Source of the DNA: Leptospiraceae bacterium
GTDB taxonomy: Bacteria > Spirochaetota > Leptospiria > Leptospirales > Leptonemataceae
Length of the DNA: 64,000 nt
Direction: 5' to 3'
Assembly (NCBI GenBank): GCA_026418015.1
Contig: JAOACE010000021.1
Span: 62,001-126,000, forward strand
Positions within the stretch are counted from its first letter, which is position 1. Every line of letters starts with the position of its first letter. The translations under genes and the position numbers were made by a program. Positions 1-64,000 of the stretch are shown here, piece after piece. The notes under the pieces are model-generated. The model did not search any database, had not been told where the DNA came from, and was given only the letters and a program-made list of their open reading frames with translations.

Positions 1-1367
1 AATTCTCCTCTTTCTTTATAATTTTTGAACTGATCAAAAGATGCACAAGCTGGACTAAGAAGTACAACATATTGTTTATTGGGGTCTCTATTTTCTTTTA
101 GTTTTTTTGTGGCACTATTAAAAGCTTCTTCCATATTGGTGTAAGATTCAGTAAGGTTGAGTTGATTTTTAATTTTTTCGGAAGCAGAACCATAAGGAAA
201 GATCAACAATCGTTTTTCTTTAAAGATGTTTAAATCTTTTAAAACAGAAAAATCCAAGTTCTTATCCAAACCACCTACAAGTAAGTAAATTATTTTGTTT
301 TCGTAGCTTTTTATCGCAGAAAGTAAAGATTGAACCGTCGTAGATTTGCTATCGTTAACAAAAAGGATATTTTCCACTTGTTTTATCTTTTGAATTCTAT
401 AAGGAAGGCCCTGATATTTCGTTAAAGTGTTATAAAAATTTAGGTAATCGAAAGATAAATTTTTTAATTTTAGATAATGTTCCATTGCTTTAACAGAAAA
501 TAGAAGGTTCATTCTATTGTGGTAGTTATCTATGGGAAAATCCTTCCAATAAAAATGTTTATGCTGAAAGATTTCGATAAATTCTTTTTCTATATCTTGG
601 GAATTGATTATGATTGTTTCTATCTGTGTTAACTTATCTTGAAATTGATATTGTTTTATTAAATCTACAACGCTTTGATTTATAATTAAGATTTGATGTG
701 GTTTATAGTAGGAGGGAATAATGTTGAGTTTTGCTAATAGATAATCTTTCATCGAATCGTATCGATCGAGGTGATCCTCTGCAATGTTAAGAAACATTGA
801 AATATCTGGGTTAAAATAAAAAAGTTTTTCTAACTGATAAGAAGAACATTCTATTACTAATACGCTTGGTAATTCTTTTTTATTTATGTAATTTATTACA
901 ATATCGGACAATGGCAATCCATAATTCCCACATTCTATTGCATCGATGTTTTGAGAGCGAAGCAACGTTGCAGTTAGGTTTGTTGTTGTAGATTTTCCAT
1001 CAGTTCCAGTTATAGCAATAATAAAGGGTTTTTGTTTTAGGTGATAAAATAATACATAATAGCTAAAATCTAATTCAGCGATAACGTCTATTTTTCGTTT
1101 TTCTAGTTCTTTTACGATTAGCGAATTTCTTGGAAATCCAGGAGAAATAATACAATAATCAAAAGAATAATGATCTAAAAGATGTTGTATTTCTTCTATA
1201 TCTTTTAAATTATAATTAGATAAATTTATAAATTCATCAAATTTTAAGTTTTTATTATCATCATAAACATAGATTTTATTGTTAAGTAATTTTAATAAAT
1301 TTGTTATAGAAGTGCCAGTAATTCCACCAGCACCTAATACAAAAAAAGAACGATTTGTAATATCCAT
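1..1367 (-). CDS. murD: UDP-N-acetylmuramoyl-L-alanine:D-glutamate ligase (partial, 3' end off the window)
   Basis: This is a cytoplasmic Mur ligase that adds D-glutamate to UDP-MurNAc-L-Ala in peptidoglycan precursor synthesis. Reading back from the ATG at 1367 gives MDITNRSFFVLGAGGITG, with a Rossmann-like N-terminal glycine loop. The central ATP-binding loop reads ITGTDGKSTTTN, and it is followed by ECSSYQLE and by an NIAEDHLDRY motif typical of MurD. The C-terminal domain contains FVNDSKSTT, LLVGGLDK and LLSPACASFDQF, all characteristic of MurD. The last visible residues are NYKERGE, so only a short tail is missing. The start lies one base after the mraY stop, so the two are translated from the same mRNA. 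Identification is firm; the only uncertainty is the missing end. Confidence 0.95.
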   Translation of the reverse strand, partial: MDITNRSFFVLGAGGITGTSITNLLKLLNNKIYVYDDNKNLKFDEFINLSNYNLKDIEEIQHLLDHYSFDYCIISPGFPRNSLIVKELEKRKIDVIAELDFSYYVLFYHLKQKPFIIAITGTDGKSTTTNLTATLLRSQNIDAIECGNYGLPLSDIVINYINKKELPSVLVIECSSYQLEKLFYFNPDISMFLNIAEDHLDRYDSMKDYLLAKLNIIPSYYKPHQILIINQSVVDLIKQYQFQDKLTQIETIIINSQDIEKEFIEIFQHKHFYWKDFPIDNYHNRMNLLFSVKAMEHYLKLKNLSFDYLNFYNTLTKYQGLPYRIQKIKQVENILFVNDSKSTTVQSLLSAIKSYENKIIYLLVGGLDKNLDFSVLKDLNIFKEKRLLIFPYGSASEKIKNQLNLTESYTNMEEAFNSATKKLKENRDPNKQYVVLLSPACASFDQFKNYKERGE

Positions 1368-1368
1368 A

Positions 1369-2478
1369 TTATTGTAATCGAAGAGTAGAAATTGTGATAA
1401 GAGATAAAATAATACCAACTAACCAAAAACGAACAACAATGCGAGTCTCTGGCCATCCTGATAATTCAAAATGATGGTGTATAGGTGCCATTTTAAAGAC
1501 ACGCTTGCCAGTCAATTTAAACGATGCAACTTGAATCATAACAGAAAGTGCTTCGATAACAAAGATTCCCCCCAAGATTAAGAATAGCATTTCTTTTTTT
1601 AGAATTATAATGGTCATACCTAAGGCACCACCTAATGCTAATGAGCCTGTATCTCCCATAAATACCATTGCAGGTGGAGCATTAAACCATAAAAAGCCAA
1701 TTCCTGCGCCAGCTAATGCGGCAAGAAATACAGAGATTTCGTGTGCATTCTCTACATAAGCAATGTTTAAATAATCAGCTACTTTGGGTGTTCCAGTTAA
1801 ATATGCTAATGCTCCCAAAGTTACAGTTACAATCGAAACAGTACCAATGGCTAATCCATCTAATCCATCTGTTAGGTTAACACCATGTATACTACCAAGT
1901 ATTGCGAAGTACCATAATAGTATTGCTATAATCAAAGGCATCGTTAATAATGGATATTTATAAAAGGGAATAAAGAGTGAGGTAATTTGATAAGAAATCC
2001 CAGTTGGTCTAATTACTTCTTTTGGTGTGTATTTATAATAAAAATAGATAAAGATCGAAGCTACAATGAATGTTAGCAACATTTTAGTTTTTGCGCGAAG
2101 ACCATTCTTATTTTTTAATACTACTTTTGTATAATCGTCCATAAACCCAATTAAACCCAAAAGTAACGTGCAGATTAGTAATAAGTTAAAATGAACATTT
2201 TTAAAATTCCCAAAGAGTAGACACGAGACTAGTAAGCTAAATAGGATCATCACGCCACCCATTGTTGGCGTTCCAGCCTTGCTTTGATGACTTTGAGGTC
2301 CATCAACTCGAATGGTTTCTTTAAATTTTAATTTCCTTAACCAGATGATAACCCTATCCCCAATAGCAAACGTTATAATCATGGAGGTTAATCCAGCGAG
2401 GGTTGCCCTAAAGCTGACATATCCAAAAATTCTAAAATAACTTGGTACATCAAAATTGTTGTATATATATTCAAGCAT
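1369..2478 (-). CDS. mraY: Phospho-N-acetylmuramoyl-pentapeptide transferase
   Basis: This is an integral membrane enzyme that moves phospho-MurNAc-pentapeptide onto undecaprenyl phosphate, making lipid I. At 369 residues it has the usual length for the family. About ten hydrophobic segments are visible. The conserved catalytic motifs are present: GFMDDYTKVV, NLTDGLDGLAIG, and near the C-terminus APIHHHFELSGW. The start ATG overlaps the end of murF by 8 bp and the stop is one base from the murD start, so murF, mraY and murD form one translationally coupled unit. Confidence 0.97.
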   Translation of the reverse strand: MLEYIYNNFDVPSYFRIFGYVSFRATLAGLTSMIITFAIGDRVIIWLRKLKFKETIRVDGPQSHQSKAGTPTMGGVMILFSLLVSCLLFGNFKNVHFNLLLICTLLLGLIGFMDDYTKVVLKNKNGLRAKTKMLLTFIVASIFIYFYYKYTPKEVIRPTGISYQITSLFIPFYKYPLLTMPLIIAILLWYFAILGSIHGVNLTDGLDGLAIGTVSIVTVTLGALAYLTGTPKVADYLNIAYVENAHEISVFLAALAGAGIGFLWFNAPPAMVFMGDTGSLALGGALGMTIIILKKEMLFLILGGIFVIEALSVMIQVASFKLTGKRVFKMAPIHHHFELSGWPETRIVVRFWLVGIILSLITISTLRLQ

Positions 2479-3958
2479 TTTCGAATACCTCTTTTAATTT
2501 TTGTGTTACAATTTCCATCTTTGCTGTTCGCGAACCTTTAATCAAAAATATTGAATCTCTGTCAATGGGCACAATTAATTCGTTGAGTTTCTTTGCAAGA
2601 ATTTCGCTATTTTCAAAATAAGGAATATCAATTTTTCCTTTGATCTTTTGATAGCCCTCTAAATAAAATTTCGCATCACTATTGCCACATACTGCTAACA
2701 GTTCAATGTTATTTTTCGCCAAATATTCTCCTACTTCTACATGACCACTATAAGAAAAATTGCCTAATTCTGCCATGTGTCCAGCAAAGCACGCGATGGA
2801 ATGATTTTTTCCAAATAGATTAACCACAGAGTCTATTGCACTAATAAAAGAATCTGGGTTTGCATTGTAACTATCATCGATTATGATGCTATTCTTGATA
2901 TAATAAAATTCGAACCGTTGTTTTGATAGTGGTTTAATTGTAGATAAATTTTGTAAAACCTCGTCCAACTGACTTTTTTTTATGTTAGGAAAAAAATGAT
3001 TGTGTAAAACTAATAATGTTAAAAAAAGATTGTTGTATAAACCTATGTGTTTTAATTCTGTATTGTTTATTTTATATTCATTCCAGTCAATTTGCGATTG
3101 ATTTAATTTTCCTAGAAAAATATTATTAAAATTATTTATAAAATCATTCTTATAATTGAGTTGAAAAAAACAACTTTTAAAACCTATTTCTTTTTGTTTT
3201 TGCATTACATATTCTTTTAATGGTGCATTGAATGGATAATAAAAAGTACTTTGATGGTTTAGATGATCCAGTATTTCTAACTCTGCTTTTGCTACATCTT
3301 CGATCGAATTAAAAAATTCCATGTGCTCTCTACCTATGGATGTAATTAAAGCAATGTTGGGTTGAGAGATGCTGCCAAGTAAATCTATTTCTTTGGGATG
3401 ATTCATACCTAATTCTAAGACAAGTATCTTTGTCGAAGATGGCATATTCAACAAAACTATGGGAAGGCCTATGTGGTTATTCCAGTTTCCTGTTGTTGCA
3501 TATGTATTAGGTTCGATGATTCTTAACGATTGATACAAAAAATCCTTGGTGGATGTTTTTCCATTAGAACCTAATACACCAATTACAATTCCTTTAAAAC
3601 GCTTTCTTTGATCCTTCGCTGCATTTTGTAAAAATTGTAGTGGGTCTTGTGTTAAAATAATATACAAATCTTTTTCAGGTTGAATGTTTCTTATTTCGTT
3701 AAAAATCTTTTCTTTTTTCGAGCTTTTAACGATAAACCCAACTGCACCATTTCTATAAGCATCTACGATAAAATCATGACCATCTCTGCTTCCTTCTAGT
3801 GCAACAAAGTAATCTTGATTTTGTATTTTTCGCGAATCAAAATGAATAGAATTGATGGATATTTCTTGATGTATTTCAATTAATTCCTGAGAATCTTTTT
3901 TATACAAATAAACTAGGATTTTTTCTTGGTCTTTAAAAACATTTGTAAGAAGAAACAT
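2471..3958 (-). CDS. murF: UDP-N-acetylmuramoyl-tripeptide:D-Ala-D-Ala ligase
   Basis: This is a cytoplasmic Mur ligase that adds the terminal D-Ala-D-Ala dipeptide to the peptidoglycan precursor. The 495-residue product has the N-terminal substrate domain (DSRKIQNQDYFVALEG near residues 41-56), an ATP-binding loop GSNGKTSTKDF from residue 130, an ELGMNHPKEI segment, and the C-terminal IIDDSYNANPDS motif that is diagnostic of MurF. It is the first gene of the leftward mur block, and upstream of it lies the long recA leader region. No strong Shine-Dalgarno sequence precedes the ATG. Its length is slightly above the usual 450-460 residues, from loops in the middle domain. Confidence 0.96.
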   Translation of the reverse strand: MFLLTNVFKDQEKILVYLYKKDSQELIEIHQEISINSIHFDSRKIQNQDYFVALEGSRDGHDFIVDAYRNGAVGFIVKSSKKEKIFNEIRNIQPEKDLYIILTQDPLQFLQNAAKDQRKRFKGIVIGVLGSNGKTSTKDFLYQSLRIIEPNTYATTGNWNNHIGLPIVLLNMPSSTKILVLELGMNHPKEIDLLGSISQPNIALITSIGREHMEFFNSIEDVAKAELEILDHLNHQSTFYYPFNAPLKEYVMQKQKEIGFKSCFFQLNYKNDFINNFNNIFLGKLNQSQIDWNEYKINNTELKHIGLYNNLFLTLLVLHNHFFPNIKKSQLDEVLQNLSTIKPLSKQRFEFYYIKNSIIIDDSYNANPDSFISAIDSVVNLFGKNHSIACFAGHMAELGNFSYSGHVEVGEYLAKNNIELLAVCGNSDAKFYLEGYQKIKGKIDIPYFENSEILAKKLNELIVPIDRDSIFLIKGSRTAKMEIVTQKLKEVFENA

Positions 3959-4100
3959 TATATCCTAAGTTTTTTTAGAAATCTATAAATCAATTTGAAT
4001 TTTTTAGAATTAACTTTAAAAAATACTTTACTTATGTTTAGTTATGATTTATTTGTTAAAAAAATAAAAAAAAGTATGAGAAAAATGTCCTTAGGGTAGA

Positions 4101-4106
4101 TATAAT
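4101..4106 (+). promoter_or_regulatory. Candidate -10 element for recA
   Basis: A perfect TATAAT lies 223 bp before the recA start codon. A good -35 is not visible at 17 bp upstream, so this rests on the -10 alone. If used, the transcript would start near 4113 and carry a leader of about 215 nt, far longer than for most genes in the window. Confidence 0.35.
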
Positions 4107-4131
4107 AAATAGTGTGAGCAGGTTTAGGAGA

Positions 4132-4150
4132 GACAACAGGGGATGTTGTC
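4132..4150 (+). promoter_or_regulatory. Perfect inverted repeat in the recA upstream region
   Basis: GACAACA and TGTTGTC are exact reverse complements of each other, separated by the five bases GGGGA. It could be an RNA hairpin in the recA leader or a dyad bound by a repressor; recA is often SOS-controlled. It does not match the TTTG-N5-CAAA box I associate with Leptospira LexA. Confidence 0.5.
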
Positions 4151-4213
4151 TTATGACAAAAGGGAGGATACAATCTTTTGAATGAAAAATAAAAAAAACA
4201 ATGACTAAAACTA

Positions 4214-4227
4214 GGGTGGGTGGGTGG
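4214..4227 (+). promoter_or_regulatory. G-quadruplex-type motif upstream of recA
   Basis: The sequence GGGTGGGTGGGTGG has three GGG runs and one GG run joined by single T loops. A further GGG lies at 4242-4244. In an AT-rich genome this is unlikely to be chance. Tracts with one-base loops form very stable parallel quadruplexes. On the recA mRNA strand it would lie about 100 nt before the start codon. Folding in vivo is inference. Confidence 0.5.
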
Positions 4228-4271
4228 AATTTCGAACAATAGGGATAAAACTTTAAAAAAGAGTGGGATAG

Positions 4272-4300
4272 GTTGTCGCTGGAAATACCACAGCGGCAAC
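4272..4300 (+). promoter_or_regulatory. Stable hairpin just upstream of the recA ribosome binding site
   Basis: GTTGTCGCTG (4272-4281) pairs with CAGCGGCAAC (4291-4300) across a 9-base loop, giving a 10-bp stem with one G-U pair. It is more GC-rich than its surroundings. It ends 16 bases before the GAGGAAA ribosome binding site, so it could affect mRNA stability or translation. It is not followed by a T-run, so it does not look like a terminator. Confidence 0.55.
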
Positions 4301-4328
4301 TTTACAAAAAAATACTGAGGAAACGATT

Positions 4329-5492
4329 ATGGCAAAGAAAAAGATCAAGCTACAAAAGATAGAAGGTACAAATTATAATGAAGAAGCAAATCCAGAAAAT
4401 ATAAATCCGGAAAAATTAAAAGCAGTAGAGAGTACAATTCAACAAATCGAAAAACAATTTGGAAAAGGCTCTATCATGAAGTTGGGAAGTTCTACGATTC
4501 AAAAGATTGATGTTATACCTACGGGTGCATTAACACTAGATATAGCCTTAGGAGTAGGTGGATATCCCAGAGGAAGGATTATAGAGATTTTCGGACCAGA
4601 ATCATCTGGTAAGACAACCCTTTGTCTTAGTGCAGTGGCAGAGGCACAAAAGATGGGAGGTGTTGCTGCTTTTGTGGATGCAGAGCATGCATTGGATCCT
4701 ATCTATGCAAAAAAGATTGGTGTTAACATCGATGAGTTGTTAGTTGCTCAGCCTGACTGTGGCGAAGAAGCGTTAGAAATTACAGAATCCTTGGTTAGAT
4801 CGAATGCAATCGATTTGATCATTGTTGATAGTGTTGCAGCTCTTGTGCCTCGAGCAGAATTGGAAGGAAACATGGGAGATGCGCAGATTGGTCTACAAGC
4901 TCGGTTGATGAGTCAGGCTATGAGAAAACTAACAGGAACTATTTCTAAATCTAAGGCAATTGTGATCTTTGTGAACCAGATAAGGAATAAGATTGGTGTT
5001 ATGTTCGGTTCGCCAGAAACAACCACGGGTGGAAATGCCTTGAAGTTCTACGCTTCTGTAAGAATGGATATTCGAAGGGTTGAGACATTAAAAAAAGGCG
5101 AAGAAGCTTATGGTAATCGCGTAAGGGTTAAAGTGGTAAAAAATAAAGTAGCACCACCTTTTAGACAAGCTGAGTTTGATATAATTTTTGAATCGGGAAT
5201 TAACCAAATCGGATGTATCGTAGATGCAGCCTTAAACTATGAACTTATAGAAAGAGCTGGAACATGGTTCTCTTATGGTGATATTAAACTAGGTCAAGGG
5301 AAAGAAAATTGTTATACCTTTCTGCAAGAAAATCTAGAAATACGTAAAGAGATTGAGCAAAAAATTAGAGAAAAACTATCACAAGAGAATATTACGCATA
5401 GTAAAAATCTTACAACAAACCAAATGAATTCGGACGAAGAAATTGAATATAACCCAGAGACAGGAGAAATCCTCGAAGAGGAAATTAGCTAA
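4329..5492 (+). CDS. recA: Recombinase RecA
   Basis: RecA is the DNA strand-exchange ATPase of homologous recombination and the co-protease of the SOS response. The 387-residue protein has Walker [10 protein letters not shown] at residues 89-97, the [15 protein letters not shown] Walker B/L1 region, and [22 protein letters not shown] for the L2 loop. The N-terminus is about 20-25 residues longer than in E. coli RecA and rich in Lys and Glu, and the C-terminal tail is acidic as usual. The start is fixed by a good ribosome binding site (GAGGAAA, 5 bases before ATG). The unusual feature is the long structured leader described separately. Confidence 0.98.
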
Positions 5493-5564
5493 AAATTGAT
5501 TGGTCAGCCGATTTTATCTTGTATAATAGTTGTCAGCCTGACCACTTTTTTTCTTTTATCTTTT

Positions 5565-6590
5565 ATGAAAGAAGTAGGCATAATAGGAGCAGGTGGTCTT
5601 ACTGGTAAAGAATTACTAAAATTATTGAATCAGCATCGTTATCTTGTACCCGTACACATTACTAGTAATCAATATGCTGGAAAAAAGGTAAAAGAAGTTT
5701 TCCCAGACTTACAATTAAATAAAATTGCAGATTTAAAATTTTCTCATCATGATGAAAGTATACCAGAAAAAATACCTTTGTTTTTAGCTACTCCCAATAA
5801 AGAATCGATGGAGTTAGTAAATCAATTTTATAAAAAAGAAAATCGCGTTGTAATAGATTTAAGTGGAAGTTATCGAATTGATAATCTTGAAATTTTTAAT
5901 AAATTTTATGGTTTTGAACACAAATATCCTGAGATTTTGAGCGAAAAGGTGTATGGTTTAACAGAGGTGTATAGAGATGTTATCAGAAATTCAATGTTTG
6001 TTTCTAATCCTGGGTGTTATCCTACTTCTGTGTTAATTCCTTTGTTTTATTTTAGAGAATTTATAAAAAATGCAGAAAATATCATCGTTGATTCTAAATC
6101 TGGCGTTTCTGGTGCTGGTGGTAGGGTAGAAGATGCTGGATTTTCCTTTCAAAATGTTTACGAAAATTTTCGCGCTTATAAAATTTTAAAACATCAGCAT
6201 GAACCAGAAATAGCTCAATATCTAAACGAATTTTCTGGTTTCAATGGAAATATTGTTTTTACACCGCACTTATTGCCTATTTTTCGCGGGATTCTTTCTA
6301 CCATCGTGATTACGTGGAAAAAAGATTTTCAACCTAATGACGTCGAATTCTACCAAAAAATCCAAAAAGCAACCGAAAAAGAACCTTTTGTAAGATTTTA
6401 CAAAAATCCAGAAGAAATAGAATTAAAAAATGTTCAGTTTACAAATTATTGTGATTTTGCTTTTCGAAGTAGAGATAATATTACGGTAATTGTTTCTGCT
6501 ATTGACAATTTAGTAAAAGGGGCTGCTGGTCAAGCATTACAAAACTTGAATTTAGTTTTAGATTACGACGAGGTAGAAGGTTTAAAATGA
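5565..6590 (+). CDS. argC: N-acetyl-gamma-glutamyl-phosphate reductase
   Basis: ArgC makes N-acetylglutamate semialdehyde in arginine synthesis, using NADPH. From the ATG at 5565 the protein starts MKEVGIIGAGGLTGKELL, a textbook dinucleotide-binding loop. The catalytic cysteine lies in SNPGCYPTS and the conserved histidine in KHQHEPEIAQYL. A TTG further upstream at 5496 would add 23 hydrophobic residues before the glycine loop, which is not sensible for a soluble enzyme, so the ATG is preferred. The gene follows recA by 72 bp. Its TGA directly touches the stop codon of the leftward trkA-like gene. No Shine-Dalgarno sequence is apparent. Confidence 0.93.
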   Translation: MKEVGIIGAGGLTGKELLKLLNQHRYLVPVHITSNQYAGKKVKEVFPDLQLNKIADLKFSHHDESIPEKIPLFLATPNKESMELVNQFYKKENRVVIDLSGSYRIDNLEIFNKFYGFEHKYPEILSEKVYGLTEVYRDVIRNSMFVSNPGCYPTSVLIPLFYFREFIKNAENIIVDSKSGVSGAGGRVEDAGFSFQNVYENFRAYKILKHQHEPEIAQYLNEFSGFNGNIVFTPHLLPIFRGILSTIVITWKKDFQPNDVEFYQKIQKATEKEPFVRFYKNPEEIELKNVQFTNYCDFAFRSRDNITVIVSAIDNLVKGAAGQALQNLNLVLDYDEVEGLK

Positions 6591-7262
6591 TTATTTTTGT
6601 ATCGTAGAATCTATGAACCTTTTAATGTTATCTTGACGGCCAAAAATTAGTAATACATCCTCGTTGGTTAATTTATATTCTGGTGTTACGTCGATTTCTT
6701 TGTCTTTTTGCTTGATCATTAATATGTTGATATTGTAAACAGAACGAATATCTATATCTTTAATAGGTTTATCTAAGTATTTTTTTGGAACTTGAACCTC
6801 TATAATTTCGTAATTGTCAAAAATGGAATAACTTTTCCCAATAATATGATGTTTTGCTAAAAGAGACATATTTTTTGCAGCCTCTTCTTCTGGGTTAAAT
6901 ATCTTGTGTATATTAAACATTTTTTCCAGAATTTCCTTTTGAATTTCGTTTCTATACCTTACAATAATTCTTTCTTTTGGACAATGTTTTTCTAATATTT
7001 TGGTTGTTACGATTAATGCTTCAAAATTAGCAGAAGATGTCAAATATATTAGATCCATATCGCGTATTCCTTGTGCTAACAAAGATGTTTCGTCTGTGGA
7101 ATCTAAACAAACGGCGTGGGTACAATAGTCTTTGATATCTTCTATTGTTTTAAGATCTCTGTCTATTGCTGTTACTTCGTGCCCATCTTGGTTGAGTTTT
7201 TTCACTAATGCTTTACCAAAATCTCCTAGGCCGATCACAGCAATCTTTTTGATACTTTTCAT
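6591..7262 (-). CDS. TrkA/KtrA-type potassium uptake regulatory protein
   Basis: This is a cytoplasmic RCK protein that forms a ring on a membrane K+ translocation subunit and gates it with bound nucleotide. The 223-residue product has an N-terminal RCK_N domain with VIGLGDFGKALVKKLNQDG and an acidic strand end (AIDRD), and a C-terminal RCK_C domain ending in LLIFGRQDNIKRF. One RCK_N/RCK_C unit fits KtrA rather than the duplicated TrkA of enterobacteria. It follows the channel gene by 10 bp with a clear AGGAG ribosome binding site, so the two form an operon. Confidence 0.9.
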   Translation of the reverse strand: MKSIKKIAVIGLGDFGKALVKKLNQDGHEVTAIDRDLKTIEDIKDYCTHAVCLDSTDETSLLAQGIRDMDLIYLTSSANFEALIVTTKILEKHCPKERIIVRYRNEIQKEILEKMFNIHKIFNPEEEAAKNMSLLAKHHIIGKSYSIFDNYEIIEVQVPKKYLDKPIKDIDIRSVYNINILMIKQKDKEIDVTPEYKLTNEDVLLIFGRQDNIKRFIDSTIQK

Positions 7263-7272
7263 TTTTTTTCTC

Positions 7273-9063
7273 CTATCCTACTATTACGTATTCTTTGGGA
7301 TATTCATAGCGCAGTTCTTTTGCTTTGGGAATGATTGCTAATAGCATAGATAATACACCTATTCTACCAGTAAGCATTATTAAAGAAAGAACAACCTTGG
7401 ATATTTTCGTTAATTCTGATGTTATTCCTAATGATAAACCAACTGTACCATAAGCAGATACCACTTCGAAACAGATTTTTAAAAAATCATGTTTTTCGAA
7501 AATTGATAATAAAAAAATTCCGACAAAAATTGTCATCAGTGATAAAAGAACATTGGAATAAGCGCGAATAATCGTTTCTTCGTCAATCCTTCGATTAAAC
7601 ATATTTACATTTCTATTACCCCTAAGAAGATTCATTATATGATTTAAAGCAATAGTTATTGTAGTGGTTTTTATACCACCACCAGTCGAAACAGGAGAAG
7701 CACCAATCCACATCAACAAGAATGTAAAGAAAATTAAAGGCATAGGAAACGTATTGTAATAGAGTGTATTAAATCCAGCTGTTCTTGGAGTAACTGCAAA
7801 AAATAATCCATGGAGAATTTTTTCTTCTAAATTTAATTTCATGTTATATATTTCGCTGAAGATTAAAAATATAATAAAACTCGTAGACCAGATTATAGCA
7901 TTCGAGATTAAAACAATTTTCGTTGTTAATGATAGTTTATGTTTTTTATTTATAAATTTATTTAATAAATCATTGATAGTGGGAAAACCAATTCCACCAA
8001 ACATAATTAATAACATGATTATATATACGCTAATTGGAGAAATCATCGACACATTGTATAAACTTTCTGTATACAGACTAAAACCAGCATTACAAAAGGC
8101 AGATATACTATGAAATATTGCATAAAACATTTTACTTTCGTTTTTTGGTATTAATTCATTAGGCAGCGTAAAATAAAGAAGGATGGAACCAATTGATTCA
8201 ATAATAAAAGTAAAAAGAGCAATGTTTTTCAAGGTGTTTTTTACTTTATCTATAGAGATTTCGCTAAATAAGTCCCTCATTACGATTTGATTGGTTAAGC
8301 TTACTTGTCCAGATAAGTAATAAGAAAAAAAAGAGGTAAGAGTCATAAGACCTAATCCACCAATCTGAATTAAAACCAATAAAATGATTTGTCCAGCAAG
8401 GTTTAAATCTTTACCAATATCAATACTTGCCAATCCTGTTACACACGTTGCGCTGACTACGTTAAAAATTATATCTATAATATCGATAGGATTATTATGA
8501 GCATTGGGAGATGCTAATAGTATTACCCCCAAAGAAATAATAAAAACAAAACTCATCAAAAAAATCAACGATGGATTGATCTTTTTATATTTGATATTCG
8601 ATATATTTCTACTAAAATGTAAAAAATTGTTCACTAAAATTAAAATTTGCGATATCGACAAGTAGATCAATAAAATATAATCAGAAGAAAAATTGCTAAA
8701 AAGAAAGATTTTTGTAAACTTAATAATGATATTTTCGAACAACATTAATATTAATACGATCAAAGTAACGATTAGTTCAAAAAACCTTGTTCTTACATAC
8801 TGCTTTATGTTCAAAGAATCATCGCTTCTGTATAATAAAAGATTAATGATTTCGTAAAACAGAAAATAATTGATGATAATTTTAATATAAAAGATGTTTT
8901 GAGTTTTATAAAAATTGGAATAACCATACTCATAAATCAGAATGCCAAAGGAAAGAAAAGAATTGAACAAAAATATAATTTTTAAAATCGGATAAATTCT
9001 TATACTATATTGTTCTCTAATGTTTAAGAATCTTCTTTTATACGTCTGATAGTAATAGTTCAT
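7273..9063 (-). CDS. TrkH/KtrB-type potassium translocating membrane subunit with extended N-terminus
   Basis: This membrane protein carries K+ across the inner membrane, probably coupled to Na+ or H+. The four pore-loop motifs of the superfamily are visible in order: TCVTGLASID, AFCNAGFSLY, TPRTAGFNTL and SAYGTVGLSLG, each with the key glycine of the selectivity filter. It is 596 residues long, against roughly 450-480 for KtrB. The excess lies at the N-terminus, where the first ~160 residues add several hydrophobic segments not needed for the pore. It is cotranscribed with the RCK subunit downstream. The role of the N-terminal extension is unknown. Confidence 0.92.
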   Translation of the reverse strand: MNYYYQTYKRRFLNIREQYSIRIYPILKIIFLFNSFLSFGILIYEYGYSNFYKTQNIFYIKIIINYFLFYEIINLLLYRSDDSLNIKQYVRTRFFELIVTLIVLILMLFENIIIKFTKIFLFSNFSSDYILLIYLSISQILILVNNFLHFSRNISNIKYKKINPSLIFLMSFVFIISLGVILLASPNAHNNPIDIIDIIFNVVSATCVTGLASIDIGKDLNLAGQIILLVLIQIGGLGLMTLTSFFSYYLSGQVSLTNQIVMRDLFSEISIDKVKNTLKNIALFTFIIESIGSILLYFTLPNELIPKNESKMFYAIFHSISAFCNAGFSLYTESLYNVSMISPISVYIIMLLIMFGGIGFPTINDLLNKFINKKHKLSLTTKIVLISNAIIWSTSFIIFLIFSEIYNMKLNLEEKILHGLFFAVTPRTAGFNTLYYNTFPMPLIFFTFLLMWIGASPVSTGGGIKTTTITIALNHIMNLLRGNRNVNMFNRRIDEETIIRAYSNVLLSLMTIFVGIFLLSIFEKHDFLKICFEVVSAYGTVGLSLGITSELTKISKVVLSLIMLTGRIGVLSMLLAIIPKAKELRYEYPKEYVIVG

Positions 9064-9072
9064 AAAATCAAG

Positions 9073-9103
9073 TTGCCAAAATTTTTTTAAAAGTTTTTAT
9101 AGT
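9073..9103 (+). promoter_or_regulatory. Promoter of the relA/spoT gene, abutting the start codon
   Basis: TTGCCA (9073-9078) and TATAGT (9098-9103) are separated by 19 bp. The -10 ends 7 bases before the ATG at 9111, so transcription would begin at or next to the start codon. No ribosome binding site is present. Confidence 0.5.
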
Positions 9104-9110
9104 ATTTGTT

Positions 9111-11165
9111 ATGTTGTTAGATAATTTACAATCTTTTAAAATCGTTAATCTTTACAAGCAATTAATTAATACAATTAAAAAAAAATATCCCGATATATCA
9201 GAAAGTGAACTAAATCAAATTCAGAAAGCATACGAATTAGCAAGCTTAGCACATAAAGATCAAAAACGATTATCCGGAGAGCCATACATTATCCATCCAT
9301 TGCATGTAGCATTGTATTTGGCAGAGATGTCTATGGATCCACCAACTATTATTGCAGGTCTTTTACATGATGTTATAGAAGATACTATTTATAACGAAGA
9401 GTTTATAAGAAATGAATTTGGAGATGAAGTTGCAAAACTTGTAAAAGCAGTTACAAAAATCTCTTTGGTAAAAAAGGATACCTACAAAGAAAATTTATCA
9501 GAATTAAAATCTCAGGAGGCGGCAGAAAACCTTCGGTTGATGCTACTTGCAACCTTCGAAGATATTCGAGTAATCATCATAAAATTGGCTGATAAACTAC
9601 ATAACATGCAGACAATTCATTATCAAAAGCCGCATAAAATCGAACGAATTGCAAAAGAAGTTTTGGACATATATGCTCCCATTGCTGGTCGATTGGGCAT
9701 GTATAAAATCAAGTCAGAACTAGAAGATCTTGCATTCGAAGCATTATGTCCAGAAGAAGCAAAAAAAATAAAAGAAGAAATTAAACAATCTAAAACAGAA
9801 TTAGAAAGCTTTTTAAAAAAAGTAAAAAAAGCATTGTACAAACGATTAGAAGAGATGAATATTCAAGCTCAAATCGATAGTCGCGTTAAACATTTGTATT
9901 CTGTTTATACAAAAATCCAAAAATCCAACAAAACTATCAAGCAAATCTATGATCTGCGTGGAATTCGTATCATTGTTCCAGAAGTAAACGATTGCTATGC
10001 TGTTTTGGGTATTGTTCACACATTATGGAAACCTTTGCCTGGTAGGTTTAAGGATTACATTGCATTGCCAAAACCCAATGGATATCAGAGCCTACATACG
10101 ACTGTAATGGCTCCCGATGGGAAACCATTGGAAATCCAAATCCGTACAAAAGAGATGAATGAACGGGCAGAAAATGGTATTGCTGCCCATTGGCTATACA
10201 AACATGGAATGGATTATAAATCTGTAAAAGGAAGGTTGGAATGGCTGCAAACCTTAAAACAAATTACTCAGGAATTTCAGAATTATGCGAAAAATCGATT
10301 AGAAAATTCCACAGAGTTTTTGAATACATTAAAAGATGAACTTCAACCAGACGAAATCTATGTTTTTACACCAAATGCAGATATCATTACTTTGCCGCGC
10401 GGTGCCACCGTTCTAGATTTTGCTTTTAAGATTCATACAGATTTAGGTTTAAGATGCAAATCTGCTCTTGTAAATGATCGAATTGTACCTTTAAGTACAG
10501 AATTAAAAAGTGGTGATAAAGTAGAAATTATTACTCATCCCGAACCTAAACCATCCCCTATATGGTTAAAATACGTAAAATCTACCAGAGCTAGACAAAA
10601 GATTCGAGCATACTTTAGAAAAAAAGAAGAAACCGAACCTGTCAAAGAAACCAAAGAGGAAACTCCTAATAAAAAAATTGAGCTAAAAATAAAGCGAAAA
10701 CCAACAAAAAACCCCAAAGAAGTACCTATCGAAGTAAGTGGTGGAATTGATGTACCTGTTCGATATGCAGGATGTTGCAGTCCAGTTCCCGGAGATAAGA
10801 TTATTGGATACATTACAAGAGGTAGAGGGATTACAATTCATCGGGTAGATTGCAGTCAATTGCCCAAAAATCAAAGCGAAATAGAACGTTTTATTCCAGT
10901 AAAATGGGAAGGTTTAACAGAGGTTTATCCAGTTGCAATAGAAATTACAGCAAAAGACAGACAAGGACTTTATTTGGATCTTGTTCAGGCTATTACTGTA
11001 ACAAAAACCAATATACTAAAAGCAGAAGCAGATATTCCAAAAGATAAAAACGATATTATGAAGGCTACTTTTTTGGTAGAAATTGAACATGTGGATCAAT
11101 TAAACGAGGTATTACAAAGTTTAAGTTTAGTAAAGGATGTTATAGAAGCAAAGCGAAAAAGTTAA
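9111..11165 (+). CDS. Bifunctional (p)ppGpp synthetase/hydrolase (Rel/SpoT)
   Basis: This enzyme makes and degrades the stringent-response alarmone (p)ppGpp. The 684-residue protein has the complete long-RSH layout. The N-terminal HD hydrolase domain has HPLHVA at 62-66 and LLHDVIEDT around 84-92. The synthetase domain has the RVKHLYSVYTKI, PGRFKDYIALPKPNGYQSLH and EIQIRTKEM motifs. A TGS domain begins at DEIYVFTPNADI, followed by a Cys-containing region (YAGCCSPVPGD) and a C-terminal ACT domain. Both active sites look intact, so it is probably the only long RSH enzyme of the cell. It is monocistronic; a promoter ends next to the ATG, suggesting leaderless mRNA. Confidence 0.96.
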   Translation: MLLDNLQSFKIVNLYKQLINTIKKKYPDISESELNQIQKAYELASLAHKDQKRLSGEPYIIHPLHVALYLAEMSMDPPTIIAGLLHDVIEDTIYNEEFIRNEFGDEVAKLVKAVTKISLVKKDTYKENLSELKSQEAAENLRLMLLATFEDIRVIIIKLADKLHNMQTIHYQKPHKIERIAKEVLDIYAPIAGRLGMYKIKSELEDLAFEALCPEEAKKIKEEIKQSKTELESFLKKVKKALYKRLEEMNIQAQIDSRVKHLYSVYTKIQKSNKTIKQIYDLRGIRIIVPEVNDCYAVLGIVHTLWKPLPGRFKDYIALPKPNGYQSLHTTVMAPDGKPLEIQIRTKEMNERAENGIAAHWLYKHGMDYKSVKGRLEWLQTLKQITQEFQNYAKNRLENSTEFLNTLKDELQPDEIYVFTPNADIITLPRGATVLDFAFKIHTDLGLRCKSALVNDRIVPLSTELKSGDKVEIITHPEPKPSPIWLKYVKSTRARQKIRAYFRKKEETEPVKETKEETPNKKIELKIKRKPTKNPKEVPIEVSGGIDVPVRYAGCCSPVPGDKIIGYITRGRGITIHRVDCSQLPKNQSEIERFIPVKWEGLTEVYPVAIEITAKDRQGLYLDLVQAITVTKTNILKAEADIPKDKNDIMKATFLVEIEHVDQLNEVLQSLSLVKDVIEAKRKS

Positions 11166-11182
11166 AAGAATTAATAAAACTT

Positions 11183-12415
11183 TTATATAATCTCGAATAA
11201 TAAATTTAAAAATTTATATTTATTTATAATATTTATTTTATTTTTATTTAAATATTCTTTTATAGATTTCGAATCGATTGGTATAAATTCTTTTTGATTA
11301 TTTTCTTCTGATTTTATTTGTGTAGCTAATTCTACATTAAAATTAAAATTCTTTCTTTTATAAGATTGATTTTTATACAAAAAATAATGGTAATGCTCAT
11401 TTGTAAAAACACGATCATTCTTTAATAATGCATAGTAATCATAACCTGTATTTGGATAATAATACATTTTGTGATTCTTTATACCACATCCAGCCAAATA
11501 TAAAGGTTTTTGGTAGATTTGGGCAAGTTGCTTTGCATAATCTAACACATCGTTGGCGGGAGAATTCAAGATTAATAAATCTTTATTATATTGAGAAATC
11601 CATTGATCAATCGGAAACGATGTTAATAAAAAATACCTTTTTTTAAAAAGATTGTTTAAATCTGCTCTTCCACCTAACCAAGTTAATAAAGATATATTTT
11701 TTAATTTTTCTTTATAGAGATAAAAATGATATAAAGTTCCCACTGTTGGATCCACAGAAATAATTAAATCAATAGGAATATCATTTTTTAATAGTGGTAT
11801 AACCGATGAGTCCGATGCTATAATGTAATAATCCTTCAAGTTATGTTTTTTTAAATCTTCCATTAATGTAATTCCGCTACCACAAAAAAGTATTTTATTT
11901 TTTTTAATGTTTAATTTATGAACAAAATAAATTATTTTATTTTCTAAATTTTTTTTATAATTTATAATCCAGGTATAAAGAAATTTATAAAACGTTTTTT
12001 TATTTATATCATTCTCTAAAAATGCCAGAATATTATCGATCAAACTTGGAAACAGCCTTTTATAAACTGGATATATACTTATATACAACGTATTCAAATT
12101 AGCTAAATCTTTGTAATCATGAACATAATTTATATCTTTGTAATAAAAAAGTTTTTGTAAGTATTCGAAATTTTTAATAGGCTCAATTAAAATTACTTTT
12201 ATTTTTTTTTGATTTAGAATGTTTTGTATAATCTTTCCATTTCCAGCTCCAATCAACAATAAATTTTCTATATCTTGGGGAATTTGATTTATAATTCTTT
12301 CAATTTCTTGATCTAAATGAATCGAATGGAAACGGTTGTTTCTTATTTTTATGTTATAATCTTTTTCTTGTTTGATTAATTCAAAGTTTTTTAAATACCA
12401 GTTAGATATTAACAA
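11183..12415 (-). CDS. Maf/DUF115 (MptE-like) family protein, probable flagellin-modification type
   Basis: The protein has 410 residues and starts at a TTG four bases after the preceding gene. An N-terminal section has NLLLIGAGNGKII (residues near 50), and the middle has FCGSGITLMEDLKKH, YYIIASDSSVIPLL and LIISVDPT, the pattern of the DUF115/MptE-like domain of motility accessory factors. In other bacteria such proteins are needed to glycosylate flagellin with nonulosonic acids, and spirochaetes often carry them. No flagellar genes are adjacent, so the target is inferred from the family. It is downstream of the omega-like gene in a two-gene leftward operon. Confidence 0.7.
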   Translation of the reverse strand: MLISNWYLKNFELIKQEKDYNIKIRNNRFHSIHLDQEIERIINQIPQDIENLLLIGAGNGKIIQNILNQKKIKVILIEPIKNFEYLQKLFYYKDINYVHDYKDLANLNTLYISIYPVYKRLFPSLIDNILAFLENDINKKTFYKFLYTWIINYKKNLENKIIYFVHKLNIKKNKILFCGSGITLMEDLKKHNLKDYYIIASDSSVIPLLKNDIPIDLIISVDPTVGTLYHFYLYKEKLKNISLLTWLGGRADLNNLFKKRYFLLTSFPIDQWISQYNKDLLILNSPANDVLDYAKQLAQIYQKPLYLAGCGIKNHKMYYYPNTGYDYYALLKNDRVFTNEHYHYFLYKNQSYKRKNFNFNVELATQIKSEENNQKEFIPIDSKSIKEYLNKNKINIINKYKFLNLLFEII

Positions 12416-12419
12416 CTTA

Positions 12420-12968
12420 TTAGTCGCTATCTTCTTCGTCTTCTAATGAATCTTCTTCGTCTTCTTCATCATCACTTTGATCTTCTTCCTCTTCTTCTAC
12501 ATCTTCTTCTGATTCTTCGTATTCTATTTCTTGGGCATCTTCATCAGTCTCTTCGAAGGTTTCTTCTGCAAGTTCTCCAATATCTTCTTCAGATAAATCT
12601 TCTTCTTCGTTTTCTGTTAATTTTTTCTTTTTTTGGAAAATTGCTTCTGCTTTTTGTAAATATATGTTAGTTGATTGTTTAAGCTCTTCTTCGAGTTTTA
12701 AGCGTTGTTCATCTGTTATAAAATCGAATTTAATTTTTCCTCGTGCTAATGCAAGCATTGCAAGGACAGAAACTTTATTGGTTTTCCAACCAAGTTTTTT
12801 TGGATCTAAATCTAACTTGTCTAAATTTTCTATGATTTCGAAAGCTGCAACGGTTGCTGCGTATTTTTTATCTTTTGTGATTTCTATTAAATCTCTAATT
12901 TGGAATTCATTTTGTCGTTTGTCCATAAAAAAAGGATCCTCAAGGTATCTTATAAATTGGATTGACAT
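12420..12968 (-). CDS. Putative RNA polymerase omega-like protein with acidic tail
   Basis: The 182-residue protein has two parts. Residues about 20-80 (IRDLIEITKDKKYAATVAAF, then NKVSVLAMLALARGKIKF) resemble the omega subunit pattern, in which a short helix with a Tyr/Phe is followed about 30 residues later by the K-P-x-x-x-A-L-x-x-I-A-x-G-K strand. The C-terminal ~75 residues are nearly all Glu, Asp, Ser and Gln. Omega binds beta-prime and assists RNA polymerase assembly. The match is from memory of the pattern, without alignment, so the family assignment is tentative. The acidic tail is far longer than in typical omega (about 70-100 residues in total) and resembles nucleic-acid-mimic tails. 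Confidence 0.45.
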   Translation of the reverse strand: MSIQFIRYLEDPFFMDKRQNEFQIRDLIEITKDKKYAATVAAFEIIENLDKLDLDPKKLGWKTNKVSVLAMLALARGKIKFDFITDEQRLKLEEELKQSTNIYLQKAEAIFQKKKKLTENEEEDLSEEDIGELAEETFEETDEDAQEIEYEESEEDVEEEEEDQSDDEEDEEDSLEDEEDSD

Positions 12969-13037
12969 AATTTTTTTACGTCAAATAGTGACAATTAATT
13001 TTTTTTAAATCAATGCAGTATTACCAAGCTAAGTTTT

Positions 13038-15110
13038 ATGATACATCGAATTATATCGTTAATTTTTATCAATATTTTTATTTTTTCCACTATTTTCTTA
13101 AAACAAAGTATCATTGATTATATTTTTAGCTTTTCTTATTTTAAAAAATACGAAGAACAAATCAACGATTGGAAGCGTTGGTTGTATGGTAGATCGAAAG
13201 AAATTCCTACCCCAATAATACATAAGATCTATGATCGAAACCAAGAATTGATTGGTGAATATACTTCTGTTGTTGGAAGTTATATTCCTTTAAATCGGTG
13301 TAAAAAATTGCCATGGATAAATCAGATCACTGTTATATCCGAAGATAAAGATTTTTATCATCATAAAGGTGTATCAATAAAAGGAATCATAAGAGCAATG
13401 ATATATAATATAAGAAAAGGAGGTCTATATCAGGGTGGTGGAACCATTACACAACAATTAGCAAGAACCCTCTTTACAGGACACGAAAAAAGCTTTCTAA
13501 GAAAAATTTTAGAAACTATATTTGCAAAAAAATTAGAACAAGAATTTTCCAAAGAAGAAATATTATGTTTGTATTTAAATAAAATCTACATGGGAAATGG
13601 ACGCTATGGTGTAGAAGAAGCATCTTGGTTTTATTTTAATAAACCTCCGGAGAATTTAAACGTTGAAGAGGCAAGCTTTTTAGTCGGCCTTTACCCATCT
13701 CCTGAAAAATACAATCCACTTATTAACATCAAATTGGCATTACAAAAACAAGAAATTGTAATGAATAAATTAGTTACAGAGGGCTTAATTACAAAAGAAC
13801 AAAAAACAAAAGAAATATCTAAATTTATACAAGAGTATCAGATCAATCCATCGGAAAATGATTCGGGAAAAATTGCTCAATATGGAGCAAGTAAGTTTTT
13901 TCGGTTGAATAAAGCACCTGCTGTTAATGAATACGTAAAAAACTTTTTAGAAGAAAATATTGTAAGAGAAATATTACAAAATAAAGGAATCAACGTTTAT
14001 ACTACGGTTGATCTAAAAAGTCAGCAATTCGCTCTAAATGCTCTGCGAGAACACATAAAAACATATAGAAAAAATAATGTAGATTTATACGAAAAGCATT
14101 CTCTTGATAAAAATTTAGTGAATCAAATCGAAGGGGTTTTAGTTTCTATTGATATTCCCACAGGCTATGTTCGTGCTCTTGTAGGTGGATACGAAATCTA
14201 CGATACGGGAATCATGAATTATCGAATTTTTCGAATGAAGCGACAAGTAGGATCGACAATCAAAGGGTTTTTGTATGCATTAGCACTGGAAAGAAACATT
14301 TATCAAATTGACTCCACTGTTGTCGATGAACCAGTCACTTTTAAAGATTATAAACCAAAGAACTGGTATGGGGAATATTTAGGAGAAATCCCTTTAAGAA
14401 AAGCAATTGCTCGTTCTACAAATACAGTTGCTGTAAAAACATTAAACCAAATCGGTATTGATTATTTTCGCGATGAAATAACACAAACTTTGGGGTTGAG
14501 TTTTTACGATGCGAACAATCGTTTTCCAAGGAATTTAACCATAGCGTTAGGTTCTTTCGAATTAACACCATTAGAGCTAAATTTACTCTATGCAGCAATA
14601 TTGAATCAAGGTTATAAAATTACACCTATTATTATACAAAAAATCGAGACCGAGGATGGTATAACTCTATACGAAGATTATACGGTTCAAAAGAATATTT
14701 CTATTGTTAAACCAGAAACCTCTGCAAGTATTCTTGAATTACTTCGGAGTGTTGTGGACGAAGAGGAGGATGGAACTGCAGGTTGGATTGGTAAATTAAA
14801 AAAAGAAAATCCGAACTTTTTACCTTATGATATCGCTGGTAAATCTGGAACTACTCAAATCCCACCAGAAATACGAAAAAGATATAATAATATTCCGGGT
14901 GTTCGTGATTCCTGGTTTGTGGGAATGATTCCTATAAATGTCACAACTATTTGGCTAGGACACGATAAAGGAATACCATTTCAAGGGCAAGCGGTGCCTA
15001 TTTGGGTAGATTATATTTCTAAAGCATTTCCTGATCCTATACCAGAAAAATTTCCTCAAATAAAAAAATCCTTCTGGTTCGATAATTTTAGAAAACAAGA
15101 TTTCGAATAA
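13038..15110 (+). CDS. Class A penicillin-binding protein (transglycosylase/transpeptidase)
   Basis: This is a periplasmic, membrane-anchored enzyme that polymerises and cross-links peptidoglycan. The 690-residue protein has an N-terminal membrane anchor (residues 5-30) and a GT51 glycosyltransferase domain with the catalytic Glu in SEDKDFYHHKG (E102) and QGGGTITQQLART. The transpeptidase domain has S406-T-I-K409, S460-T-N462 and K602-S-G-T605. All catalytic motifs are intact. It has no long C-terminal extension of the kind seen in PBP1a of many Gram-negatives. It is transcribed alone, divergently from the omega-like gene. No Shine-Dalgarno sequence is apparent. Confidence 0.95.
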   Translation: MIHRIISLIFINIFIFSTIFLKQSIIDYIFSFSYFKKYEEQINDWKRWLYGRSKEIPTPIIHKIYDRNQELIGEYTSVVGSYIPLNRCKKLPWINQITVISEDKDFYHHKGVSIKGIIRAMIYNIRKGGLYQGGGTITQQLARTLFTGHEKSFLRKILETIFAKKLEQEFSKEEILCLYLNKIYMGNGRYGVEEASWFYFNKPPENLNVEEASFLVGLYPSPEKYNPLINIKLALQKQEIVMNKLVTEGLITKEQKTKEISKFIQEYQINPSENDSGKIAQYGASKFFRLNKAPAVNEYVKNFLEENIVREILQNKGINVYTTVDLKSQQFALNALREHIKTYRKNNVDLYEKHSLDKNLVNQIEGVLVSIDIPTGYVRALVGGYEIYDTGIMNYRIFRMKRQVGSTIKGFLYALALERNIYQIDSTVVDEPVTFKDYKPKNWYGEYLGEIPLRKAIARSTNTVAVKTLNQIGIDYFRDEITQTLGLSFYDANNRFPRNLTIALGSFELTPLELNLLYAAILNQGYKITPIIIQKIETEDGITLYEDYTVQKNISIVKPETSASILELLRSVVDEEEDGTAGWIGKLKKENPNFLPYDIAGKSGTTQIPPEIRKRYNNIPGVRDSWFVGMIPINVTTIWLGHDKGIPFQGQAVPIWVDYISKAFPDPIPEKFPQIKKSFWFDNFRKQDFE

Positions 15111-15124
15111 AAATTATTTATTGA

Positions 15125-15153
15125 TTGACTTTTTTTATCTATTAAGCTAATAT
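15125..15153 (+). promoter_or_regulatory. Promoter of the WD40 gene, abutting the start codon
   Basis: TTGACT (15125-15130), a 17-bp spacer and TAATAT (15148-15153) form a near-consensus sigma70 promoter. The ATG begins only 9 bases after the -10, so the mRNA should have a leader of about 0-4 nt. Confidence 0.65.
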
Positions 15154-15162
15154 ATAAAAACT

Positions 15163-17091
15163 ATGATAAATAAAAAAAACAAAATATATTTATTATTTAT
15201 TTCTGGAATTATCATATTTCTATCAATAGTAGGAATTTTTCCTCAGTTTCGATATAACAATTATGTAAATAGTGTTGTTTTTTTGCCTAATGACAAAATA
15301 CTAATTTCTGCTATTAGAAATTCTATTGTTTTCTGGGATTATCCTAACGAAAAAATTATAAAAATGATTCCAGCTCATAAAAAAAATATTCGAGCAATTG
15401 CCATTTCTAAAGATGGAAAATATTCTGCTTCTTGTAGCGACGATAAAATCATTAAGGTTTGGGGAGGTATATTCGAGAAAGAAATTAATCAAATAGAAGA
15501 AAAAGACGTTATTAATACAATAGCATTTTCTAACGATGCAAAAAGAATTGCTTATGGAATGGGTAGTATATACGATGTTGCACAAGAAAACTTTGTAATC
15601 AAAATTTGGGATGTAGAACAACGAAAAGAATTGATGACTCTTTCTTCGCATAAAGATATAGTTTCGTCTGTTGCATTTTCTCCCGATAACAATTTTTTTG
15701 TATCAGCAAGTTGGGATAAGACCATCAAACTATGGGATTTGAATACCGGTAAAGTAATACGCGAATTTATTGGACACAAAGAAAAAATTCAATCGGTAGT
15801 TTTTTCTTCTGATGGAACATTTATCGCATCGGGTGGTTGGGATGATGTTATAAGGGTTTGGGATGTAAATACAGGAAAAGAAATAAAAACATTTCGTGGT
15901 CATAGCAATGATGTTTTGGATGTAAAATTCTCATTAGATAATAAATACATAGCTTCTTCGAGTAGAGATAATACTGTTAAGCTTTGGGAATTCGAAAGTG
16001 GCAAATTGTTGCAGACATATTCACAAAATCAAGGTCCAGTTAAGTCATTAAATTTTTCGCCCGATGGTTGGGTAATTGCTTCGGGCAGTGCAAATCAAAC
16101 TATCAAACTTTGGGATATATCTCCTACAAAAGGAATGAGGATATTAAAAGAAAATGTAAACTGGGTAGATATTATATCTTTTTCGACGGATCATAAATAT
16201 TTGCTATCAGTAAGTAAGGATATTATGACTTTATGGGACGTTTTGACGGGGGAAAAAATTCGTTCCTTTAAAGAGAATAAAGGTAATATTTTTTCTGTTG
16301 CTTTTTCGCCAGACAATCGTTTGATAGCAACTGGCAATAAAGATTATTCCGTAAAGCTATGGAGTGTAGAATCTGGAAAACAAATCCTTACACTAAAAGG
16401 ACATAATGGCTATATTAATACCGTAGCTTTTTCGCCAGATGGACGATTTTTAGCTTCGGGTAGTGGTACTCATTTTGATAAGCTCAAAACGCTTAGAGAA
16501 GATAATTCAATTATTTTATGGCAACACAAAAATGGTATAAAAGTTAAACAATTTGTAGGACATAAAAATGATGTAAATTCCATCGCATTTTCTAGTGATG
16601 GACGTTTACTTGCTTCTGGGAGTAAGGATAGTACAATCAAAATATGGGACATAATCACAGGAGAATTAAAGCAAAATCTCGAAGGTCATAATGGTGATGT
16701 GAATGTAGTAGTATTTTCTCCAGATAATAAAAAAATCGCTTCTGGTAGTATGGATAATACCATCAAGATTTGGGATATTATTACAGGAAAAGAAATCATT
16801 ACTTTGCGTGGACACAATAATTATGTAAATGCTCTTACGTTTTCTAACGATGGTAAGTTTTTAGCATCGGGAAGTAAAGATAACACAATAAAACTTTGGG
16901 ATTGGCAGATGGGAAAAGAAATTAGAACATTTGATGGTCATAATAGTTCTGTTGTATCGATTGTTTTTTCTAAGGATAATCGATTTATGATCATTGCTAC
17001 ATCTGGTAGTTTTGATAATACAATTAAATTGTGGGATATTTTAACCACAAAAGATTCTATTACTTTAATTGCAAAATTGGAAAATCGTTAA
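15163..17091 (+). CDS. WD40 repeat protein with 14 repeats and N-terminal membrane anchor
   Basis: The 642-residue product begins with a Lys/Asn-rich stretch and a hydrophobic segment (residues about 8-27), then is almost entirely WD40 repeats. Counting segments of the type V-x-x-[VIL]-x-F-S-x-D ... [IV]-[KRI]-[LVI]-W gives 14 units. That number would form two seven-bladed propellers. The later repeats are the most regular, for example DNTIKLWD. One blade (about residues 420-455) has an insertion around LKTLREDNSIILW. Such proteins act as protein-interaction platforms. The membrane anchor suggests it displays the propellers on the periplasmic side. The partner is not known, though a Ser/Thr kinase is encoded two genes downstream. 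Confidence 0.88.
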   Translation: MINKKNKIYLLFISGIIIFLSIVGIFPQFRYNNYVNSVVFLPNDKILISAIRNSIVFWDYPNEKIIKMIPAHKKNIRAIAISKDGKYSASCSDDKIIKVWGGIFEKEINQIEEKDVINTIAFSNDAKRIAYGMGSIYDVAQENFVIKIWDVEQRKELMTLSSHKDIVSSVAFSPDNNFFVSASWDKTIKLWDLNTGKVIREFIGHKEKIQSVVFSSDGTFIASGGWDDVIRVWDVNTGKEIKTFRGHSNDVLDVKFSLDNKYIASSSRDNTVKLWEFESGKLLQTYSQNQGPVKSLNFSPDGWVIASGSANQTIKLWDISPTKGMRILKENVNWVDIISFSTDHKYLLSVSKDIMTLWDVLTGEKIRSFKENKGNIFSVAFSPDNRLIATGNKDYSVKLWSVESGKQILTLKGHNGYINTVAFSPDGRFLASGSGTHFDKLKTLREDNSIILWQHKNGIKVKQFVGHKNDVNSIAFSSDGRLLASGSKDSTIKIWDIITGELKQNLEGHNGDVNVVVFSPDNKKIASGSMDNTIKIWDIITGKEIITLRGHNNYVNALTFSNDGKFLASGSKDNTIKLWDWQMGKEIRTFDGHNSSVVSIVFSKDNRFMIIATSGSFDNTIKLWDILTTKDSITLIAKLENR

Positions 17092-17211
17092 AAAATGCGT
17101 ATTTACAAAAAACATTGTGCTGGTTTTATAAATAATCGAATCAAATTCTTGTGATAAAAATTGATTGACCATAATTTTTATAAAAAAAATTAAGATTTTT
17201 TAATAATATCT

Positions 17212-17859
17212 ATGAAGGTTTTAAAAAAATTTTTCGTTATCATTACAATCATCGCTTATTCTTCTAGTTTGCTTGCAGATAGAGTTTATTTGAATAATGG
17301 TACCGTAATCGAAGGAAAAGTCATAGATCAATCAAAAACAAAAGTTCAAATCGATGTTAAAGGAAAATTAACTACCATAGAAAAAGATAACATTAAAAGA
17401 ATTGAGTATGATTTAACCCTTAATCCCCAAGAACCAGAAAAAAAACCGATAAGAAAAATGTATCAAACACAGCAAAAAAAGATTCCACCACCACAAAAAA
17501 AAGAAAGTCTTATAGAAGATAAGAATTTAGAATATATTTTTATTGGAGTTTTAGTTGGTCTGGGAGTAGGGATCGTATTAACGAAATTTAGTATCTATAA
17601 TCCTAAAAGTTATCATGCTATAAAACCATCGTTTTATTTTAAAAAGAATGATGCACGGTTTACCAGTACTGCTTTGGGGATTATTTCTTTTGCCCTTATT
17701 CCCTATATGATTCAAAAATCATCTTTAAACAAAAACATTCAAAACCCAACAATGTATGATTTATACGTTAATAATATAGAAAATTCACAAAATAATATAA
17801 ATTTCTACCATCCTGATTTTAATAGTTATCCTATTTTTGCATATAAAAAAGAATTTTAA
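17212..17859 (+). CDS. Exported protein of unknown function
   Basis: The 215-residue product has a signal peptide (residues 1-22, ending SSLLADRVYL). After it comes a small beta-rich segment, VYLNNGTVIEGKVIDQSKTKVQIDVKGKLTTI, of a kind seen in many envelope proteins of spirochaetes. A Pro/Lys/Gln-rich linker (about 70-100) and a hydrophobic segment (YIFIGVLVGLGVGIVLTKF, about 109-127) follow, then a second weak hydrophobic stretch. It is probably anchored in a membrane. I do not recognise a family with enough confidence to name it. It lies between the WD40 gene and the kinase gene, all reading rightward but with separate spacing of about 100 bp. Confidence 0.7.
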   Translation: MKVLKKFFVIITIIAYSSSLLADRVYLNNGTVIEGKVIDQSKTKVQIDVKGKLTTIEKDNIKRIEYDLTLNPQEPEKKPIRKMYQTQQKKIPPPQKKESLIEDKNLEYIFIGVLVGLGVGIVLTKFSIYNPKSYHAIKPSFYFKKNDARFTSTALGIISFALIPYMIQKSSLNKNIQNPTMYDLYVNNIENSQNNINFYHPDFNSYPIFAYKKEF

Positions 17860-17956
17860 TTGCAACCGGAATTTTTTTATCAATTTTTTTTACACCTTGT
17901 TAAAAAATTGCTTTATTTGTCCTAATCGTTAATTATCCTATATTTGATAAACTATT

Positions 17957-20900
17957 ATGAATCAAGAAACACGAAGAGAAGATTTAACAAAAATAGAACA
18001 AAATAAAAAACCTACTAGTGGTGGATTACTTTCCTATTTTAAAGATTACGAAGTTGTAAAAGAACTAAATGCACAAGGAGGAGAGGCTGATAATTATATC
18101 ATACAGAAAGATGGGAATCAATATTTTTTAAAACTATACAGAAAAGGTTTTAACCCAAATATACAATTGTTAAAAAACTTAAAAGAAATTTCTAAAAAGA
18201 TAAAACAACATGTAGTACAAATTTATGATGTTGGGTATGATGAAGATTTACAGCGATATTACGAAATTTTAGAATACATAGAAAATGGTGATTTATCTAC
18301 TCTGAAAGAAGAGTTAGTTCATTATCCTCAACAAAAAAAAGAAAAAATCATCGATACCATTATAAATGAAGTTCACTTAGCATTAAAAAGTTTGCACGAA
18401 AATAATATCATCCATCGAGATCTAAAGCCAAAAAATATTCTTATAAGAAATAAAGAACCATTGAATTTGGTTTTGATCGATTTTGGTATATCTAGGACAT
18501 TAGACGAAGAATTGTCTAAAATCAATACTACATCTTTTAAAGGTACGACATCTTATATTGCACCAGAAGAAATAAGCAATTATTTTGGCAAAGAAATTGA
18601 TTGGTGGCATTTAGGTGTAATAGTTTTAGAATTATTAACAGGTAATCATCCTTTTAGAAATCTTTCCGAGCAAGCAATCATCAATATATTAACTACGAAA
18701 GGAATAGAAATCCCCGAAAGTTTACCAAATAAATACAAGCATTTATTAAAAGGTCTTTTAACAAGAGATTACGAAAAGCGATGGGGATTTGAACAAGTAA
18801 ATGAATGGTTGCAAGGAAATAAAGATATTCCAGTATATTACGAAGAAACAAAACATTCTGATTCGAAAATTGACGAAAGTGAATGGCAAAAATATGGAAT
18901 ACCGAAAAATTCTCCTTGGAGAAATATTGATCTTGAACCAGCAAAATTAATTACCTTTAAAGATGCTGATTTCGGTGTAAACGAAGCACGTGTATGGATT
19001 AATGCAGGCTGGACAAACGGAAAATCTGCGCGAAAATGGTATGATCGCGGTTTTGAACCAGAAGAAGCATATATCTTCGAAAATTTTGGGTTTTCTCTAT
19101 CGCAGGCAAATACTCTTAAAGCAAAATCTATCAATGCTTATGATTTAAATTTAATTAAAGATTACATTGAGGATTTAGAAGAATTTGTTTCTGATTTGTT
19201 TAAACTTTTGAATCAATACGATATAAAGGGAATCTTGCGTGAATATCCCAAATGGAAAAAAGAGGGAATAAGTTTTAGAGAAGCAGTTATTTGGTATAAC
19301 GAGAAGTTTGATCCCAAAGAAGCTAGAACTTTCATAGATAATGGAATTTCTATAAACCAAGCAAAAAATTCAAAAACCAGGTATCAAAAGTGGTTAGAAC
19401 AAGGTTTTAGTCTTACCGAAGCAATTAACTTTGAAAAAGCAGCTATTTCTGTTTACAATGCAAAAGAGATCAAAAATTCAAATTTAAATATTCAAGATGT
19501 GCTAATGTGGTTGAAATCTGGTTTTAGTGTAGAAGATGCTATAACTTACATAAAAGAAAATATTTCTGTAGAAGAAGCAAAGCAATGGAAGCGCATAGGT
19601 TTATTGCCAAAAGAAGCATTGGAATGGATAAAACAAAAAATACCAATAGACGAAGCAAAAAAATGGATAAATGAAGGTATTTCTGTCGAAGAAGCAAAAA
19701 AATGGAAAGATGGTGGTTATAGTTCCGAAGATGCTAAAAAATGGTGGCGCGAAGGTTTTTATTATGATAAAGCAATTCAATGGATGGAATTGAATGTTGA
19801 TTTAAAAGAAATAAAAAAATGGATAAATGCTGGTTTTGGAAACCCAAAAGAAGTAAAAAAATGGTTTAATGCAAAAATAGATGTAGAAGAAGCAAAAGAA
19901 TGGAAAAAATTAAGATTAGACGTTAGCGAAGCAAAAAAATGGAAAACTGCAAAAATCAGTCTAGAAGAAGCAAAAAGTTGGATATTAGCTGGTATTGATT
20001 TCGAAGAACGAACAAAATGGCTTAATGCAGGATTTAATTTCGGCGAAATCAAAAAAGCAATCGAACTGAATTTAGACCTCCAAGAATGTATCGAAGGGAA
20101 GCAAATGGGATTTTCTTTCGAAGAAATAAAAATTTTAAAAGAAAAAAAGATCAAACTAATCGATGCAAAAGAATGGAAAAATGAAAACATTCCCACTAAT
20201 ATTGCTATCAACTTTATAAATGCTGGAATCCCCATAAAAGAAGCGAAACAATGGTATTCGAAAAATATTTCTTTCGAAGAAGCTATCAAATGGTATAAAG
20301 AAAACATTTCTTTCGAAGAAGCCATAAAATGGATCAATGATGGTTATTATTTTAATGATGCTTCTCCGTGGATTTTGAATGGTTATTATTATCAAGATGC
20401 AAAAAAGTGCCTTGAAGCAGGAATAAACATTAAAGAATTAAAAATCTTTTCCAACCTAAAAATGAACTTCGAAGAAGCTTTAAATTGGAAAAATGCTGGC
20501 TTTAAAATAGAAGAAATAATCTATTGGAAAAAATTAAATGTAAAACTAAACAACGCGATAAAATATAAAAACGATGGTATAACGAGTTCTTTTTACAGAA
20601 ATTTTATTTTTATCAGTTTGAGTATATACATTCTTGCGTTTTTTATTTTTTCTTATGAATTTTATAAAATGCAGGATGTTTGGATTTTTCAGTTTTTCTT
20701 GATTGTGGTATGGTGGTTTCTATGGAGTTTATTATCGATAGTTTATAATATGATAAAATTTTATTTAATTAGAAAAACGTTTAAACATATAAAATTTGAT
20801 GTTGCAAAGTATTTATTTTATATTTATTGCATAGTACTTATAATATTTTTATATAAATCTTGGATTGAAAGTGGAAATTATTCAAAAACAATATTAAATC

Positions 20901-20989
20901 TTTTATATAATATTTCTATAAGTTTAATGATAAATTTTATTATATATCTATCAACAAGGTATTTTTTTAAAAAAAGTAAGGTTTTGTAA
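17957..20989 (+). CDS. Ser/Thr protein kinase with long tryptophan-repeat array and C-terminal membrane domain
   Basis: The protein has 1010 residues. Residues about 30-295 are a Hanks-type kinase: ATP-binding Lys at FLKLYRKG (K59), HRDLKPKN at 153-160, DFG at 175-177 and APEE at 202-205, so it looks catalytically competent. From about 315 to 875 it is made of roughly three dozen degenerate units of about 14-15 residues, with the pattern W-x3-G-[FIY]-x3-E-A-[KI]-x-W. Such units are probably helical hairpins forming a solenoid. Residues about 880-1005 contain four hydrophobic segments, so the protein is anchored in the membrane by its C-terminus with the kinase in the cytoplasm. Substrates are unknown. 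Confidence 0.9.
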   Translation: MNQETRREDLTKIEQNKKPTSGGLLSYFKDYEVVKELNAQGGEADNYIIQKDGNQYFLKLYRKGFNPNIQLLKNLKEISKKIKQHVVQIYDVGYDEDLQRYYEILEYIENGDLSTLKEELVHYPQQKKEKIIDTIINEVHLALKSLHENNIIHRDLKPKNILIRNKEPLNLVLIDFGISRTLDEELSKINTTSFKGTTSYIAPEEISNYFGKEIDWWHLGVIVLELLTGNHPFRNLSEQAIINILTTKGIEIPESLPNKYKHLLKGLLTRDYEKRWGFEQVNEWLQGNKDIPVYYEETKHSDSKIDESEWQKYGIPKNSPWRNIDLEPAKLITFKDADFGVNEARVWINAGWTNGKSARKWYDRGFEPEEAYIFENFGFSLSQANTLKAKSINAYDLNLIKDYIEDLEEFVSDLFKLLNQYDIKGILREYPKWKKEGISFREAVIWYNEKFDPKEARTFIDNGISINQAKNSKTRYQKWLEQGFSLTEAINFEKAAISVYNAKEIKNSNLNIQDVLMWLKSGFSVEDAITYIKENISVEEAKQWKRIGLLPKEALEWIKQKIPIDEAKKWINEGISVEEAKKWKDGGYSSEDAKKWWREGFYYDKAIQWMELNVDLKEIKKWINAGFGNPKEVKKWFNAKIDVEEAKEWKKLRLDVSEAKKWKTAKISLEEAKSWILAGIDFEERTKWLNAGFNFGEIKKAIELNLDLQECIEGKQMGFSFEEIKILKEKKIKLIDAKEWKNENIPTNIAINFINAGIPIKEAKQWYSKNISFEEAIKWYKENISFEEAIKWINDGYYFNDASPWILNGYYYQDAKKCLEAGINIKELKIFSNLKMNFEEALNWKNAGFKIEEIIYWKKLNVKLNNAIKYKNDGITSSFYRNFIFISLSIYILAFFIFSYEFYKMQDVWIFQFFLIVVWWFLWSLLSIVYNMIKFYLIRKTFKHIKFDVAKYLFYIYCIVLIIFLYKSWIESGNYSKTILNLLYNISISLMINFIIYLSTRYFFKKSKVL

Positions 20990-21081
20990 TAATGAATCCT
21001 GCGATGGTTATTCCAAGAACAAAAGTATTAGTAAAAAATACATTGACGGGAAGTAGATTCACACAAAAATGTCTAGCAAAA

Positions 21082-21155
21082 GCTCCGGTAGCTCAGTTGG
21101 ATAGAGTGGTGGACTTCGAATCCAGCGGTCGCAGGTTCGAATCCTGCCCGGAGCG
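21082..21155 (+). tRNA. tRNA-Arg (anticodon TCG)
   Basis: The 7-bp acceptor stem GCTCCGG/CCGGAGC is perfect. The D arm reads GCTC-AGTTGGATA-GAGT, and the T arm is GCAGG-TTCGAAT-CCTGC. The anticodon loop is CTTCGAA, with TCG at positions 34-36, which reads CGA and the other CGN codons. The first pair of the anticodon stem (27-43) is G-G instead of a pair; the remaining four (TGGA/TCCA) are intact. CCA is not encoded. The gene ends 5 bp before the stop codon of the convergent nosY. Confidence 0.96.
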
Positions 21156-21160
21156 ATATT

Positions 21161-21958
21161 TTATAGATCCTTTTTTAAAAATCTTCTAAAAGCAAGAATA
21201 TTAAATATTGTAGTCCAAATAACTAAAATTCCAATACCAATCATTATACCCCATAAACTTCCCAATTGTTTTACGTAAACTGCGGAACTATAAGACATAA
21301 TAGCAGAAAGTTCACCATGTAATAAAAGAATCGTTCTTATCAAATCAATTGGGTTAAACATTACAAGATATACAATTATCGGTTCTATGGGATAATCACC
21401 AAACCCAAGCACAAGAAAGAAAATTAATGAGTCATATAAAATATAGAATAGAAACCAGAAAAAAATACTCATCCCTACACGTAGTTCTAATCTTAAAGAA
21501 AATTGACTGATAAAAAATGCTATGCTAAGAAATATAGCATGGAGCAAAATACTATAAAAAATTAATATATATAAAATATAAACAATATTAATTATTTTTT
21601 TATAAAAAATAAATATAGGTAGAATTCCTACTAAAAAGCTTAATAATAAGCTCAGTAAAATACCCAAATATTTGCCCAGAAATATTTCTTTTCGCGTTAT
21701 ACTTCTAACTATTAAAAGACTCTGAAAGCTAAGCGATTCGTAAAAATTGATAATACCAAATAACATACTATACAAAGGTAAAATCAACAGAAAAAAATTT
21801 GTAATCGTTGCGATGATTTCTGCGGGTTTTCCAGAAGAAAAATATACAACCAAATAGATAAACAAAAAAATCAATGCTGCATAGATAAAAAACCACCTAC
21901 TCTTAATATGATCAATCACCTCGAACTTAATAATATTGTAAATGTTTTGATTCTTCAT
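21161..21958 (-). CDS. nosY: ABC transporter permease of the nitrous oxide reductase cluster (NosY)
   Basis: NosY is the membrane half of the NosFY transporter, which works with NosD to build the copper-sulfur centre of N2O reductase. The 265-residue protein has about six hydrophobic segments and no Walker motif. A conserved-looking RSITRKEIFLGKYLG segment follows the second hydrophobic region, as in ABC-2-type permeases. Its ATG overlaps the nosF stop by 4 bp (ATGA). It is the last gene of the nos operon, next to a convergent tRNA. Assignment leans on context together with topology. Confidence 0.85.
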   Translation of the reverse strand: MKNQNIYNIIKFEVIDHIKSRWFFIYAALIFLFIYLVVYFSSGKPAEIIATITNFFLLILPLYSMLFGIINFYESLSFQSLLIVRSITRKEIFLGKYLGILLSLLLSFLVGILPIFIFYKKIINIVYILYILIFYSILLHAIFLSIAFFISQFSLRLELRVGMSIFFWFLFYILYDSLIFFLVLGFGDYPIEPIIVYLVMFNPIDLIRTILLLHGELSAIMSYSSAVYVKQLGSLWGIMIGIGILVIWTTIFNILAFRRFLKKDL

Positions 21959-22665
21959 ATTTTTACATACTCCTTTATATTACTTAGAGCTTCTTCTAAA
22001 TTCGAAGCATTTTGGGATAGAATAAAATTTTTAGGGTTTTCTTTAATACGAATTTCTCCATCGATTAATATAAACATCTGATCTGCTAATTCTTCTACTT
22101 CGTTTAATATATGCGTTGTAAAAATTATCAGTGAGTTAGGTTTAAGAGTTTTGATCAATTTTTTTAAATATAAACTATGATAAGGATCTAAACTTGCTGT
22201 TGGTTCATCTAATATATAGATATCGCGTTTAGTCATAAAACATTGCAATAGGTTGATTTTTTGTTTCATTCCACCACTCAATTCTGATATTTTTTTGTGT
22301 AAAAAATCCTTAATGTTTAAGTCTTCGATTAATTGTTCTAGGTTATCTATGGAACTTTTTTCGAAGGATTTTAGATAATCTATCAAATCTTTTACTTTAA
22401 GATTATTAGGAAAATAGGGAGTTTGTGGAACATATCCTACGTTTAAATATTTTGATAAATTATATTCTATTTTTTTATCAAATAAAAATAACTCTGAATC
22501 ATTATCGGGTATTACAAGTCCTAAAAGGGTTTTTATTAAAGTTGTTTTTCCAGAGCCATTGGGGCCAAGTAAAGCAACGACATTGTTGTTATTAAGTTCG
22601 ATTTCAACGTTCTTTAAAACTAATTGTTTTTGGTAGGTTTTGTTGAGTTTTTGAATTTTGAGCAT
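21955..22665 (-). CDS. nosF: ABC transporter ATP-binding protein NosF
   Basis: This is the cytoplasmic ATPase of the NosDFY maturation complex. The 236-residue protein has Walker A GPNGSGKTT at residues 34-42, the signature LSGGMKQK, Walker B IYILDEPTAS, and the H-loop in FTTHILNE. The start codon lies 62 bp inside the end of nosD, an unusually long overlap for this window, but a ribosome binding site (AAGGA) stands at the right distance before it. The stop overlaps nosY. All catalytic motifs are intact. Confidence 0.92.
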   Translation of the reverse strand: MLKIQKLNKTYQKQLVLKNVEIELNNNNVVALLGPNGSGKTTLIKTLLGLVIPDNDSELFLFDKKIEYNLSKYLNVGYVPQTPYFPNNLKVKDLIDYLKSFEKSSIDNLEQLIEDLNIKDFLHKKISELSGGMKQKINLLQCFMTKRDIYILDEPTASLDPYHSLYLKKLIKTLKPNSLIIFTTHILNEVEELADQMFILIDGEIRIKENPKNFILSQNASNLEEALSNIKEYVKI

Positions 22666-23929
22666 GTTCTTTTTCCTTTCGTTTTATTATGGGTTTTTCG
22701 TCCATTAGTTGAGAAGGTGTTATAACAGGATAAACCTTTTCTAAAAGTTCTAAAAAGTCCACCATGGGAGAACGAATCAAAATAGAAAGAGTTGGATATC
22801 TACTAACCCAGTAACTAAAAAGAGATACGGGACGATAAGGAACATCTCCATATCCATCTTTGTCTAAATCATAACCGCGATATTTATCCCAAAAGTTTTC
22901 GTAATACTTATTGGGATTATCGCGAGAATTCGTAGCAACATCAAAGATATTATTTTCGAAAATATTATGATAAAATTCGTTATAATAGGAATTACCCAAT
23001 ATCTCTAATGCGATTCCGTTGTTAAGAAATTTATTGTTAAATATTTTATTGTTATTAGAATTGTCTGTGAATATTCCTGTTGAATTATTGTAAAATAGAT
23101 TATTAGAAACAATACTACTATTTATATCTTTTAACAGAAGTGCCTTAAAGCTATTACCCCAACTATTTTTAAAAACATTGTTGGAAAGATTTAATTGTTT
23201 AGAATACATCAATGCAATTCCAGTTGGATTATCAACTATGTTATATTGGATTTGAGAACCACTACAAAACATAAAGTGGATTCCATAACGAAGATTATTA
23301 TAAATCCTGTTATGTTCTACAATTAAATCTTCCGAATATTCAAAATATAACCCGTCCCTATGACCAGAAATAACATTATTTTTTAATGTATTCTTATAGC
23401 TATACCAAAGATGTATTCCATTCCCACTTTTAACTTCGTTTTCGGAAAAAGAATAAAATACATTATTTTCTACAACGCAATCTTGTGTATTTGCTAAATA
23501 AATACCATAAGTATTGTTATATAATACATTATCGCTTGCATGACAGTTTTTAACTTTATTAAATTGTATTCCTGCAAATTCTTCTATATCACTACTTCCA
23601 CTGTTTTGGATATTTAAATTAGTGATTGATACATTTTCTGTATCTTTTACAAGAATTACATTTTTGTGGAAATTGCCATTTAAAATTGGTTTTCTGTTTA
23701 AAATCGCTTCGCCTTTTAATGTAAGAGGTTTTTTAATGATAATTGTACTTTGTAAAGAAAGATCTTCTTTTACAAGTACGGTAGAAAAGGGTTGGGCAGA
23801 ATCAATTGCTTTTTGAATGTCCTGAAAATCACAATTATAGCTACATACAGTTATTGTATTCTGCCCAAATATAGTTACGATAAAGAAAAAATAAATCAAA
23901 ACGATTTTAATTATGGTGGTGTTCTTCAT
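22604..23929 (-). CDS. nosD: NosD, periplasmic copper/sulfur-centre maturation protein
   Basis: NosD is a periplasmic right-handed beta-helix protein needed to assemble the copper centre of N2O reductase. The 441-residue product has a signal peptide (residues 1-22, ending IFGQ), then a long series of Asn-rich turns such as NSNNNKIFNNKFLNNG, the pattern of the CASH/parallel beta-helix domain. It ends with the conserved-type segment in which DLDKDGYGDVPYRP lies, typical of NosD. It overlaps nosL by 23 bp upstream and nosF by 62 bp downstream. Confidence 0.93.
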   Translation of the reverse strand: MKNTTIIKIVLIYFFFIVTIFGQNTITVCSYNCDFQDIQKAIDSAQPFSTVLVKEDLSLQSTIIIKKPLTLKGEAILNRKPILNGNFHKNVILVKDTENVSITNLNIQNSGSSDIEEFAGIQFNKVKNCHASDNVLYNNTYGIYLANTQDCVVENNVFYSFSENEVKSGNGIHLWYSYKNTLKNNVISGHRDGLYFEYSEDLIVEHNRIYNNLRYGIHFMFCSGSQIQYNIVDNPTGIALMYSKQLNLSNNVFKNSWGNSFKALLLKDINSSIVSNNLFYNNSTGIFTDNSNNNKIFNNKFLNNGIALEILGNSYYNEFYHNIFENNIFDVATNSRDNPNKYYENFWDKYRGYDLDKDGYGDVPYRPVSLFSYWVSRYPTLSILIRSPMVDFLELLEKVYPVITPSQLMDEKPIIKRKEKEHAQNSKTQQNLPKTISFKER

Positions 23930-24365
23930 CTTTTTGTGATTGAGATTTTAAATAATTTACCAAATCATCGTATTTATAAATATCACCTGGTTTATTCAAT
24001 TTTTTTATTTCGTCTTCGCTTTTGTATCCAGAAATATTCTTGCCCATAGGAGAGGGAATTTCGGGAGAAACAAAATATACTGCGTTTTTGTATTCTACCC
24101 ATTCACCAGTTACATAATCTTTTATCCAAGCATTTTTTATTTTTTGATCTGGGTTTTGATTTAACCAATCTACTAAGCATTCAACGCTATCAAAATGATA
24201 GATTTTACCTTTATCCGTTTGTACTTGAGTGTTAAACTTTAGATCAACAATCTTCATTTTGCAATGGATACATTCTTCTTTTCCCGCTTGAATATCGATG
24301 GGTGCTTTGGGAGCACAAAAGCTAAACAAAAAAACCAAAAATATAAAAAAGTTTGTTTTCTTCAT
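23907..24365 (-). CDS. nosL: NosL-type copper-binding lipoprotein
   Basis: NosL delivers Cu(I) to N2O reductase. The 152-residue protein has a lipoprotein signal ending at C17 (LFSFC), then the metal-binding motif C32-x2-C35-x-M37 (ECIHCKMKI), which is the classic NosL signature. The C-terminus ends DEEHHHN, a possible extra metal site. The ATG is preceded by AAGGAG. It lies between the membrane protein and nosD genes, as in other clade II clusters. Confidence 0.92.
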   Translation of the reverse strand: MKKTNFFIFLVFLFSFCAPKAPIDIQAGKEECIHCKMKIVDLKFNTQVQTDKGKIYHFDSVECLVDWLNQNPDQKIKNAWIKDYVTGEWVEYKNAVYFVSPEIPSPMGKNISGYKSEDEIKKLNKPGDIYKYDDLVNYLKSQSQKDEEHHHN

Positions 24366-24968
24366 TCACAACTCCTTATGTTTGTATTCATTGTACCAAA
24401 TCCAGAATAAAATTCCTAGTACTATAAACAACAAAATTCCTCCAATATGGGGCCAACTACAAGCAGTTATGTTTAGAAGCTCTTTACAACCAAGTAATGG
24501 TGGTTGATAGCTCATACCAGGAACTTTGATGGGGGCATCTGGACTTAAATTATGACCATAGTTATATTCCCATCGCCAAAAATCATACAATCCAGCTATC
24601 CCCACTAATATTGTATTAACTATTCCTAATACAACCATATAAATTCTATTGATAAAAAAAGCAACAATAGCACCAGCAATCATATAACCTAATATATAGG
24701 GCATATATTGTAGTTCTGGAATAGAATCTGCTGCAATTTTTTCCATACCAATATAATGATTTAATAAATTGATATTTTGTAAATCATGAGGAGTACGCCC
24801 TCTAATATCGTTAATATAAATGTACATTCCAAGCGTTTCTGGATATTGAGGTGCAGAAAGATTTACAAACCAAATAGGTAAAAAATATACTAAAAACATT
24901 AAAAATGCTACTACCAATATAAGCATTCTATTTGTTTTATTTAGTTTTTGATTCATAATTGTAAACAT
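24366..24968 (-). CDS. Membrane protein of the nos operon (NosB-like position)
   Basis: The 200-residue product has about four hydrophobic segments (near the N-terminus, two in the middle and one at the C-terminus) with a loop rich in Pro, Tyr and Gly. Clade II nos clusters commonly carry a membrane protein gene directly after nosZ, called nosB in Wolinella; I assign the position, not a proven orthology. The start is set at the ATG at 24968 because AAGGAGCT lies just upstream; an earlier ATG at 24989 has no such site and sits inside the palindrome. Its function is unknown; it may be part of electron transfer or of copper handling. Confidence 0.65.
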   Translation of the reverse strand: MFTIMNQKLNKTNRMLILVVAFLMFLVYFLPIWFVNLSAPQYPETLGMYIYINDIRGRTPHDLQNINLLNHYIGMEKIAADSIPELQYMPYILGYMIAGAIVAFFINRIYMVVLGIVNTILVGIAGLYDFWRWEYNYGHNLSPDAPIKVPGMSYQPPLLGCKELLNITACSWPHIGGILLFIVLGILFWIWYNEYKHKEL

Positions 24969-24983
24969 AGTAAGCTCCTTTAT

Positions 24984-25005
24984 ATACAATACTATAGTAT
25001 TGTAT
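24984..25005 (-). promoter_or_regulatory. 22-bp perfect palindrome upstream of the nosB-like gene
   Basis: The half-site ATACAATACTA is followed directly by its exact reverse complement. It ends 4 bp from the AAGGAG ribosome binding site of the gene at 24366-24968. A related near-palindrome overlaps the promoter of the whole operon at 27529-27550; both contain ATTGTAT. It is probably the operator of a dimeric regulator or an mRNA hairpin between nosZ and the accessory genes. Confidence 0.55.
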
Positions 25006-25023
25006 TATTTCTTATAAAAGAAT

Positions 25024-25043
25024 AGCCAGGCATTAACCTGGCT
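25024..25043. terminator. Hairpin after nosZ (terminator or mRNA-stabilising stem)
   Basis: AGCCAGG (25024-25030) and CCTGGCT (25037-25043) form a perfect 7-bp stem with a 6-base loop. A run of six T follows on the plus strand; on the minus strand, the direction of the nos genes, the tail is ATTCTTTTAT. It lies 9 bp after the nosZ stop and could cause partial termination, giving more nosZ than accessory mRNA. Confidence 0.55.
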
Positions 25044-25052
25044 TTTTTGTTT

Positions 25053-26984
25053 TTATGGGGATACACGAATATAATGTTGCATTTCTTGATGCAATGCAGA
25101 ACAGAAATCAGTACAATAGAATGGATATACACCTGGTTTTTTAGGTTCCCATACCACAGTTTTTGTTTGACCGGGCATGATTAAGATATTGGGTAGTTGT
25201 GCTCCATAGATAGCAAATCCATGAGGAATGTCAAAATCTTGTTCTAAGTTTGTTACATGGAAGTATACTTTATCCCCTACTTTTACTTCTACTTTTGTTG
25301 GCTTGAAGTGAGAACGAATTGCTGTCATATAAACATGTACTTCTCTACCATTTCGAACAACTTTTGCATCTTTTTCGCTTTTGGTTGCATAAGGATGATC
25401 ATTTTCGCTTAGAGGAATAATTTGTTGAACTTTGTTTTTTAATAAAATCGATGCAGGTATCATTTGTGCGTAATGTGGTTCTCCCGTAGTTGGAAAATCT
25501 AACAACAATTGAGGAGGATCTACACTAATATCGTAGAGTTGTGCACTTTGAACCAATTCCATTCCAGTTGGTAGATATCGATCTTTTGTAATTTTGTTCA
25601 ATGCAACTAAATATTTACCATAAGGTTTTGTAGTATCTCCACTGACTACACTTAAATGGCCAATACTATAATAGGCAGGTAAATGTGCTAGTACTTTTAG
25701 GTTTTTAATATCCCATTGTACAACCTCAGAAGATACAAAGCAAGAAGTATATGCTCTACCTTTACCATCAAACTCTGTATGTAATGGTCCTAAACAGGGT
25801 TTTTCTACTTCTCCATGTAGTGTAGATTCATATTTTAAAACTGGGATTTCCATAATTTTGGTAATATAGTTTTTGGGATCATCTTTTGCTTTAATGAATT
25901 TGCTAAAAGAATGAACAGGTATAACGGTTGCTAATTTGCCACCACCGATAATGTATTCGCCTGTGTCATCTACATCAACACCATGGGGACTTTTTGGGGT
26001 TGGTAAATAATACATCATATCGGGACAATCTTTGGGTTCCATAAGTAAGACTTCGTTTCGAACCTCAGAAACAGCTGGTTTTGCATGAGGTTTATAATTC
26101 CTGTAATGAACCCCAGGGAATTTTTTGCCTTTACCTTGATCGAAGCATTGTTCTGCTTTTTTCCAGTTGAATGCTAATATAAAGTCTTTGTCGTTTTTCG
26201 ATGCTTGGATTTCCAATACATCCCATGCTTGTTCTGTATTATACATAGAGAAGAAACACCAATCAGCAGAGTTATTTTTTCCACAATGAGATAAATCATA
26301 GTTAAATCCTGGAACTAAGATTTGTCCTTTTATACTCATATGTCCAGTTTGTGGCTCAATTTTTACCATAGTAATCGTGCCATAGAATTTTCCTTCGCTA
26401 TAACTTTCTATTGGTATGTCTTTTTGGGGGATAGGAACAGAGAACCTTGTTGCAGCCATGGCATATTCTGTATTCCAAGTTAGAAATGGAGAAGCGTGAT
26501 TACCAGCACTATTAGGAATTTCGATGATTTCTTCTGTTTCGAAAGACGATAAACTAATTCTTGCTATTCTTGGGGTATTATTTCCATTAATAAACAACCA
26601 TCGACCATCGTGTTCCCCTTTGGTCATAGAAATCTCAGGATGGTGAGAATCATCCCAAGGTATAAAACCATGCGAAGTCATAAGCAAGTTCTTTGTTTCT
26701 TCTTCGTAGCCATATCCATTTTCCGCCCATTGAGAGAATACAGGTATGATCTTAATCAATCTACCAGAAGGTATACCATGTACCCCTACCTGTCCACTAA
26801 AACCACCAGAGGTAAAAAGATATACTTCATCTTTTTCTCCTGGTGCTACATATACCTTTTGTGCAGCATCGGGAGCAAGACCGACTTTGCCGCCACCTTT
26901 ACCACAGTTTATTCCGATAAGCGAAAACCCTAATATCGAAACCAAGGCATATAGCCCTAATTTGTTCAATTTTTTATTCTTCAT
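25053..26984 (-). CDS. nosZ: Nitrous oxide reductase, clade II (Sec-type)
   Basis: NosZ reduces N2O to N2 in the periplasm, using a CuA electron-entry site and a CuZ catalytic cluster. The 643-residue protein has a signal sequence without a twin arginine (residues 1-26), which marks the Sec-dependent clade II form; the sequence IGINC at 23-27 may act as a relaxed spirochaetal lipobox. The propeller domain contains HGVDVDDTGEYI and other His-rich loops expected for CuZ. The C-terminal cupredoxin domain has C624-x3-C628-x3-H632-x2-M635, complete for CuA. A good AGGAG ribosome binding site precedes the ATG. The preceding gene encodes a monohaem cytochrome, the likely electron donor. Confidence 0.96.
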   Translation of the reverse strand: MKNKKLNKLGLYALVSILGFSLIGINCGKGGGKVGLAPDAAQKVYVAPGEKDEVYLFTSGGFSGQVGVHGIPSGRLIKIIPVFSQWAENGYGYEEETKNLLMTSHGFIPWDDSHHPEISMTKGEHDGRWLFINGNNTPRIARISLSSFETEEIIEIPNSAGNHASPFLTWNTEYAMAATRFSVPIPQKDIPIESYSEGKFYGTITMVKIEPQTGHMSIKGQILVPGFNYDLSHCGKNNSADWCFFSMYNTEQAWDVLEIQASKNDKDFILAFNWKKAEQCFDQGKGKKFPGVHYRNYKPHAKPAVSEVRNEVLLMEPKDCPDMMYYLPTPKSPHGVDVDDTGEYIIGGGKLATVIPVHSFSKFIKAKDDPKNYITKIMEIPVLKYESTLHGEVEKPCLGPLHTEFDGKGRAYTSCFVSSEVVQWDIKNLKVLAHLPAYYSIGHLSVVSGDTTKPYGKYLVALNKITKDRYLPTGMELVQSAQLYDISVDPPQLLLDFPTTGEPHYAQMIPASILLKNKVQQIIPLSENDHPYATKSEKDAKVVRNGREVHVYMTAIRSHFKPTKVEVKVGDKVYFHVTNLEQDFDIPHGFAIYGAQLPNILIMPGQTKTVVWEPKKPGVYPFYCTDFCSALHQEMQHYIRVSP

Positions 26985-27025
26985 AATTTTTTCTCCTAAG
27001 TATTAGTACGCGAATTTATATTTAT

Positions 27026-27496
27026 TTATTTTGCTTGGTCAATTTTTCGAAAGTATTCTAATAACGCTCTTGCATCTTCTTGGGAAACATTTTGATTTGT
27101 CATTTGTGTTAAATATTCTGCTAATAGTTCCTTAGCTTGTGGATCTTCCTGAGTCATCTTCATGGGATCAAGAATCATATTCATAATCCATTCAGGTGCT
27201 CTTCTCGTTGTAACACCTTTTAAAGCTGGACCAACATATCGTTCTTCGATTTTATGACACGCTGTACATTTCTCGTTAAAGAGTTTTTCTCCTTTTTGAG
27301 CTAATGCATTGTCTAATGCTCCAAGTTCAATTTTTGATTGAATTGGACCTACTCCAAAACTACTTGCTGTAGGATTTGTTTTTTGTTCTTTGGGTTGAGA
27401 ATCTTCTTTTTTACAGGAAAATGTAAGAAAAAAAGATATACCCAATACTGTTAATATGAGGTATTTTAAGAGTTTGAATAAATTGTTTTGTTTCAT
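27026..27496 (-). CDS. Monohaem cytochrome c lipoprotein of the nos operon
   Basis: The 156-residue product has a lipoprotein signal ending at C28 (LTFSC) and one haem-binding motif C77-T-A-C80-H81 (KCTACHKIE). A Met-containing loop DPMKMTQ probably supplies the sixth ligand. It is the first gene of the nos operon, 41 bp before nosZ, and by position corresponds to the small cytochromes (nosC type) of clade II clusters that pass electrons to NosZ. The ribosome binding site is AAGGAG. A consensus promoter lies just upstream. Confidence 0.9.
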   Translation of the reverse strand: MKQNNLFKLLKYLILTVLGISFFLTFSCKKEDSQPKEQKTNPTASSFGVGPIQSKIELGALDNALAQKGEKLFNEKCTACHKIEERYVGPALKGVTTRRAPEWIMNMILDPMKMTQEDPQAKELLAEYLTQMTNQNVSQEDARALLEYFRKIDQAK

Positions 27497-27528
27497 GGAA
27501 TTCTCCTTATTTTGGTATTTATACTCTT

Positions 27529-27550
27529 AAATTGTATTATAATATAATTT
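27529..27550 (-). promoter_or_regulatory. 22-bp near-palindrome over the nos promoter
   Basis: The plus-strand halves are AAATTGTATTA and TAATATAATTT, which are reverse complements except for one position. It covers the -10 element of the nos operon, a typical repressor position, and it resembles the perfect palindrome at 24984-25005. The regulator is unknown. Confidence 0.45.
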
Positions 27551-27564
27551 GATGATAAAGTCAA
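27536..27564 (-). promoter_or_regulatory. Promoter of the nos operon
   Basis: On the minus strand TTGACT (27564-27559) and TATAAT (27541-27536) are separated by exactly 17 bp. The cytochrome start codon lies about 40 bp downstream, so this mRNA has a real leader with a ribosome binding site. Confidence 0.7.
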
Positions 27565-27678
27565 TCAAAATTTAATAGAATTTAAAATATAAAATTAAAA
27601 TTGAGATTAAATTTCATAGAAAGAATCATTCTCGCGATATAAACTTGACTTATAATAAAAAAAAATTTTTTTGGTTTT

Positions 27679-27837
27679 ATGAACGAAAAGACAGCAAAGT
27701 TATTGAATAAATATGCTTCTGCAAAAGGATACAATCCAAAAGAATTAAAACGACGCTGGTTATCTTTAAACAAGGATGAACGATTTTTAGAACGTCAAAG
27801 AATTCTTAAAGAATTACAAGAATTAAAATCCAAATGA
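27679..27837 (+). CDS. Small basic/charged protein of 52 residues upstream of epmA
   Basis: The reading frame begins MNEKTAKLLNKYASAKGYNP and ends LKELQELKSK. Its TGA overlaps the ATG of the next gene (ATGA), the usual sign of translational coupling, and its codon use and high Lys/Glu/Leu content match neighbouring genes. It is predicted to be mostly helical. I have the impression that short proteins of this type are conserved in Leptospira, but no function is known to me. No Shine-Dalgarno sequence is clear. It is easy to miss because it is short. Confidence 0.7.
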   Translation: MNEKTAKLLNKYASAKGYNPKELKRRWLSLNKDERFLERQRILKELQELKSK

Positions 27838-28781
27838 ATTTGCCTGAGCTTTATGAAGTTCAGGTTTTCTCTAAGTTTCTTTTTTATGTAAGAAAATATT
27901 TTATCGAAAAAGATTTTATCGAAGTAGAAAGCCCATTGTTAAATTCTTTCGCAACCAACGAACCCTATATCGATTCTTTTCAAGTTGTATCAGATAAACC
28001 ACTCTATTTAATTACAAGTCCAGAGTTTAATTTAAAAACAATTCTAAAAAGATATAAAAAAAATGTTTTTCAGATTGCTCATGTTTTTCGAAAAGGAGAT
28101 CAAAGTAAACATCACAGACAAGAATTTTTGATGTTAGAGTGGTATCATTTAAACTATCATGAATTCGATCTTATAGAAGAAGTAAAAGATTTGATGCAAT
28201 ATTTAAGTAATCATATAAATGAATTTAATAAAATAAATCAATTTAATATTTTTAGTATAGAAGAGCTTTTTTATCACTATTTAAAAAAAGATTTTAGTTT
28301 AAGTTCGTTGATAGAAATTATAAAAGAAAATCAACTTATAGAAAAAAAGAAAATCGATACTTTAAATAACACTTCTTATGATGATTTGTTTTTTATCGTT
28401 TTTTTAACACTAATAGAACCAAAATTAGATACAGAGAATCCTTTATTTTTGTATGGTTATCCTGTTGAACTTCGCGCATATAGTAAAATCAACCAAAGTA
28501 AGAATGTATCGAGAAGGTTCGAAATGTATTGGAAAAAATTAGAAATTGCCAATGGGTATTACGAAATCATCGAAAAAGAAGAACAATTGTTGCAATTTAA
28601 AAAAGAATTTCAAAGAAGACAAGAATTAAACAAATGCATCCATCCTATTAGCAAAGATTTTATTGAAAGTTTTCCTCTACCAGATTGCTCAGGTGTTTCT
28701 GTGGGATTAGAGAGACTTTTTATGGCATTTAGAAACCTAAACGATATATCACAAATTTCTTTTTCTGAACGTTTTGAATAA
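27834..28781 (+). CDS. EpmA/GenX-type lysyl-tRNA-synthetase-like ligase (EF-P lysylation)
   Basis: This is a class II aminoacyl-tRNA synthetase-like catalytic domain without a tRNA-binding domain. The 315-residue protein has motif 2-type residues in FRKGDQSKHHRQEFLMLEWY and motif 3 in GVSVGLERLFMAF, and the SPEFNLKTIL segment typical of the EpmA family. EpmA attaches beta-lysine to elongation factor P, helping ribosomes pass polyproline stretches. The length agrees with EpmA (about 325). EpmB and efp are not in this window. It is coupled to the small gene upstream. Confidence 0.85.
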   Translation: MNLPELYEVQVFSKFLFYVRKYFIEKDFIEVESPLLNSFATNEPYIDSFQVVSDKPLYLITSPEFNLKTILKRYKKNVFQIAHVFRKGDQSKHHRQEFLMLEWYHLNYHEFDLIEEVKDLMQYLSNHINEFNKINQFNIFSIEELFYHYLKKDFSLSSLIEIIKENQLIEKKKIDTLNNTSYDDLFFIVFLTLIEPKLDTENPLFLYGYPVELRAYSKINQSKNVSRRFEMYWKKLEIANGYYEIIEKEEQLLQFKKEFQRRQELNKCIHPISKDFIESFPLPDCSGVSVGLERLFMAFRNLNDISQISFSERFE

Positions 28782-28821
28782 TTTTTTATTTACAGATAAA
28801 TACAATAAATAGAATGATAAC

Positions 28822-29568
28822 ATGATGAAAAAAATTCACTATGTTATAGTTATATTTTTATTTTTTTGCAAAAGCATGCCTCTTATTGATGATCAGCAAG
28901 TCAATAAAATGGGGGTAGAAGCCTTCGAAAAAATTAAATCCGAAACACCCATCGAAAAAGATCCCAATATCAATCGTTATGTAAAATGTGTTGCAAACCA
29001 AATTCTTTCTGTTGCAAGAGATGATACAGGAGTTAAAGAATGGGAAATTGTTGTATTTCGTAGCGAGCAAATCAATGCATTTGCATTACCAGGAGGTAAA
29101 ATTGGTGTATATACAGCTCTATTAAAAGTTGCAAAGGATCAGGATCAGCTAGCTGCTGTTCTAGGACACGAAGTAGGACATGTAATTAAAAGACACGGAA
29201 GAGATCGTATACAATCCCAAATGGTGGCAATGGGTGGTTTAGAAATATTGGGAAGCATATTAGGAAATGATCCCACCATCATGGGAGCATTGGGTGTTGG
29301 TGCTCAATATGGTGTAATTTTACCATTTACGCGAAGTCAAGAAAGCGAAGCTGATATTGTTGGGCTTAAATTGATGGCAAGAGCAGGTTTTAATCCTACC
29401 GGTGCAATTACCCTATGGCAAAATATGAAAGATGCATCGGATAAACAAATTCCTGAATTGTTATCAACGCATCCAGCACCAGATACAAGGATCAAACAAT
29501 TACAAGAAAAGTTACCCGAAGCGATGGCAATTTACAATATGGTACCGAATAAACCTCAATGTAAGTAG
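28822..29568 (+). CDS. M48-family zinc metallopeptidase lipoprotein
   Basis: The 248-residue protein has a short lipoprotein-like signal (residues 1-16, FLFFC), then a family M48 peptidase domain with the zinc motif HEVGH and the downstream Glu ligand in SQESEADIVGLKLM. Segments NAFALPGGKIGVYT and LLSTHPAPDTRI are also conserved in the family. Related proteins (LoiP, YcaL, BepA) act in outer-membrane protein quality control, which fits the lipoprotein signal. Its stop codon is directly followed by the start of the next gene. Confidence 0.9.
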   Translation: MMKKIHYVIVIFLFFCKSMPLIDDQQVNKMGVEAFEKIKSETPIEKDPNINRYVKCVANQILSVARDDTGVKEWEIVVFRSEQINAFALPGGKIGVYTALLKVAKDQDQLAAVLGHEVGHVIKRHGRDRIQSQMVAMGGLEILGSILGNDPTIMGALGVGAQYGVILPFTRSQESEADIVGLKLMARAGFNPTGAITLWQNMKDASDKQIPELLSTHPAPDTRIKQLQEKLPEAMAIYNMVPNKPQCK

Positions 29569-31071
29569 ATGAATTATAAAGAGTACCATGACTTTCGCCC
29601 TATTGAATATCTATATCAATTTTATTTAAACGAAAATAAAGAAAATACTTATTGTTTGAATTTTTTAGTCGATAGTGCTAATTATATTTGGAAAGATTGG
29701 AATTTAGAAAAACGAACTTTAATTGAATTAGGGGGCGGACCATCGCTTTTTTCTGTTATTCCGTTATCTTTAATTGCAAAAGAAATCTATTTTACTGATT
29801 TTTTAAGATATAATTTAAATATTATTCAAGATTGGTTAAACAAAAAAGAACATTTTTTGTGGGATCACTTTATAGAGAAGACTTTATATTTAGAACAACA
29901 AAAATTTGATCATCATGATTTCTATGTTTCTCCGCGACTAGTTGAACATCGCAAAGAAGTAATTCGCAGGCGATGGAAAAAAGCCTTTGAGTTAGATTTA
30001 AAATCCTTCTCGATAGAACCTCAACAATATGATTTGGTATCTTGCCATTTTGTTCCCGAATGTATTGTAGACAATTCGAATGATTTTTTGTTTGTACTAC
30101 AGAATATTTTAAGTTATTCGAAAGAAAATGGATTTTTATTATTTTCGTTTTTTTTAGAAGCAAATCATCTAAAAGTAGGTAGAAGTGTTTATTCAACCTA
30201 TTATCTTACAGAAGAATATTTAAAAAGAATTCTCGAACATTTTAATCTAGAGGTTATAAAATTCCAAACCATCGATTCAATCTTCCATTATGGATATAAA
30301 AAGATTGCTCTTGTACTTGCGCGAAATAAACAAAAAAATCAGTCCATAGCAATAAGTCGAAAATCTGAATATATATTGAACCTAGTGCATTTATTAAACA
30401 AAAAAAATAAAATAATTTATAAAGGATTTTTAAATAAATATATTTGGAGTTATCTTAATCATACTAAAATACAGAATGAATTTACCAATCATATTTACGA
30501 TAGTTTAGAAACAGAATCTATTGAAATAAAACTCGATAAAAAGAATTTTTATATTGATGTGGAACAAGTTAATAAAATATCTACGGTTGCTAATTTTTTC
30601 TTCGAAGATCAAAAACCAAATTTTAATTTTGCTTATCTAAAAAATAAATCTTATTACTTAAATTTAAAGCTAAAAGAAATCCAAAAAAAATACAATTTTA
30701 TATTTTTTAAGGACGGCTTATTTTATTTATATTTATCTTCGGTGGAACAATTAGAAAAAACAGAAATATTAAAAAAATTAAATTATTTTTTTTATAATAA
30801 TTGTTTACATATACCTATCGTTGAATTTCATAGTTTAATCGATTTTAATAACTTTTTATCTACAATAGAAGAATTAGGTAATAAAAATTTCTTTATAGAA
30901 CAAAAACCAGATTTTTTAAAAAGATCGATTGATTTAAAAATTGTTCCCCATAACGAAATCATTTTATTTAAAGATTATTTAATAGATTTTAATTATCAAA
31001 GATTTTCGAATAAATTGATAAAACAAAATCAATATTTATATTTAAATACGATTCATCTATTAATCGAATAA
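29569..31071 (+). CDS. NNMT/PNMT-like methyltransferase with an unknown C-terminal domain
   Basis: Residues 1-255 look like a SAM-dependent methyltransferase of the NNMT/PNMT/TEMT type: YHDFRPIEYLYQFY at the start, motif I LIELGGGPSLFSV, an Asp-containing FTDFLRYNLNIIQDWL, and LVSCHFVPECIV with the conserved Glu. In animals these enzymes methylate nicotinamide and amines. The substrate here is unknown. Residues about 256-500 form an additional domain rich in Lys, Phe, Tyr and Leu that I do not recognise. The ATG abuts the stop codon of the peptidase gene, so the two are cotranscribed. Confidence 0.7.
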   Translation: MNYKEYHDFRPIEYLYQFYLNENKENTYCLNFLVDSANYIWKDWNLEKRTLIELGGGPSLFSVIPLSLIAKEIYFTDFLRYNLNIIQDWLNKKEHFLWDHFIEKTLYLEQQKFDHHDFYVSPRLVEHRKEVIRRRWKKAFELDLKSFSIEPQQYDLVSCHFVPECIVDNSNDFLFVLQNILSYSKENGFLLFSFFLEANHLKVGRSVYSTYYLTEEYLKRILEHFNLEVIKFQTIDSIFHYGYKKIALVLARNKQKNQSIAISRKSEYILNLVHLLNKKNKIIYKGFLNKYIWSYLNHTKIQNEFTNHIYDSLETESIEIKLDKKNFYIDVEQVNKISTVANFFFEDQKPNFNFAYLKNKSYYLNLKLKEIQKKYNFIFFKDGLFYLYLSSVEQLEKTEILKKLNYFFYNNCLHIPIVEFHSLIDFNNFLSTIEELGNKNFFIEQKPDFLKRSIDLKIVPHNEIILFKDYLIDFNYQRFSNKLIKQNQYLYLNTIHLLIE

Positions 31072-31152
31072 AAAGTGATGATTGTTTCAAGATTTAAATT
31101 ATTCTTGACAATTAAATCTTTATAAAAAAATTAATTTTCAATTCTCTTAAAA

Positions 31153-33642
31153 ATGAAAAATCAAATAAAATTATCATGGTTTATTATCTCGTTAGGAGTA
31201 TCGAGTGCCATACTCATTATGTTGTTTTTGTTTTATATTATCTATCATTTAGTAATTGATTTTTATACAAAAGAGTTTAAAGATTATATTAAATTGTACG
31301 CTGTTCAATTAAATCAGTCCATCGAAGTGTTACAAGATAAATCGATTCCCAATATTAAAAATTATATTGAAAATCAAAACCATCTCCTTAAAGAGAAAAA
31401 TATCGATTTAAAATATTTCGAAAATGAAGATTTCTTAATAAAAAATATTAATGAAATATTTATAAAAAAAAATTATAATAAAAATCAACCAATATATATT
31501 AAAAACAATCATTTTTTGTATTATATTTATCCCATAAAAATAAAAGAAAATCAATTTTTAGGTTTTGCTGTTTATAGAAAAAATTTAGAATCTGAATACA
31601 TTCAATTGCAGAAACAAATGATCAACATATTTTATCCCTCCTTCTTTTTGCCTGTTTTAGGATCGATAATTTTAACAGGTATCTTAGTATATTTCTTAAA
31701 TAAAGGTATATATAAATTAAATGAATTTTCTAATAGTATTAAAACAATTTCTGATTTAACAAGATTTGATGATAAAAAATACAATTTTTTATTCTTCGAA
31801 TTGAATCAAATCTACGAAGAACTAAAAGATATTTTGTTTAAAATTCAAAAAATTGCAGTTGATAGAGAAATTTTAAAAACAGAAGTAAATATTCTAGAAG
31901 AATTTATCATTACCACTGAGGCTATCCAAGATTGGATGGATTATATAACAAAAATACTAGTTCGTGTTAAAAACATCATAGAATTTTATTTTTTTTATTC
32001 TATCTTTAAAGAAAAAGAAGATTTGATTATTGTATATATCTTCCATCGTTTTAAAGAAATAAAAGAACAAAGGAATCTCGAAGAAAAAATTTTGATGGAA
32101 TTTAAGAATTCTGTTTTATATAAAGATGATTTAGAAATTAAATTTGTCTACAAAAAGATTAGCGAAGATTTTTCTAACTTAGAAAATTTAAAGCAAATCG
32201 AAACAATCCATAAATCGATTTTAATAGAGAAACCTGTCATTGGTGGTATTCTTGGTGTTGGTATCGATTTATCTCAAAAAGAAGACGAGATAAAGAAACT
32301 AGCGATGGAAAGTTTAATTGCAACAATGATCAATTTTATTGGATCTATTAAAGCAATCAATCTTTATACAAGAGAATTAGAATATTATGCTACCAGAGAT
32401 CCTCTAACAGATTTATACAACCAAAGAGTATTTTGGGATTTGTTGAATTACGAAGTTGAAAGGGCATTAAGACATAATTACTCTTTTGCTCTTCTTGTAA
32501 TCGATTTGGATAACTTTAAGGTTTTAAACGATCATTATGGACATCATTTTGGCGATTTATTTTTAAAAGAATTTGCCAAACTACTAAGAAACTTCTTTAG
32601 AAAAGAAGATATTCTTGCACGTTATGGTGGAGATGAATTTGTTGTGATTCTACCTTATGTTAATAACTTTCATATAGAAGATATTCTTAAAGGTCTTGTT
32701 GAAAAAATCAATCATTTTTATTTACCAACACAAGAGTTAGGATTAGCAAAAATATCTGCATCTATTGGAGTAGCAGTATTTCCCGAAAACGCCCATTCAG
32801 CAAAAGATTTATTTTTGATTGCAGACGAAACGATGTATCTTGCAAAAGAAGATGGAAAAAACTGTTATAAAATTTACAACAAAAAATCGCAAGAATATCT
32901 TTCGAATAAAGATCAATATATATCAAAATTGATCTTAGATGTTTTAGAATTTAAAAATATTGAACCTTATGTTCAACCAATTGTATCTATAAAAGATAAT
33001 ACTATATTTGCTTACGAAGTATTGATGAGAATCCAAGATACAGGCAATAATCAAATCATTACAGCAAATCGGTTTATCTCCATCGCAGAAAGAATGGGGG
33101 TAATTCAACAATTGGATCTAATCTTATTAGAAAAGGTATTAAAATATATTTCTAATATAAAAAATACCAAGTTTTTCCTGAATTTATCGCCAAAAACAAT
33201 AACTTCTAATTCGGATTTAGAAAAGATCATTTCTTTATTGAATCATTATAATTATAAAAATTTAGTTTTCGAAATCACCGAAAGAGAAACGATCAAAGAT
33301 TTTGATTCTTTAAGAAATTTTATTTTTAAATTAAAAAAATTCGGTATAGAATTTGCAATTGATGATTTTGGCAGTGGCTTTTCCAGTTATCTCTACATTA
33401 AAGAAATTCCCATTGATTACATTAAAATAGAAGGGAATTTTATTCGAACAATGCTTACAAACGAAATTGACAAAGTTTTTATCGATAGCATCGTAAAAAT
33501 GGCAAGGATTTTAAACATAAAAACCATTGCGGAATTTGTAGAAAACAAAATGATTATGGAAGCATTGTCTTATTCCCACATAGATTTTGTACAAGGCAAT
33601 TATATTCAATCGCCTTTTCCTCTAAGAGAAATTCAAAAATAG
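31153..33642 (+). CDS. Membrane GGDEF-EAL protein (cyclic-di-GMP metabolism)
   Basis: The 829-residue protein has two hydrophobic segments (about 10-38 and 155-180) flanking a short periplasmic sensor region. A cytoplasmic linker of about 230 residues follows (perhaps GAF-like), then a GGDEF domain with an intact GGDEF at 492-496 and an EAL domain with E622-V-L, NLSPKT, FEITERE, D737-D-F-G-S-G and IKIEG. The residues needed for both synthesis and breakdown of c-di-GMP are therefore present; which activity dominates cannot be told. TTGACA at 31105-31110 may be its -35. Its stop touches the stop of the convergent osmC gene. Confidence 0.9.
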   Translation: MKNQIKLSWFIISLGVSSAILIMLFLFYIIYHLVIDFYTKEFKDYIKLYAVQLNQSIEVLQDKSIPNIKNYIENQNHLLKEKNIDLKYFENEDFLIKNINEIFIKKNYNKNQPIYIKNNHFLYYIYPIKIKENQFLGFAVYRKNLESEYIQLQKQMINIFYPSFFLPVLGSIILTGILVYFLNKGIYKLNEFSNSIKTISDLTRFDDKKYNFLFFELNQIYEELKDILFKIQKIAVDREILKTEVNILEEFIITTEAIQDWMDYITKILVRVKNIIEFYFFYSIFKEKEDLIIVYIFHRFKEIKEQRNLEEKILMEFKNSVLYKDDLEIKFVYKKISEDFSNLENLKQIETIHKSILIEKPVIGGILGVGIDLSQKEDEIKKLAMESLIATMINFIGSIKAINLYTRELEYYATRDPLTDLYNQRVFWDLLNYEVERALRHNYSFALLVIDLDNFKVLNDHYGHHFGDLFLKEFAKLLRNFFRKEDILARYGGDEFVVILPYVNNFHIEDILKGLVEKINHFYLPTQELGLAKISASIGVAVFPENAHSAKDLFLIADETMYLAKEDGKNCYKIYNKKSQEYLSNKDQYISKLILDVLEFKNIEPYVQPIVSIKDNTIFAYEVLMRIQDTGNNQIITANRFISIAERMGVIQQLDLILLEKVLKYISNIKNTKFFLNLSPKTITSNSDLEKIISLLNHYNYKNLVFEITERETIKDFDSLRNFIFKLKKFGIEFAIDDFGSGFSSYLYIKEIPIDYIKIEGNFIRTMLTNEIDKVFIDSIVKMARILNIKTIAEFVENKMIMEALSYSHIDFVQGNYIQSPFPLREIQK

Positions 33643-34047
33643 CTATTCTATGATAATTTCGTAAGTAATTTCTGCTGTTTTTCTTAACATTTCCGAAACA
33701 CCACAATATTTTTCTTGAGAAAGTTTTACTGCTTTTTCGAATTTTTCTCTATCAACACCTTTGGCAATGTATTTTAAATGGATTTTATTGAATACTCTCG
33801 GATGTTCTTCTGTTTGGGTTGCTTCTGCTTCTATGTAAAAGGATTCTGGTAAAGAACGCATTTTTTTTAAAATAGCAATTACATCCATTGCAGTACATCC
33901 ACAAAGACCGCTTAATACTAATTCTTTGGGAGCTTGTCCTTTATTTTCTCCTTCGTCTTTTGAGTCCATTATCACTTTAATGCCACGAATTTCGGATTCC
34001 ATTACCATGTTTTCTTTCCAAACTAATTTTGCCTTCATCTCGCTCAT
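33643..34047 (-). CDS. OsmC family protein
   Basis: The 134-residue protein has the OsmC-fold pattern, with cysteines at residues 49 and 51 (LSGLCGCTAMDV) and at 115 (EKYCGVSEML). OsmC/Ohr proteins reduce organic hydroperoxides or have related redox roles; the CGC form fits the YhfA-like subgroup, whose substrate is less certain. It overlaps the dsbD-like gene upstream by 4 bp and has an AAGGAG ribosome binding site, so the three genes of this leftward operon probably share a role in thiol redox balance. Confidence 0.88.
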   Translation of the reverse strand: MSEMKAKLVWKENMVMESEIRGIKVIMDSKDEGENKGQAPKELVLSGLCGCTAMDVIAILKKMRSLPESFYIEAEATQTEEHPRVFNKIHLKYIAKGVDREKFEKAVKLSQEKYCGVSEMLRKTAEITYEIIIE

Positions 34048-35381
34048 TGTGATGCTCCTTGTTTATAATTTTTTATAAACTTTTCGAAATTTTTAAAATC
34101 TTTATAATAGTTTGTTTTATAAATAATTCGAAAATCTGGTGTAAGAATAACAAAAAATGGAAGGCCAATTTGTAATTCTTCGAAACCTTTTTGGTTAAAA
34201 AAATATTCAAAAGAAGGATCTGTATCGTATATTTTTAGAACAATTGCATCTCTTAATATTGATTGAAGATAAGGATCACTTTTCATTAAAAAAGCAAATT
34301 CAACACAATTGGTACACCAATCAGCATAAAAATCGATAAAAATAGGCTTGTCTTGTTTTTTGGCTTCTTCTATTGCTTCTTTAACACTTCTATATATTTT
34401 GATTTTATCTAAATACTCGTATTTGCCATAATTAAAATTAAATATTTCTGTTTGTTCACTAATAGTAATTTTTTTACTTCCATATACTAGAACAAATATA
34501 AAAGATATTAGAAGAACTATGCTAAGAGAAAAATACACATAGATCTTTTTTAATTTTAATAAGTCTATTTTATTAAAAAATTTTATAATAATTATATAAC
34601 TAATAAGCAATAACAATAAAAATAGTATAAGAAAAACATAAATGATCTGATCTTCTATACCAAATACACGAAATGCCTTAAAGATTTGATAGAATGCTAT
34701 AGCAAAAATTGTGATAGCAAAAAAGTATTTAATATAATTCGACCATTTTCCTGTACGCGGAAGTTTTGCACCTACGATACCAGATAGAAAAAAAGGTAAG
34801 CCTAAACCTGCGCCATAAGAAATTGTTAATAATATTCCAAATAGAATGTTGTTTAAATCTGGGTTTAAACTAGAAGAAATTTGTGCTACAAAAAGTAAAA
34901 TGCTAACAAGAGCTGGAGAAACACAAGCAGAAGCAGCTAATCCAGCAACAAATCCCATAACAAATACAAAAAATAATCCTTGCTTTTGTTTTGTTTTTTC
35001 TTCTAATTGGCGAAAGATTCTAGGCTCTAAATTAACAAAATCTAACATAGCAAAACCTAAGTATAGAAAAAGCACACCTAATACCAAAAGGAACCATGGA
35101 TTTTGCATGATTTTTGATAAAATAATCCCAGTGAAAGTTGCAACAATTCCTAAAAGAAAATAGACAAATAAAGTGCCTAACCAGTAAAATAGAGGAGCAA
35201 TCCATATTTTGTTGTAATTAGAACTCTTTTTTTGTAAGAAACCAATTGTGATGGGTATCAAAGGATAATAACAGGGAAATAAAGAACTCAATACACCTGC
35301 GGTAAAAAATAAAAAAATGCTTTTAAATGGTGCATCTACTCCAACAGAAATAGAATTTATATATTCTGATAAAAAGTCCAT
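34044..35381 (-). CDS. DsbD-like membrane thiol reductase (CcdA-type core plus thioredoxin domain)
   Basis: DsbD carries electrons from cytoplasmic thioredoxin to periplasmic thiol proteins. The 445-residue protein has about eight hydrophobic segments with the transmembrane cysteines in SSLFPCYYPLIPI and AASACVSPAL, then a C-terminal thioredoxin-like domain with the active site WCTNC (FYADWCTNCVEF). The N-terminal immunoglobulin-like domain that is fused in E. coli DsbD is absent; it appears to be encoded by the separate gene immediately upstream. It may supply reductant for cytochrome c and copper protein assembly, which suits an N2O respirer. Confidence 0.88.
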   Translation of the reverse strand: MDFLSEYINSISVGVDAPFKSIFLFFTAGVLSSLFPCYYPLIPITIGFLQKKSSNYNKIWIAPLFYWLGTLFVYFLLGIVATFTGIILSKIMQNPWFLLVLGVLFLYLGFAMLDFVNLEPRIFRQLEEKTKQKQGLFFVFVMGFVAGLAASACVSPALVSILLFVAQISSSLNPDLNNILFGILLTISYGAGLGLPFFLSGIVGAKLPRTGKWSNYIKYFFAITIFAIAFYQIFKAFRVFGIEDQIIYVFLILFLLLLLISYIIIIKFFNKIDLLKLKKIYVYFSLSIVLLISFIFVLVYGSKKITISEQTEIFNFNYGKYEYLDKIKIYRSVKEAIEEAKKQDKPIFIDFYADWCTNCVEFAFLMKSDPYLQSILRDAIVLKIYDTDPSFEYFFNQKGFEELQIGLPFFVILTPDFRIIYKTNYYKDFKNFEKFIKNYKQGASQ

Positions 35382-35383
35382 TT

Positions 35384-35836
35384 TTATAGACGAACCTCGT
35401 AAATTTTTGGTCTATAACAAATTCCTGTGGTTTCGTTGCAGATCTGAACTCTTACTTTGAGAATTTTATTTGTGATGTTTTCTTTACTGATATTTTCTGG
35501 AAGCAAAAATTCAAAGATTCCTTCGTTCCGAAGTACCGTTGCTTGAACATCTTTATCGAAAACACCCTCTGGCTTCGAAATAAGTTGTGGTTCGTTCGTA
35601 AAAAGATCAGACCAATCAAAAGTAATAGGTATTAACATTCCATCTTTACCTTTATCTAAATAAGCATGATGATCCGAAGGTATTTGAACAATCACTTTAA
35701 TTTTATTGTTTTCTATGTTTGCAACAATTTTTGCATCCGGAGCAACATTTTGTATTTTATTTACTCTACTGCAAAAAAAAGCATTTAGAACAAAAAATAT
35801 AAACAACAATACATAAATAATATAATCTTTTTCCAT
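35384..35836 (-). CDS. Separate DsbD N-terminal (alpha) domain protein
   Basis: The 150-residue protein has an N-terminal hydrophobic anchor (residues 6-22) and a beta-rich domain ending with QICNETTGICYRPKIYEV. The two Cys residues, six apart (C-x6-C), match the reactive pair of DsbD-alpha, in which the motif precedes Tyr-Pro. In E. coli this domain is the first part of DsbD; here it is a separate polypeptide two bases before the core gene. The ribosome binding site is AAGAGGT. The assignment rests on the Cys motif and on the gene order. Confidence 0.75.
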   Translation of the reverse strand: MEKDYIIYVLLFIFFVLNAFFCSRVNKIQNVAPDAKIVANIENNKIKVIVQIPSDHHAYLDKGKDGMLIPITFDWSDLFTNEPQLISKPEGVFDKDVQATVLRNEGIFEFLLPENISKENITNKILKVRVQICNETTGICYRPKIYEVRL

Positions 35837-35964
35837 TTTTTACCTCTTTTATATATTCTTAAAAACAAAATAAAAAGTTACAATCATAAATTTATATTTT
35901 GAAATAAAAAATATATAAATTTTATATTTGTATAAAGTACCAAACAAAATAAAAGAAAAATTTC

Positions 35965-35993
35965 TTGCAAGTTCATGTTGAATTGCCGATAAT
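35965..35993 (+). promoter_or_regulatory. Promoter of the coiled-coil gene, abutting the start codon
   Basis: TTGCAA (35965-35970), a 17-bp spacer and GATAAT (35988-35993) lie ten bases before the ATG at 36004. The predicted leader is 3-4 nt and no ribosome binding site is seen. Confidence 0.6.
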
Positions 35994-36003
35994 AAAATAA
36001 AAT

Positions 36004-37197
36004 ATGAGTAATCAACGCATTCCTAAAAAAAATACAGAATCAAATGAAATGGATCTTGTAAAAAACGAAGTCTTAAAAGAAGAATTTACTCATTTTGTTC
36101 AACAACTCTCTACAAAAGAAATACTTTGGCCTGATGAATATTTAGATTCTTACGATAAAAAATTTGTTTATCAGGAAAAACAAAGAAAGTTGATTCCTTT
36201 TTTAAATAGTAACCTCGAAAAATTGCAATACTTAGAATTAAAAATTCAACAATGGATACAAAATCAAACAGGAAGATATGAACACCCATATATTACCTAT
36301 TATTATTTACAAAAATTTTTAGAAGAAATCACAAAAAAGGATTTTGATCAATCTGTTAATAAAGCAACACAAGAGGTTTTAAAAGCCATAAAAAGTAAAT
36401 CAAAAAAAACCAAACATTTCCTTCAAGATAATTTAGAATCCAAAGAAAACGATTTAAAAAAATCCATTGATTTAATCAACAAACTGAAAAAAAAGTTACA
36501 AGTTCCAAAAAAATGGCATCAATATAATGCAGAAAAAATCTACCAAGAATTACTCCATCATTTTGAAGATCTTTCGATAGAGAATTATCATACAGTAAGA
36601 GAAAAAATCAACTTAGAAATCGAATTAGAACATTATAAAAATCCAGATTTTGTCCATCCCTCTTATAAACAAGATATAGAACAATACAAGCAACAGATTC
36701 AACAATTACAAAAAGAATTGTTGCAAGAACGATCGAAAAATGAACTTTTAGAAAAAGAAGTCCAAAGATTAACAGAACTCATCATAGAAAATCCTACAAT
36801 TACGGTTCAACAAGAAGAGTTAGAGTCTTTGAAAAAAGAATATCGATTGCTTTCGGAAAAGTATGATTTACTTGTTTCTAAAAATATTGAATTAAGAAAC
36901 CTATTAGAACAACAAAATCATGTGAAAACCCTTCAAGATGCTTTAAATAAAGTTAGAGACAGAATTAATAAAATTCTTAAAACAGGTGGTTTGAATGAAG
37001 AAGTTATGATTATAAAAATTAAGCAAGAGATAGAAGAATTACAACGAGCAAGAATTTATCTAGGAAAAGCATTATATGACTTAGGTTTATTGTATTTACG
37101 CCTAGGGAAAAAAGAAAATGCACTCATAGAATTAAGAGCTGCAAGAGAACTTGGTGTAGAAGATCCGGAAGTAAATCGCATCATCAACATGGATTAG
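36004..37197 (+). CDS. Coiled-coil protein with C-terminal TPR-like motif
   Basis: The 397-residue product is cytoplasmic by appearance, with no signal. Residues about 135-330 are strongly coiled-coil, with heptads of Leu, Glu, Gln and Lys (for example QQIQQLQKELLQERSKNELL). The C-terminus has one or two TPR-like helices (YLGKALYDLGLLYLRLGKKE, then NALIELRAARELG). I do not recognise a specific family. It is followed 9 bp later by dtd and likely cotranscribed with it. Confidence 0.7.
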   Translation: MSNQRIPKKNTESNEMDLVKNEVLKEEFTHFVQQLSTKEILWPDEYLDSYDKKFVYQEKQRKLIPFLNSNLEKLQYLELKIQQWIQNQTGRYEHPYITYYYLQKFLEEITKKDFDQSVNKATQEVLKAIKSKSKKTKHFLQDNLESKENDLKKSIDLINKLKKKLQVPKKWHQYNAEKIYQELLHHFEDLSIENYHTVREKINLEIELEHYKNPDFVHPSYKQDIEQYKQQIQQLQKELLQERSKNELLEKEVQRLTELIIENPTITVQQEELESLKKEYRLLSEKYDLLVSKNIELRNLLEQQNHVKTLQDALNKVRDRINKILKTGGLNEEVMIIKIKQEIEELQRARIYLGKALYDLGLLYLRLGKKENALIELRAARELGVEDPEVNRIINMD

Positions 37198-37206
37198 CGT
37201 CAAAAA

Positions 37207-37713
37207 ATGAAGATTGTTCTACAACGAGTAAAAAATGCTTCGGTTTATTTAGTTGATGAACAAAGATATTGTGCAAACATCGAGCAAGGATTAGTTGCTC
37301 TAATTGGTTTTTGTAAAGATGATATTCGAAAAAATCAAAATGATTTTATTAAGATTGCTAAAAAGATTTTGAACCTAAGAATTTTCGAAGATGATCAAGG
37401 AAAAATGAACCTAAGCCTTTGGCAAATCAAAGGAAGTATTATAGTGGTTTCTCAGTTTACTTTGTGCGCAGATTGTTATAAGGGTAATCGTCCTTCTTTT
37501 GTAGAATCCTTAGAAATGGATTTAGCAGAAAAACTATATATAGATTTTATAAATATTATTAAACAAGAATATCATAAAATTTTTTTAGAAAAATATAATG
37601 AGGAGATTCCCAACTTGGATTTTTATGTACAAACAGGAAAATTCCGAAGTAATATGCAGGTCCAACTCATAAATGATGGTCCAGTCACAATTGTGATTGA
37701 ATATAACGATTAA
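37207..37713 (+). CDS. dtd: D-aminoacyl-tRNA deacylase
   Basis: Dtd removes D-amino acids (and glycine from tRNA-Ala) wrongly attached to tRNA. The 168-residue protein has the two family motifs SQFTL (in VVSQFTLCAD) and the C-terminal NDGPVT, which bring together the active site across the dimer. It starts MKIVLQRVKNASV, as expected. It is about 20 residues longer than most Dtd proteins because of an insertion near residues 110-130 (IIKQEYHKIFLEKYNEE). All key residues are intact. Confidence 0.94.
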   Translation: MKIVLQRVKNASVYLVDEQRYCANIEQGLVALIGFCKDDIRKNQNDFIKIAKKILNLRIFEDDQGKMNLSLWQIKGSIIVVSQFTLCADCYKGNRPSFVESLEMDLAEKLYIDFINIIKQEYHKIFLEKYNEEIPNLDFYVQTGKFRSNMQVQLINDGPVTIVIEYND

Positions 37714-37756
37714 AATAATCTTTACAATAAAAATTATTTCAGCTTTTAGGATATAA

Positions 37757-38848
37757 ATGATTAAAAGAGCATTTTTTATTCCTTTTGTTATATTCTTGGC
37801 TGCATTTACGGTTGATAAACTGTTTTTGTTAGATTCTTTCCCATTGTATTATCTAACAACAGCGTCGTTTATTAATTTCGAGCATAAACAAAGACTTATC
37901 TATCAACTAAAAGATTATTTAAATCAACCCAAAAACCAGAGAAAGAATGTTTTAGTAATAGTAGGAAATTCCCGAAGTTTTTCTTTTGATTTGGAATATA
38001 TACAAAATAAATATCCAGATTGGATATTATTTAATTTTTCTGTTCCAGGGGGAAAGCAAGATTATTTTTTATATCTAATGCAAGAATTCAAAAAAAATAA
38101 CATAAAACCCGAGGCAATTCTTTTTTCTGTAACACCTCAGGCTATGAATGCTAAACCTGCTGTATTAACAGACGAAGTAATGGTATTTGGCCTTCCAGCA
38201 AGTTTTATATTTAGTAACTTCATGCATTATAACGTTGATGAAATAACAAATTATATCGGAAAAAAACTTTTCGTTGTATATAAATATAGACCCAAAATAA
38301 AAGTAATTGAGCACAGATTAAAGAAAGGGAATTTAATTTCTTTTATAAATTTTTTAATTAAAACAGAAAATGTTCTAGAAAAAAATTATGGAAATATTCC
38401 TTCGAAAATAGAGTTTAAAACATCTGCATCAGAAGATGTCATTGAACAAAATGCAAAGTCTCTTTTTAATGATTTTTTTGTTCCATTTGTGATAGATAAA
38501 AATGCTTTTTACTTTATAGAAGAATGTATTAAAATTTCTAAAAGCTTAGAAATCCCTTATGTTGCCTTATTCTGGCCACCTATTAGTAAACCATTGTTAC
38601 AAAAAAAGAAAACAGAAAAGACGGCGATTGTTTACGAAAATCATCAGAGAGTCTATAAAACCGTTTATGATGTTTGGTATCCACCAATGGTAAAAATGGT
38701 TGATAATTATAAAATAGGTTGGATTGATTTAAATGTAAAAGATCCTTTAAGATGCAATTCTTTTTTTGATGCAAGCCATTTAGCATCTGTTTGTTATAAC
38801 GAATATACGGATAAAATTTTTGAATACATAACAGGAGGCAAAAAATGA
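37757..38848 (+). CDS. DUF1574-like (SGNH-type) protein, Leptospira-type
   Basis: The 363-residue protein has an N-terminal membrane segment (residues 6-25), then VLVIVGNSRSFSFDLEYI, in which the GNSRS block resembles the GDS block of SGNH hydrolases, and a C-terminal FFDASHLASVCYNEYT, where the D-x-x-H pair could complete a catalytic triad. This layout matches the DUF1574 family, which is expanded in Leptospira and has unknown function. An AGGA stretch about 9 bases before the ATG could be its ribosome binding site. It overlaps the small lipoprotein gene by 4 bp. Confidence 0.7.
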   Translation: MIKRAFFIPFVIFLAAFTVDKLFLLDSFPLYYLTTASFINFEHKQRLIYQLKDYLNQPKNQRKNVLVIVGNSRSFSFDLEYIQNKYPDWILFNFSVPGGKQDYFLYLMQEFKKNNIKPEAILFSVTPQAMNAKPAVLTDEVMVFGLPASFIFSNFMHYNVDEITNYIGKKLFVVYKYRPKIKVIEHRLKKGNLISFINFLIKTENVLEKNYGNIPSKIEFKTSASEDVIEQNAKSLFNDFFVPFVIDKNAFYFIEECIKISKSLEIPYVALFWPPISKPLLQKKKTEKTAIVYENHQRVYKTVYDVWYPPMVKMVDNYKIGWIDLNVKDPLRCNSFFDASHLASVCYNEYTDKIFEYITGGKK

Positions 38849-39078
38849 AGCGTATACTTTATTTTTTATTATTGCTAATTTTGTTGAATTGTAAGAGTTG
38901 CGAAAAAGAAAATAAAATCATTCACGAAGAGATGGATTTTAAAGAATGTGGAGAGTGTTTAAACCTACAAACAGGTAAAGTATGCACTGTGCAGGGAACA
39001 TTCTATAATAGCTGCTTGGCTATATGCAAGCAAGTGAAGATTTTATGCCAAGGAGAATGTCCTTGTCCATCAAAATAA
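38845..39078 (+). CDS. Small lipoprotein with a Kazal-like cysteine domain
   Basis: The 77-residue product has a lipoprotein signal ending at C16 (LILLNC), followed by a short linker and eight cysteines. The core reads VCTVQGTFYNSCLAIC and continues KQVKILCQGECPC, close to the Kazal pattern (C-G-x-D-G-x-T-Y-x-N-x-C-x-A-x-C...G-x-C). Kazal domains are serine protease inhibitors, mostly eukaryotic but known in some bacteria. The reactive loop (around KVCTVQG) would normally give the specificity. It is probably a surface or periplasmic lipoprotein; the inhibitor function is inferred. Confidence 0.7.
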   Translation: MKRILYFLLLLILLNCKSCEKENKIIHEEMDFKECGECLNLQTGKVCTVQGTFYNSCLAICKQVKILCQGECPCPSK

Positions 39079-39080
39079 TT

Positions 39081-39932
39081 TTATTTTGTTTTTTTAGGAA
39101 GATAAATAAAAATATTTTTTTGGTTTATATCTAATGGGTATGATTTATCGATAAATAAAAAATCTCCAATCGATTCCGCTACCTTAACTTGATGATTGTT
39201 AGGATATAGAGATGCGAAATCTCCTTTTTTTAAAAAACGATTCGCATCCTTACCATAAAAAACATAATGTTCTTGTGTTTCGTCTATCAGCTTACCATAC
39301 CATGGTTGAGCTACAAAAAGATTCGGAATTTGAAGTTCATCACTCAAAAACCAAAAAGTATAATTCAATCTTTCTTTTTGGTTTTTCTCTAATTTCTCGT
39401 AATCTGGACTATTTTTTTGAATAAACCTAAGAGCATTATTTTCTTTTTTTAATAAAAATATTAAATGATCACAATCCCAACCTTCGATTGGATAAAACCT
39501 ATCATAATAGGTCTTTTTTGCAAAGGTATAACAATCCTGAGCATGTAAATCTAAATAAGGTTCATCAAAATATACGATTCCTTTATATTCTCTTAGTCGA
39601 ATATCTTTATTGCGATTTTTGCTCAATGTTCGTAGTTGAAAGTTTAAATGAGAAACTTTTATGTTTTTATTTTCGAATTTTTCGAAGTAGGTTTTTTCTT
39701 CTAGGATTAGCTCTCCCATCAAATTCTCTTGATAGATTTGAGTATAAATATCAAAATAAAAAACAATCTGGTTTTTATTGGTATTAGGAAAGATTTGATT
39801 TAAAAAACCTTGATTTTTATAGGTAGGGTAGATGGGACCTGGAACACTCTTACAAGAAAAAAAACTTAGGATAACTAGAAGAATCAATCTAAGGGGTATA
39901 TTCTGCCGTAATTTTACAATATTCTCCATCAT
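39081..39932 (-). CDS. Lipoprotein of unknown function
   Basis: From the ATG at 39932 the 283-residue protein has a basic N-region, a hydrophobic core ([12 protein letters not shown]) and a lipobox Cys followed by KSVPGPIYPTY. The mature part contains CYTFAKKTYYDRFYPIEGWD and is rich in Tyr, Phe, Lys and Asp. I do not recognise the family. A TTG at 39944 is also possible but less likely. The start lies inside the 3' end of the upstream gene (39889), so the two are coupled. The stop is 2 bp from the stop of the convergent Kazal-like gene. Confidence 0.6.
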   Translation of the reverse strand: MMENIVKLRQNIPLRLILLVILSFFSCKSVPGPIYPTYKNQGFLNQIFPNTNKNQIVFYFDIYTQIYQENLMGELILEEKTYFEKFENKNIKVSHLNFQLRTLSKNRNKDIRLREYKGIVYFDEPYLDLHAQDCYTFAKKTYYDRFYPIEGWDCDHLIFLLKKENNALRFIQKNSPDYEKLEKNQKERLNYTFWFLSDELQIPNLFVAQPWYGKLIDETQEHYVFYGKDANRFLKKGDFASLYPNNHQVKVAESIGDFLFIDKSYPLDINQKNIFIYLPKKTK

Positions 39933-40215
39933 TAATAAACTCAATATAAGTAATTTTTACTTTATCTCGAATCGTACGATATTGGTTTTTGTTTAACTCG
40001 TTTTCTAGTAAAAGTCTTGCTGCTTCTTTAGATGTTGTTTCTTTAATTACGCGAATATCTTTTTTAATAGCATTTTCGGAAGCCTTTCCCGTAGATATAA
40101 AAATGATTCTATTTGGTTGACTGTAGACTTCTACACCAGTAATTACTTTTTCTTTAGAGGTTAAACAGAAATTAAATAAAATTATAAAGTTAATATATAA
40201 AAATTTTTTATACAT
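39889..40215 (-). CDS. Small exported protein of unknown function
   Basis: The 108-residue product has a signal sequence (residues 1-18, NFCLTS) with a possible lipobox Cys at 17, then a short domain with [20 protein letters not shown] and a strand-rich end ([19 protein letters not shown]). It resembles the small LPP20-like or SIMPL-like exported proteins in composition, but I cannot assign it. Its ATG overlaps the end of leuD by 8 bp, and it overlaps the next lipoprotein gene, so leuD and two envelope genes form one transcript. Confidence 0.6.
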
Positions 40216-40840
40216 TTTTTAAACCACTAAAAAGAAAATAAAATTTTTCTTCGTATTGTTTCTCGAAGGATTCTATTTCTTTGATGTGCTTTAATGTTAA
40301 TCCAATATCGTCCCAACCGTTTAGAAGGCATTCTTTTCTAAAAGGATCAATGTCGAATTTATAAGTTTTTCCAGAATCTGTGGTGATGGTTTGATTTTCT
40401 AAATCAATTTTTAATTTTGCTCCGATGTTTTTTTCGACATAGTCGAACAATTCTTGAACTTGAACTTTGGGTAATACAATTGGTAACATGCCATTTTTAA
40501 AACAGTTATTGTAAAAAATATCTGCAAAGCTTGGAGCAATAATTACTCTAAATCCATAATCCAACAATGCCCAAGGAGCATGTTCGCGGCTACTTCCACA
40601 ACCAAAATTTTCTCTTGTAATTAATATACTTGCACCTTGATATCTTGGATAGTTTAAAACAAAATCTGGGTTGGGTTTAGTTCCTTCTGCATCTAAAAAG
40701 CGCCAGTCATGAAATAAATGTTTACCGAAACCTGTTCGTTCAATTTTTTTTAGGAATTGTTTGGGTATAATTTGATCTGTATCTACATTTGCTCTATCTA
40801 ATATTACAGCTAATCCTTCGTGTACTTTGAATGGTTCCAT
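40208..40840 (-). CDS. leuD: 3-isopropylmalate dehydratase small subunit
   Basis: LeuD pairs with the Fe-S subunit LeuC to isomerise isopropylmalate in leucine synthesis. The 210-residue protein has the family motifs [34 protein letters not shown] and [18 protein letters not shown]. The large subunit leuC is not adjacent, which is less common. It is the first gene of a leftward operon with two small envelope proteins. The upstream region to 40988 (about 150 bp) is AT-rich and would hold the divergent promoters of leuD and the DUF1564-like gene. Confidence 0.95.
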
Positions 40841-40987
40841 AAAGACAATAAAATTATAGGAATTTTTATAGCAATGAATTTTTTATTTTAATGCAAGATT
40901 GGATAATTGAGTTCAATTCTTTTAGGTTTTTAAGATTCGGATGATTTTTTTTGATATAAAAATTATTCAAAAAGATATATAATATAT

Positions 40988-41497
40988 ATGAAGATACAAC
41001 ACTTTTATACACAGGATAAATGCATTACATCGATTAACCTTACACCCTATCATTATGAATATTTAATTTGTCTGACAGAATCAAGGTTTAACGGTAATTT
41101 ATCTAAGACGATCGATTATTTATTAAAAAAATATTTAATTTATCTTTATAAGATAAGCCTTGCACCCAATAAAAGGACTTTAACAGCCACATATCAGCCA
41201 AGGACAAAAAATTATGTTATAAAAAAAATCTGTATTCAACCAACCTATTGGGGAAAGTTCTTTGAGTTAAGATTTTTGTTGGGTTACTCCATAAGTTTTA
41301 TGATTCGCATTATGCTCGATTGGGAGATGCAAGAAGAACAAAATTCTTTCGCACCAATTATTATAAGACCAAATTTAACCATAGAGGATGAGCTAATTCA
41401 ATCTAGAATCCATGATGGGGATAACTATTCATCTTATAATAGAGTACGACATGCTAATTTAGAGGTTTATAATGAGTTTTCGTGTCCGGCGGTTTAA
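40988..41497 (+). CDS. DUF1564-like protein (Leptospira-type)
   Basis: The 169-residue product has a middle section TATYQPRTKNYVIKKICIQP followed by TYWGKFFELRFLLGYSISFM and RIMLDWEM. This matches my memory of the DUF1564 pattern (YQ..., FRP..W.EL..lA...G.S...F...L..E), a paralogous family of Leptospira with no known function, perhaps ribbon-helix-helix related. A TATAAT lies 5 bases before the ATG, so the mRNA would again be nearly leaderless. The 115 bp after it, to the ybeY stop, hold nothing I can identify. Confidence 0.55.
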   Translation: MKIQHFYTQDKCITSINLTPYHYEYLICLTESRFNGNLSKTIDYLLKKYLIYLYKISLAPNKRTLTATYQPRTKNYVIKKICIQPTYWGKFFELRFLLGYSISFMIRIMLDWEMQEEQNSFAPIIIRPNLTIEDELIQSRIHDGDNYSSYNRVRHANLEVYNEFSCPAV

Positions 41498-41613
41498 AAT
41501 ATAGCATAATCCTATAAATATTTTATAATTTTATTTTAATAATCAACCTTACTTTTAGATTCCTCTTGCTACTCTATTGTATTAAAAAAACTTTATTATT
41601 CAAAATATTCATC

Positions 41614-42108
41614 TCAATTTATACTGACTTGTTTTTTTATATATTCCATTAACCTTTGTTCTTTTTCTTGCATGATTTTTTCATCTTCTAAGGAACGTTC
41701 ATGATCATAACCGAGTAGATGAAATAGTCCATGAACGACAAGTCTTAACAACTCTTCGTAAAAAGAATGTTCATATTCAATCGATTGTCTTTTACAAGTT
41801 TCGTAAGAAATCAAAATATCTCCAAGAATCACAGGCTGATCTTTTATTTTAGGGAAATCTTCGCCTTCGATTTGGGAGAAACTCAATACATCTGTTGGTT
41901 TATCCTTATCTCTATAAGTATGATTTATTTTTTGTATTTCTTCGTCATCTATAATAGAAACCGAAATTTCGAATAAATCATCCTTTTCTGTATGTTTTAT
42001 ATAATCAAGTGATTTTATTAAAATATTTTGTAAAAATCCTTTAATATTTGGAAATTCTTTTTCTGCGTTAGGATGTACTTCTAGAAAAATTTTGTGTGTT
42101 TTTTTCAT
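41614..42108 (-). CDS. ybeY: Endoribonuclease/rRNA maturation factor YbeY
   Basis: YbeY is a zinc-dependent protein needed for 16S rRNA 3'-end maturation and ribosome quality control. The 164-residue protein has the invariant motif H-x3-H-x5-H in [15 protein letters not shown] and the upstream segment [17 protein letters not shown] chose the ATG at 42108, which has a weak GAAG upstream; an ATG at 42123 adding five residues is equally possible. It overlaps the end of phoH, its usual neighbour in many bacteria. Confidence 0.95.
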
Positions 42109-43078
42109 ATTCTTCAAAAGCATGGATAATCTTTTCTACAATGGGATTTCTTACAATATCGTTTTTGTTAAATTCAATAATATTTACTTCTTCTATATGT
42201 TTTAATATTTTAAGTAGTTTGGATAATCCAGATTGACCAGGTTTTAAATCTGTTTGGGTGATATCTCCACTTATACACATTCGCGAATTTCTTCCAATAC
42301 GTGTTAAAAACATTTTTAATTGAGAAAGCGTACAGTTTTGTGCTTCGTCTAGAATAATCATAGAATCATTCAATGTTCTACCTCTCATGTAAGCTAAGGG
42401 AGCAACTTCAATTTTGTTCAATTGAATCAGTTGATTGGTTTTTTCTACACCAAGGGATTCGAACAGTGAATCATAAATTGGACGTAAATAGGGATCAACC
42501 TTTTGTACCATATCTCCTGGTAAAAAACCTAAATTTTCTCCTGCTTCTACCGCTGGTCTTGTTATAATTAATCGTTCTATTTCTCCTTTTAGTAACAACT
42601 TACTTGCTACAACTACTGCTAAAAAAGTTTTTCCTGTTCCTGCTGGTCCTGTTGCAATGGTTATCGAATAGTGCAGGAGTGATTTGATATAATTGAACTG
42701 ATTAATGGTTTTTGCAAAAATTGGTTTTCCGCGATATGTAACGAAGAGTTTTTCTTGTTCAATAAATTCATGATTCGATATTTGATTTGTGGATTCTTTT
42801 TCTTCGCTAAATAGAACTTTGTATAAATATTTTGTATCGAATACTTCTAATTGTCGATCTTGATAGTAATCACGAAGTTTGTTAAAAAAATGAACTGTTT
42901 TTTCGATCTTTTTGGGTTCCTCGGATCGAATAATAAATGAATTCCCTCTGGGAATCAATTCTACCTCTAGAAATTTTTCCAGCTCCAATATATTTTGATC
43001 CGAAATACCACAAATAAAATGAAACAGTTTTAAGTTTTCGAAAACATATTGTTCTTGGATGATTTTTGTTTTGTTCAT
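42068..43078 (-). CDS. PhoH family ATPase
   Basis: PhoH-like proteins are cytoplasmic P-loop ATPases, thought to act with YbeY in RNA metabolism. The 336-residue protein has Walker [12 protein letters not shown], the segments [17 protein letters not shown] and [17 protein letters not shown], and Walker B MIILDEAQ. The start is the ATG at 43078, because it overlaps the TGA of the upstream gene as ATGA; a TTG at 43099 would extend into that gene. An N-terminal region of about 110 residues precedes the ATPase core, as is common. It is at the end of the chemotaxis transcript. Confidence 0.93.
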
Positions 43079-44307
43079 TTCTGCATTAATACTCCGCAAA
43101 GGATTCTTTTTTTGGGTTCTCTTGTGTAATCCATTACTTCTTTTAAATAAATATTACCACCAAAATATTGCAAGTATAATTTTATTAACGTAAGTCCAGT
43201 TCCTAAACTAAAATCCTCGTTAATGAATCGTTCATCAAAATGATGGTTTAATCTTACGAATGGTTCGAAGATTTGGTTTTCGTATTCTTCTGGTATTCCA
43301 GTAATTCCACCTTTAAATTCTAACACATCGTTTAAAAAGGCAACAATGATAGAATTAGGGTTATCAAAAACAACAATATCGATATATGTTCTTTCCGGAG
43401 AATACTTAAAGGCATTGATAAGAATTTCTTTAAAAATAAGACTCAATGCTTCTTTATTTGAGCGAATTTTTCCCATAAATTTTAAATTACCAACTACGAT
43501 TTCTTGATTTTTTATCATTCGAAATTCTTCGGTTCGAAAAATTGTATCATAAATAATTTTTTGAACTTGTTGAGAATCTAAGATTTCTTCTGGAAAGGAG
43601 CGATTCATGTAATTTAACAACTTTTCTAAGTTGAGTATCCATAAATTTAGGTTTTCTACACTTTTTTTAAGATTAACAAAATAATGTTTTGGAATAATAA
43701 AACCATTCTCTTGATCAATCTTTTTTAAATCCATTAGATCCACATAAGAAATAATGCTATTAATTCCTAACCCTTGTAGAAGAGAATTTCGAATATTCTG
43801 TAATAATTTTAAAGAAAAATCACTCCGAAATCGTGTTTTGTGATATTCTTTCCAAAGATACCATTCAATTTGTTTCTTCCAAGACTTTTGATAGTCCTTT
43901 AGATATTCTTCTAAGGTATGTTTTTCTACATAATATTTTTTTGCAGATTCAAGTATGGGAATAATAAATTCATTAAAATGCTCGTTTAAATAGATAAATT
44001 CGAAAATCTTTACAGAATTCAAGTTTAAATTTTTTTGTTCTTGTTCATTTTCCAATAAAACAATTAAAATTGGAGGATCTTCTACATCATCAAGTATCTT
44101 TAAACAATTTTCGTTTGTAAAAATTCCGATTGGATGCAGTGATGTAATGATGATTTCTGGTTTTAGACGATTTCTTAAATATAAAGCAAATTGTATTTCT
44201 GTACATGCATAAACTTTATAACCTTTTGCTTTTAAAAAACTTTTGATTTTTTTTAATATTTCTTCTTGAGGATGAATTACGACAATTTTTAAATCTTGCT
44301 TTTCCAT
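43075..44307 (-). CDS. Sensor-kinase-like protein with degenerate receiver and no obvious phospho-acceptor His
   Basis: The 410-residue protein starts with a receiver-like domain ([20 protein letters not shown]) that lacks the acidic pair (HPQEE instead of a D-D) and has Ser-Leu where the phosphorylated Asp is expected ([10 protein letters not shown]). A region with a HisKA-like pattern follows ([20 protein letters not shown]), but no His lies at the usual phosphorylation position. The C-terminal HATPase domain is recognisable, with an N-box [15 protein letters not shown] and a G-box [19 protein letters not shown]. It may act as a regulatory pseudokinase for the chemotaxis genes with which it is cotranscribed. 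Confidence 0.7.
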
Positions 44308-44311
44308 TAGA

Positions 44312-44671
44312 TTATTCTTCTAAAATTTGTTTAATAATATCTAAAAATTGAGCTGGTCGAAAAGGTTTTACGATCCAACCATCTGCACCAGCATTTCTTC
44401 CTTCTTGTTTTTTCGATTCTTCGGATTCTGTTGTTAATGTAATTATAGGAACCTCGGTATTAATTTTTCGAATTTCTTTAATCATAGTTATTCCATCCAT
44501 AACGGGCATATTGATATCTGCTATAATTAAATCAAACTTTCCTTACTTGAATTTCTCTAATCCATCTAATCCATTTTCTGCTACAGTAACTTGATAACCT
44601 GCGGATTCTAATGTTTCTTTTACTACATCTCTCATTGTTTGGGAATCATCTACTGCTAATATATGGGGCAT
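44312..44671 (-). pseudogene. cheY: CheY-type response regulator interrupted by an in-frame TAA
   Basis: From the ATG at 44671 (with AAGGAG upstream) the frame reads MPHILAVDDSQTMRDVV and continues to EKFK, then meets TAA at codon 43 (44545-44543). In the same frame it carries on with GKFDLIIADINMPVMDG, including the phosphorylatable Asp (codon 52), then TLTTESEESKK and WIVKPF, ending after 119 codons, the normal CheY length. A single base change of GAA or CAA to TAA would explain it. Reinitiation at codon 55 (44509) would lack the phosphorylation site. It may be an inactivated gene, a readthrough case or a sequencing error. Confidence 0.85.
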
Positions 44672-44694
44672 AATATCTCCTTAATCTTATAAAA

Positions 44695-45537
44695 TTAATT
44701 GCGTTTAAAAAAAGTAACACTTGGTGTAAATTCATAATATCTGGCTAATCCGTATTCCCGCATTACATAATTATCTACAAGGTTGATTAAATTCTCTGAT
44801 GAACCTAATATAAGAATCCCTTCGTTGTTGTTTAGAGAACGAATTAGTTTACGAACTACTTCTTTTTTTGTGTTAAGATCAAAATAAATTAAAACATTTC
44901 TACATAGGATAATATCAAAACCATAAGGATATGGATCATGAATTAAATTATGAATTTTAAATTCCACAATAGATTTTATTTCCTCATCGAGCTTATATTC
45001 ATTGTCTATTTTGGTAAAATATTTATTTTTTATGTAGTCTGGAACCCCACGATTGACTTCGAAATCTGTATAAATTCCTTTTTTAGCACGTTCAATTACA
45101 TCTTTGCTAATGTCGGTTGCTAATATCTTTGTATGAGGAAATAAATAAGGATGATTTTCTTTTATAGTGATAGCAATAGAGTAGGGTTCTTGACCATAAG
45201 AACATCCAATGGACCATAAATTCAATTTTTTTGTTATGTTGGATTTACTGATTTGATTTTTTTCTAACCATTCAGGTATAATTTGTTTTGCTAACGCGTC
45301 AAAAATACTTTCATCCCGGAAGAAACGAGTTTCGTGAGTTGTAATCTTATCCACTAATTTATGATAAAATTCTGAATCATCTTTTTGTAATAATTTTAAT
45401 GCAACCTCATCATAGGTTTTTAGGTTGTATTCCTTCATCAATTGATTTAGACGAGAATCTAGTAAATAAATTTTATCATCTGTTAAAAAAACACCCGTCA
45501 TGTTTTGAATTACTTGAATAAGTTGTTTATGTTCCAT
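44695..45537 (-). CDS. cheR: Chemotaxis protein methyltransferase CheR
   Basis: CheR methylates glutamates of chemoreceptors using SAM, giving adaptation. The 280-residue protein has the N-terminal helical domain, KITTHETRFFRD, the SAM-binding WSIGCSYGQEPYSIAI, and IILCRNVLIYFD near the end of the catalytic domain. The length is normal. It starts one base from the end of cheB. Confidence 0.95.
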   Translation of the reverse strand: MEHKQLIQVIQNMTGVFLTDDKIYLLDSRLNQLMKEYNLKTYDEVALKLLQKDDSEFYHKLVDKITTHETRFFRDESIFDALAKQIIPEWLEKNQISKSNITKKLNLWSIGCSYGQEPYSIAITIKENHPYLFPHTKILATDISKDVIERAKKGIYTDFEVNRGVPDYIKNKYFTKIDNEYKLDEEIKSIVEFKIHNLIHDPYPYGFDIILCRNVLIYFDLNTKKEVVRKLIRSLNNNEGILILGSSENLINLVDNYVMREYGLARYYEFTPSVTFFKRN

Positions 45538-45538
45538 A

Positions 45539-46588
45539 TTAATTCAATGCTTCTTCTAAACGTTTAATGATTTCTTCTGGTGTTAAAATTTCCCTTACTA
45601 GATTTTCTTCAATGGGTTTTTTGGGCATACCATAAATCGTACATGTTTCTGGGCTTTGTGAAATTGTGTATCCTCCCATTTCGTAGACCTTTTTTATGCC
45701 TTCGTATCCATCTGAACCCATACCAGTCATTATAATTGCTAAAACATTTTTTCCATAAGCTTCTAACAAAGATTCGAATAGATAATCTACTGATGGTTTG
45801 CAATTATTTTTTGGCGGATCATCTCCTAATTTAATAAATTTTTTATTATTAATGGAAACTACTCTTAAATGATATCCACCAGCTGCCACATAAACATATC
45901 CTTCTTTTACTTCTTCGCCATCTTTTGCTTCTACAACTGGATTCACAGAAATTTCGTTGAGGGTTTCTGCTAGTTTTGCTGTGAACAAGGGAGGCATATG
46001 TTGAACAATAAATAAATTTTTTTTTATTCTAGATAATTTTCTAAACATCTCGTACAATAAAATTGGCCCTCCCGTAGATATACCTATACCTGCTACTTGT
46101 ATTTGATGAATTGCAGTTTTTTCAACAATTTTTTTTTCGATAGGGGGAATTTCTTGCCTTTTTTGTATTATTTTATTGCCATAAGCAATCTCTTTAACTT
46201 TGGGGATGAGTTCATTTTTTATATAGTCTACCAGTTGATTTTGGTTAGAAATACTTAAATTAGGTTTCGGAACAAAATCTACCGCACCTTCTTTTAATGC
46301 TTGTAGTGTAACGGTTGCTCCTTCTTGTGTGTGTGCACTAAACATAATAATCTTACTTGGAACGTTTAATTTTTTTATTTCTCGAATTGTTTCTATACCG
46401 TTCATTAAGGGCATTTCGTAATCCAAAATAATGATATCGGGTTGATAAAACTTAATTCGCGGTAAAGCTAACTTTCCGTTAGAAGCATAGGAAATGATTT
46501 CTATTTCTTGATCCGATGCAAAAGCTTGGAATAAAAAATTCCTCATTGTTACGGAATCTTCGATAATCATTAATTTTATTTTTTCCAT
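45539..46588 (-). CDS. cheB: Chemotaxis response regulator/methylesterase CheB
   Basis: CheB removes methyl groups from receptors when phosphorylated by CheA. The 349-residue protein has an N-terminal receiver with an acidic pair (IIEDS) and the acceptor D56 (IIILDYEMP), and a K in FVPKP. The methylesterase domain has the catalytic triad S171 (ISTGGP), H197 (VQHMPP) and D293 (MGSDGYEG). All are intact, unlike cheY downstream. Confidence 0.96.
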   Translation of the reverse strand: MEKIKLMIIEDSVTMRNFLFQAFASDQEIEIISYASNGKLALPRIKFYQPDIIILDYEMPLMNGIETIREIKKLNVPSKIIMFSAHTQEGATVTLQALKEGAVDFVPKPNLSISNQNQLVDYIKNELIPKVKEIAYGNKIIQKRQEIPPIEKKIVEKTAIHQIQVAGIGISTGGPILLYEMFRKLSRIKKNLFIVQHMPPLFTAKLAETLNEISVNPVVEAKDGEEVKEGYVYVAAGGYHLRVVSINNKKFIKLGDDPPKNNCKPSVDYLFESLLEAYGKNVLAIIMTGMGSDGYEGIKKVYEMGGYTISQSPETCTIYGMPKKPIEENLVREILTPEEIIKRLEEALN

Positions 46589-46591
46589 TGT

Positions 46592-47005
46592 TTAAAAACT
46601 TTCTGGGTTTAAGATAAGGATTGGTTTATGATTTAGAATCACGGTAAATTTTATATATGGGATTAATTTGCTCTCGATATGACCTTTGGAATAATCAATG
46701 TGATAATTTTCTAAATTCACAATATCCACAATCTGATCTATCAAAATACCCACCTTACCTTTTTTTACTTTTAACAAGATAAATATATTTTGCTGATAAG
46801 AAGTATTTTTTAAATCAAACAATTTTTTTAAGTTTATAACTGTAATTATATCCCCTCTTAAATTCGTAATTCCTTCAATGTAATTTTTGTAATTTTCTGA
46901 AGTATATTGAATTGGTGTTAAATGCTTTAATTCATCTATTTCTTTACAATATTGTAATTCTAAACCATATACTTTATCTTCGAGTTTAAATAATATTACT
47001 TGCAT
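46592..47005 (-). CDS. cheW: Chemotaxis coupling protein CheW
   Basis: CheW links receptors to CheA. The 137-residue protein shows the SH3-like double barrel pattern: ILFKLEDKVYGLELQYCKEI, then GITNLRGDIITVINLKKLF, and IGILIDQIVDIVN-type strands. The length is typical. Its ATG overlaps the final base of the cheA stop, so translation is coupled. Confidence 0.93.
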   Translation of the reverse strand: MQVILFKLEDKVYGLELQYCKEIDELKHLTPIQYTSENYKNYIEGITNLRGDIITVINLKKLFDLKNTSYQQNIFILLKVKKGKVGILIDQIVDIVNLENYHIDYSKGHIESKLIPYIKFTVILNHKPILILNPESF

Positions 47006-49491
47006 TATCGAATTCCTGCGATTAGTTTTTTATCGTTCCAAAAAGATAATACCCTTTCCCAATCCAATAGCATGATAGTTTTATCTTTGTAAATTGCATA
47101 ACCAAATATAAAAGATGCTTTTTCTTCTTTTTTAAAGCTTTCGAACTCATTGGTAATATTTATAATATCCGTTGCTAATAAAGAAATGTATTCATGTTCC
47201 GATGCTGGTAGTAAAATTCCATAATTACTTTTTTTATTAAAGAGTTCCAAGTTTGCTTTTTTTAACAATAACTCATTTACATCAATGATAGGAACAATTG
47301 AATGATTATACTTAAATGCATAATAGTCTAGTAGTTGTTCTATCTGTGTATTTAATATTTCTATAATTCGAGGTTTATAAGAAATAGAAATACCGTAATA
47401 ATTTCCCATCAATTCAAATATCAAATATTGATCTTGAATTGTTTTTTTGGTTGTTGTAGATTCTATATCAAACCCCAAATCTTTTTTGTTACTTTCTAAA
47501 TGAAAACTTTTTACAAGTCCGAGTATATCGAATATCAAGATGGTTGTTCCATCGCCTAAGATAGATGCACCTGAATAGTATTGAATTTCGTGGAATTCTT
47601 CTCCTAAGGGTTTAATCATTAATTCTTCGGGGTTTAAGATTTCGTTTACAAGAAGCCCAAAGATATGCTGATCTGTTTCTAAAAAAACAATGTAATTGTA
47701 TTGGCTTATAGATACTTTTTCTTTTGGTTTTAAGATATTTTGAGGATCAATAATAGGAATAATTTTTTCTCTTAATTCGTAAACAAGGCCACCATGAAGT
47801 TCTGACAAAAATTCTGGGTTTATTTTGATGATTTCGAAGATTTGATTTTGTTGTATAGCGAATTTTTGGTTTAGAATTTCGATGATTAAACAAGTTACAA
47901 TAGAAAGAGTCTGAGGTATGGTTAATACAAAAGTTGTTCCTTGATTTACCTCTGTTTGAACATCTACAAATCCTTTAATTTTTCTTAAAGAGGACATTAC
48001 AACATCCATTCCTACGCCTCTACCAGAACGTTCTGTTATCTTTTCCGCAGTGCTTAAACCAGGTAAAAAGATCAAATTTATAATTTCTTTTTTTGTTAAT
48101 TCTTGTGCTTTTACTTTTGATATTAAGTTTTTTTCTATTGCTTTTTCTAATACCTTGTTTGCATCAATTCCTTTTCCATCATCGCTTATTTTGATTATTA
48201 CATTACCTCCTTGAAAAAATGCTTTAATAGTTAATCGTCCTTTTTTAGGTTTACTTAATTTCTCTCGGATATCTGGTGGTTCAATTCCATGATCGATTGC
48301 ATTACGAATTAAGTGTGTAAGAGGATCGCGAATTACATCAATCAATGTTTTATCTAATTCTATATTTCCACCTTCTATTTCGAGTTCTACTTCTTTGTTG
48401 GTTTCTTTCGATAATTCTCTAACTAAACGAGGTATACGTTCAAACAACACATTTAACTCTTGTAAGCGTAATTTCATGAGATTTTCTTGTAATAGAGTAA
48501 TATAATTACTGATTCTTTTGCTGGAATTGATCAGTTCATGATTATCTTTTGCCAATAGTTCTATCTTTTGGTTGAACTCATTTCTTGCAATAACGGATTC
48601 CCCTGCTAAGTTGATCAAATATTCTACTAGGGATGCAGGAACTTTTAAGAATGATTCTTCTTCGTTAGGATTTGCTATATTTGTTGAGGATTTTATATTT
48701 TCTTTTTGATTCGTTAATACCTCTTCGCGAGGTTCTTCTTCTAATACAATTTGCTTTTTTAATAAAATCGGAAAGGGCAAAGAAAAATCTTCTTCGGTTG
48801 ATAAAAATAAATAAAAATAGAGTCTATCGTTAAAAGAAGGTAGAATAAAGTTAAAATTTAATAAAGAAATATGATTATTTTCTTTTATTTGGTCAATGTT
48901 ATTTACAAATTCTGATAAAAGTTGATTTTTTTCTAAAAAGCTTAGAACATAGAATAGCTTGTGTTGGATGGGTAGTTTTTCTTTGTATTGTTTGATTTTA
49001 TCTTGATATTTTTTTATAAATTTATTATATAAACTTTCTAAATCGATGTTATTGTGATTGTTTTTTTTGGTATGATTTTTCTCTGATTGATTATCAACAT
49101 TTAATAATTTATTTATATTCTCTACCAAGTCTTTTATGTTATAATCTTGAATCTTATCAATGTTTTGAATCATTTCCCTTATACGATCAATGGCAAGTAG
49201 AGAAACATCGACCAAATCTCTTTTTAAAGGAATTTCACTATCTCGAACTTTGGAAAGTAAATTCTCGAAGTTATGAGATAAATTTTTGATGTTTTCTAAT
49301 TCAAATAGACCAGAATTCCCTTTAATTGTATGAATTGCTCTAAAAAATTTATTCACCAATTCTTGGTTTTCTGGGTTCAAATCCTTTGTAAAATGATCTA
49401 AACATTCTTTTTCTAATTCTAATACACAGGTTTCTGCAACATCTAAAAGTTCTAAGGATTCTTGAATAAATGTCTTTAAAAGTTCACTCAT
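47005..49491 (-). CDS. cheA: Chemotaxis histidine kinase CheA with two CheW-like C-terminal domains
   Basis: CheA autophosphorylates in response to receptor signals and passes phosphate to CheY and CheB. The 828-residue protein has an HPt domain with the phosphorylated H54 (AIHTIKGNSGLF), a linker/P2-like region (about 140-260), a dimerisation domain, and a HATPase domain with HLIRNAIDHGIE, DDGKGID, GLSTAEKITERSGRGVGMDVV. After it there are two CheW-like domains in tandem, about 515-655 and 675-820, where most CheA proteins have one. The second has a divergent sequence. Confidence 0.93.
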   Translation of the reverse strand: MSELLKTFIQESLELLDVAETCVLELEKECLDHFTKDLNPENQELVNKFFRAIHTIKGNSGLFELENIKNLSHNFENLLSKVRDSEIPLKRDLVDVSLLAIDRIREMIQNIDKIQDYNIKDLVENINKLLNVDNQSEKNHTKKNNHNNIDLESLYNKFIKKYQDKIKQYKEKLPIQHKLFYVLSFLEKNQLLSEFVNNIDQIKENNHISLLNFNFILPSFNDRLYFYLFLSTEEDFSLPFPILLKKQIVLEEEPREEVLTNQKENIKSSTNIANPNEEESFLKVPASLVEYLINLAGESVIARNEFNQKIELLAKDNHELINSSKRISNYITLLQENLMKLRLQELNVLFERIPRLVRELSKETNKEVELEIEGGNIELDKTLIDVIRDPLTHLIRNAIDHGIEPPDIREKLSKPKKGRLTIKAFFQGGNVIIKISDDGKGIDANKVLEKAIEKNLISKVKAQELTKKEIINLIFLPGLSTAEKITERSGRGVGMDVVMSSLRKIKGFVDVQTEVNQGTTFVLTIPQTLSIVTCLIIEILNQKFAIQQNQIFEIIKINPEFLSELHGGLVYELREKIIPIIDPQNILKPKEKVSISQYNYIVFLETDQHIFGLLVNEILNPEELMIKPLGEEFHEIQYYSGASILGDGTTILIFDILGLVKSFHLESNKKDLGFDIESTTTKKTIQDQYLIFELMGNYYGISISYKPRIIEILNTQIEQLLDYYAFKYNHSIVPIIDVNELLLKKANLELFNKKSNYGILLPASEHEYISLLATDIINITNEFESFKKEEKASFIFGYAIYKDKTIMLLDWERVLSFWNDKKLIAGIR

Positions 49492-49495
49492 AATA

Positions 49496-49792
49496 TCATT
49501 CTGTTATAAATAATTTTTCTAAATTTGATTTAATAAATAAATTTTTTAATTCTTCTGACAAGTTAAATTTTATCGAGATTTTTTCTTTTTTTGTAGTTAA
49601 AGAAAGATCAATTAATAAAATAAGATTTTGGATATTGATATCCTTTGCTTCGGTTAAATTTAAATGGATTTTTACGTTTTCTTTCAGGCTTTTTTTGCAT
49701 TCTAAGATTAGGTCTTCGATATTTTTTGATGTAAGATCGGTGTGATTGAACGACATAACAATCTTGTTTTTGGTATAAAAAAAACTACTCAC
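49496..49792 (-). CDS. STAS-domain protein at the head of the chemotaxis operon
   Basis: The 98-residue protein starts with GTG. It has the alternation of strands and helices of an anti-sigma-factor antagonist-like STAS domain: a first strand with NKIVMSFNHTDLTS, then IHLNLTEAKDINIQNLILLI, where the conserved Asp/Ser region would lie, and ISIKFNLSEELKNLFIKSNL at the end. The usual phosphorylated Ser is not clear. Small STAS proteins are found in some chemotaxis clusters. It is the first gene of the leftward operon and is divergent from the receptor gene. Confidence 0.6.
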   Translation of the reverse strand: MSSFFYTKNKIVMSFNHTDLTSKNIEDLILECKKSLKENVKIHLNLTEAKDINIQNLILLIDLSLTTKKEKISIKFNLSEELKNLFIKSNLEKLFITE

Positions 49793-49870
49793 AAATCTAT
49801 TATCGTAAATTAATAATTTTTTTTTAATTTGACGAAATATTTTTTTATTTTTAACGATAATTATACCAAT

Positions 49871-51484
49871 ATGTTTAACAATAAAAAGAAGTTAATTCAA
49901 GAAAGAAAAAATAAACTTAAATCCGAAATAAAACAGCTAAATGTTTCTTTAACGGGGAAAGAAAATCAATTTTCCGAAGACGATATAGTACTAGTTTCTA
50001 AAACAGACCTAACAGGGAAAATTACTTACGCAAATAGTGGTTTTGAAAAAATCAGCGAATACGAAAAAGGAGAACTTCTCGGAAAGCCCCATAGCACAAT
50101 TCGGCATCCAGATATGCCTCGAAGTGCCTTTTACGATTTATGGGAAACGATTAAACAAGGTCTACCTTGGCGTGGATACGTAAAAAATCGTTCTAAATCT
50201 GGTAATCATTATTGTGTAGATGCTAATGTAGCGCCTATCTTCGACAAGGGAAAAATTATTGGTTATATTTCTGTACGAAGAAGGATTTCTGAACAAGAAA
50301 AAAATCAAGCAGAAAAACTCTACCAAGAAATTCGAGAAGGTAAAAAAGATTTTGAACCTACGGTTTATAAGCAAATAGGAAAAATCAACTTAACTAAATT
50401 TGCTATAGTAATTCTCATTGTTTTAAACATTGTTTTTGGAATTTTGTCTGTATTTACTGATCTTCCTTTAACCTTAAAAATAGGGGAATTTTTGATCAAT
50501 ATTATTATTTTATCTATTATTTTTTATCAGTTATCAGATTTTGATAAACAAATCCAACTATTAACCTTCAAGGCTCAAAAGGCAGCAGAAAAGGATTTAA
50601 CTGTATCCTTCGATGCAAATAAAAACGATGAATTGGGTTATTTAGAAAAAGCTTTATTAAACTTTTTAGTAAACATAGCTGGTATTGTTGGAATTCTTCA
50701 AGATTCTGTTAGAAACCTTAAAAAGGTAAATCAAACTCTAATAGAATCTTCTACTACATTGGCAAGTTTATCCGAAGAAAATAATACTACGATAAAAAAC
50801 GTTATAGATCGATTAGAAGAAGGAGATAAAACAGTCCAAGTGATTGCTAGTTCCTTAGAAGAATTGAGCATAACAGTAAACGAAATCTCCCAAAAAACAC
50901 AATCTTCGATGGAAATCGTCCAAAAAACTTCCGATTCTATCCGTAAAACTACCGAAACAGTAGAGAACCTTATCGATAATACAAAAAATATTTTAAAATT
51001 ACTCGACAAGATTAATGATATTGCTCAGCAAACAAACTTATTAGCACTTAATGCAGCAATCGAAGCAGCTTCTGCTGGTGAACATGGAAAAGGTTTTGCC
51101 GTTGTAGCAAACGAGATAAAAAACTTAGCTTACGAATCAAAAAACATTACAAGTCAAATTCGCGAATTTTCTATCAAAATTCAAGATGACCTAAAACTTT
51201 CTGGTGATTCTATGAGCGAACTAAATACGAATTTTAAACAAATGAATGAATTCAATACAACCATAGCCTCTGCCATAGAAGAACAGTCTATATCTCTAAA
51301 AGAAATCACAAAAAATTTTACCGGAATATCTCAATCCATTAACAATATAACAAAAGAATTTAAATCTATTCTTCCGGAATTAAAAGGTCTAACAAACATT
51401 GCAATTACGAATAAAGAACAATCAGACGAAATTAAACAAGAAATACAATTTTTAGAAAATATCATAAACGAATTTAAAACATAA
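49871..51484 (+). CDS. Aer-like PAS-containing methyl-accepting chemotaxis protein
   Basis: From the ATG at 49871 the protein has 537 residues. An N-terminal PAS domain has [37 protein letters not shown] and [20 protein letters not shown], closely following the FAD-binding PAS of Aer. Two hydrophobic segments lie near residues 180-230, and the signalling hairpin is [20 protein letters not shown]. There is no large periplasmic domain, so it senses internal redox or energy state. A TTG at 49829 could add 14 residues, but it coincides with a TTGACG that looks like a promoter -35, so the ATG is preferred. It is transcribed divergently from the che operon. Confidence 0.9.
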
Positions 51485-51523
51485 ATAACCAAACTACAAA
51501 ATATCAACAAAGCAGAAAAATAA

Positions 51524-51553
51524 TTGACATAAGAATTTTTGAATTTTTATTTT
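51524..51553 (+). promoter_or_regulatory. Promoter of the ubiquitin-like operon, abutting the start codon
   Basis: A perfect TTGACA (51524-51529) is followed 18 bp later by TATTTT (51548-51553; TTATTT with a 17-bp spacer). The GTG start at 51559 is only 5 bases after it, so transcription should start at or beside the first codon. No ribosome binding site is visible. Confidence 0.6.
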
Positions 51554-51558
51554 TATCT

Positions 51559-52314
51559 GTGAGCAATTTTTTTTTCTCTCTATTGGAGTTTCTTGGCATC
51601 ATCCCTAGAAATTCAAATGAATTTCAAAACATTCCAGAGATCATTCGTCAAGAAGCCGTAGAAAGAAACGCAAATCCAACACGTTCAAAAAAAAATAGTT
51701 CTCGAACAAAGATTGTTTTTAACGACTTATCTAATCAAATCGAAGACTTACAAGATCAAAATGTTGATCCCAATTTATTAAAAGAATTCATAAAAGATTT
51801 ATACGATCCATTATCGGGCGATCCAATACAACTAAGATCAAATCAATATTTGTTTCGTTGTAAAAAATGTTCTGTTTTTTACTTAAAAGAGAGTTATGAT
51901 TTTATTGCCCAAAAAAATCAGAGTAAATGTGTAAGCTGTTTAAGCACAGAAATCATCCCTTACTATTACGACGGAAAGTTGATAAAAATTGCCACATTCA
52001 ACCCTGACTTTGTCACATTAGAGAATTTACACTTACATGTGGGTAAATCCATTAAATTTACAGGAACAATTGTAAAACTCTACGAAAGTAAACGGGGCGA
52101 TTATGCTTTGATGTTCGAAGACAAACCTTGGGTAGAAGGTTTTAAATTGATTGTTTTCTATCCTTTAATGAAAAGGGGAAAAGGACTCGAAAGAGAATTT
52201 TTACAATCCTTAGTGGGGAAAACGATTACAGTTCGTGGACTTTTACAATGTCATGAAATTTATGGTTATGAAATATTAATCTTTAAAAGAAATATGATTT
52301 TAAACATACAATAA
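51559..52314 (+). CDS. Zinc-ribbon/OB-fold protein heading the ubiquitin-like conjugation operon
   Basis: The 251-residue protein starts with GTG. Residues 1-75 are variable and charged. Residues 82-90 are YDPLSGDPI, followed by a zinc site C101-x2-C104 and C124-x2-C127 with YDFI between. This order (D-P-x-S-x-x-P-I, Cys pair, Tyr, Cys pair) recalls variant RING/treble-clef modules. Residues about 155-250 look like an OB fold: VGKSIKFTGTIVKLYESKRG, then GKTITVRGLLQCHEIYGYEI. It could be a substrate adaptor or E3-like factor, or a nucleic-acid-binding target of the pathway. No experimentally studied homologue is known to me. The 12 bp to the next gene contain a strong AAAGGAGG ribosome binding site. 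Confidence 0.65.
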   Translation: MSNFFFSLLEFLGIIPRNSNEFQNIPEIIRQEAVERNANPTRSKKNSSRTKIVFNDLSNQIEDLQDQNVDPNLLKEFIKDLYDPLSGDPIQLRSNQYLFRCKKCSVFYLKESYDFIAQKNQSKCVSCLSTEIIPYYYDGKLIKIATFNPDFVTLENLHLHVGKSIKFTGTIVKLYESKRGDYALMFEDKPWVEGFKLIVFYPLMKRGKGLEREFLQSLVGKTITVRGLLQCHEIYGYEILIFKRNMILNIQ

Positions 52315-52326
52315 AAGGAGGTTTAT

Positions 52327-52581
52327 ATGACTCAGTTAAAGTGTTATGTTCGAACAGCGGATAAAACAAAAAAGGCAGAGATTGGAATTTCTCCAGAAGT
52401 AACTGTACGAGAGATCATAGAAACTTGCATAGAAAAGTGGTCTTTACCAGATAATGTTTCTTATAATCTTGTTAGTATAAACAGAAATATGGTGCTTAAC
52501 CCAAACTATCCTTTAATCGATTTAGGCTTACAAGAAGGAGAAATTCTAGAATTACAACCCATATTAGAAGCTGGTCGTTAG
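52327..52581 (+). CDS. Ubiquitin-like beta-grasp protein
   Basis: The 84-residue protein has the size and strand order of a single ubiquitin-like domain: a first hairpin KCYVRTADKTKKAEIGI, a helix VTVREIIETCIEKW, and a last strand EILELQPIL followed by the tail EAGR. It ends Gly83-Arg84, so removal of one residue would expose a C-terminal Gly, as in ubiquitin-type modifiers. The neighbouring E2, E1 and JAMM genes make a modifier role far more likely than a YukD/EsaB role in type VII secretion, of which there is no other trace. The ribosome binding site AAAGGAGG is the strongest in the operon, suggesting abundant product. Confidence 0.82.
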   Translation: MTQLKCYVRTADKTKKAEIGISPEVTVREIIETCIEKWSLPDNVSYNLVSINRNMVLNPNYPLIDLGLQEGEILELQPILEAGR

Positions 52582-52582
52582 A

Positions 52583-53029
52583 ATGAATCCCATTGTCAAA
52601 CGTAGGTTAAACGATTTACAAAAGTTAAAAGAATTAGAAAAAAAATATTCTTTTATAAAAATCAAAAATGCTAAGGGAGATCCCATCTCGGAAATTTTTA
52701 TCGATCTTCATTTAACTTTACCTATAAGCGAAAAAGAATCGAAAGATTTGTTCGAATTAAAAGTTAAATTGCCATCGGAATATCCTCTTTCTCGACCTTT
52801 GATTTATGTTTCTCCAACTGTATTCAATCCTCATGTATTTGAAAGTGGAAATATTTGCTTAGGTTACCAATGGATGCCATCGATCTTCTTGGATTTAGAA
52901 GTTTTAAGAGTAATCAAATTACTCTTATTGTACCCAGAATTTATTAATCCTAATTCTCCAGCTAATTCGAATGCATTAAGTTGGTACAAAAAAAATAAAA
53001 AAAAATTTCCCTTGTTAAAAATTGACTGA
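52583..53029 (+). CDS. E2 ubiquitin-conjugating-enzyme-like protein
   Basis: The 148-residue protein has the UBC fold signature. The strand region ELKVKLPSEYPLSRPLIYV corresponds to the Y-P-x-x-x-P part of E2 enzymes. FNPHVFESGNICLGYQW contains the catalytic Cys92 in the canonical G-N-I-C-L context, with Pro-His in place of the H-P-N tripeptide. PNSPANSNALSWYKKN at the C-terminus matches the P-x-x-P-x-N-x-x-A-x-x-Y pattern of eukaryotic E2s. It should accept the Ubl from the E1 as a thioester and pass it to a target. It starts one base after the Ubl stop. Confidence 0.88.
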   Translation: MNPIVKRRLNDLQKLKELEKKYSFIKIKNAKGDPISEIFIDLHLTLPISEKESKDLFELKVKLPSEYPLSRPLIYVSPTVFNPHVFESGNICLGYQWMPSIFLDLEVLRVIKLLLLYPEFINPNSPANSNALSWYKKNKKKFPLLKID

Positions 53030-53032
53030 TTT

Positions 53033-54127
53033 ATGGATCGATTCTACATAGATAGATATATTCGCCATCAATCAATTCATTGGTTCAATCAGGAAGAGCT
53101 TTTTCGAAAAAATGTCCTGATTGTAGGCATGGGAGCTATTGGTAATGAACTTCTAAAAAACATGGTTTTATTAGGCATCGGAAATATAACTATCATTGAT
53201 TTCGATAAAATCGAAATTCACAATCTTACAAGAAGTGTTTTATTTCGCGAAGAAGATATCGGAAAATATAAGGTTCAAGTAGCAAAAGAAAGAGCAAAAG
53301 AATTAAACCCTGATCCGCGTATAAAAATTCAAACTTTTAACGACGATTTCTATCAAATTGTAAGTTTAAGTTTTTTAGAACAATTCGATGTTGTTTTCTC
53401 TGCTGTGGATAATTTCGAAGCACGCATCCGTCTACATCGCTTATGCTATTTGAATAAGGTTGATTTTATCAATGCGGGAATTGACAGTCAATATGTGAAC
53501 GTAGAATATTTTCCTTATAGCAATAGCAAAAATCATCTTGCTTGCTTCGAATGCAATCTAAGTGACAAAGTTTATCAAAATATCAACAAAAGATATTCTT
53601 GTGGTTGGATAGAAAAAACTGCAATTAACCAAAAAAAGATCCCCACTACAATTATTACGTCTTCTATTGCTGCATCTTTTATGTTATCTTGTTTTTTAAG
53701 AAGAGACGAGTTCGTTGATCCAACAAAAATTTTTATCGATACGATCCATCCTAATATAACGAAAGCTAATCTACAAAAAAACCAAGATTGCTATTTTTGT
53801 TCTAACTGGGGAAATACCCAACAAAAATCATGGAAAGAGTTCTTAAAAGGCATACAAAATTTAAAAGACGAAATAACCTTTTTTCTGAACGAACCTATCT
53901 TGATTTCTTTAAGATGCGAAGTGTGCAATAAAACAGAATTGATTTGGGACCTTTCGCGAAAATTCAAAGATAAGGATTTAATTTGTCATACCTGTAAAAG
54001 CAATCGACAACCAGAAGTAAGGGATTATATCTATAAAAACGAAATTCAATATATTGAAAATTTAAGTTTTAAATATTTATATTATTTTATGAATAATTTA
54101 ACAGTTTTGGTTAAAAAAGATGATTGA
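53033..54127 (+). CDS. E1-like (ThiF family) Ubl-activating enzyme
   Basis: The 364-residue protein has the adenylation core: VGMGAIGNELLKN (nucleotide loop G32-G37), IIDFDKIEIHNLTR with D56, D58, N64 and R67, K79, and AVDNFEAR with D126. Cys pairs C171-x2-C174 and C253-x2-C256 form the structural zinc site known from MoeB/ThiF. C190 in SCGW, before IPTTIITSSIAA, is the likely catalytic Cys for thioester transfer. An added C-terminal part (about 290-364) has a second zinc ribbon C295-x2-C298/C318-x2-C321. It adenylates the Ubl C-terminus and hands it to the E2. It overlaps the JAMM gene by 8 bp. Confidence 0.9.
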   Translation: MDRFYIDRYIRHQSIHWFNQEELFRKNVLIVGMGAIGNELLKNMVLLGIGNITIIDFDKIEIHNLTRSVLFREEDIGKYKVQVAKERAKELNPDPRIKIQTFNDDFYQIVSLSFLEQFDVVFSAVDNFEARIRLHRLCYLNKVDFINAGIDSQYVNVEYFPYSNSKNHLACFECNLSDKVYQNINKRYSCGWIEKTAINQKKIPTTIITSSIAASFMLSCFLRRDEFVDPTKIFIDTIHPNITKANLQKNQDCYFCSNWGNTQQKSWKEFLKGIQNLKDEITFFLNEPILISLRCEVCNKTELIWDLSRKFKDKDLICHTCKSNRQPEVRDYIYKNEIQYIENLSFKYLYYFMNNLTVLVKKDD

Positions 54128-54683
54128 TTGGAAAGAAGAAGAACCAGACATCCAAGTTATTCCATTTAGCGAATTTCCATTAGATAGATTGACTTTAAAT
54201 TATTTTGAATTTATAAATTATATTAATAAAAATTATTTTATTTTTTTTCACCCTAGTGCTTGGGATAAAATGTGGCAACATGGCAGAAGTTCTTTTAAGG
54301 AGGTTGGTGGACTTTTAATTGGATTTGTGTATCAGTATAACGATCATTTTCTTTGGTATATAGAAGAGATTGTATACAACAACGATTTTGAGCATTCATT
54401 TTCTCATGTAGTTTTGTATCCGTCTTTGTGGCAAGATGCAAATGCAATCATCTTAAACCAACAAGGCAATCCGGAAAAGTTTATCTTAGGTTGGTATCAT
54501 ACCCATCCGCGATTTACGCCTTTTTTTAGTAATACTGATCAGAATACTCATAGATATTTTTTTAATTTTGATTATTCTCTTGGAATTGTATTCGATCCTT
54601 ATTCTGAACAAATCTTATTCTATATTGGTGGTAATACAAAACTTTATAAAGATAAATTCTTGATTTGTGAACTTTTAAGATAA
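54120..54683 (+). CDS. JAMM/MPN-domain metalloprotease (Ubl-processing isopeptidase type)
   Basis: The 187-residue protein has a complete JAMM site: E61 in KEVGGLLIGF, then H127-T-H129-P, S137 and D140 (HTHP...FFSNTD, spacing H-x-H-x7-S-x2-D). JAMM enzymes cleave peptide or isopeptide bonds after a Ubl C-terminus. Here it could trim the Arg that follows Gly83 of the Ubl precursor and could reverse conjugation. It is the last gene of the five-gene operon. A hairpin follows directly after its stop codon. Confidence 0.88.
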   Translation: MIDWKEEEPDIQVIPFSEFPLDRLTLNYFEFINYINKNYFIFFHPSAWDKMWQHGRSSFKEVGGLLIGFVYQYNDHFLWYIEEIVYNNDFEHSFSHVVLYPSLWQDANAIILNQQGNPEKFILGWYHTHPRFTPFFSNTDQNTHRYFFNFDYSLGIVFDPYSEQILFYIGGNTKLYKDKFLICELLR

Positions 54684-54687
54684 AGAA

Positions 54688-54714
54688 GATAGGGTCTAAA
54701 AATAGACCACTATC
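54688..54714. terminator. Bidirectional hairpin between the JAMM gene and serA
   Basis: GATAG+GGTCT pairs with AGACC+CTATC, with a single bulged A and a six-base loop. It lies between the ends of two convergent genes and includes the serA stop codon. The following T-tracts are short on both strands, so termination may be modest. Confidence 0.6.
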
Positions 54715-56305
54715 TTAAATCAACTTGTTTAACAGAGAGAATATTGGGTAATTGTTGAAATTTTTCTAATTGCTCTTTGGATAAAAATTCATCAATTTTG
54801 ATGACAGATTTTGCTTTTCCCCCTTTAGAAGTTCTGGATAGTTCTAAGCTAGCAATATTGATATTCTGATTTCCTAAAAATGTTCCAATAGCTCCCACTA
54901 CACCAGGAACATCGTTATTTTTTATCACTAATAGTATACCTTCGGGTTCAAATTCTAATTCGAATCCATTTAGGTTTACAATAAAAGGTCGATTTAAAAC
55001 AGAAGTAAATTTTGCTTTTTGGGGAGAACTTCCTTCGTTTTCGAAGATAACTTCTATACTGCTGATATAATCTTTTGTTTGTTCGTTGAAATTTTCAACG
55101 ATTCGAATACCTCTTTCTTTTGCTAAAACAGGAGCATTCACATAGTTGACTCCTTCTTCGCCTACAAACAGAGAAAGAGCACCTTTTAAAACAGCCATTT
55201 TAATTGGATCAATTCTTTTTTTAGAAATCTCTCCATTATAGTTAATCTGAATTGTACGAATAGGAGAATCCATCAAAGATGCAAGAAGTTTTCCTACCTT
55301 TTCGCCACCAATAAAATATGGTTTTAGGTATTCCATGCTATCAGGATCAATACTTGGATAATTGATTGCATTTCGCGCGATTCCTTTTGTAAAAAATTCT
55401 ATTACTTCGTCGATGGTTTCCATTGCTACTGCAAATTCTGCTTCTGCCGTAGATGCACCTAAATGGGGTGTCATAATGCAATTTTCGAAAGCAAGTAAAG
55501 GAAAATCTGCTGGAATAGGTTCTTGACTGAAAACATCTAATGCAACACCAGCAATATGACCAGATTTTAGACCTTCTACTAATGCTTGTTCGTCATAAAT
55601 TTCGCCTCTTGCACAGTTTATCAATCGAACACCTTTTTTTAATTTGGAAATGTTATCTTTGTTGATTAAATGCTTCGTCGATTCTGTTAATGGTGTATGA
55701 ACAGTAATAAAATCGCTCTCTTTAAAAATTGTATCAAGATCTACAATATCGATTTCTAAATGTGTTAAATGCTCTGCTGTTATGTATGGATCATATCCTA
55801 AAACGCGCATTTTTAAACCTTTTGCTCTTTTTACAACTTCTCTACCAATTCTACCCAAACCTATAACACCTAATGTCTTATTAGTAATTTCTACGCCTAA
55901 AAATTTACTTTTTTCCCATTTTCCTTGCTTCATCGATGCATTTGCTTGTGGGATATTTCTAGCCAAAGATAACATCATTGCAATAGCATGTTCTGCTGTG
56001 GTTATACTACTTCCACCAGGAGCGTTCATAACAATTATACCACGACGAGATGCTTCGTTTATGTCTATGTTATCAACTCCAACACCTGCGCGAACAATTA
56101 GTTTTAATTTTTTCGCATAATTAAAAACATCACCTTTAACTTTTGTTGCAGAGCGAACTATTAAACAATCCGCTTCTGGCAAATCTTGAATCAAATCTTC
56201 TTTGGAATGACCACCTTTGTAAATCACTTCAAACCCAGATGTATTTTTAAGGCGAGATACTCCTTCTGCATCAAATTTATCGGAAATTAAAACTTTATAA
56301 CTCAT
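54710..56305 (-). CDS. serA: D-3-phosphoglycerate dehydrogenase
   Basis: SerA starts serine synthesis by oxidising 3-phosphoglycerate with NAD+. The 531-residue protein is the long form. It has the substrate domain, the NAD-binding VIGLGRIGREVVKRA, the catalytic Arg in INCARGEIYDEQAL, and the catalytic His in TPHLGAST. An intervening domain (about 320-450) and a C-terminal ACT domain (VPGVVGAIGTFLGNQNINIA) follow, for feedback regulation by serine. The length agrees with this type (about 525-530). Confidence 0.96.
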   Translation of the reverse strand: MSYKVLISDKFDAEGVSRLKNTSGFEVIYKGGHSKEDLIQDLPEADCLIVRSATKVKGDVFNYAKKLKLIVRAGVGVDNIDINEASRRGIIVMNAPGGSSITTAEHAIAMMLSLARNIPQANASMKQGKWEKSKFLGVEITNKTLGVIGLGRIGREVVKRAKGLKMRVLGYDPYITAEHLTHLEIDIVDLDTIFKESDFITVHTPLTESTKHLINKDNISKLKKGVRLINCARGEIYDEQALVEGLKSGHIAGVALDVFSQEPIPADFPLLAFENCIMTPHLGASTAEAEFAVAMETIDEVIEFFTKGIARNAINYPSIDPDSMEYLKPYFIGGEKVGKLLASLMDSPIRTIQINYNGEISKKRIDPIKMAVLKGALSLFVGEEGVNYVNAPVLAKERGIRIVENFNEQTKDYISSIEVIFENEGSSPQKAKFTSVLNRPFIVNLNGFELEFEPEGILLVIKNNDVPGVVGAIGTFLGNQNINIASLELSRTSKGGKAKSVIKIDEFLSKEQLEKFQQLPNILSVKQVDLR

Positions 56306-56354
56306 ATTGCCATATTATTATTATTTAGTACTATGAAAAGAATTTTTAATTTTT

Positions 56355-57263
56355 TTATATTAATTCGTTAAAAAATTCATCTAGAAATTTTAGTATTTTG
56401 TCCTGAGCCTCGGGATATCGAATAATTACATGGCCTGTATCCATAGGATCATCAATGTTTAAAAACATCAATCTTTTATGTTGGCTTTTTATGTGATAAA
56501 ACAAATAAATCATACTTTCTTTGGGTACGGTCTTATCCTTTTCGTTTATGATCATTGCACTAGGAATATAAATTTCTTTTAATTTTTTTCTTATATATTT
56601 TAAAGAAATCTTAAAGCTATGCAATGCAGCTAATGGATATTGAAACTCATAACCAACAAACATTTCTGAGTTTCTTTTTCCTCTGTTTAATTTTAGAACG
56701 GGATAAAACATTTTTAACCAACCAGTAAGAACCATTAATGGAGAATGCAAAATCAACCTTCCATTAAATAACCCATTAAAAAAAACAGGGGTAGATATTA
56801 ATGCAATTCCCTGAATTTTATCTTGTCGTAAATGAGCTAGTTTTAGCGCAATCGCACCTCCCATAGAGAAACCAACGATAAAAACTTTTTTGTAATATTT
56901 ACTAAGGTTTAACAAAAATTGATCTGCTATTGCAACGTAATGATAAAATCGTGTAGGGATCAAATCTTCTACTTTGGTTCCATGACCAGGTAGTAATATA
57001 CCCAAGGTCGTATGTCCTTTTTTATGGAAATATTCCCCAATTGGTTTTACTTCGTACGGTGATCCAGTAAACCCGTGAAGAATTAAAAATGCAACTTCAC
57101 TGCTACCTTCGAAAAAAAATGGTTCTGCGTTTTTCATGATTTTATCTGGATTGGGAGGATATTTGGGAAGTGGCAGAATTCTTTCCGAAAATCCTTTATG
57201 GCCTATGTAAAAAAATACAACAAAAAAAAGTAGAGTAAACATGATGATGTAAAAAAATGTCAT
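56355..57263 (-). CDS. Membrane-anchored alpha/beta hydrolase (esterase/lipase-like)
   Basis: From the ATG at 57263 the 302-residue protein has an N-terminal membrane segment (residues 2-20), then an alpha/beta hydrolase domain: oxyanion loop LILHGFTGSPYEV, nucleophile elbow GFSMGG, and candidate Asp and His residues in INEKDKTVPKES and DTGHVIIRYPEA. The segment HGFTGSPYE resembles Est30-type carboxylesterases. The substrate is unknown. The start codon is one base from the GTG start of the divergent antitoxin-like gene; a TTG at 57272 would overlap it, so the ATG is preferred. Confidence 0.85.
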   Translation of the reverse strand: MTFFYIIMFTLLFFVVFFYIGHKGFSERILPLPKYPPNPDKIMKNAEPFFFEGSSEVAFLILHGFTGSPYEVKPIGEYFHKKGHTTLGILLPGHGTKVEDLIPTRFYHYVAIADQFLLNLSKYYKKVFIVGFSMGGAIALKLAHLRQDKIQGIALISTPVFFNGLFNGRLILHSPLMVLTGWLKMFYPVLKLNRGKRNSEMFVGYEFQYPLAALHSFKISLKYIRKKLKEIYIPSAMIINEKDKTVPKESMIYLFYHIKSQHKRLMFLNIDDPMDTGHVIIRYPEAQDKILKFLDEFFNELI

Positions 57264-57264
57264 T

Positions 57265-57528
57265 GTGAACAAGGATAAACAATCACCAAAAATTACAAGA
57301 AAAAAACGATTTAATCTTTTACTTACAGAAGAAGAATATCATTTTCTAAATAAAATATCTTTAATAGAAAATAAGCCTATATCAGAAATTTTAAGAAACG
57401 CTGTGGATTTTTTATATCATCCAGAAAATAAAGAAAATATAATAAAAAATTTAGAATTAATTTATAACAAAAATTATATAAATTATGATGAAAATTTAAA
57501 AGAATTTATAAATTTTTACCTAAAATGA
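57265..57528 (+). CDS. Ribbon-helix-helix antitoxin-like protein
   Basis: The 87-residue product begins with GTG. Residues about 14-55 fit a ribbon-helix-helix DNA-binding domain: a strand RFNLLLTEEEYHFLNKISL, then ENKPISEILRNAVDFLY. The Lys-rich N-terminus and a C-terminal tail rich in Asn, Tyr and Lys match antitoxins that wrap round their toxin. Its stop codon overlaps the ATG of the next gene (ATGA). It probably represses its own promoter, which must lie inside the hydrolase gene because the two start codons are one base apart. Confidence 0.65.
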   Translation: MNKDKQSPKITRKKRFNLLLTEEEYHFLNKISLIENKPISEILRNAVDFLYHPENKENIIKNLELIYNKNYINYDENLKEFINFYLK

Positions 57529-57947
57529 AAAAACGAATATTTTTAGACGATAGTATTCTATTTTTTTTAACCATAAAACATCCACTAAAAAAGGAGATTT
57601 ATGATCAATTAAGTTATTTTATAAAAAACAATTATTATCCTGTAAGTTCTCTTTATAGTTTACTAAAAATACAAAACATATTTTTAAAACTAAATCAATT
57701 GAGCCATTTTTTCGAATTCTTCTATGATCTAGAACAATTTTTAGAAAATATTTATCCAGTGGACCAAGAAGATTATAAAGAAGCAATCCATCTTTATAAA
57801 CAATTTAACATAGATTTTGATTTAGCATATTATATCGCGATGATAAAGAAACATCAAATCGATAAATTCTATTCTGTGCAATTTAAAGATAAAAGAGAAC
57901 AATTACTAAATCAGTTTAATATTTCTATGATTTACCCTTATGGATAA
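57525..57947 (+). CDS. PIN-like toxin-type protein
   Basis: The 140-residue product starts MKKRIFLDDSILFFL, with the acidic pair expected at the first strand of a PIN nuclease domain. Further acidic residues appear in VDQEDYKEAI, NIDFDLAYYIAMI and VQFKDKREQLL, in the order expected for the remaining metal ligands. With the RHH-type gene upstream it forms a VapBC-like toxin-antitoxin pair. The second conserved acidic position (usually a Glu near residue 40) is not clear, so activity is uncertain. Its 3' end overlaps the convergent gene by 23 bp. Confidence 0.6.
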   Translation: MKKRIFLDDSILFFLTIKHPLKKEIYDQLSYFIKNNYYPVSSLYSLLKIQNIFLKLNQLSHFFEFFYDLEQFLENIYPVDQEDYKEAIHLYKQFNIDFDLAYYIAMIKKHQIDKFYSVQFKDKREQLLNQFNISMIYPYG

Positions 57948-58419
57948 CATTATGAGGTTCATATTTTTTTAGTAAAATGGGAAATGTAGTATCTTGACTT
58001 TGAATTTTTAAATTGTTATCCAATTCGATTATGGATGGCTGAAGCATTTGAATTGTTTTACTGCTTAACATAAAAGGAATATAAGAATTATATTCGTTAT
58101 CGTACCACAGATGCCAAAACGCATTTCTTTCTTCGTCATAATAGAGTTCTTGGAGGTTCAAATCTTTGTCATTGTCCAATTTTAGATGGATTTGATGATC
58201 AAAAATATTTAGATCGATTGCCATTAAAGGAAACCCTTCTACACGTTTTAAATAACCCTTTTCTTCTTTATCTTTATATTTTAAATAAATAAAATAATTA
58301 TGATCGTAATGTAAGTTTATTTTAAAAAGCCTAATAACACCGTCATTAACAATTTCTTGGTTTCCATTCCACCACTTGTTATATTTATCGATCCATATTT
58401 CTGTTTCAAAAATTCTCAT
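57925..58419 (-). CDS. Hypothetical protein
   Basis: The 164-residue product has no signal or membrane segment. It is rich in aromatic and acidic residues (IWIDKYNKWWNGNQEIV, RNAFWHLWYDNEYNSYIPFM). I do not recognise a family. The composition suggests a beta-rich cytoplasmic protein. It is transcribed alone, convergent to the PIN-like gene and overlapping its last 23 bp. Its start is an ATG without a clear ribosome binding site. It is judged real from its length and codon use only. Confidence 0.6.
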   Translation of the reverse strand: MRIFETEIWIDKYNKWWNGNQEIVNDGVIRLFKINLHYDHNYFIYLKYKDKEEKGYLKRVEGFPLMAIDLNIFDHQIHLKLDNDKDLNLQELYYDEERNAFWHLWYDNEYNSYIPFMLSSKTIQMLQPSIIELDNNLKIQSQDTTFPILLKKYEPHNVIHKGKS

Positions 58420-58502
58420 TCTAAATTAAAAATATAAAAATCATAAAATTCGTCAATCATTATGAAAAATTAATGACATAAAAATCAATTATTTTAGTTT
58501 GT

Positions 58503-58508
58503 TATAAA
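58503..58508 (+). promoter_or_regulatory. Candidate -10 element next to the start codon of the gene at 58516
   Basis: TATAAA ends 7 bases before the ATG. No good -35 is found at the standard distance (TGACAT lies 23 bp upstream), so this is weaker than the other cases. Confidence 0.35.
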
Positions 58509-58515
58509 TCAAATT

Positions 58516-58779
58516 ATGAAAAAGCAGCAAGAATCCAGCACAAAAAAAGAAATTTTGATACAAATATTACCATTACTACGAGATATTATAGCAATTTTTT
58601 TAGAACGATTAGCAGAGTTACAAGGAAAACCTACTCTTAAAAGATTACAACAAGAAAACGAAGAACTAAGAAAAGAAATACAACAGTTGGAAAAAAAATT
58701 CCAGTGGATTTTCTTTTTTATTATTGTTCAAACCTTTTTTATCGTAATAATTTTTATATACATAATAATAAAATTTTAG
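58516..58779 (+). CDS. Small coiled-coil protein with C-terminal membrane anchor
   Basis: The 87-residue product has an amphipathic helix (ILIQILPLLRDIIAIFLERL), a coiled coil (LKRLQQENEELRKEIQQLEK, residues 39-58) and a C-terminal hydrophobic segment (residues about 64-86). It looks like a tail-anchored or single-pass membrane protein. No family is recognised. It is followed after 3 bp by the next gene, so they form an operon. Confidence 0.65.
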   Translation: MKKQQESSTKKEILIQILPLLRDIIAIFLERLAELQGKPTLKRLQQENEELRKEIQQLEKKFQWIFFFIIVQTFFIVIIFIYIIIKF

Positions 58780-58782
58780 AAT

Positions 58783-59469
58783 ATGCAAAACGAAGATATA
58801 TTTCAAAAAATTGATCCAGAAAATCCTTTAAGAATAGGGATTTCTACGCTTGACGAATTAGAAGAAAAAGTTAAAGCTTTTCGAATTATCAATTTATCTT
58901 CTTTAAAAAAGCGATTTATTATATCGCGAGAAGATGTGTTAAATCCCGAGACTGGAGAAAAAATCTTAGAAAAAGGTAAAGAAATCGATGTAAATAGAAT
59001 CAAACAGTTAAGAAAATATTTCGAAGGAAATCAAATTTTTAAAACATTTCAACCAGACGAAGGGATTGTACTAATCTCTGATATGAACCGAAAAGAAAGC
59101 ATTCCTTTTTCGATGGATGTATTAACTCAGTTGATGAATTTAGGTAAAGGGGCATACGAAGGATTTATCGACAGAGTGGATAATTTCGAAGAATGTTTAA
59201 ATTTACTAAAAAAAACATTGTTTCCTAGGCTGATGATCATCGGTTATTTACCCTACGAAAATATCGATAACGAACGGTTAAATTTAGTTCGAATTAGGCG
59301 AGTGGATCACTATATAAGAATTGTAGAGGTTGTACATACGAAATATAAAGCAATACCACATTTTCCTAAAATCAAAACCCTTACCATAGAAGCAGGCAAC
59401 CCAAAAAGTTGGAACAAATTCTTATTAGAAGTAATCCAAGAATACAATCGTGGTTATCTTGTCGTATAA
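58783..59469 (+). CDS. Hypothetical protein, possibly related to the DUF3391-like input domain of HD-GYP proteins
   Basis: The 228-residue product has no signal. Residues about 45-90 (SREDVLNPETGEKILEKGKE then IDVNRIKQLRKYF) resemble a short domain found before HD-GYP phosphodiesterases, in which a strand-rich G-x-x-L-x-x-G segment precedes a helix; no HD-GYP motif follows. Residues 95-228 are not recognised. The stop touches the stop of the convergent cNMP-binding gene. A regulatory role is only a guess. Confidence 0.55.
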   Translation: MQNEDIFQKIDPENPLRIGISTLDELEEKVKAFRIINLSSLKKRFIISREDVLNPETGEKILEKGKEIDVNRIKQLRKYFEGNQIFKTFQPDEGIVLISDMNRKESIPFSMDVLTQLMNLGKGAYEGFIDRVDNFEECLNLLKKTLFPRLMIIGYLPYENIDNERLNLVRIRRVDHYIRIVEVVHTKYKAIPHFPKIKTLTIEAGNPKSWNKFLLEVIQEYNRGYLVV

Positions 59470-61977
59470 TCATTGGGTATAATAATCATAAGTAAATTTT
59501 AAACTTTCTGGCCAGGTCGATTTATCTCCATATTTTTTCCAACGATTCTCGATTTCGATGATTTTTTTGTTTCGTATATTTTTAAAACGATTGTGAATTT
59601 CTGCATAAGCTGGTTGTTTTTGCAAGTTTTCTCGAATTCCTTTAGAAAATGGAACATATCTATACATAATGTTTCTAACTACGCGATTTAATTTTAATAT
59701 TCCTTGGGATTCGTATTTAATCCAAATTAGATAGTCATTGATAAACTTCGCGCGATCATCTCTTAAATTTTTAAAATCCTGTTTGATTTTTTCTTTTTGT
59801 TCATCGGACAATTCGCGATTTTTATGATAGAATTGTATATAGTCGATATATTCAGATGTTAATGATGGAATACCAATGTTGTTATAATCATGACCTAAGA
59901 TAGTTTTTTGGATTTCCCATCGGAAAGCACCTGTTGCCTCTGCAATTAAATTGAATAAGTCCCCTGTACAAAAAATTGGAAAGGTAAATCGTGCAGGTGT
60001 TTCTTTTCTGCGAGGATCTTCTAATTCCTGCCACATCATAGAGCGATTTCCAATAGAAGGTAGAAGTATCATATGAGGATAAATGTTGATCATCACAAAT
60101 TCTTTAAAAATTTTTCTTTTTTCGTCGTTTAAAACAATTTCTCTGTAAAAAGCCGAATAATCAATTTGTAACAATTTTTCTAACTCTTGAGATAAACTTT
60201 CGCGAGTAACAAATAAATCTTTTAGACTTGGTGCAATTATATGATATTTTGTTAAGACAGCCAAGTATGTAGTAGGAGCACCAGATACAAGTTTTGCATT
60301 TGTGCTGATAAAATTTTTTATTTCGTATTCAATACGCTTCTCGGGAGAATCTACATCTGGAGGGAATTGCTCTATTTTTTTAACTTTTAGTAAAGGATTT
60401 TCTAATTTAAGAATTTCGAAATAAGTTTGCCCTAACTCATTAATAGAAGGTAATTCTTTTTTTTCGTAGATACGATCGAGCCATTCCACAGCATACATAA
60501 TAGAAAATTCTTTTTTTGTTTTATCTGTGGTATCTACCAGATCGTTTAGTTCCATCAAATGTTCTTGTTCTAGGAATTTTTCATCAAAAAAACCATAATT
60601 TAAAAACAAAGATATATATTTTGGTACATTACCACGCGCATTTCTGTATTTAAGATAAGCTTTTTGATAAGCTTTCCAAAAGGTTTCGTTAATGGGTTTT
60701 CGTAGTTTTCTTATGTCTGGTTCGGATTCTAATGGATTTTTTGAATTTCTTAATGCTTCTAAGGATTGTAATACTCTTTTCGATTCGTCTGTAGGAATTT
60801 CGCAATAATTTAATATCTTTTGTGCACTATCTTTTAAGTCGTCGAAAATAGCTTGATTATCACTTGTTACTTGAACTGATTGAGTAGCTTTTTCTTTTTT
60901 ATCTTCTTCGATTTTTGCTTTTTCTCGTTCAACTCGTTCTTTTATTTTGTTAAAAAATGTTGGCACTGTTAACTTTCTATAAAATGCTTTTTGATAAAAT
61001 AATGCTATTTGTTCAAAACCATCCATAATGTAGCGTAAAATATCATAGAATTCTTTTTGGGAAACTTCGATTTCATTCGAATCGAATAAATCCAAAATAA
61101 TGTTGAATTTTTCTATGAAGGAATATTCACCTTTGATTATTATATCCAAATTACGGTTGATTTCTGTAGTTAATATCCCAATTTCTTTAAGAATTTGATT
61201 TTGTAGAATGTTACATTTTTTTGCAATATCCTCCATGATTTTAATGTTAGTTTTATAAATGTTTGTCTGTAATTCTAATGGTAGAGAAATTACTTGTTTT
61301 AAAAAGGAATATTCAAAAAGATAAGATTCATAATCAAAAGAGGAATCTAACTCTTCTGTATAATTGTTTTGTAATAGCCAATTATAATTTAGAAATTTTG
61401 GAATAGTATTATGTTCTAAAAATTTTTGTACATTTTCTTTTATGATTAATAAATTTTTATCGAGGACATCTTCTTTTTCTTTAAGATTATCTATAAGATT
61501 GGGTTGAAGTTTATAATAACAAATAGAAAGATTTATAATATATTTATTAATTAATTTATAAAAATCATTTATTTTTTGGTAGACTGTTAAAATATAATTA
61601 CTTTCTTTATCTATAGAATGTAAAGCCATTAATCCTAGATTAAGCTTTCCTAAAATAACATTTTGAATACCATTAGCAGAAGATACAGGAAAAGCACTAA
61701 TTTTACTTTGTTTTGTAGTAACCACCATTAAAGGATATTTTTCCGCAGAAAAGATAAAAGAAAAAGCAGGAATAAAGTTTTTTGCTGGTATTACAAATAA
61801 ATAATTTTTTCTGTTCGGTTCTAAATAGGCAATTTCTCCTTCGTGAACTAGGATCAATTGACTGATTTTTGTGTTCTCTTGAATAATAATAGATTGAGGC
61901 TCAAAAATTTGTTGGGACAAAGCTTCGTTGGGTTGTAAAATTTTGATTTTTTTTTCGACATTTGTATTTTGTGCCAT
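59470..61977 (-). CDS. Large protein with N-terminal cyclic-nucleotide-binding-like domain
   Basis: The 835-residue product begins with a Crp-like cNMP-binding domain (about residues 10-105: FEPQSIIIQENTKISQLILV, then HEGEIAYLE and SAFPVSS), but there is no helix-turn-helix afterwards. The rest is mostly helical. It has a charged linker near residues 365-380 and a C-terminal part with well-defined motifs (IYPHMILLPSIGNRSMMWQE, FTFPIFCTGDLFNLIAEATG). I have seen long Crp-domain proteins of this kind in spirochaetes, without a known function. It is transcribed alone, downstream of the yggS-like gene by 67 bp. Confidence 0.65.
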   Translation of the reverse strand: MAQNTNVEKKIKILQPNEALSQQIFEPQSIIIQENTKISQLILVHEGEIAYLEPNRKNYLFVIPAKNFIPAFSFIFSAEKYPLMVVTTKQSKISAFPVSSANGIQNVILGKLNLGLMALHSIDKESNYILTVYQKINDFYKLINKYIINLSICYYKLQPNLIDNLKEKEDVLDKNLLIIKENVQKFLEHNTIPKFLNYNWLLQNNYTEELDSSFDYESYLFEYSFLKQVISLPLELQTNIYKTNIKIMEDIAKKCNILQNQILKEIGILTTEINRNLDIIIKGEYSFIEKFNIILDLFDSNEIEVSQKEFYDILRYIMDGFEQIALFYQKAFYRKLTVPTFFNKIKERVEREKAKIEEDKKEKATQSVQVTSDNQAIFDDLKDSAQKILNYCEIPTDESKRVLQSLEALRNSKNPLESEPDIRKLRKPINETFWKAYQKAYLKYRNARGNVPKYISLFLNYGFFDEKFLEQEHLMELNDLVDTTDKTKKEFSIMYAVEWLDRIYEKKELPSINELGQTYFEILKLENPLLKVKKIEQFPPDVDSPEKRIEYEIKNFISTNAKLVSGAPTTYLAVLTKYHIIAPSLKDLFVTRESLSQELEKLLQIDYSAFYREIVLNDEKRKIFKEFVMINIYPHMILLPSIGNRSMMWQELEDPRRKETPARFTFPIFCTGDLFNLIAEATGAFRWEIQKTILGHDYNNIGIPSLTSEYIDYIQFYHKNRELSDEQKEKIKQDFKNLRDDRAKFINDYLIWIKYESQGILKLNRVVRNIMYRYVPFSKGIRENLQKQPAYAEIHNRFKNIRNKKIIEIENRWKKYGDKSTWPESLKFTYDYYTQ

Positions 61978-62044
61978 CTTTAAAGTATAAATTAAATTTA
62001 ATTATAATACTTGTAAATTAAAAAAATTTTTTAATGAATGTTAA

Positions 62045-62752
62045 TCAATATTTTCGATTGCCCGTTATAGCTGTGCCAATTCTAAGGATTGTTGAACCTT
62101 CTTCTAAGGCAATTTTCCAATCCCCCGACATGCCCATACTTAAATCTCCCAAAGGGAAATACTTATCACGGAGCATTCTTAACTGACGAAAAACCTTTTT
62201 GGTTACTTCTAGATCCCCATTCGATGGTCCCATAGTCATAAAACCTTTCCATTCTAATCCTTCGTCTTGAATCAAACTTTCTGGTTTTGTATTGATAATT
62301 TCTTCGAATTCTTCTAGAAACATTCCACCTAATTTTGTTTCTTCTCGGGTTAAATTTAACTGGATCAAATAATAGGTTTTTTTTTTGGTTAATTCGAATT
62401 TTTTCTTTGCTGCTTTTGCTAACTTTGCTAATGCATGAATAGAACCAACACCATGAACCCACTCAAAGATTTCTGGAATATGTCGTGCATTGCCTGATTG
62501 TAAAGGTCCAATATGATGTGCAATCAAAGGAAAATCTGGCTTAACCTTTACATGAATCAATTTTTCTTTTGCTTCTTGATATCTATTTTCTCCAAAATCT
62601 CTATGACCATAATCATACAATAATTGTATAAGATGATAGCTATGAGTTTTTGTAACAACAACAAGTTTATTGATTTTATATTGATGGCTTTCAATATAAT
62701 AAAAAATTTCTTCTAATGCTTTTATGGGAAAATTATCTAAGGGGTGGTCCAT
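62045..62752 (-). CDS. YggS/PLPBP family pyridoxal-phosphate homeostasis protein
   Basis: This is a PLP-binding protein of the alanine racemase N-terminal fold that balances vitamin B6 and amino acids. The 235-residue protein has the PLP lysine in LVVVTKTHS, the segment FGENRYQEAKEKL, HHIGPLQSGNARHI and LQLNLTREETKLGG-type motifs, and at the end MGMSGDWKIALEEGSTILRIGTAI, where the phosphate is held. Length and motifs agree with the family. Confidence 0.93.
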   Translation of the reverse strand: MDHPLDNFPIKALEEIFYYIESHQYKINKLVVVTKTHSYHLIQLLYDYGHRDFGENRYQEAKEKLIHVKVKPDFPLIAHHIGPLQSGNARHIPEIFEWVHGVGSIHALAKLAKAAKKKFELTKKKTYYLIQLNLTREETKLGGMFLEEFEEIINTKPESLIQDEGLEWKGFMTMGPSNGDLEVTKKVFRQLRMLRDKYFPLGDLSMGMSGDWKIALEEGSTILRIGTAITGNRKY

Positions 62753-62760
62753 AGAAATTC

Positions 62761-63255
62761 TTAACCAGTAAATTGGGTTCTAGTTAATTGAGAAACCCTA
62801 TCTGGGTTCAATTTTGTTAAATTTAAGGAAAGCTCATCTATGTTAAGATCCTTAGGAGAAATAAAATTAGCAGCAAAATAATTTTCTTGCTGTATTTCTA
62901 ATTTTTTTAAGACAAGTTTTAATTCGTCGATTTTTTTCATGGTCTTATTGAGGAGGTCTTCTTTGTTTATGTCTTTGTTATCTAAAAGCTCTGGAAAAAG
63001 AATTTCGTTGTTAAATTTTAGGTTGGAATGAATCATTTCTGGATTATCTTTTAAATACTGAAAACGCACTTGCTCTTTTGTATAGAGATTCTGAATTGAT
63101 TTTAGGTTCTCGTAAATTTCTAAAATTTTTGAATCTTCTATTGGCTCTTTTAAGTTGATTTTTGGTACATTTGTATTATTAGTTTTTAAATTTAACTCTT
63201 TTCTTTTGATAAAATTCTCAGCTGAACTTAGTAGTTGTTTGCTTGTTATTTCCAT
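62761..63255 (-). CDS. Hypothetical protein upstream of the yggS-like gene
   Basis: The 164-residue product is hydrophilic and mostly helical, with a coiled-coil-prone section (LNKTMKKIDELKLVLKKLE) and a C-terminus reading NLTKLNPDRVSQLTRTQFTG. No family is recognised. No signal or membrane segment is seen. It lies 8 bp before the yggS-like gene and is probably cotranscribed with it. The divergent sppA starts 105 bp away. Confidence 0.6.
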   Translation of the reverse strand: MEITSKQLLSSAENFIKRKELNLKTNNTNVPKINLKEPIEDSKILEIYENLKSIQNLYTKEQVRFQYLKDNPEMIHSNLKFNNEILFPELLDNKDINKEDLLNKTMKKIDELKLVLKKLEIQQENYFAANFISPKDLNIDELSLNLTKLNPDRVSQLTRTQFTG

Positions 63256-63359
63256 AAAACCACCCCATAGAAATATCGGTAAATAAAATAAATTTATTCA
63301 ACCCTTTTTCTATAAAAAATTGTTTTTAAAATTACTTTATTGCTAAATTTTGGTATATT

Positions 63360-64000
63360 ATGACCAAAAAAACCCAATTTTTTATCATACTGATTTTGTT
63401 TATAACTTTTTTTTCTTTTGTTATTAGTATAATCAAATTTTTACAAGAGAAAGAACTTACATTTACAAAAAAAGTAGTGGATTTTTCTTATGTTTCTCAG
63501 AAGGGAATAGCAAAATTAAAACTAAAAGGTACAATACATAACGATGATTTTGAAGTAGATGGAATCAATGCAAATCAGGTAGTGGATTGGCTAAAAGCCA
63601 TCAAAAATTCTAAAAATATCTTAGGAGTTATTATAGAGCTAGATAGTCCTGGTGGAGAGGTTGGTGCTACTAAAAAAATTTATAATGCCTTAAAAGATTT
63701 AAAACAAGAAAAACCCATAGTGATTTATATAAATGATATTGCAGCAAGTGGTGGTTATTATATAGCTTCTATTGCTAACAAGGTATTTGCACAAGAATCA
63801 GCCATTATTGGTAGCATTGGTGTGATTATGATTCGACCAAATATAGAAAAATTTTTGGATAAAATAGGTGTTTCTATCAATGTGATTAAAGCTGGTAAGT
63901 ATAAAGATTTTAGTTATCCTTTTCGTGAATTAACCCAAGAAGAGCAAGAGATGTATAACGAAGTTATTAATACAGCATATAAAACTTTTATTAGTGATGT
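63360..64000 (+). CDS. Signal peptide peptidase SppA (partial, 3' end off the window)
   Basis: SppA is a membrane-anchored serine protease that degrades signal peptides. The visible 213 codons start MTKKTQFFIILILFITFFSF, a membrane anchor, followed by the strand GIAKLKLKGTI, IIELDSPGGEVGATKKI and NDIAASGGYYIAS with the nucleophilic Ser. Then come IGSIGVI and AGKYKDFSYPFRELTQEE; in single-domain SppA the catalytic Lys lies in such a GKYKD segment. This fits the short (67-36K-type) form of many bacteria. A TGCTAAATT ends 10 bases before the ATG, so this gene may also be nearly leaderless. Confidence 0.92.
   Translation, partial: MTKKTQFFIILILFITFFSFVISIIKFLQEKELTFTKKVVDFSYVSQKGIAKLKLKGTIHNDDFEVDGINANQVVDWLKAIKNSKNILGVIIELDSPGGEVGATKKIYNALKDLKQEKPIVIYINDIAASGGYYIASIANKVFAQESAIIGSIGVIMIRPNIEKFLDKIGVSINVIKAGKYKDFSYPFRELTQEEQEMYNEVINTAYKTFISD

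Follow-up and report, generated by a model that had tools for sequence, protein, structure and literature searches.

A complete, probably functional ubiquitin-like conjugation pathway in one operon throughout a Leptospirales genus

Can a Leptospira-like spirochaete attach a ubiquitin-like protein (Ubl) to its own proteins, and if so, does it do this outside phage defence? The question is raised by five open reading frames at positions 51559-54683 of the window, i.e., the whole stretch of 64,000 nucleotides analysed here. The initial annotation had read them as a complete Ubl, E2, E1 and JAMM set within one operon, preceded by an additional gene, and this was borne out by the verified coordinates, the Pfam families and the catalytic residues. 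The features are as follows.

51524..51553, + strand: promoter-like TTGACA-18-TATTTT, from a consensus scan, adjoining gene 1 upstream
51559..52314, + strand: gene 1, 251 aa, zinc motif and OB-fold-like barrel, candidate E3-like adaptor (from orthologues and AF2 model)
52327..52581, + strand: Ubl precursor, 84 aa, YukD-like beta-grasp (YukD E=1.7e-4 to 3.5e-5)
52570..52578, + strand: codons Ala82-Gly83-Arg84, predicted JAMM cut Gly83/Arg84 (from tail variation and analogy with Caldiarchaeum pro-ubiquitin and Rpn11, PMC5654768)
52583..53029, + strand: E2, UBC fold, Cys92, N82-P83-H84 replacing HPN (Pfam UQ_con E=3e-13)
53033..54127, + strand: E1, 364 aa, with a single adenylation domain of the ThiF type (ThiF E=2e-46), Cys190 as predicted catalytic residue, CxxC pairs for zinc and a zinc-motif domain at the C-terminus
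54120..54683, + strand: JAMM/Rpn11-like metalloprotease, E61, H127, H129, S137, D140 (Pfam JAB E=6e-8)

The genes are spaced by 12, 1, 3 and -8 bp. The promoter-like site is a weak candidate, since the number of such sites in the region does not exceed that in shuffled sequences. Synteny had been proposed for deciding whether the operon is core or patchy: all four genomes of the genus carry the five genes in identical order, at three distinct chromosomal sites, and a search of 389 further genomes sampled from the phylum found no comparable operon. A single match elsewhere in the phylum (genome G289) was rejected as a chance hit because it contained stop codons, lacked the operon and disappeared in the profile search. 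A scan of genome contigs with a single E1 sequence returned 0 loci, an alignment-based scan four. The G+C content of the operon agrees with that of each host genome. Relatives of the operon were found in Verrucomicrobia, in Planctomycetota and on one cyanobacterial plasmid, and RING genes accompany many of these relatives. All four genus members have the catalytic residues named in the initial annotation, without variation, and these residues recur in distant relatives. Five genes kept in order in four genomes and at three sites, together with these recurring residues, exclude a chance arrangement.

Profile searches placed the UQ_con, ThiF and JAB matches above the curated Pfam cut-offs. The Ubl match was weak: in scans of three genus Ubls, YukD was the top Pfam family, with E values from 1.7e-4 (window) to 3.5e-5, under the 27-bit cut-off. 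A profile built from the four genus Ubls and one further relative (L015) retrieved planctomycete Ubls at 1e-11 to 1e-22. The Ubl gene has a good ribosome-binding site (AGGAGG). All four genus Ubls contain ...LEAG followed by unrelated tails of 1-12 residues (R, IFYESDHKKKRK, NESHL and SYESYS), and across the family the pattern ...AG plus 0-12 unrelated residues occurs in 15 of 19 Ubls, with one further Ubl ending in ...GG-Y. The window Ubl had been described as ending in Gly-Arg; Arg is indeed its last residue, but it is one of several unrelated tails behind a conserved Ala-Gly, and a functional Gly-Arg end is the less fitting reading. We predict Ala82-Gly83 as the mature C-terminus and Arg84 as the tail. 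The shared ...LEAG with its unrelated tails and the recurrence of the Ala-Gly end across the family suggest that the Ubl is probably made as a precursor whose tail is removed by the JAMM protein. This would parallel Caldiarchaeum pro-ubiquitin, which has to be trimmed by Rpn11 before the E1 accepts it (PMC5654768; PMC6043591), and BilA, which is trimmed by BilC (PMC11354881). Bacillus subtilis YukD itself was reported to be unconjugated (PMC1779556). Rpn11 proteins, that of Caldiarchaeum included, are the best PDB matches of the JAMM protein, whose metal-site motif is invariant in the four genus members and kept in relatives (catalytic residues overall being kept in most PVC and cyanobacterial relatives).

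The E1 matched Uba1 in the PDB profile search (E=2e-36). C190 is invariant in the four genus members, as are four CxxC pairs, of which two belong to the adenylation part and the other two to the C-terminal domain. In the AF2 model (pLDDT 79.5), C190 falls within a low-confidence loop (residues 182-203). Aligned with VIA-align, this model matched MoeB over residues 2-257 (Z 29.4, about 230 residues aligned) and Uba1 over residues 7-362 (Z about 26, about 280 residues aligned), and its C-terminal domain aligned with the ubiquitin-fold domain (UFD) end of Uba1 and SAE2, thus matching, as modelled, the E2-recruiting UFD of eukaryotic E1s. In the E1 tree, which has several open forks, the genus sits on a long separate branch and no nearest relative emerges. 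For the E2, the PDB profile matches were UBE2A, UBE2L3 and UBC9. Its Cys92 had been placed in a canonical context; the cysteine is present and, like H84, invariant across the genus, but the context deviates. Throughout the genus, His stands where HPN has its Asn, with HPH in two members and NPH in the other two, including the window, whereas relatives outside the genus mostly have HPN. Ube2w (PMC4630614) likewise has HPH for HPN at equal spacing to the catalytic Cys; the genus E2 is nevertheless closer in profile to UBE2A, UBE2L3 and UBC9, and half of its members carry NPH.

Taken together, sequence, models and analogy make it probable that the operon encodes a complete and functional Ubl conjugation pathway of the YukD-like-Ubl/E1/E2/JAMM class, throughout this Leptospirales genus. 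In the pathway that we propose, the JAMM protease would trim the Ubl back to Ala-Gly by taking off its short C-terminal tail, the E1 would adenylate the Ubl glycine and take it over as a thioester on Cys190, and the ubiquitin-fold-like domain at the E1 C-terminus would pass the Ubl to Cys92 of the E2. The E2 would then link the Ubl to cellular proteins through their amino groups, gene 1 perhaps being the partner that selects the targets, and the JAMM protease could also reverse the modification. The 20S proteasome as a destination left no sign in the four genomes, since their PF00227 proteins, one per genome, have 184-191 aa and are thus HslV-sized.

The additional first gene noted initially was confirmed, with an orthologue in each of the four genus members and 0 orthologues in the 389 genomes sampled from the rest of the phylum. 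Its zinc motif, CxxC-x19-CxxC (C101, C104, C124, C127), lies in a strand-strand-helix context in an AF2 model of low confidence (pLDDT 47.8, N-terminus included), in which residues 154-251 resemble OB-folds (Z up to 6.9). Pfam returned zero family matches, isolated segments yielding weak zinc-ribbon noise, and the PDB profile search gave no convincing match. Prok-RING_1 matches were found in none of the four genus genomes, and gene 1 might stand in for the absent RING E3. A RING E3 is frequent in operons of the class though not universal, and it is not treated as class-defining here, because a motif scan found no RING beside the relatives at L017, L068 and L072-L076 either.

How gene 1 might do so can be stated tentatively: it would be an E3 with a RING zinc segment that keeps the second zinc site alone, SP-RING-like, and an OB-fold that selects targets. 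The segment DPLxGDPI...RCKKCSVFYLKESYDFI...KCVSC shows a RING-like strand-strand-helix order in the model, its four retained cysteines stand, in our reading, where ligands of RING site 2 are expected, and many relatives encode at least one RING-like protein adjoining the E2. Against this, hhalign comparison with 19 planctomycete and verrucomicrobial RING segments gave a probability of 2.4%, within the range of cysteine-preserving shuffles, so that RING homology is unsupported by the profile comparison; the RING families of Pfam did not match, and the model confidence is low. Alternatively, though this too is doubtful, gene 1 could be a dedicated substrate, or a nucleic-acid sensor with zinc finger and OB-fold, under control of the Ubl. 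Its OB-fold matches include many nucleic-acid binders (RPA, Stn1/Ten1, PriB, RecG), but OB-folds also bind proteins, and all of these matches are weak (Foldseek E >0.007, Z <8).

E2-containing bacterial pathways have been characterised mainly in defence-linked systems such as CBASS, Bil and Bub. A Bil-like anti-phage system that tags phage structural proteins, built from another class of parts, would agree with the sparse spread across phyla, with the relative on a mobilisable plasmid, and with the Bil and CBASS precedents and the presence of related prokaryotic Ubl systems in conflict systems (PMC7159879). We nevertheless consider it unlikely. The operon is present in every sampled genus member; as noted initially, it sits amid housekeeping genes with no defence gene directly beside it, and the latter holds at all three genus sites. 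The E2 was unmatched in phage records, and both the E2 and gene 1 were unmatched in viral contigs, where the E1 gave two short ThiF-like fragments only; a tblastn search of phages and plasmids with one E2 sequence found none, but was insensitive, as a plasmid relative exists. The PADLOC models of BilA, BilB and BilC were unmatched as well.

A role other than defence, which the initial annotation had allowed for, is possible. In one specific form, to which we give little credence, the pathway would be fixed in the genus for cellular use, with a one-zinc RING-like/OB-fold E3 and an HPH-type E2 that attaches the Ala-Gly modifier, possibly at protein N-termini. Because the operon is universal in the sampled genus, shows no clear mobility and has as its nearest solved relatives by sequence Uba1 (E1), UBE2A/UBC9 (E2) and Rpn11 (JAMM), it could offer a view of what Ubl tagging does apart from phage defence. 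A sulphur-carrier pathway, in which a Ubl thiocarboxylate donates sulphur like ThiS or MoaD with E2 and JAMM as accessories, would suit the single adenylation domain of the E1 (Z 29 with MoeB and ThiF) but is highly improbable in view of the UBC-fold E2, the UFD-like E1 domain, an operon free of rhodanese and sulphur-metabolism genes, and a separate MoeB/ThiF-like protein elsewhere in the genome (L003).

Among known systems, the initial annotation had pointed to Bil-type operons. BilABCD likewise combines Ubl, E2, JAMM and E1 in one operon, with a JAMM-trimmed Ubl precursor (PMC11354881), but the assignment did not hold. The PADLOC models of BilA, BilB and BilC went unmatched even with E values as high as 1 allowed, and BilD matched via its generic ThiF domain only. 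BilD consists of an inactive and an active adenylation domain and a helical Cys domain of roughly 80 residues (PMC11354881); the genus E1 has one adenylation domain and a C-terminal domain in 364 aa, with neither an inactive adenylation domain nor a Cys-domain insertion. In place of the CEHH motif of BilB (Cys, Glu +6, His +8, His +13), the window E2 has M98, S100 and L105 after C92. BilA has two Ubl domains, whereas the 84-aa genus Ubl is one beta-grasp domain, a difference recognised from the start and upheld. CBASS type II (Cap2/Cap3) differs in having an E2-E1 fusion beside a CD-NTase: here one gene encodes the E1 and another the E2, and the neighbours scanned contained no CD-NTase next to an E2-E1 fusion.

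The ubiquitin operon of Caldiarchaeum subterraneum (PMC5654768, PMC6043591) is the nearest parallel that has been studied biochemically: it is compact, has Ub, E2 and E1 in matching order with Rpn11/JAMM adjacent, and encodes a Ub precursor with a short tail; moreover, the genus JAMM matches CsRpn11. The archaeal E1 of this operon was reported to have a distinct catalytic-Cys domain (PMC11354881). The Caldiarchaeum Ub ends in Gly-Gly and a small RING protein is encoded, whereas the genus has Ala-Gly and no Prok-RING_1 match.

By comparative genomics, Burroughs, Iyer and Aravind reportedly described in 2011 prokaryotic systems with a YukD-like Ubl, E1 (with UFD), E2, JAB and RING. Operons of a related kind with E1, E2, JAB and RING have also been summarised (PMC7159879). 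Measured against these systems, the genus operon differs in the absence of a RING, the addition of gene 1, the E2 motif (H/N)PH against mostly HPN, the order Ubl-E2-E1-JAMM and its host phylum, Spirochaetota. It agrees with them in the single, putatively YukD-like Ubl, an E1 whose C-terminal domain is UFD-like, the UBC-fold E2 with catalytic Cys and the stand-alone JAB, and it shares the Ala-Gly Ubl end with most planctomycete and verrucomicrobial members found. By its sequence features the operon falls, rather than with Bil, in the already described bacterial YukD-like-Ubl/E1/E2/JAMM class.

The initial annotation had proposed a five-gene operon at 51559-54683. All five ORFs were recovered there on the forward strand, separated by 12, 1, 3 and -8 bp, and the E2, E1 and JAMM identities of genes 3 to 5 were upheld by matches to UQ_con, ThiF and JAB, each over the Pfam curated cut-off. 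Gene 2 gave a weak YukD-like Ubl match in Pfam, and gene 1 was assigned to no Pfam family. Comparing four-sequence profiles with solved structures, we found Uba1 to be closest to the E1 (2e-36), UBE2A/UBE2L3/UBC9 to the E2 and Rpn11 to the JAMM, with Caldiarchaeum Rpn11 among the matches. The operon itself is confirmed; its earlier interpretation is supported in part.

A profile scan identified consecutive genes for a YukD-like Ubl, E1, JAB, FHA protein, Prok-RING_1 protein and E2 on a Verrucomicrobia contig, a layout of the same kind in a Phycisphaerae locus, and a plasmid locus in Crinalium:

L017:5992-11210, Crinalium mobilisable plasmid locus: E1, two Ubls (one ending in GGY, the other in EVS), E2, JAMM

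A related E2 occurs in 28 of the 246 sampled genomes of the phylum to which the Phycisphaerae genome belongs. Around most of 19 such matches Ubl, E1 and JAMM are present, and around many at least one RING-like motif. These relatives, together with the absence of the features that define Bil, the anti-phage Ubl-conjugation operon (PMC11354881), from the window operon (Pfam, PADLOC, E1 model), place it in the YukD-like Ubl/E1/E2/JAMM class and outside Bil, so that the suggested Bil-type reading was not borne out.

In several planctomycete operons (L060-L063, L067), the stretch from JAMM to E2 codes for two or three RING-like motifs. Three planctomycete E2 relatives (L066, L070, L071) carry Tyr or His at the catalytic Cys position, and no E1, Ubl or JAMM was found near them. 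On the Crinalium plasmid, a gene annotated as type IV secretion conjugative transfer protein comes after the Ubl-system genes.

Within its own phylum, the operon was present with identical gene order in all four sampled genomes of the genus, and the E2 and gene 1 profiles had no matches in the 389 other sampled genomes, which limits gene 1 to the genus in this sample. In two members the operon's neighbours are serA on one side and a chemoreceptor gene on the other (names checked beside the window operon). At the other two sites, with names read from sequence, they are a carboxylase gene and a secretion locus of pseudopilin type (third member), and sucCD and pdxJ (fourth member). For SerA, identity to the window copy is 84-91% in genus member G002 (KatS3mg129) and 80-81% in members G001 and G003, against 52-70% for the E1, and the G+C of the operon tracks that of each host genome. 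This fits inheritance from the genus ancestor, with faster evolution and relocation; the operon may also have passed between members.

The serA of KatS3mg129 consists of two overlapping ORFs (L009:12426-14022); either the assembly is wrong here or the gene has a frameshift. What looks like a toxin-antitoxin pair lies at 57265-57947, some 2.6 kb beyond the downstream end of the window operon: a small gene that matches ribbon-helix-helix (RH3) weakly precedes an overlapping, possibly PIN-like 140-aa ORF. L009 has this pair as well.

The operon most likely serves the cell itself, as a regulatory pathway that tags proteins, because it occurs in every sampled genus member among housekeeping genes, and neither the E2 in phage or viral collections nor gene 1 in viral contigs found a match. 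It may serve defence, as the plasmid location of the Crinalium relative and the occurrence of related systems in conflict operons (PMC7159879) would suggest, but the same distribution, neighbours and lack of viral matches argue against this and for the cellular role. Each of the four genomes has only one PF00227 protein, of HslV size, which gives no sign of the proteasome as destination of tagged proteins.

The gene 1 profile had no matches in operon neighbourhoods of other phyla. Its model is poor (pLDDT 47.8), with moderate confidence only at about 93-143 and in parts of 160-250; the C-terminal part gave OB-fold matches with Z up to 6.9, a range possibly reflecting common arrangement only. 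An E3 role is attractive because all four genomes lack a Prok-RING_1 protein. SP-RING ligases have a RING without the first zinc site, and in the CxxC-x19-CxxC segment, which has a strand-strand-helix order in the model, the cysteines could represent such a remaining second site; however, profile comparison with 19 RING segments reached a probability of 2.4%, within cysteine-preserving shuffles, which leaves the E3 role an idea.

AF2 gave a good E1 model (pLDDT 79.5) outside residues 1-7 and 182-203; C190, the predicted catalytic Cys, falls in the second of these stretches. VIA-align matched the model to MoeB over 2-257 (Z 29.4, 230 residues, 2.1 A) and to Uba1 over 7-362 (Z about 26 to 27, about 280 residues, 3 to 3.5 A). 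From this aligned range and length, the modelled C-terminal domain, which bears extra zinc pairs, appears to match the ubiquitin-fold domain, the part of eukaryotic E1s that presents E2. At the place of the HPN of relatives (HLH in one planctomycete), the E2 has NPH in two genus members and HPH in the other two. The latter motif has been described as Ube2w-specific, with the second His replacing Asn in the oxyanion hole (PMC4630614).

All four genus Ubls share ...LEAG, and the tails behind it are R, IFYESDHKKKRK, NESHL and SYESYS. In three members the tail codons lie where the Ubl gene runs into the E2 gene start in a different frame, so the tail sequence looks set by the neighbouring gene rather than by need. 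Among 19 family Ubls, 15 have ...AG with 0 to 12 residues behind it, and in one ...GG is followed by Y. The predicted mature end is Ala-Gly, with the JAMM cutting off the tail, in parallel with the experimentally shown trimming of Caldiarchaeum pro-ubiquitin by Rpn11 (PMC5654768, PMC6043591) and the reported removal of the BilA tail by BilC (PMC11354881).
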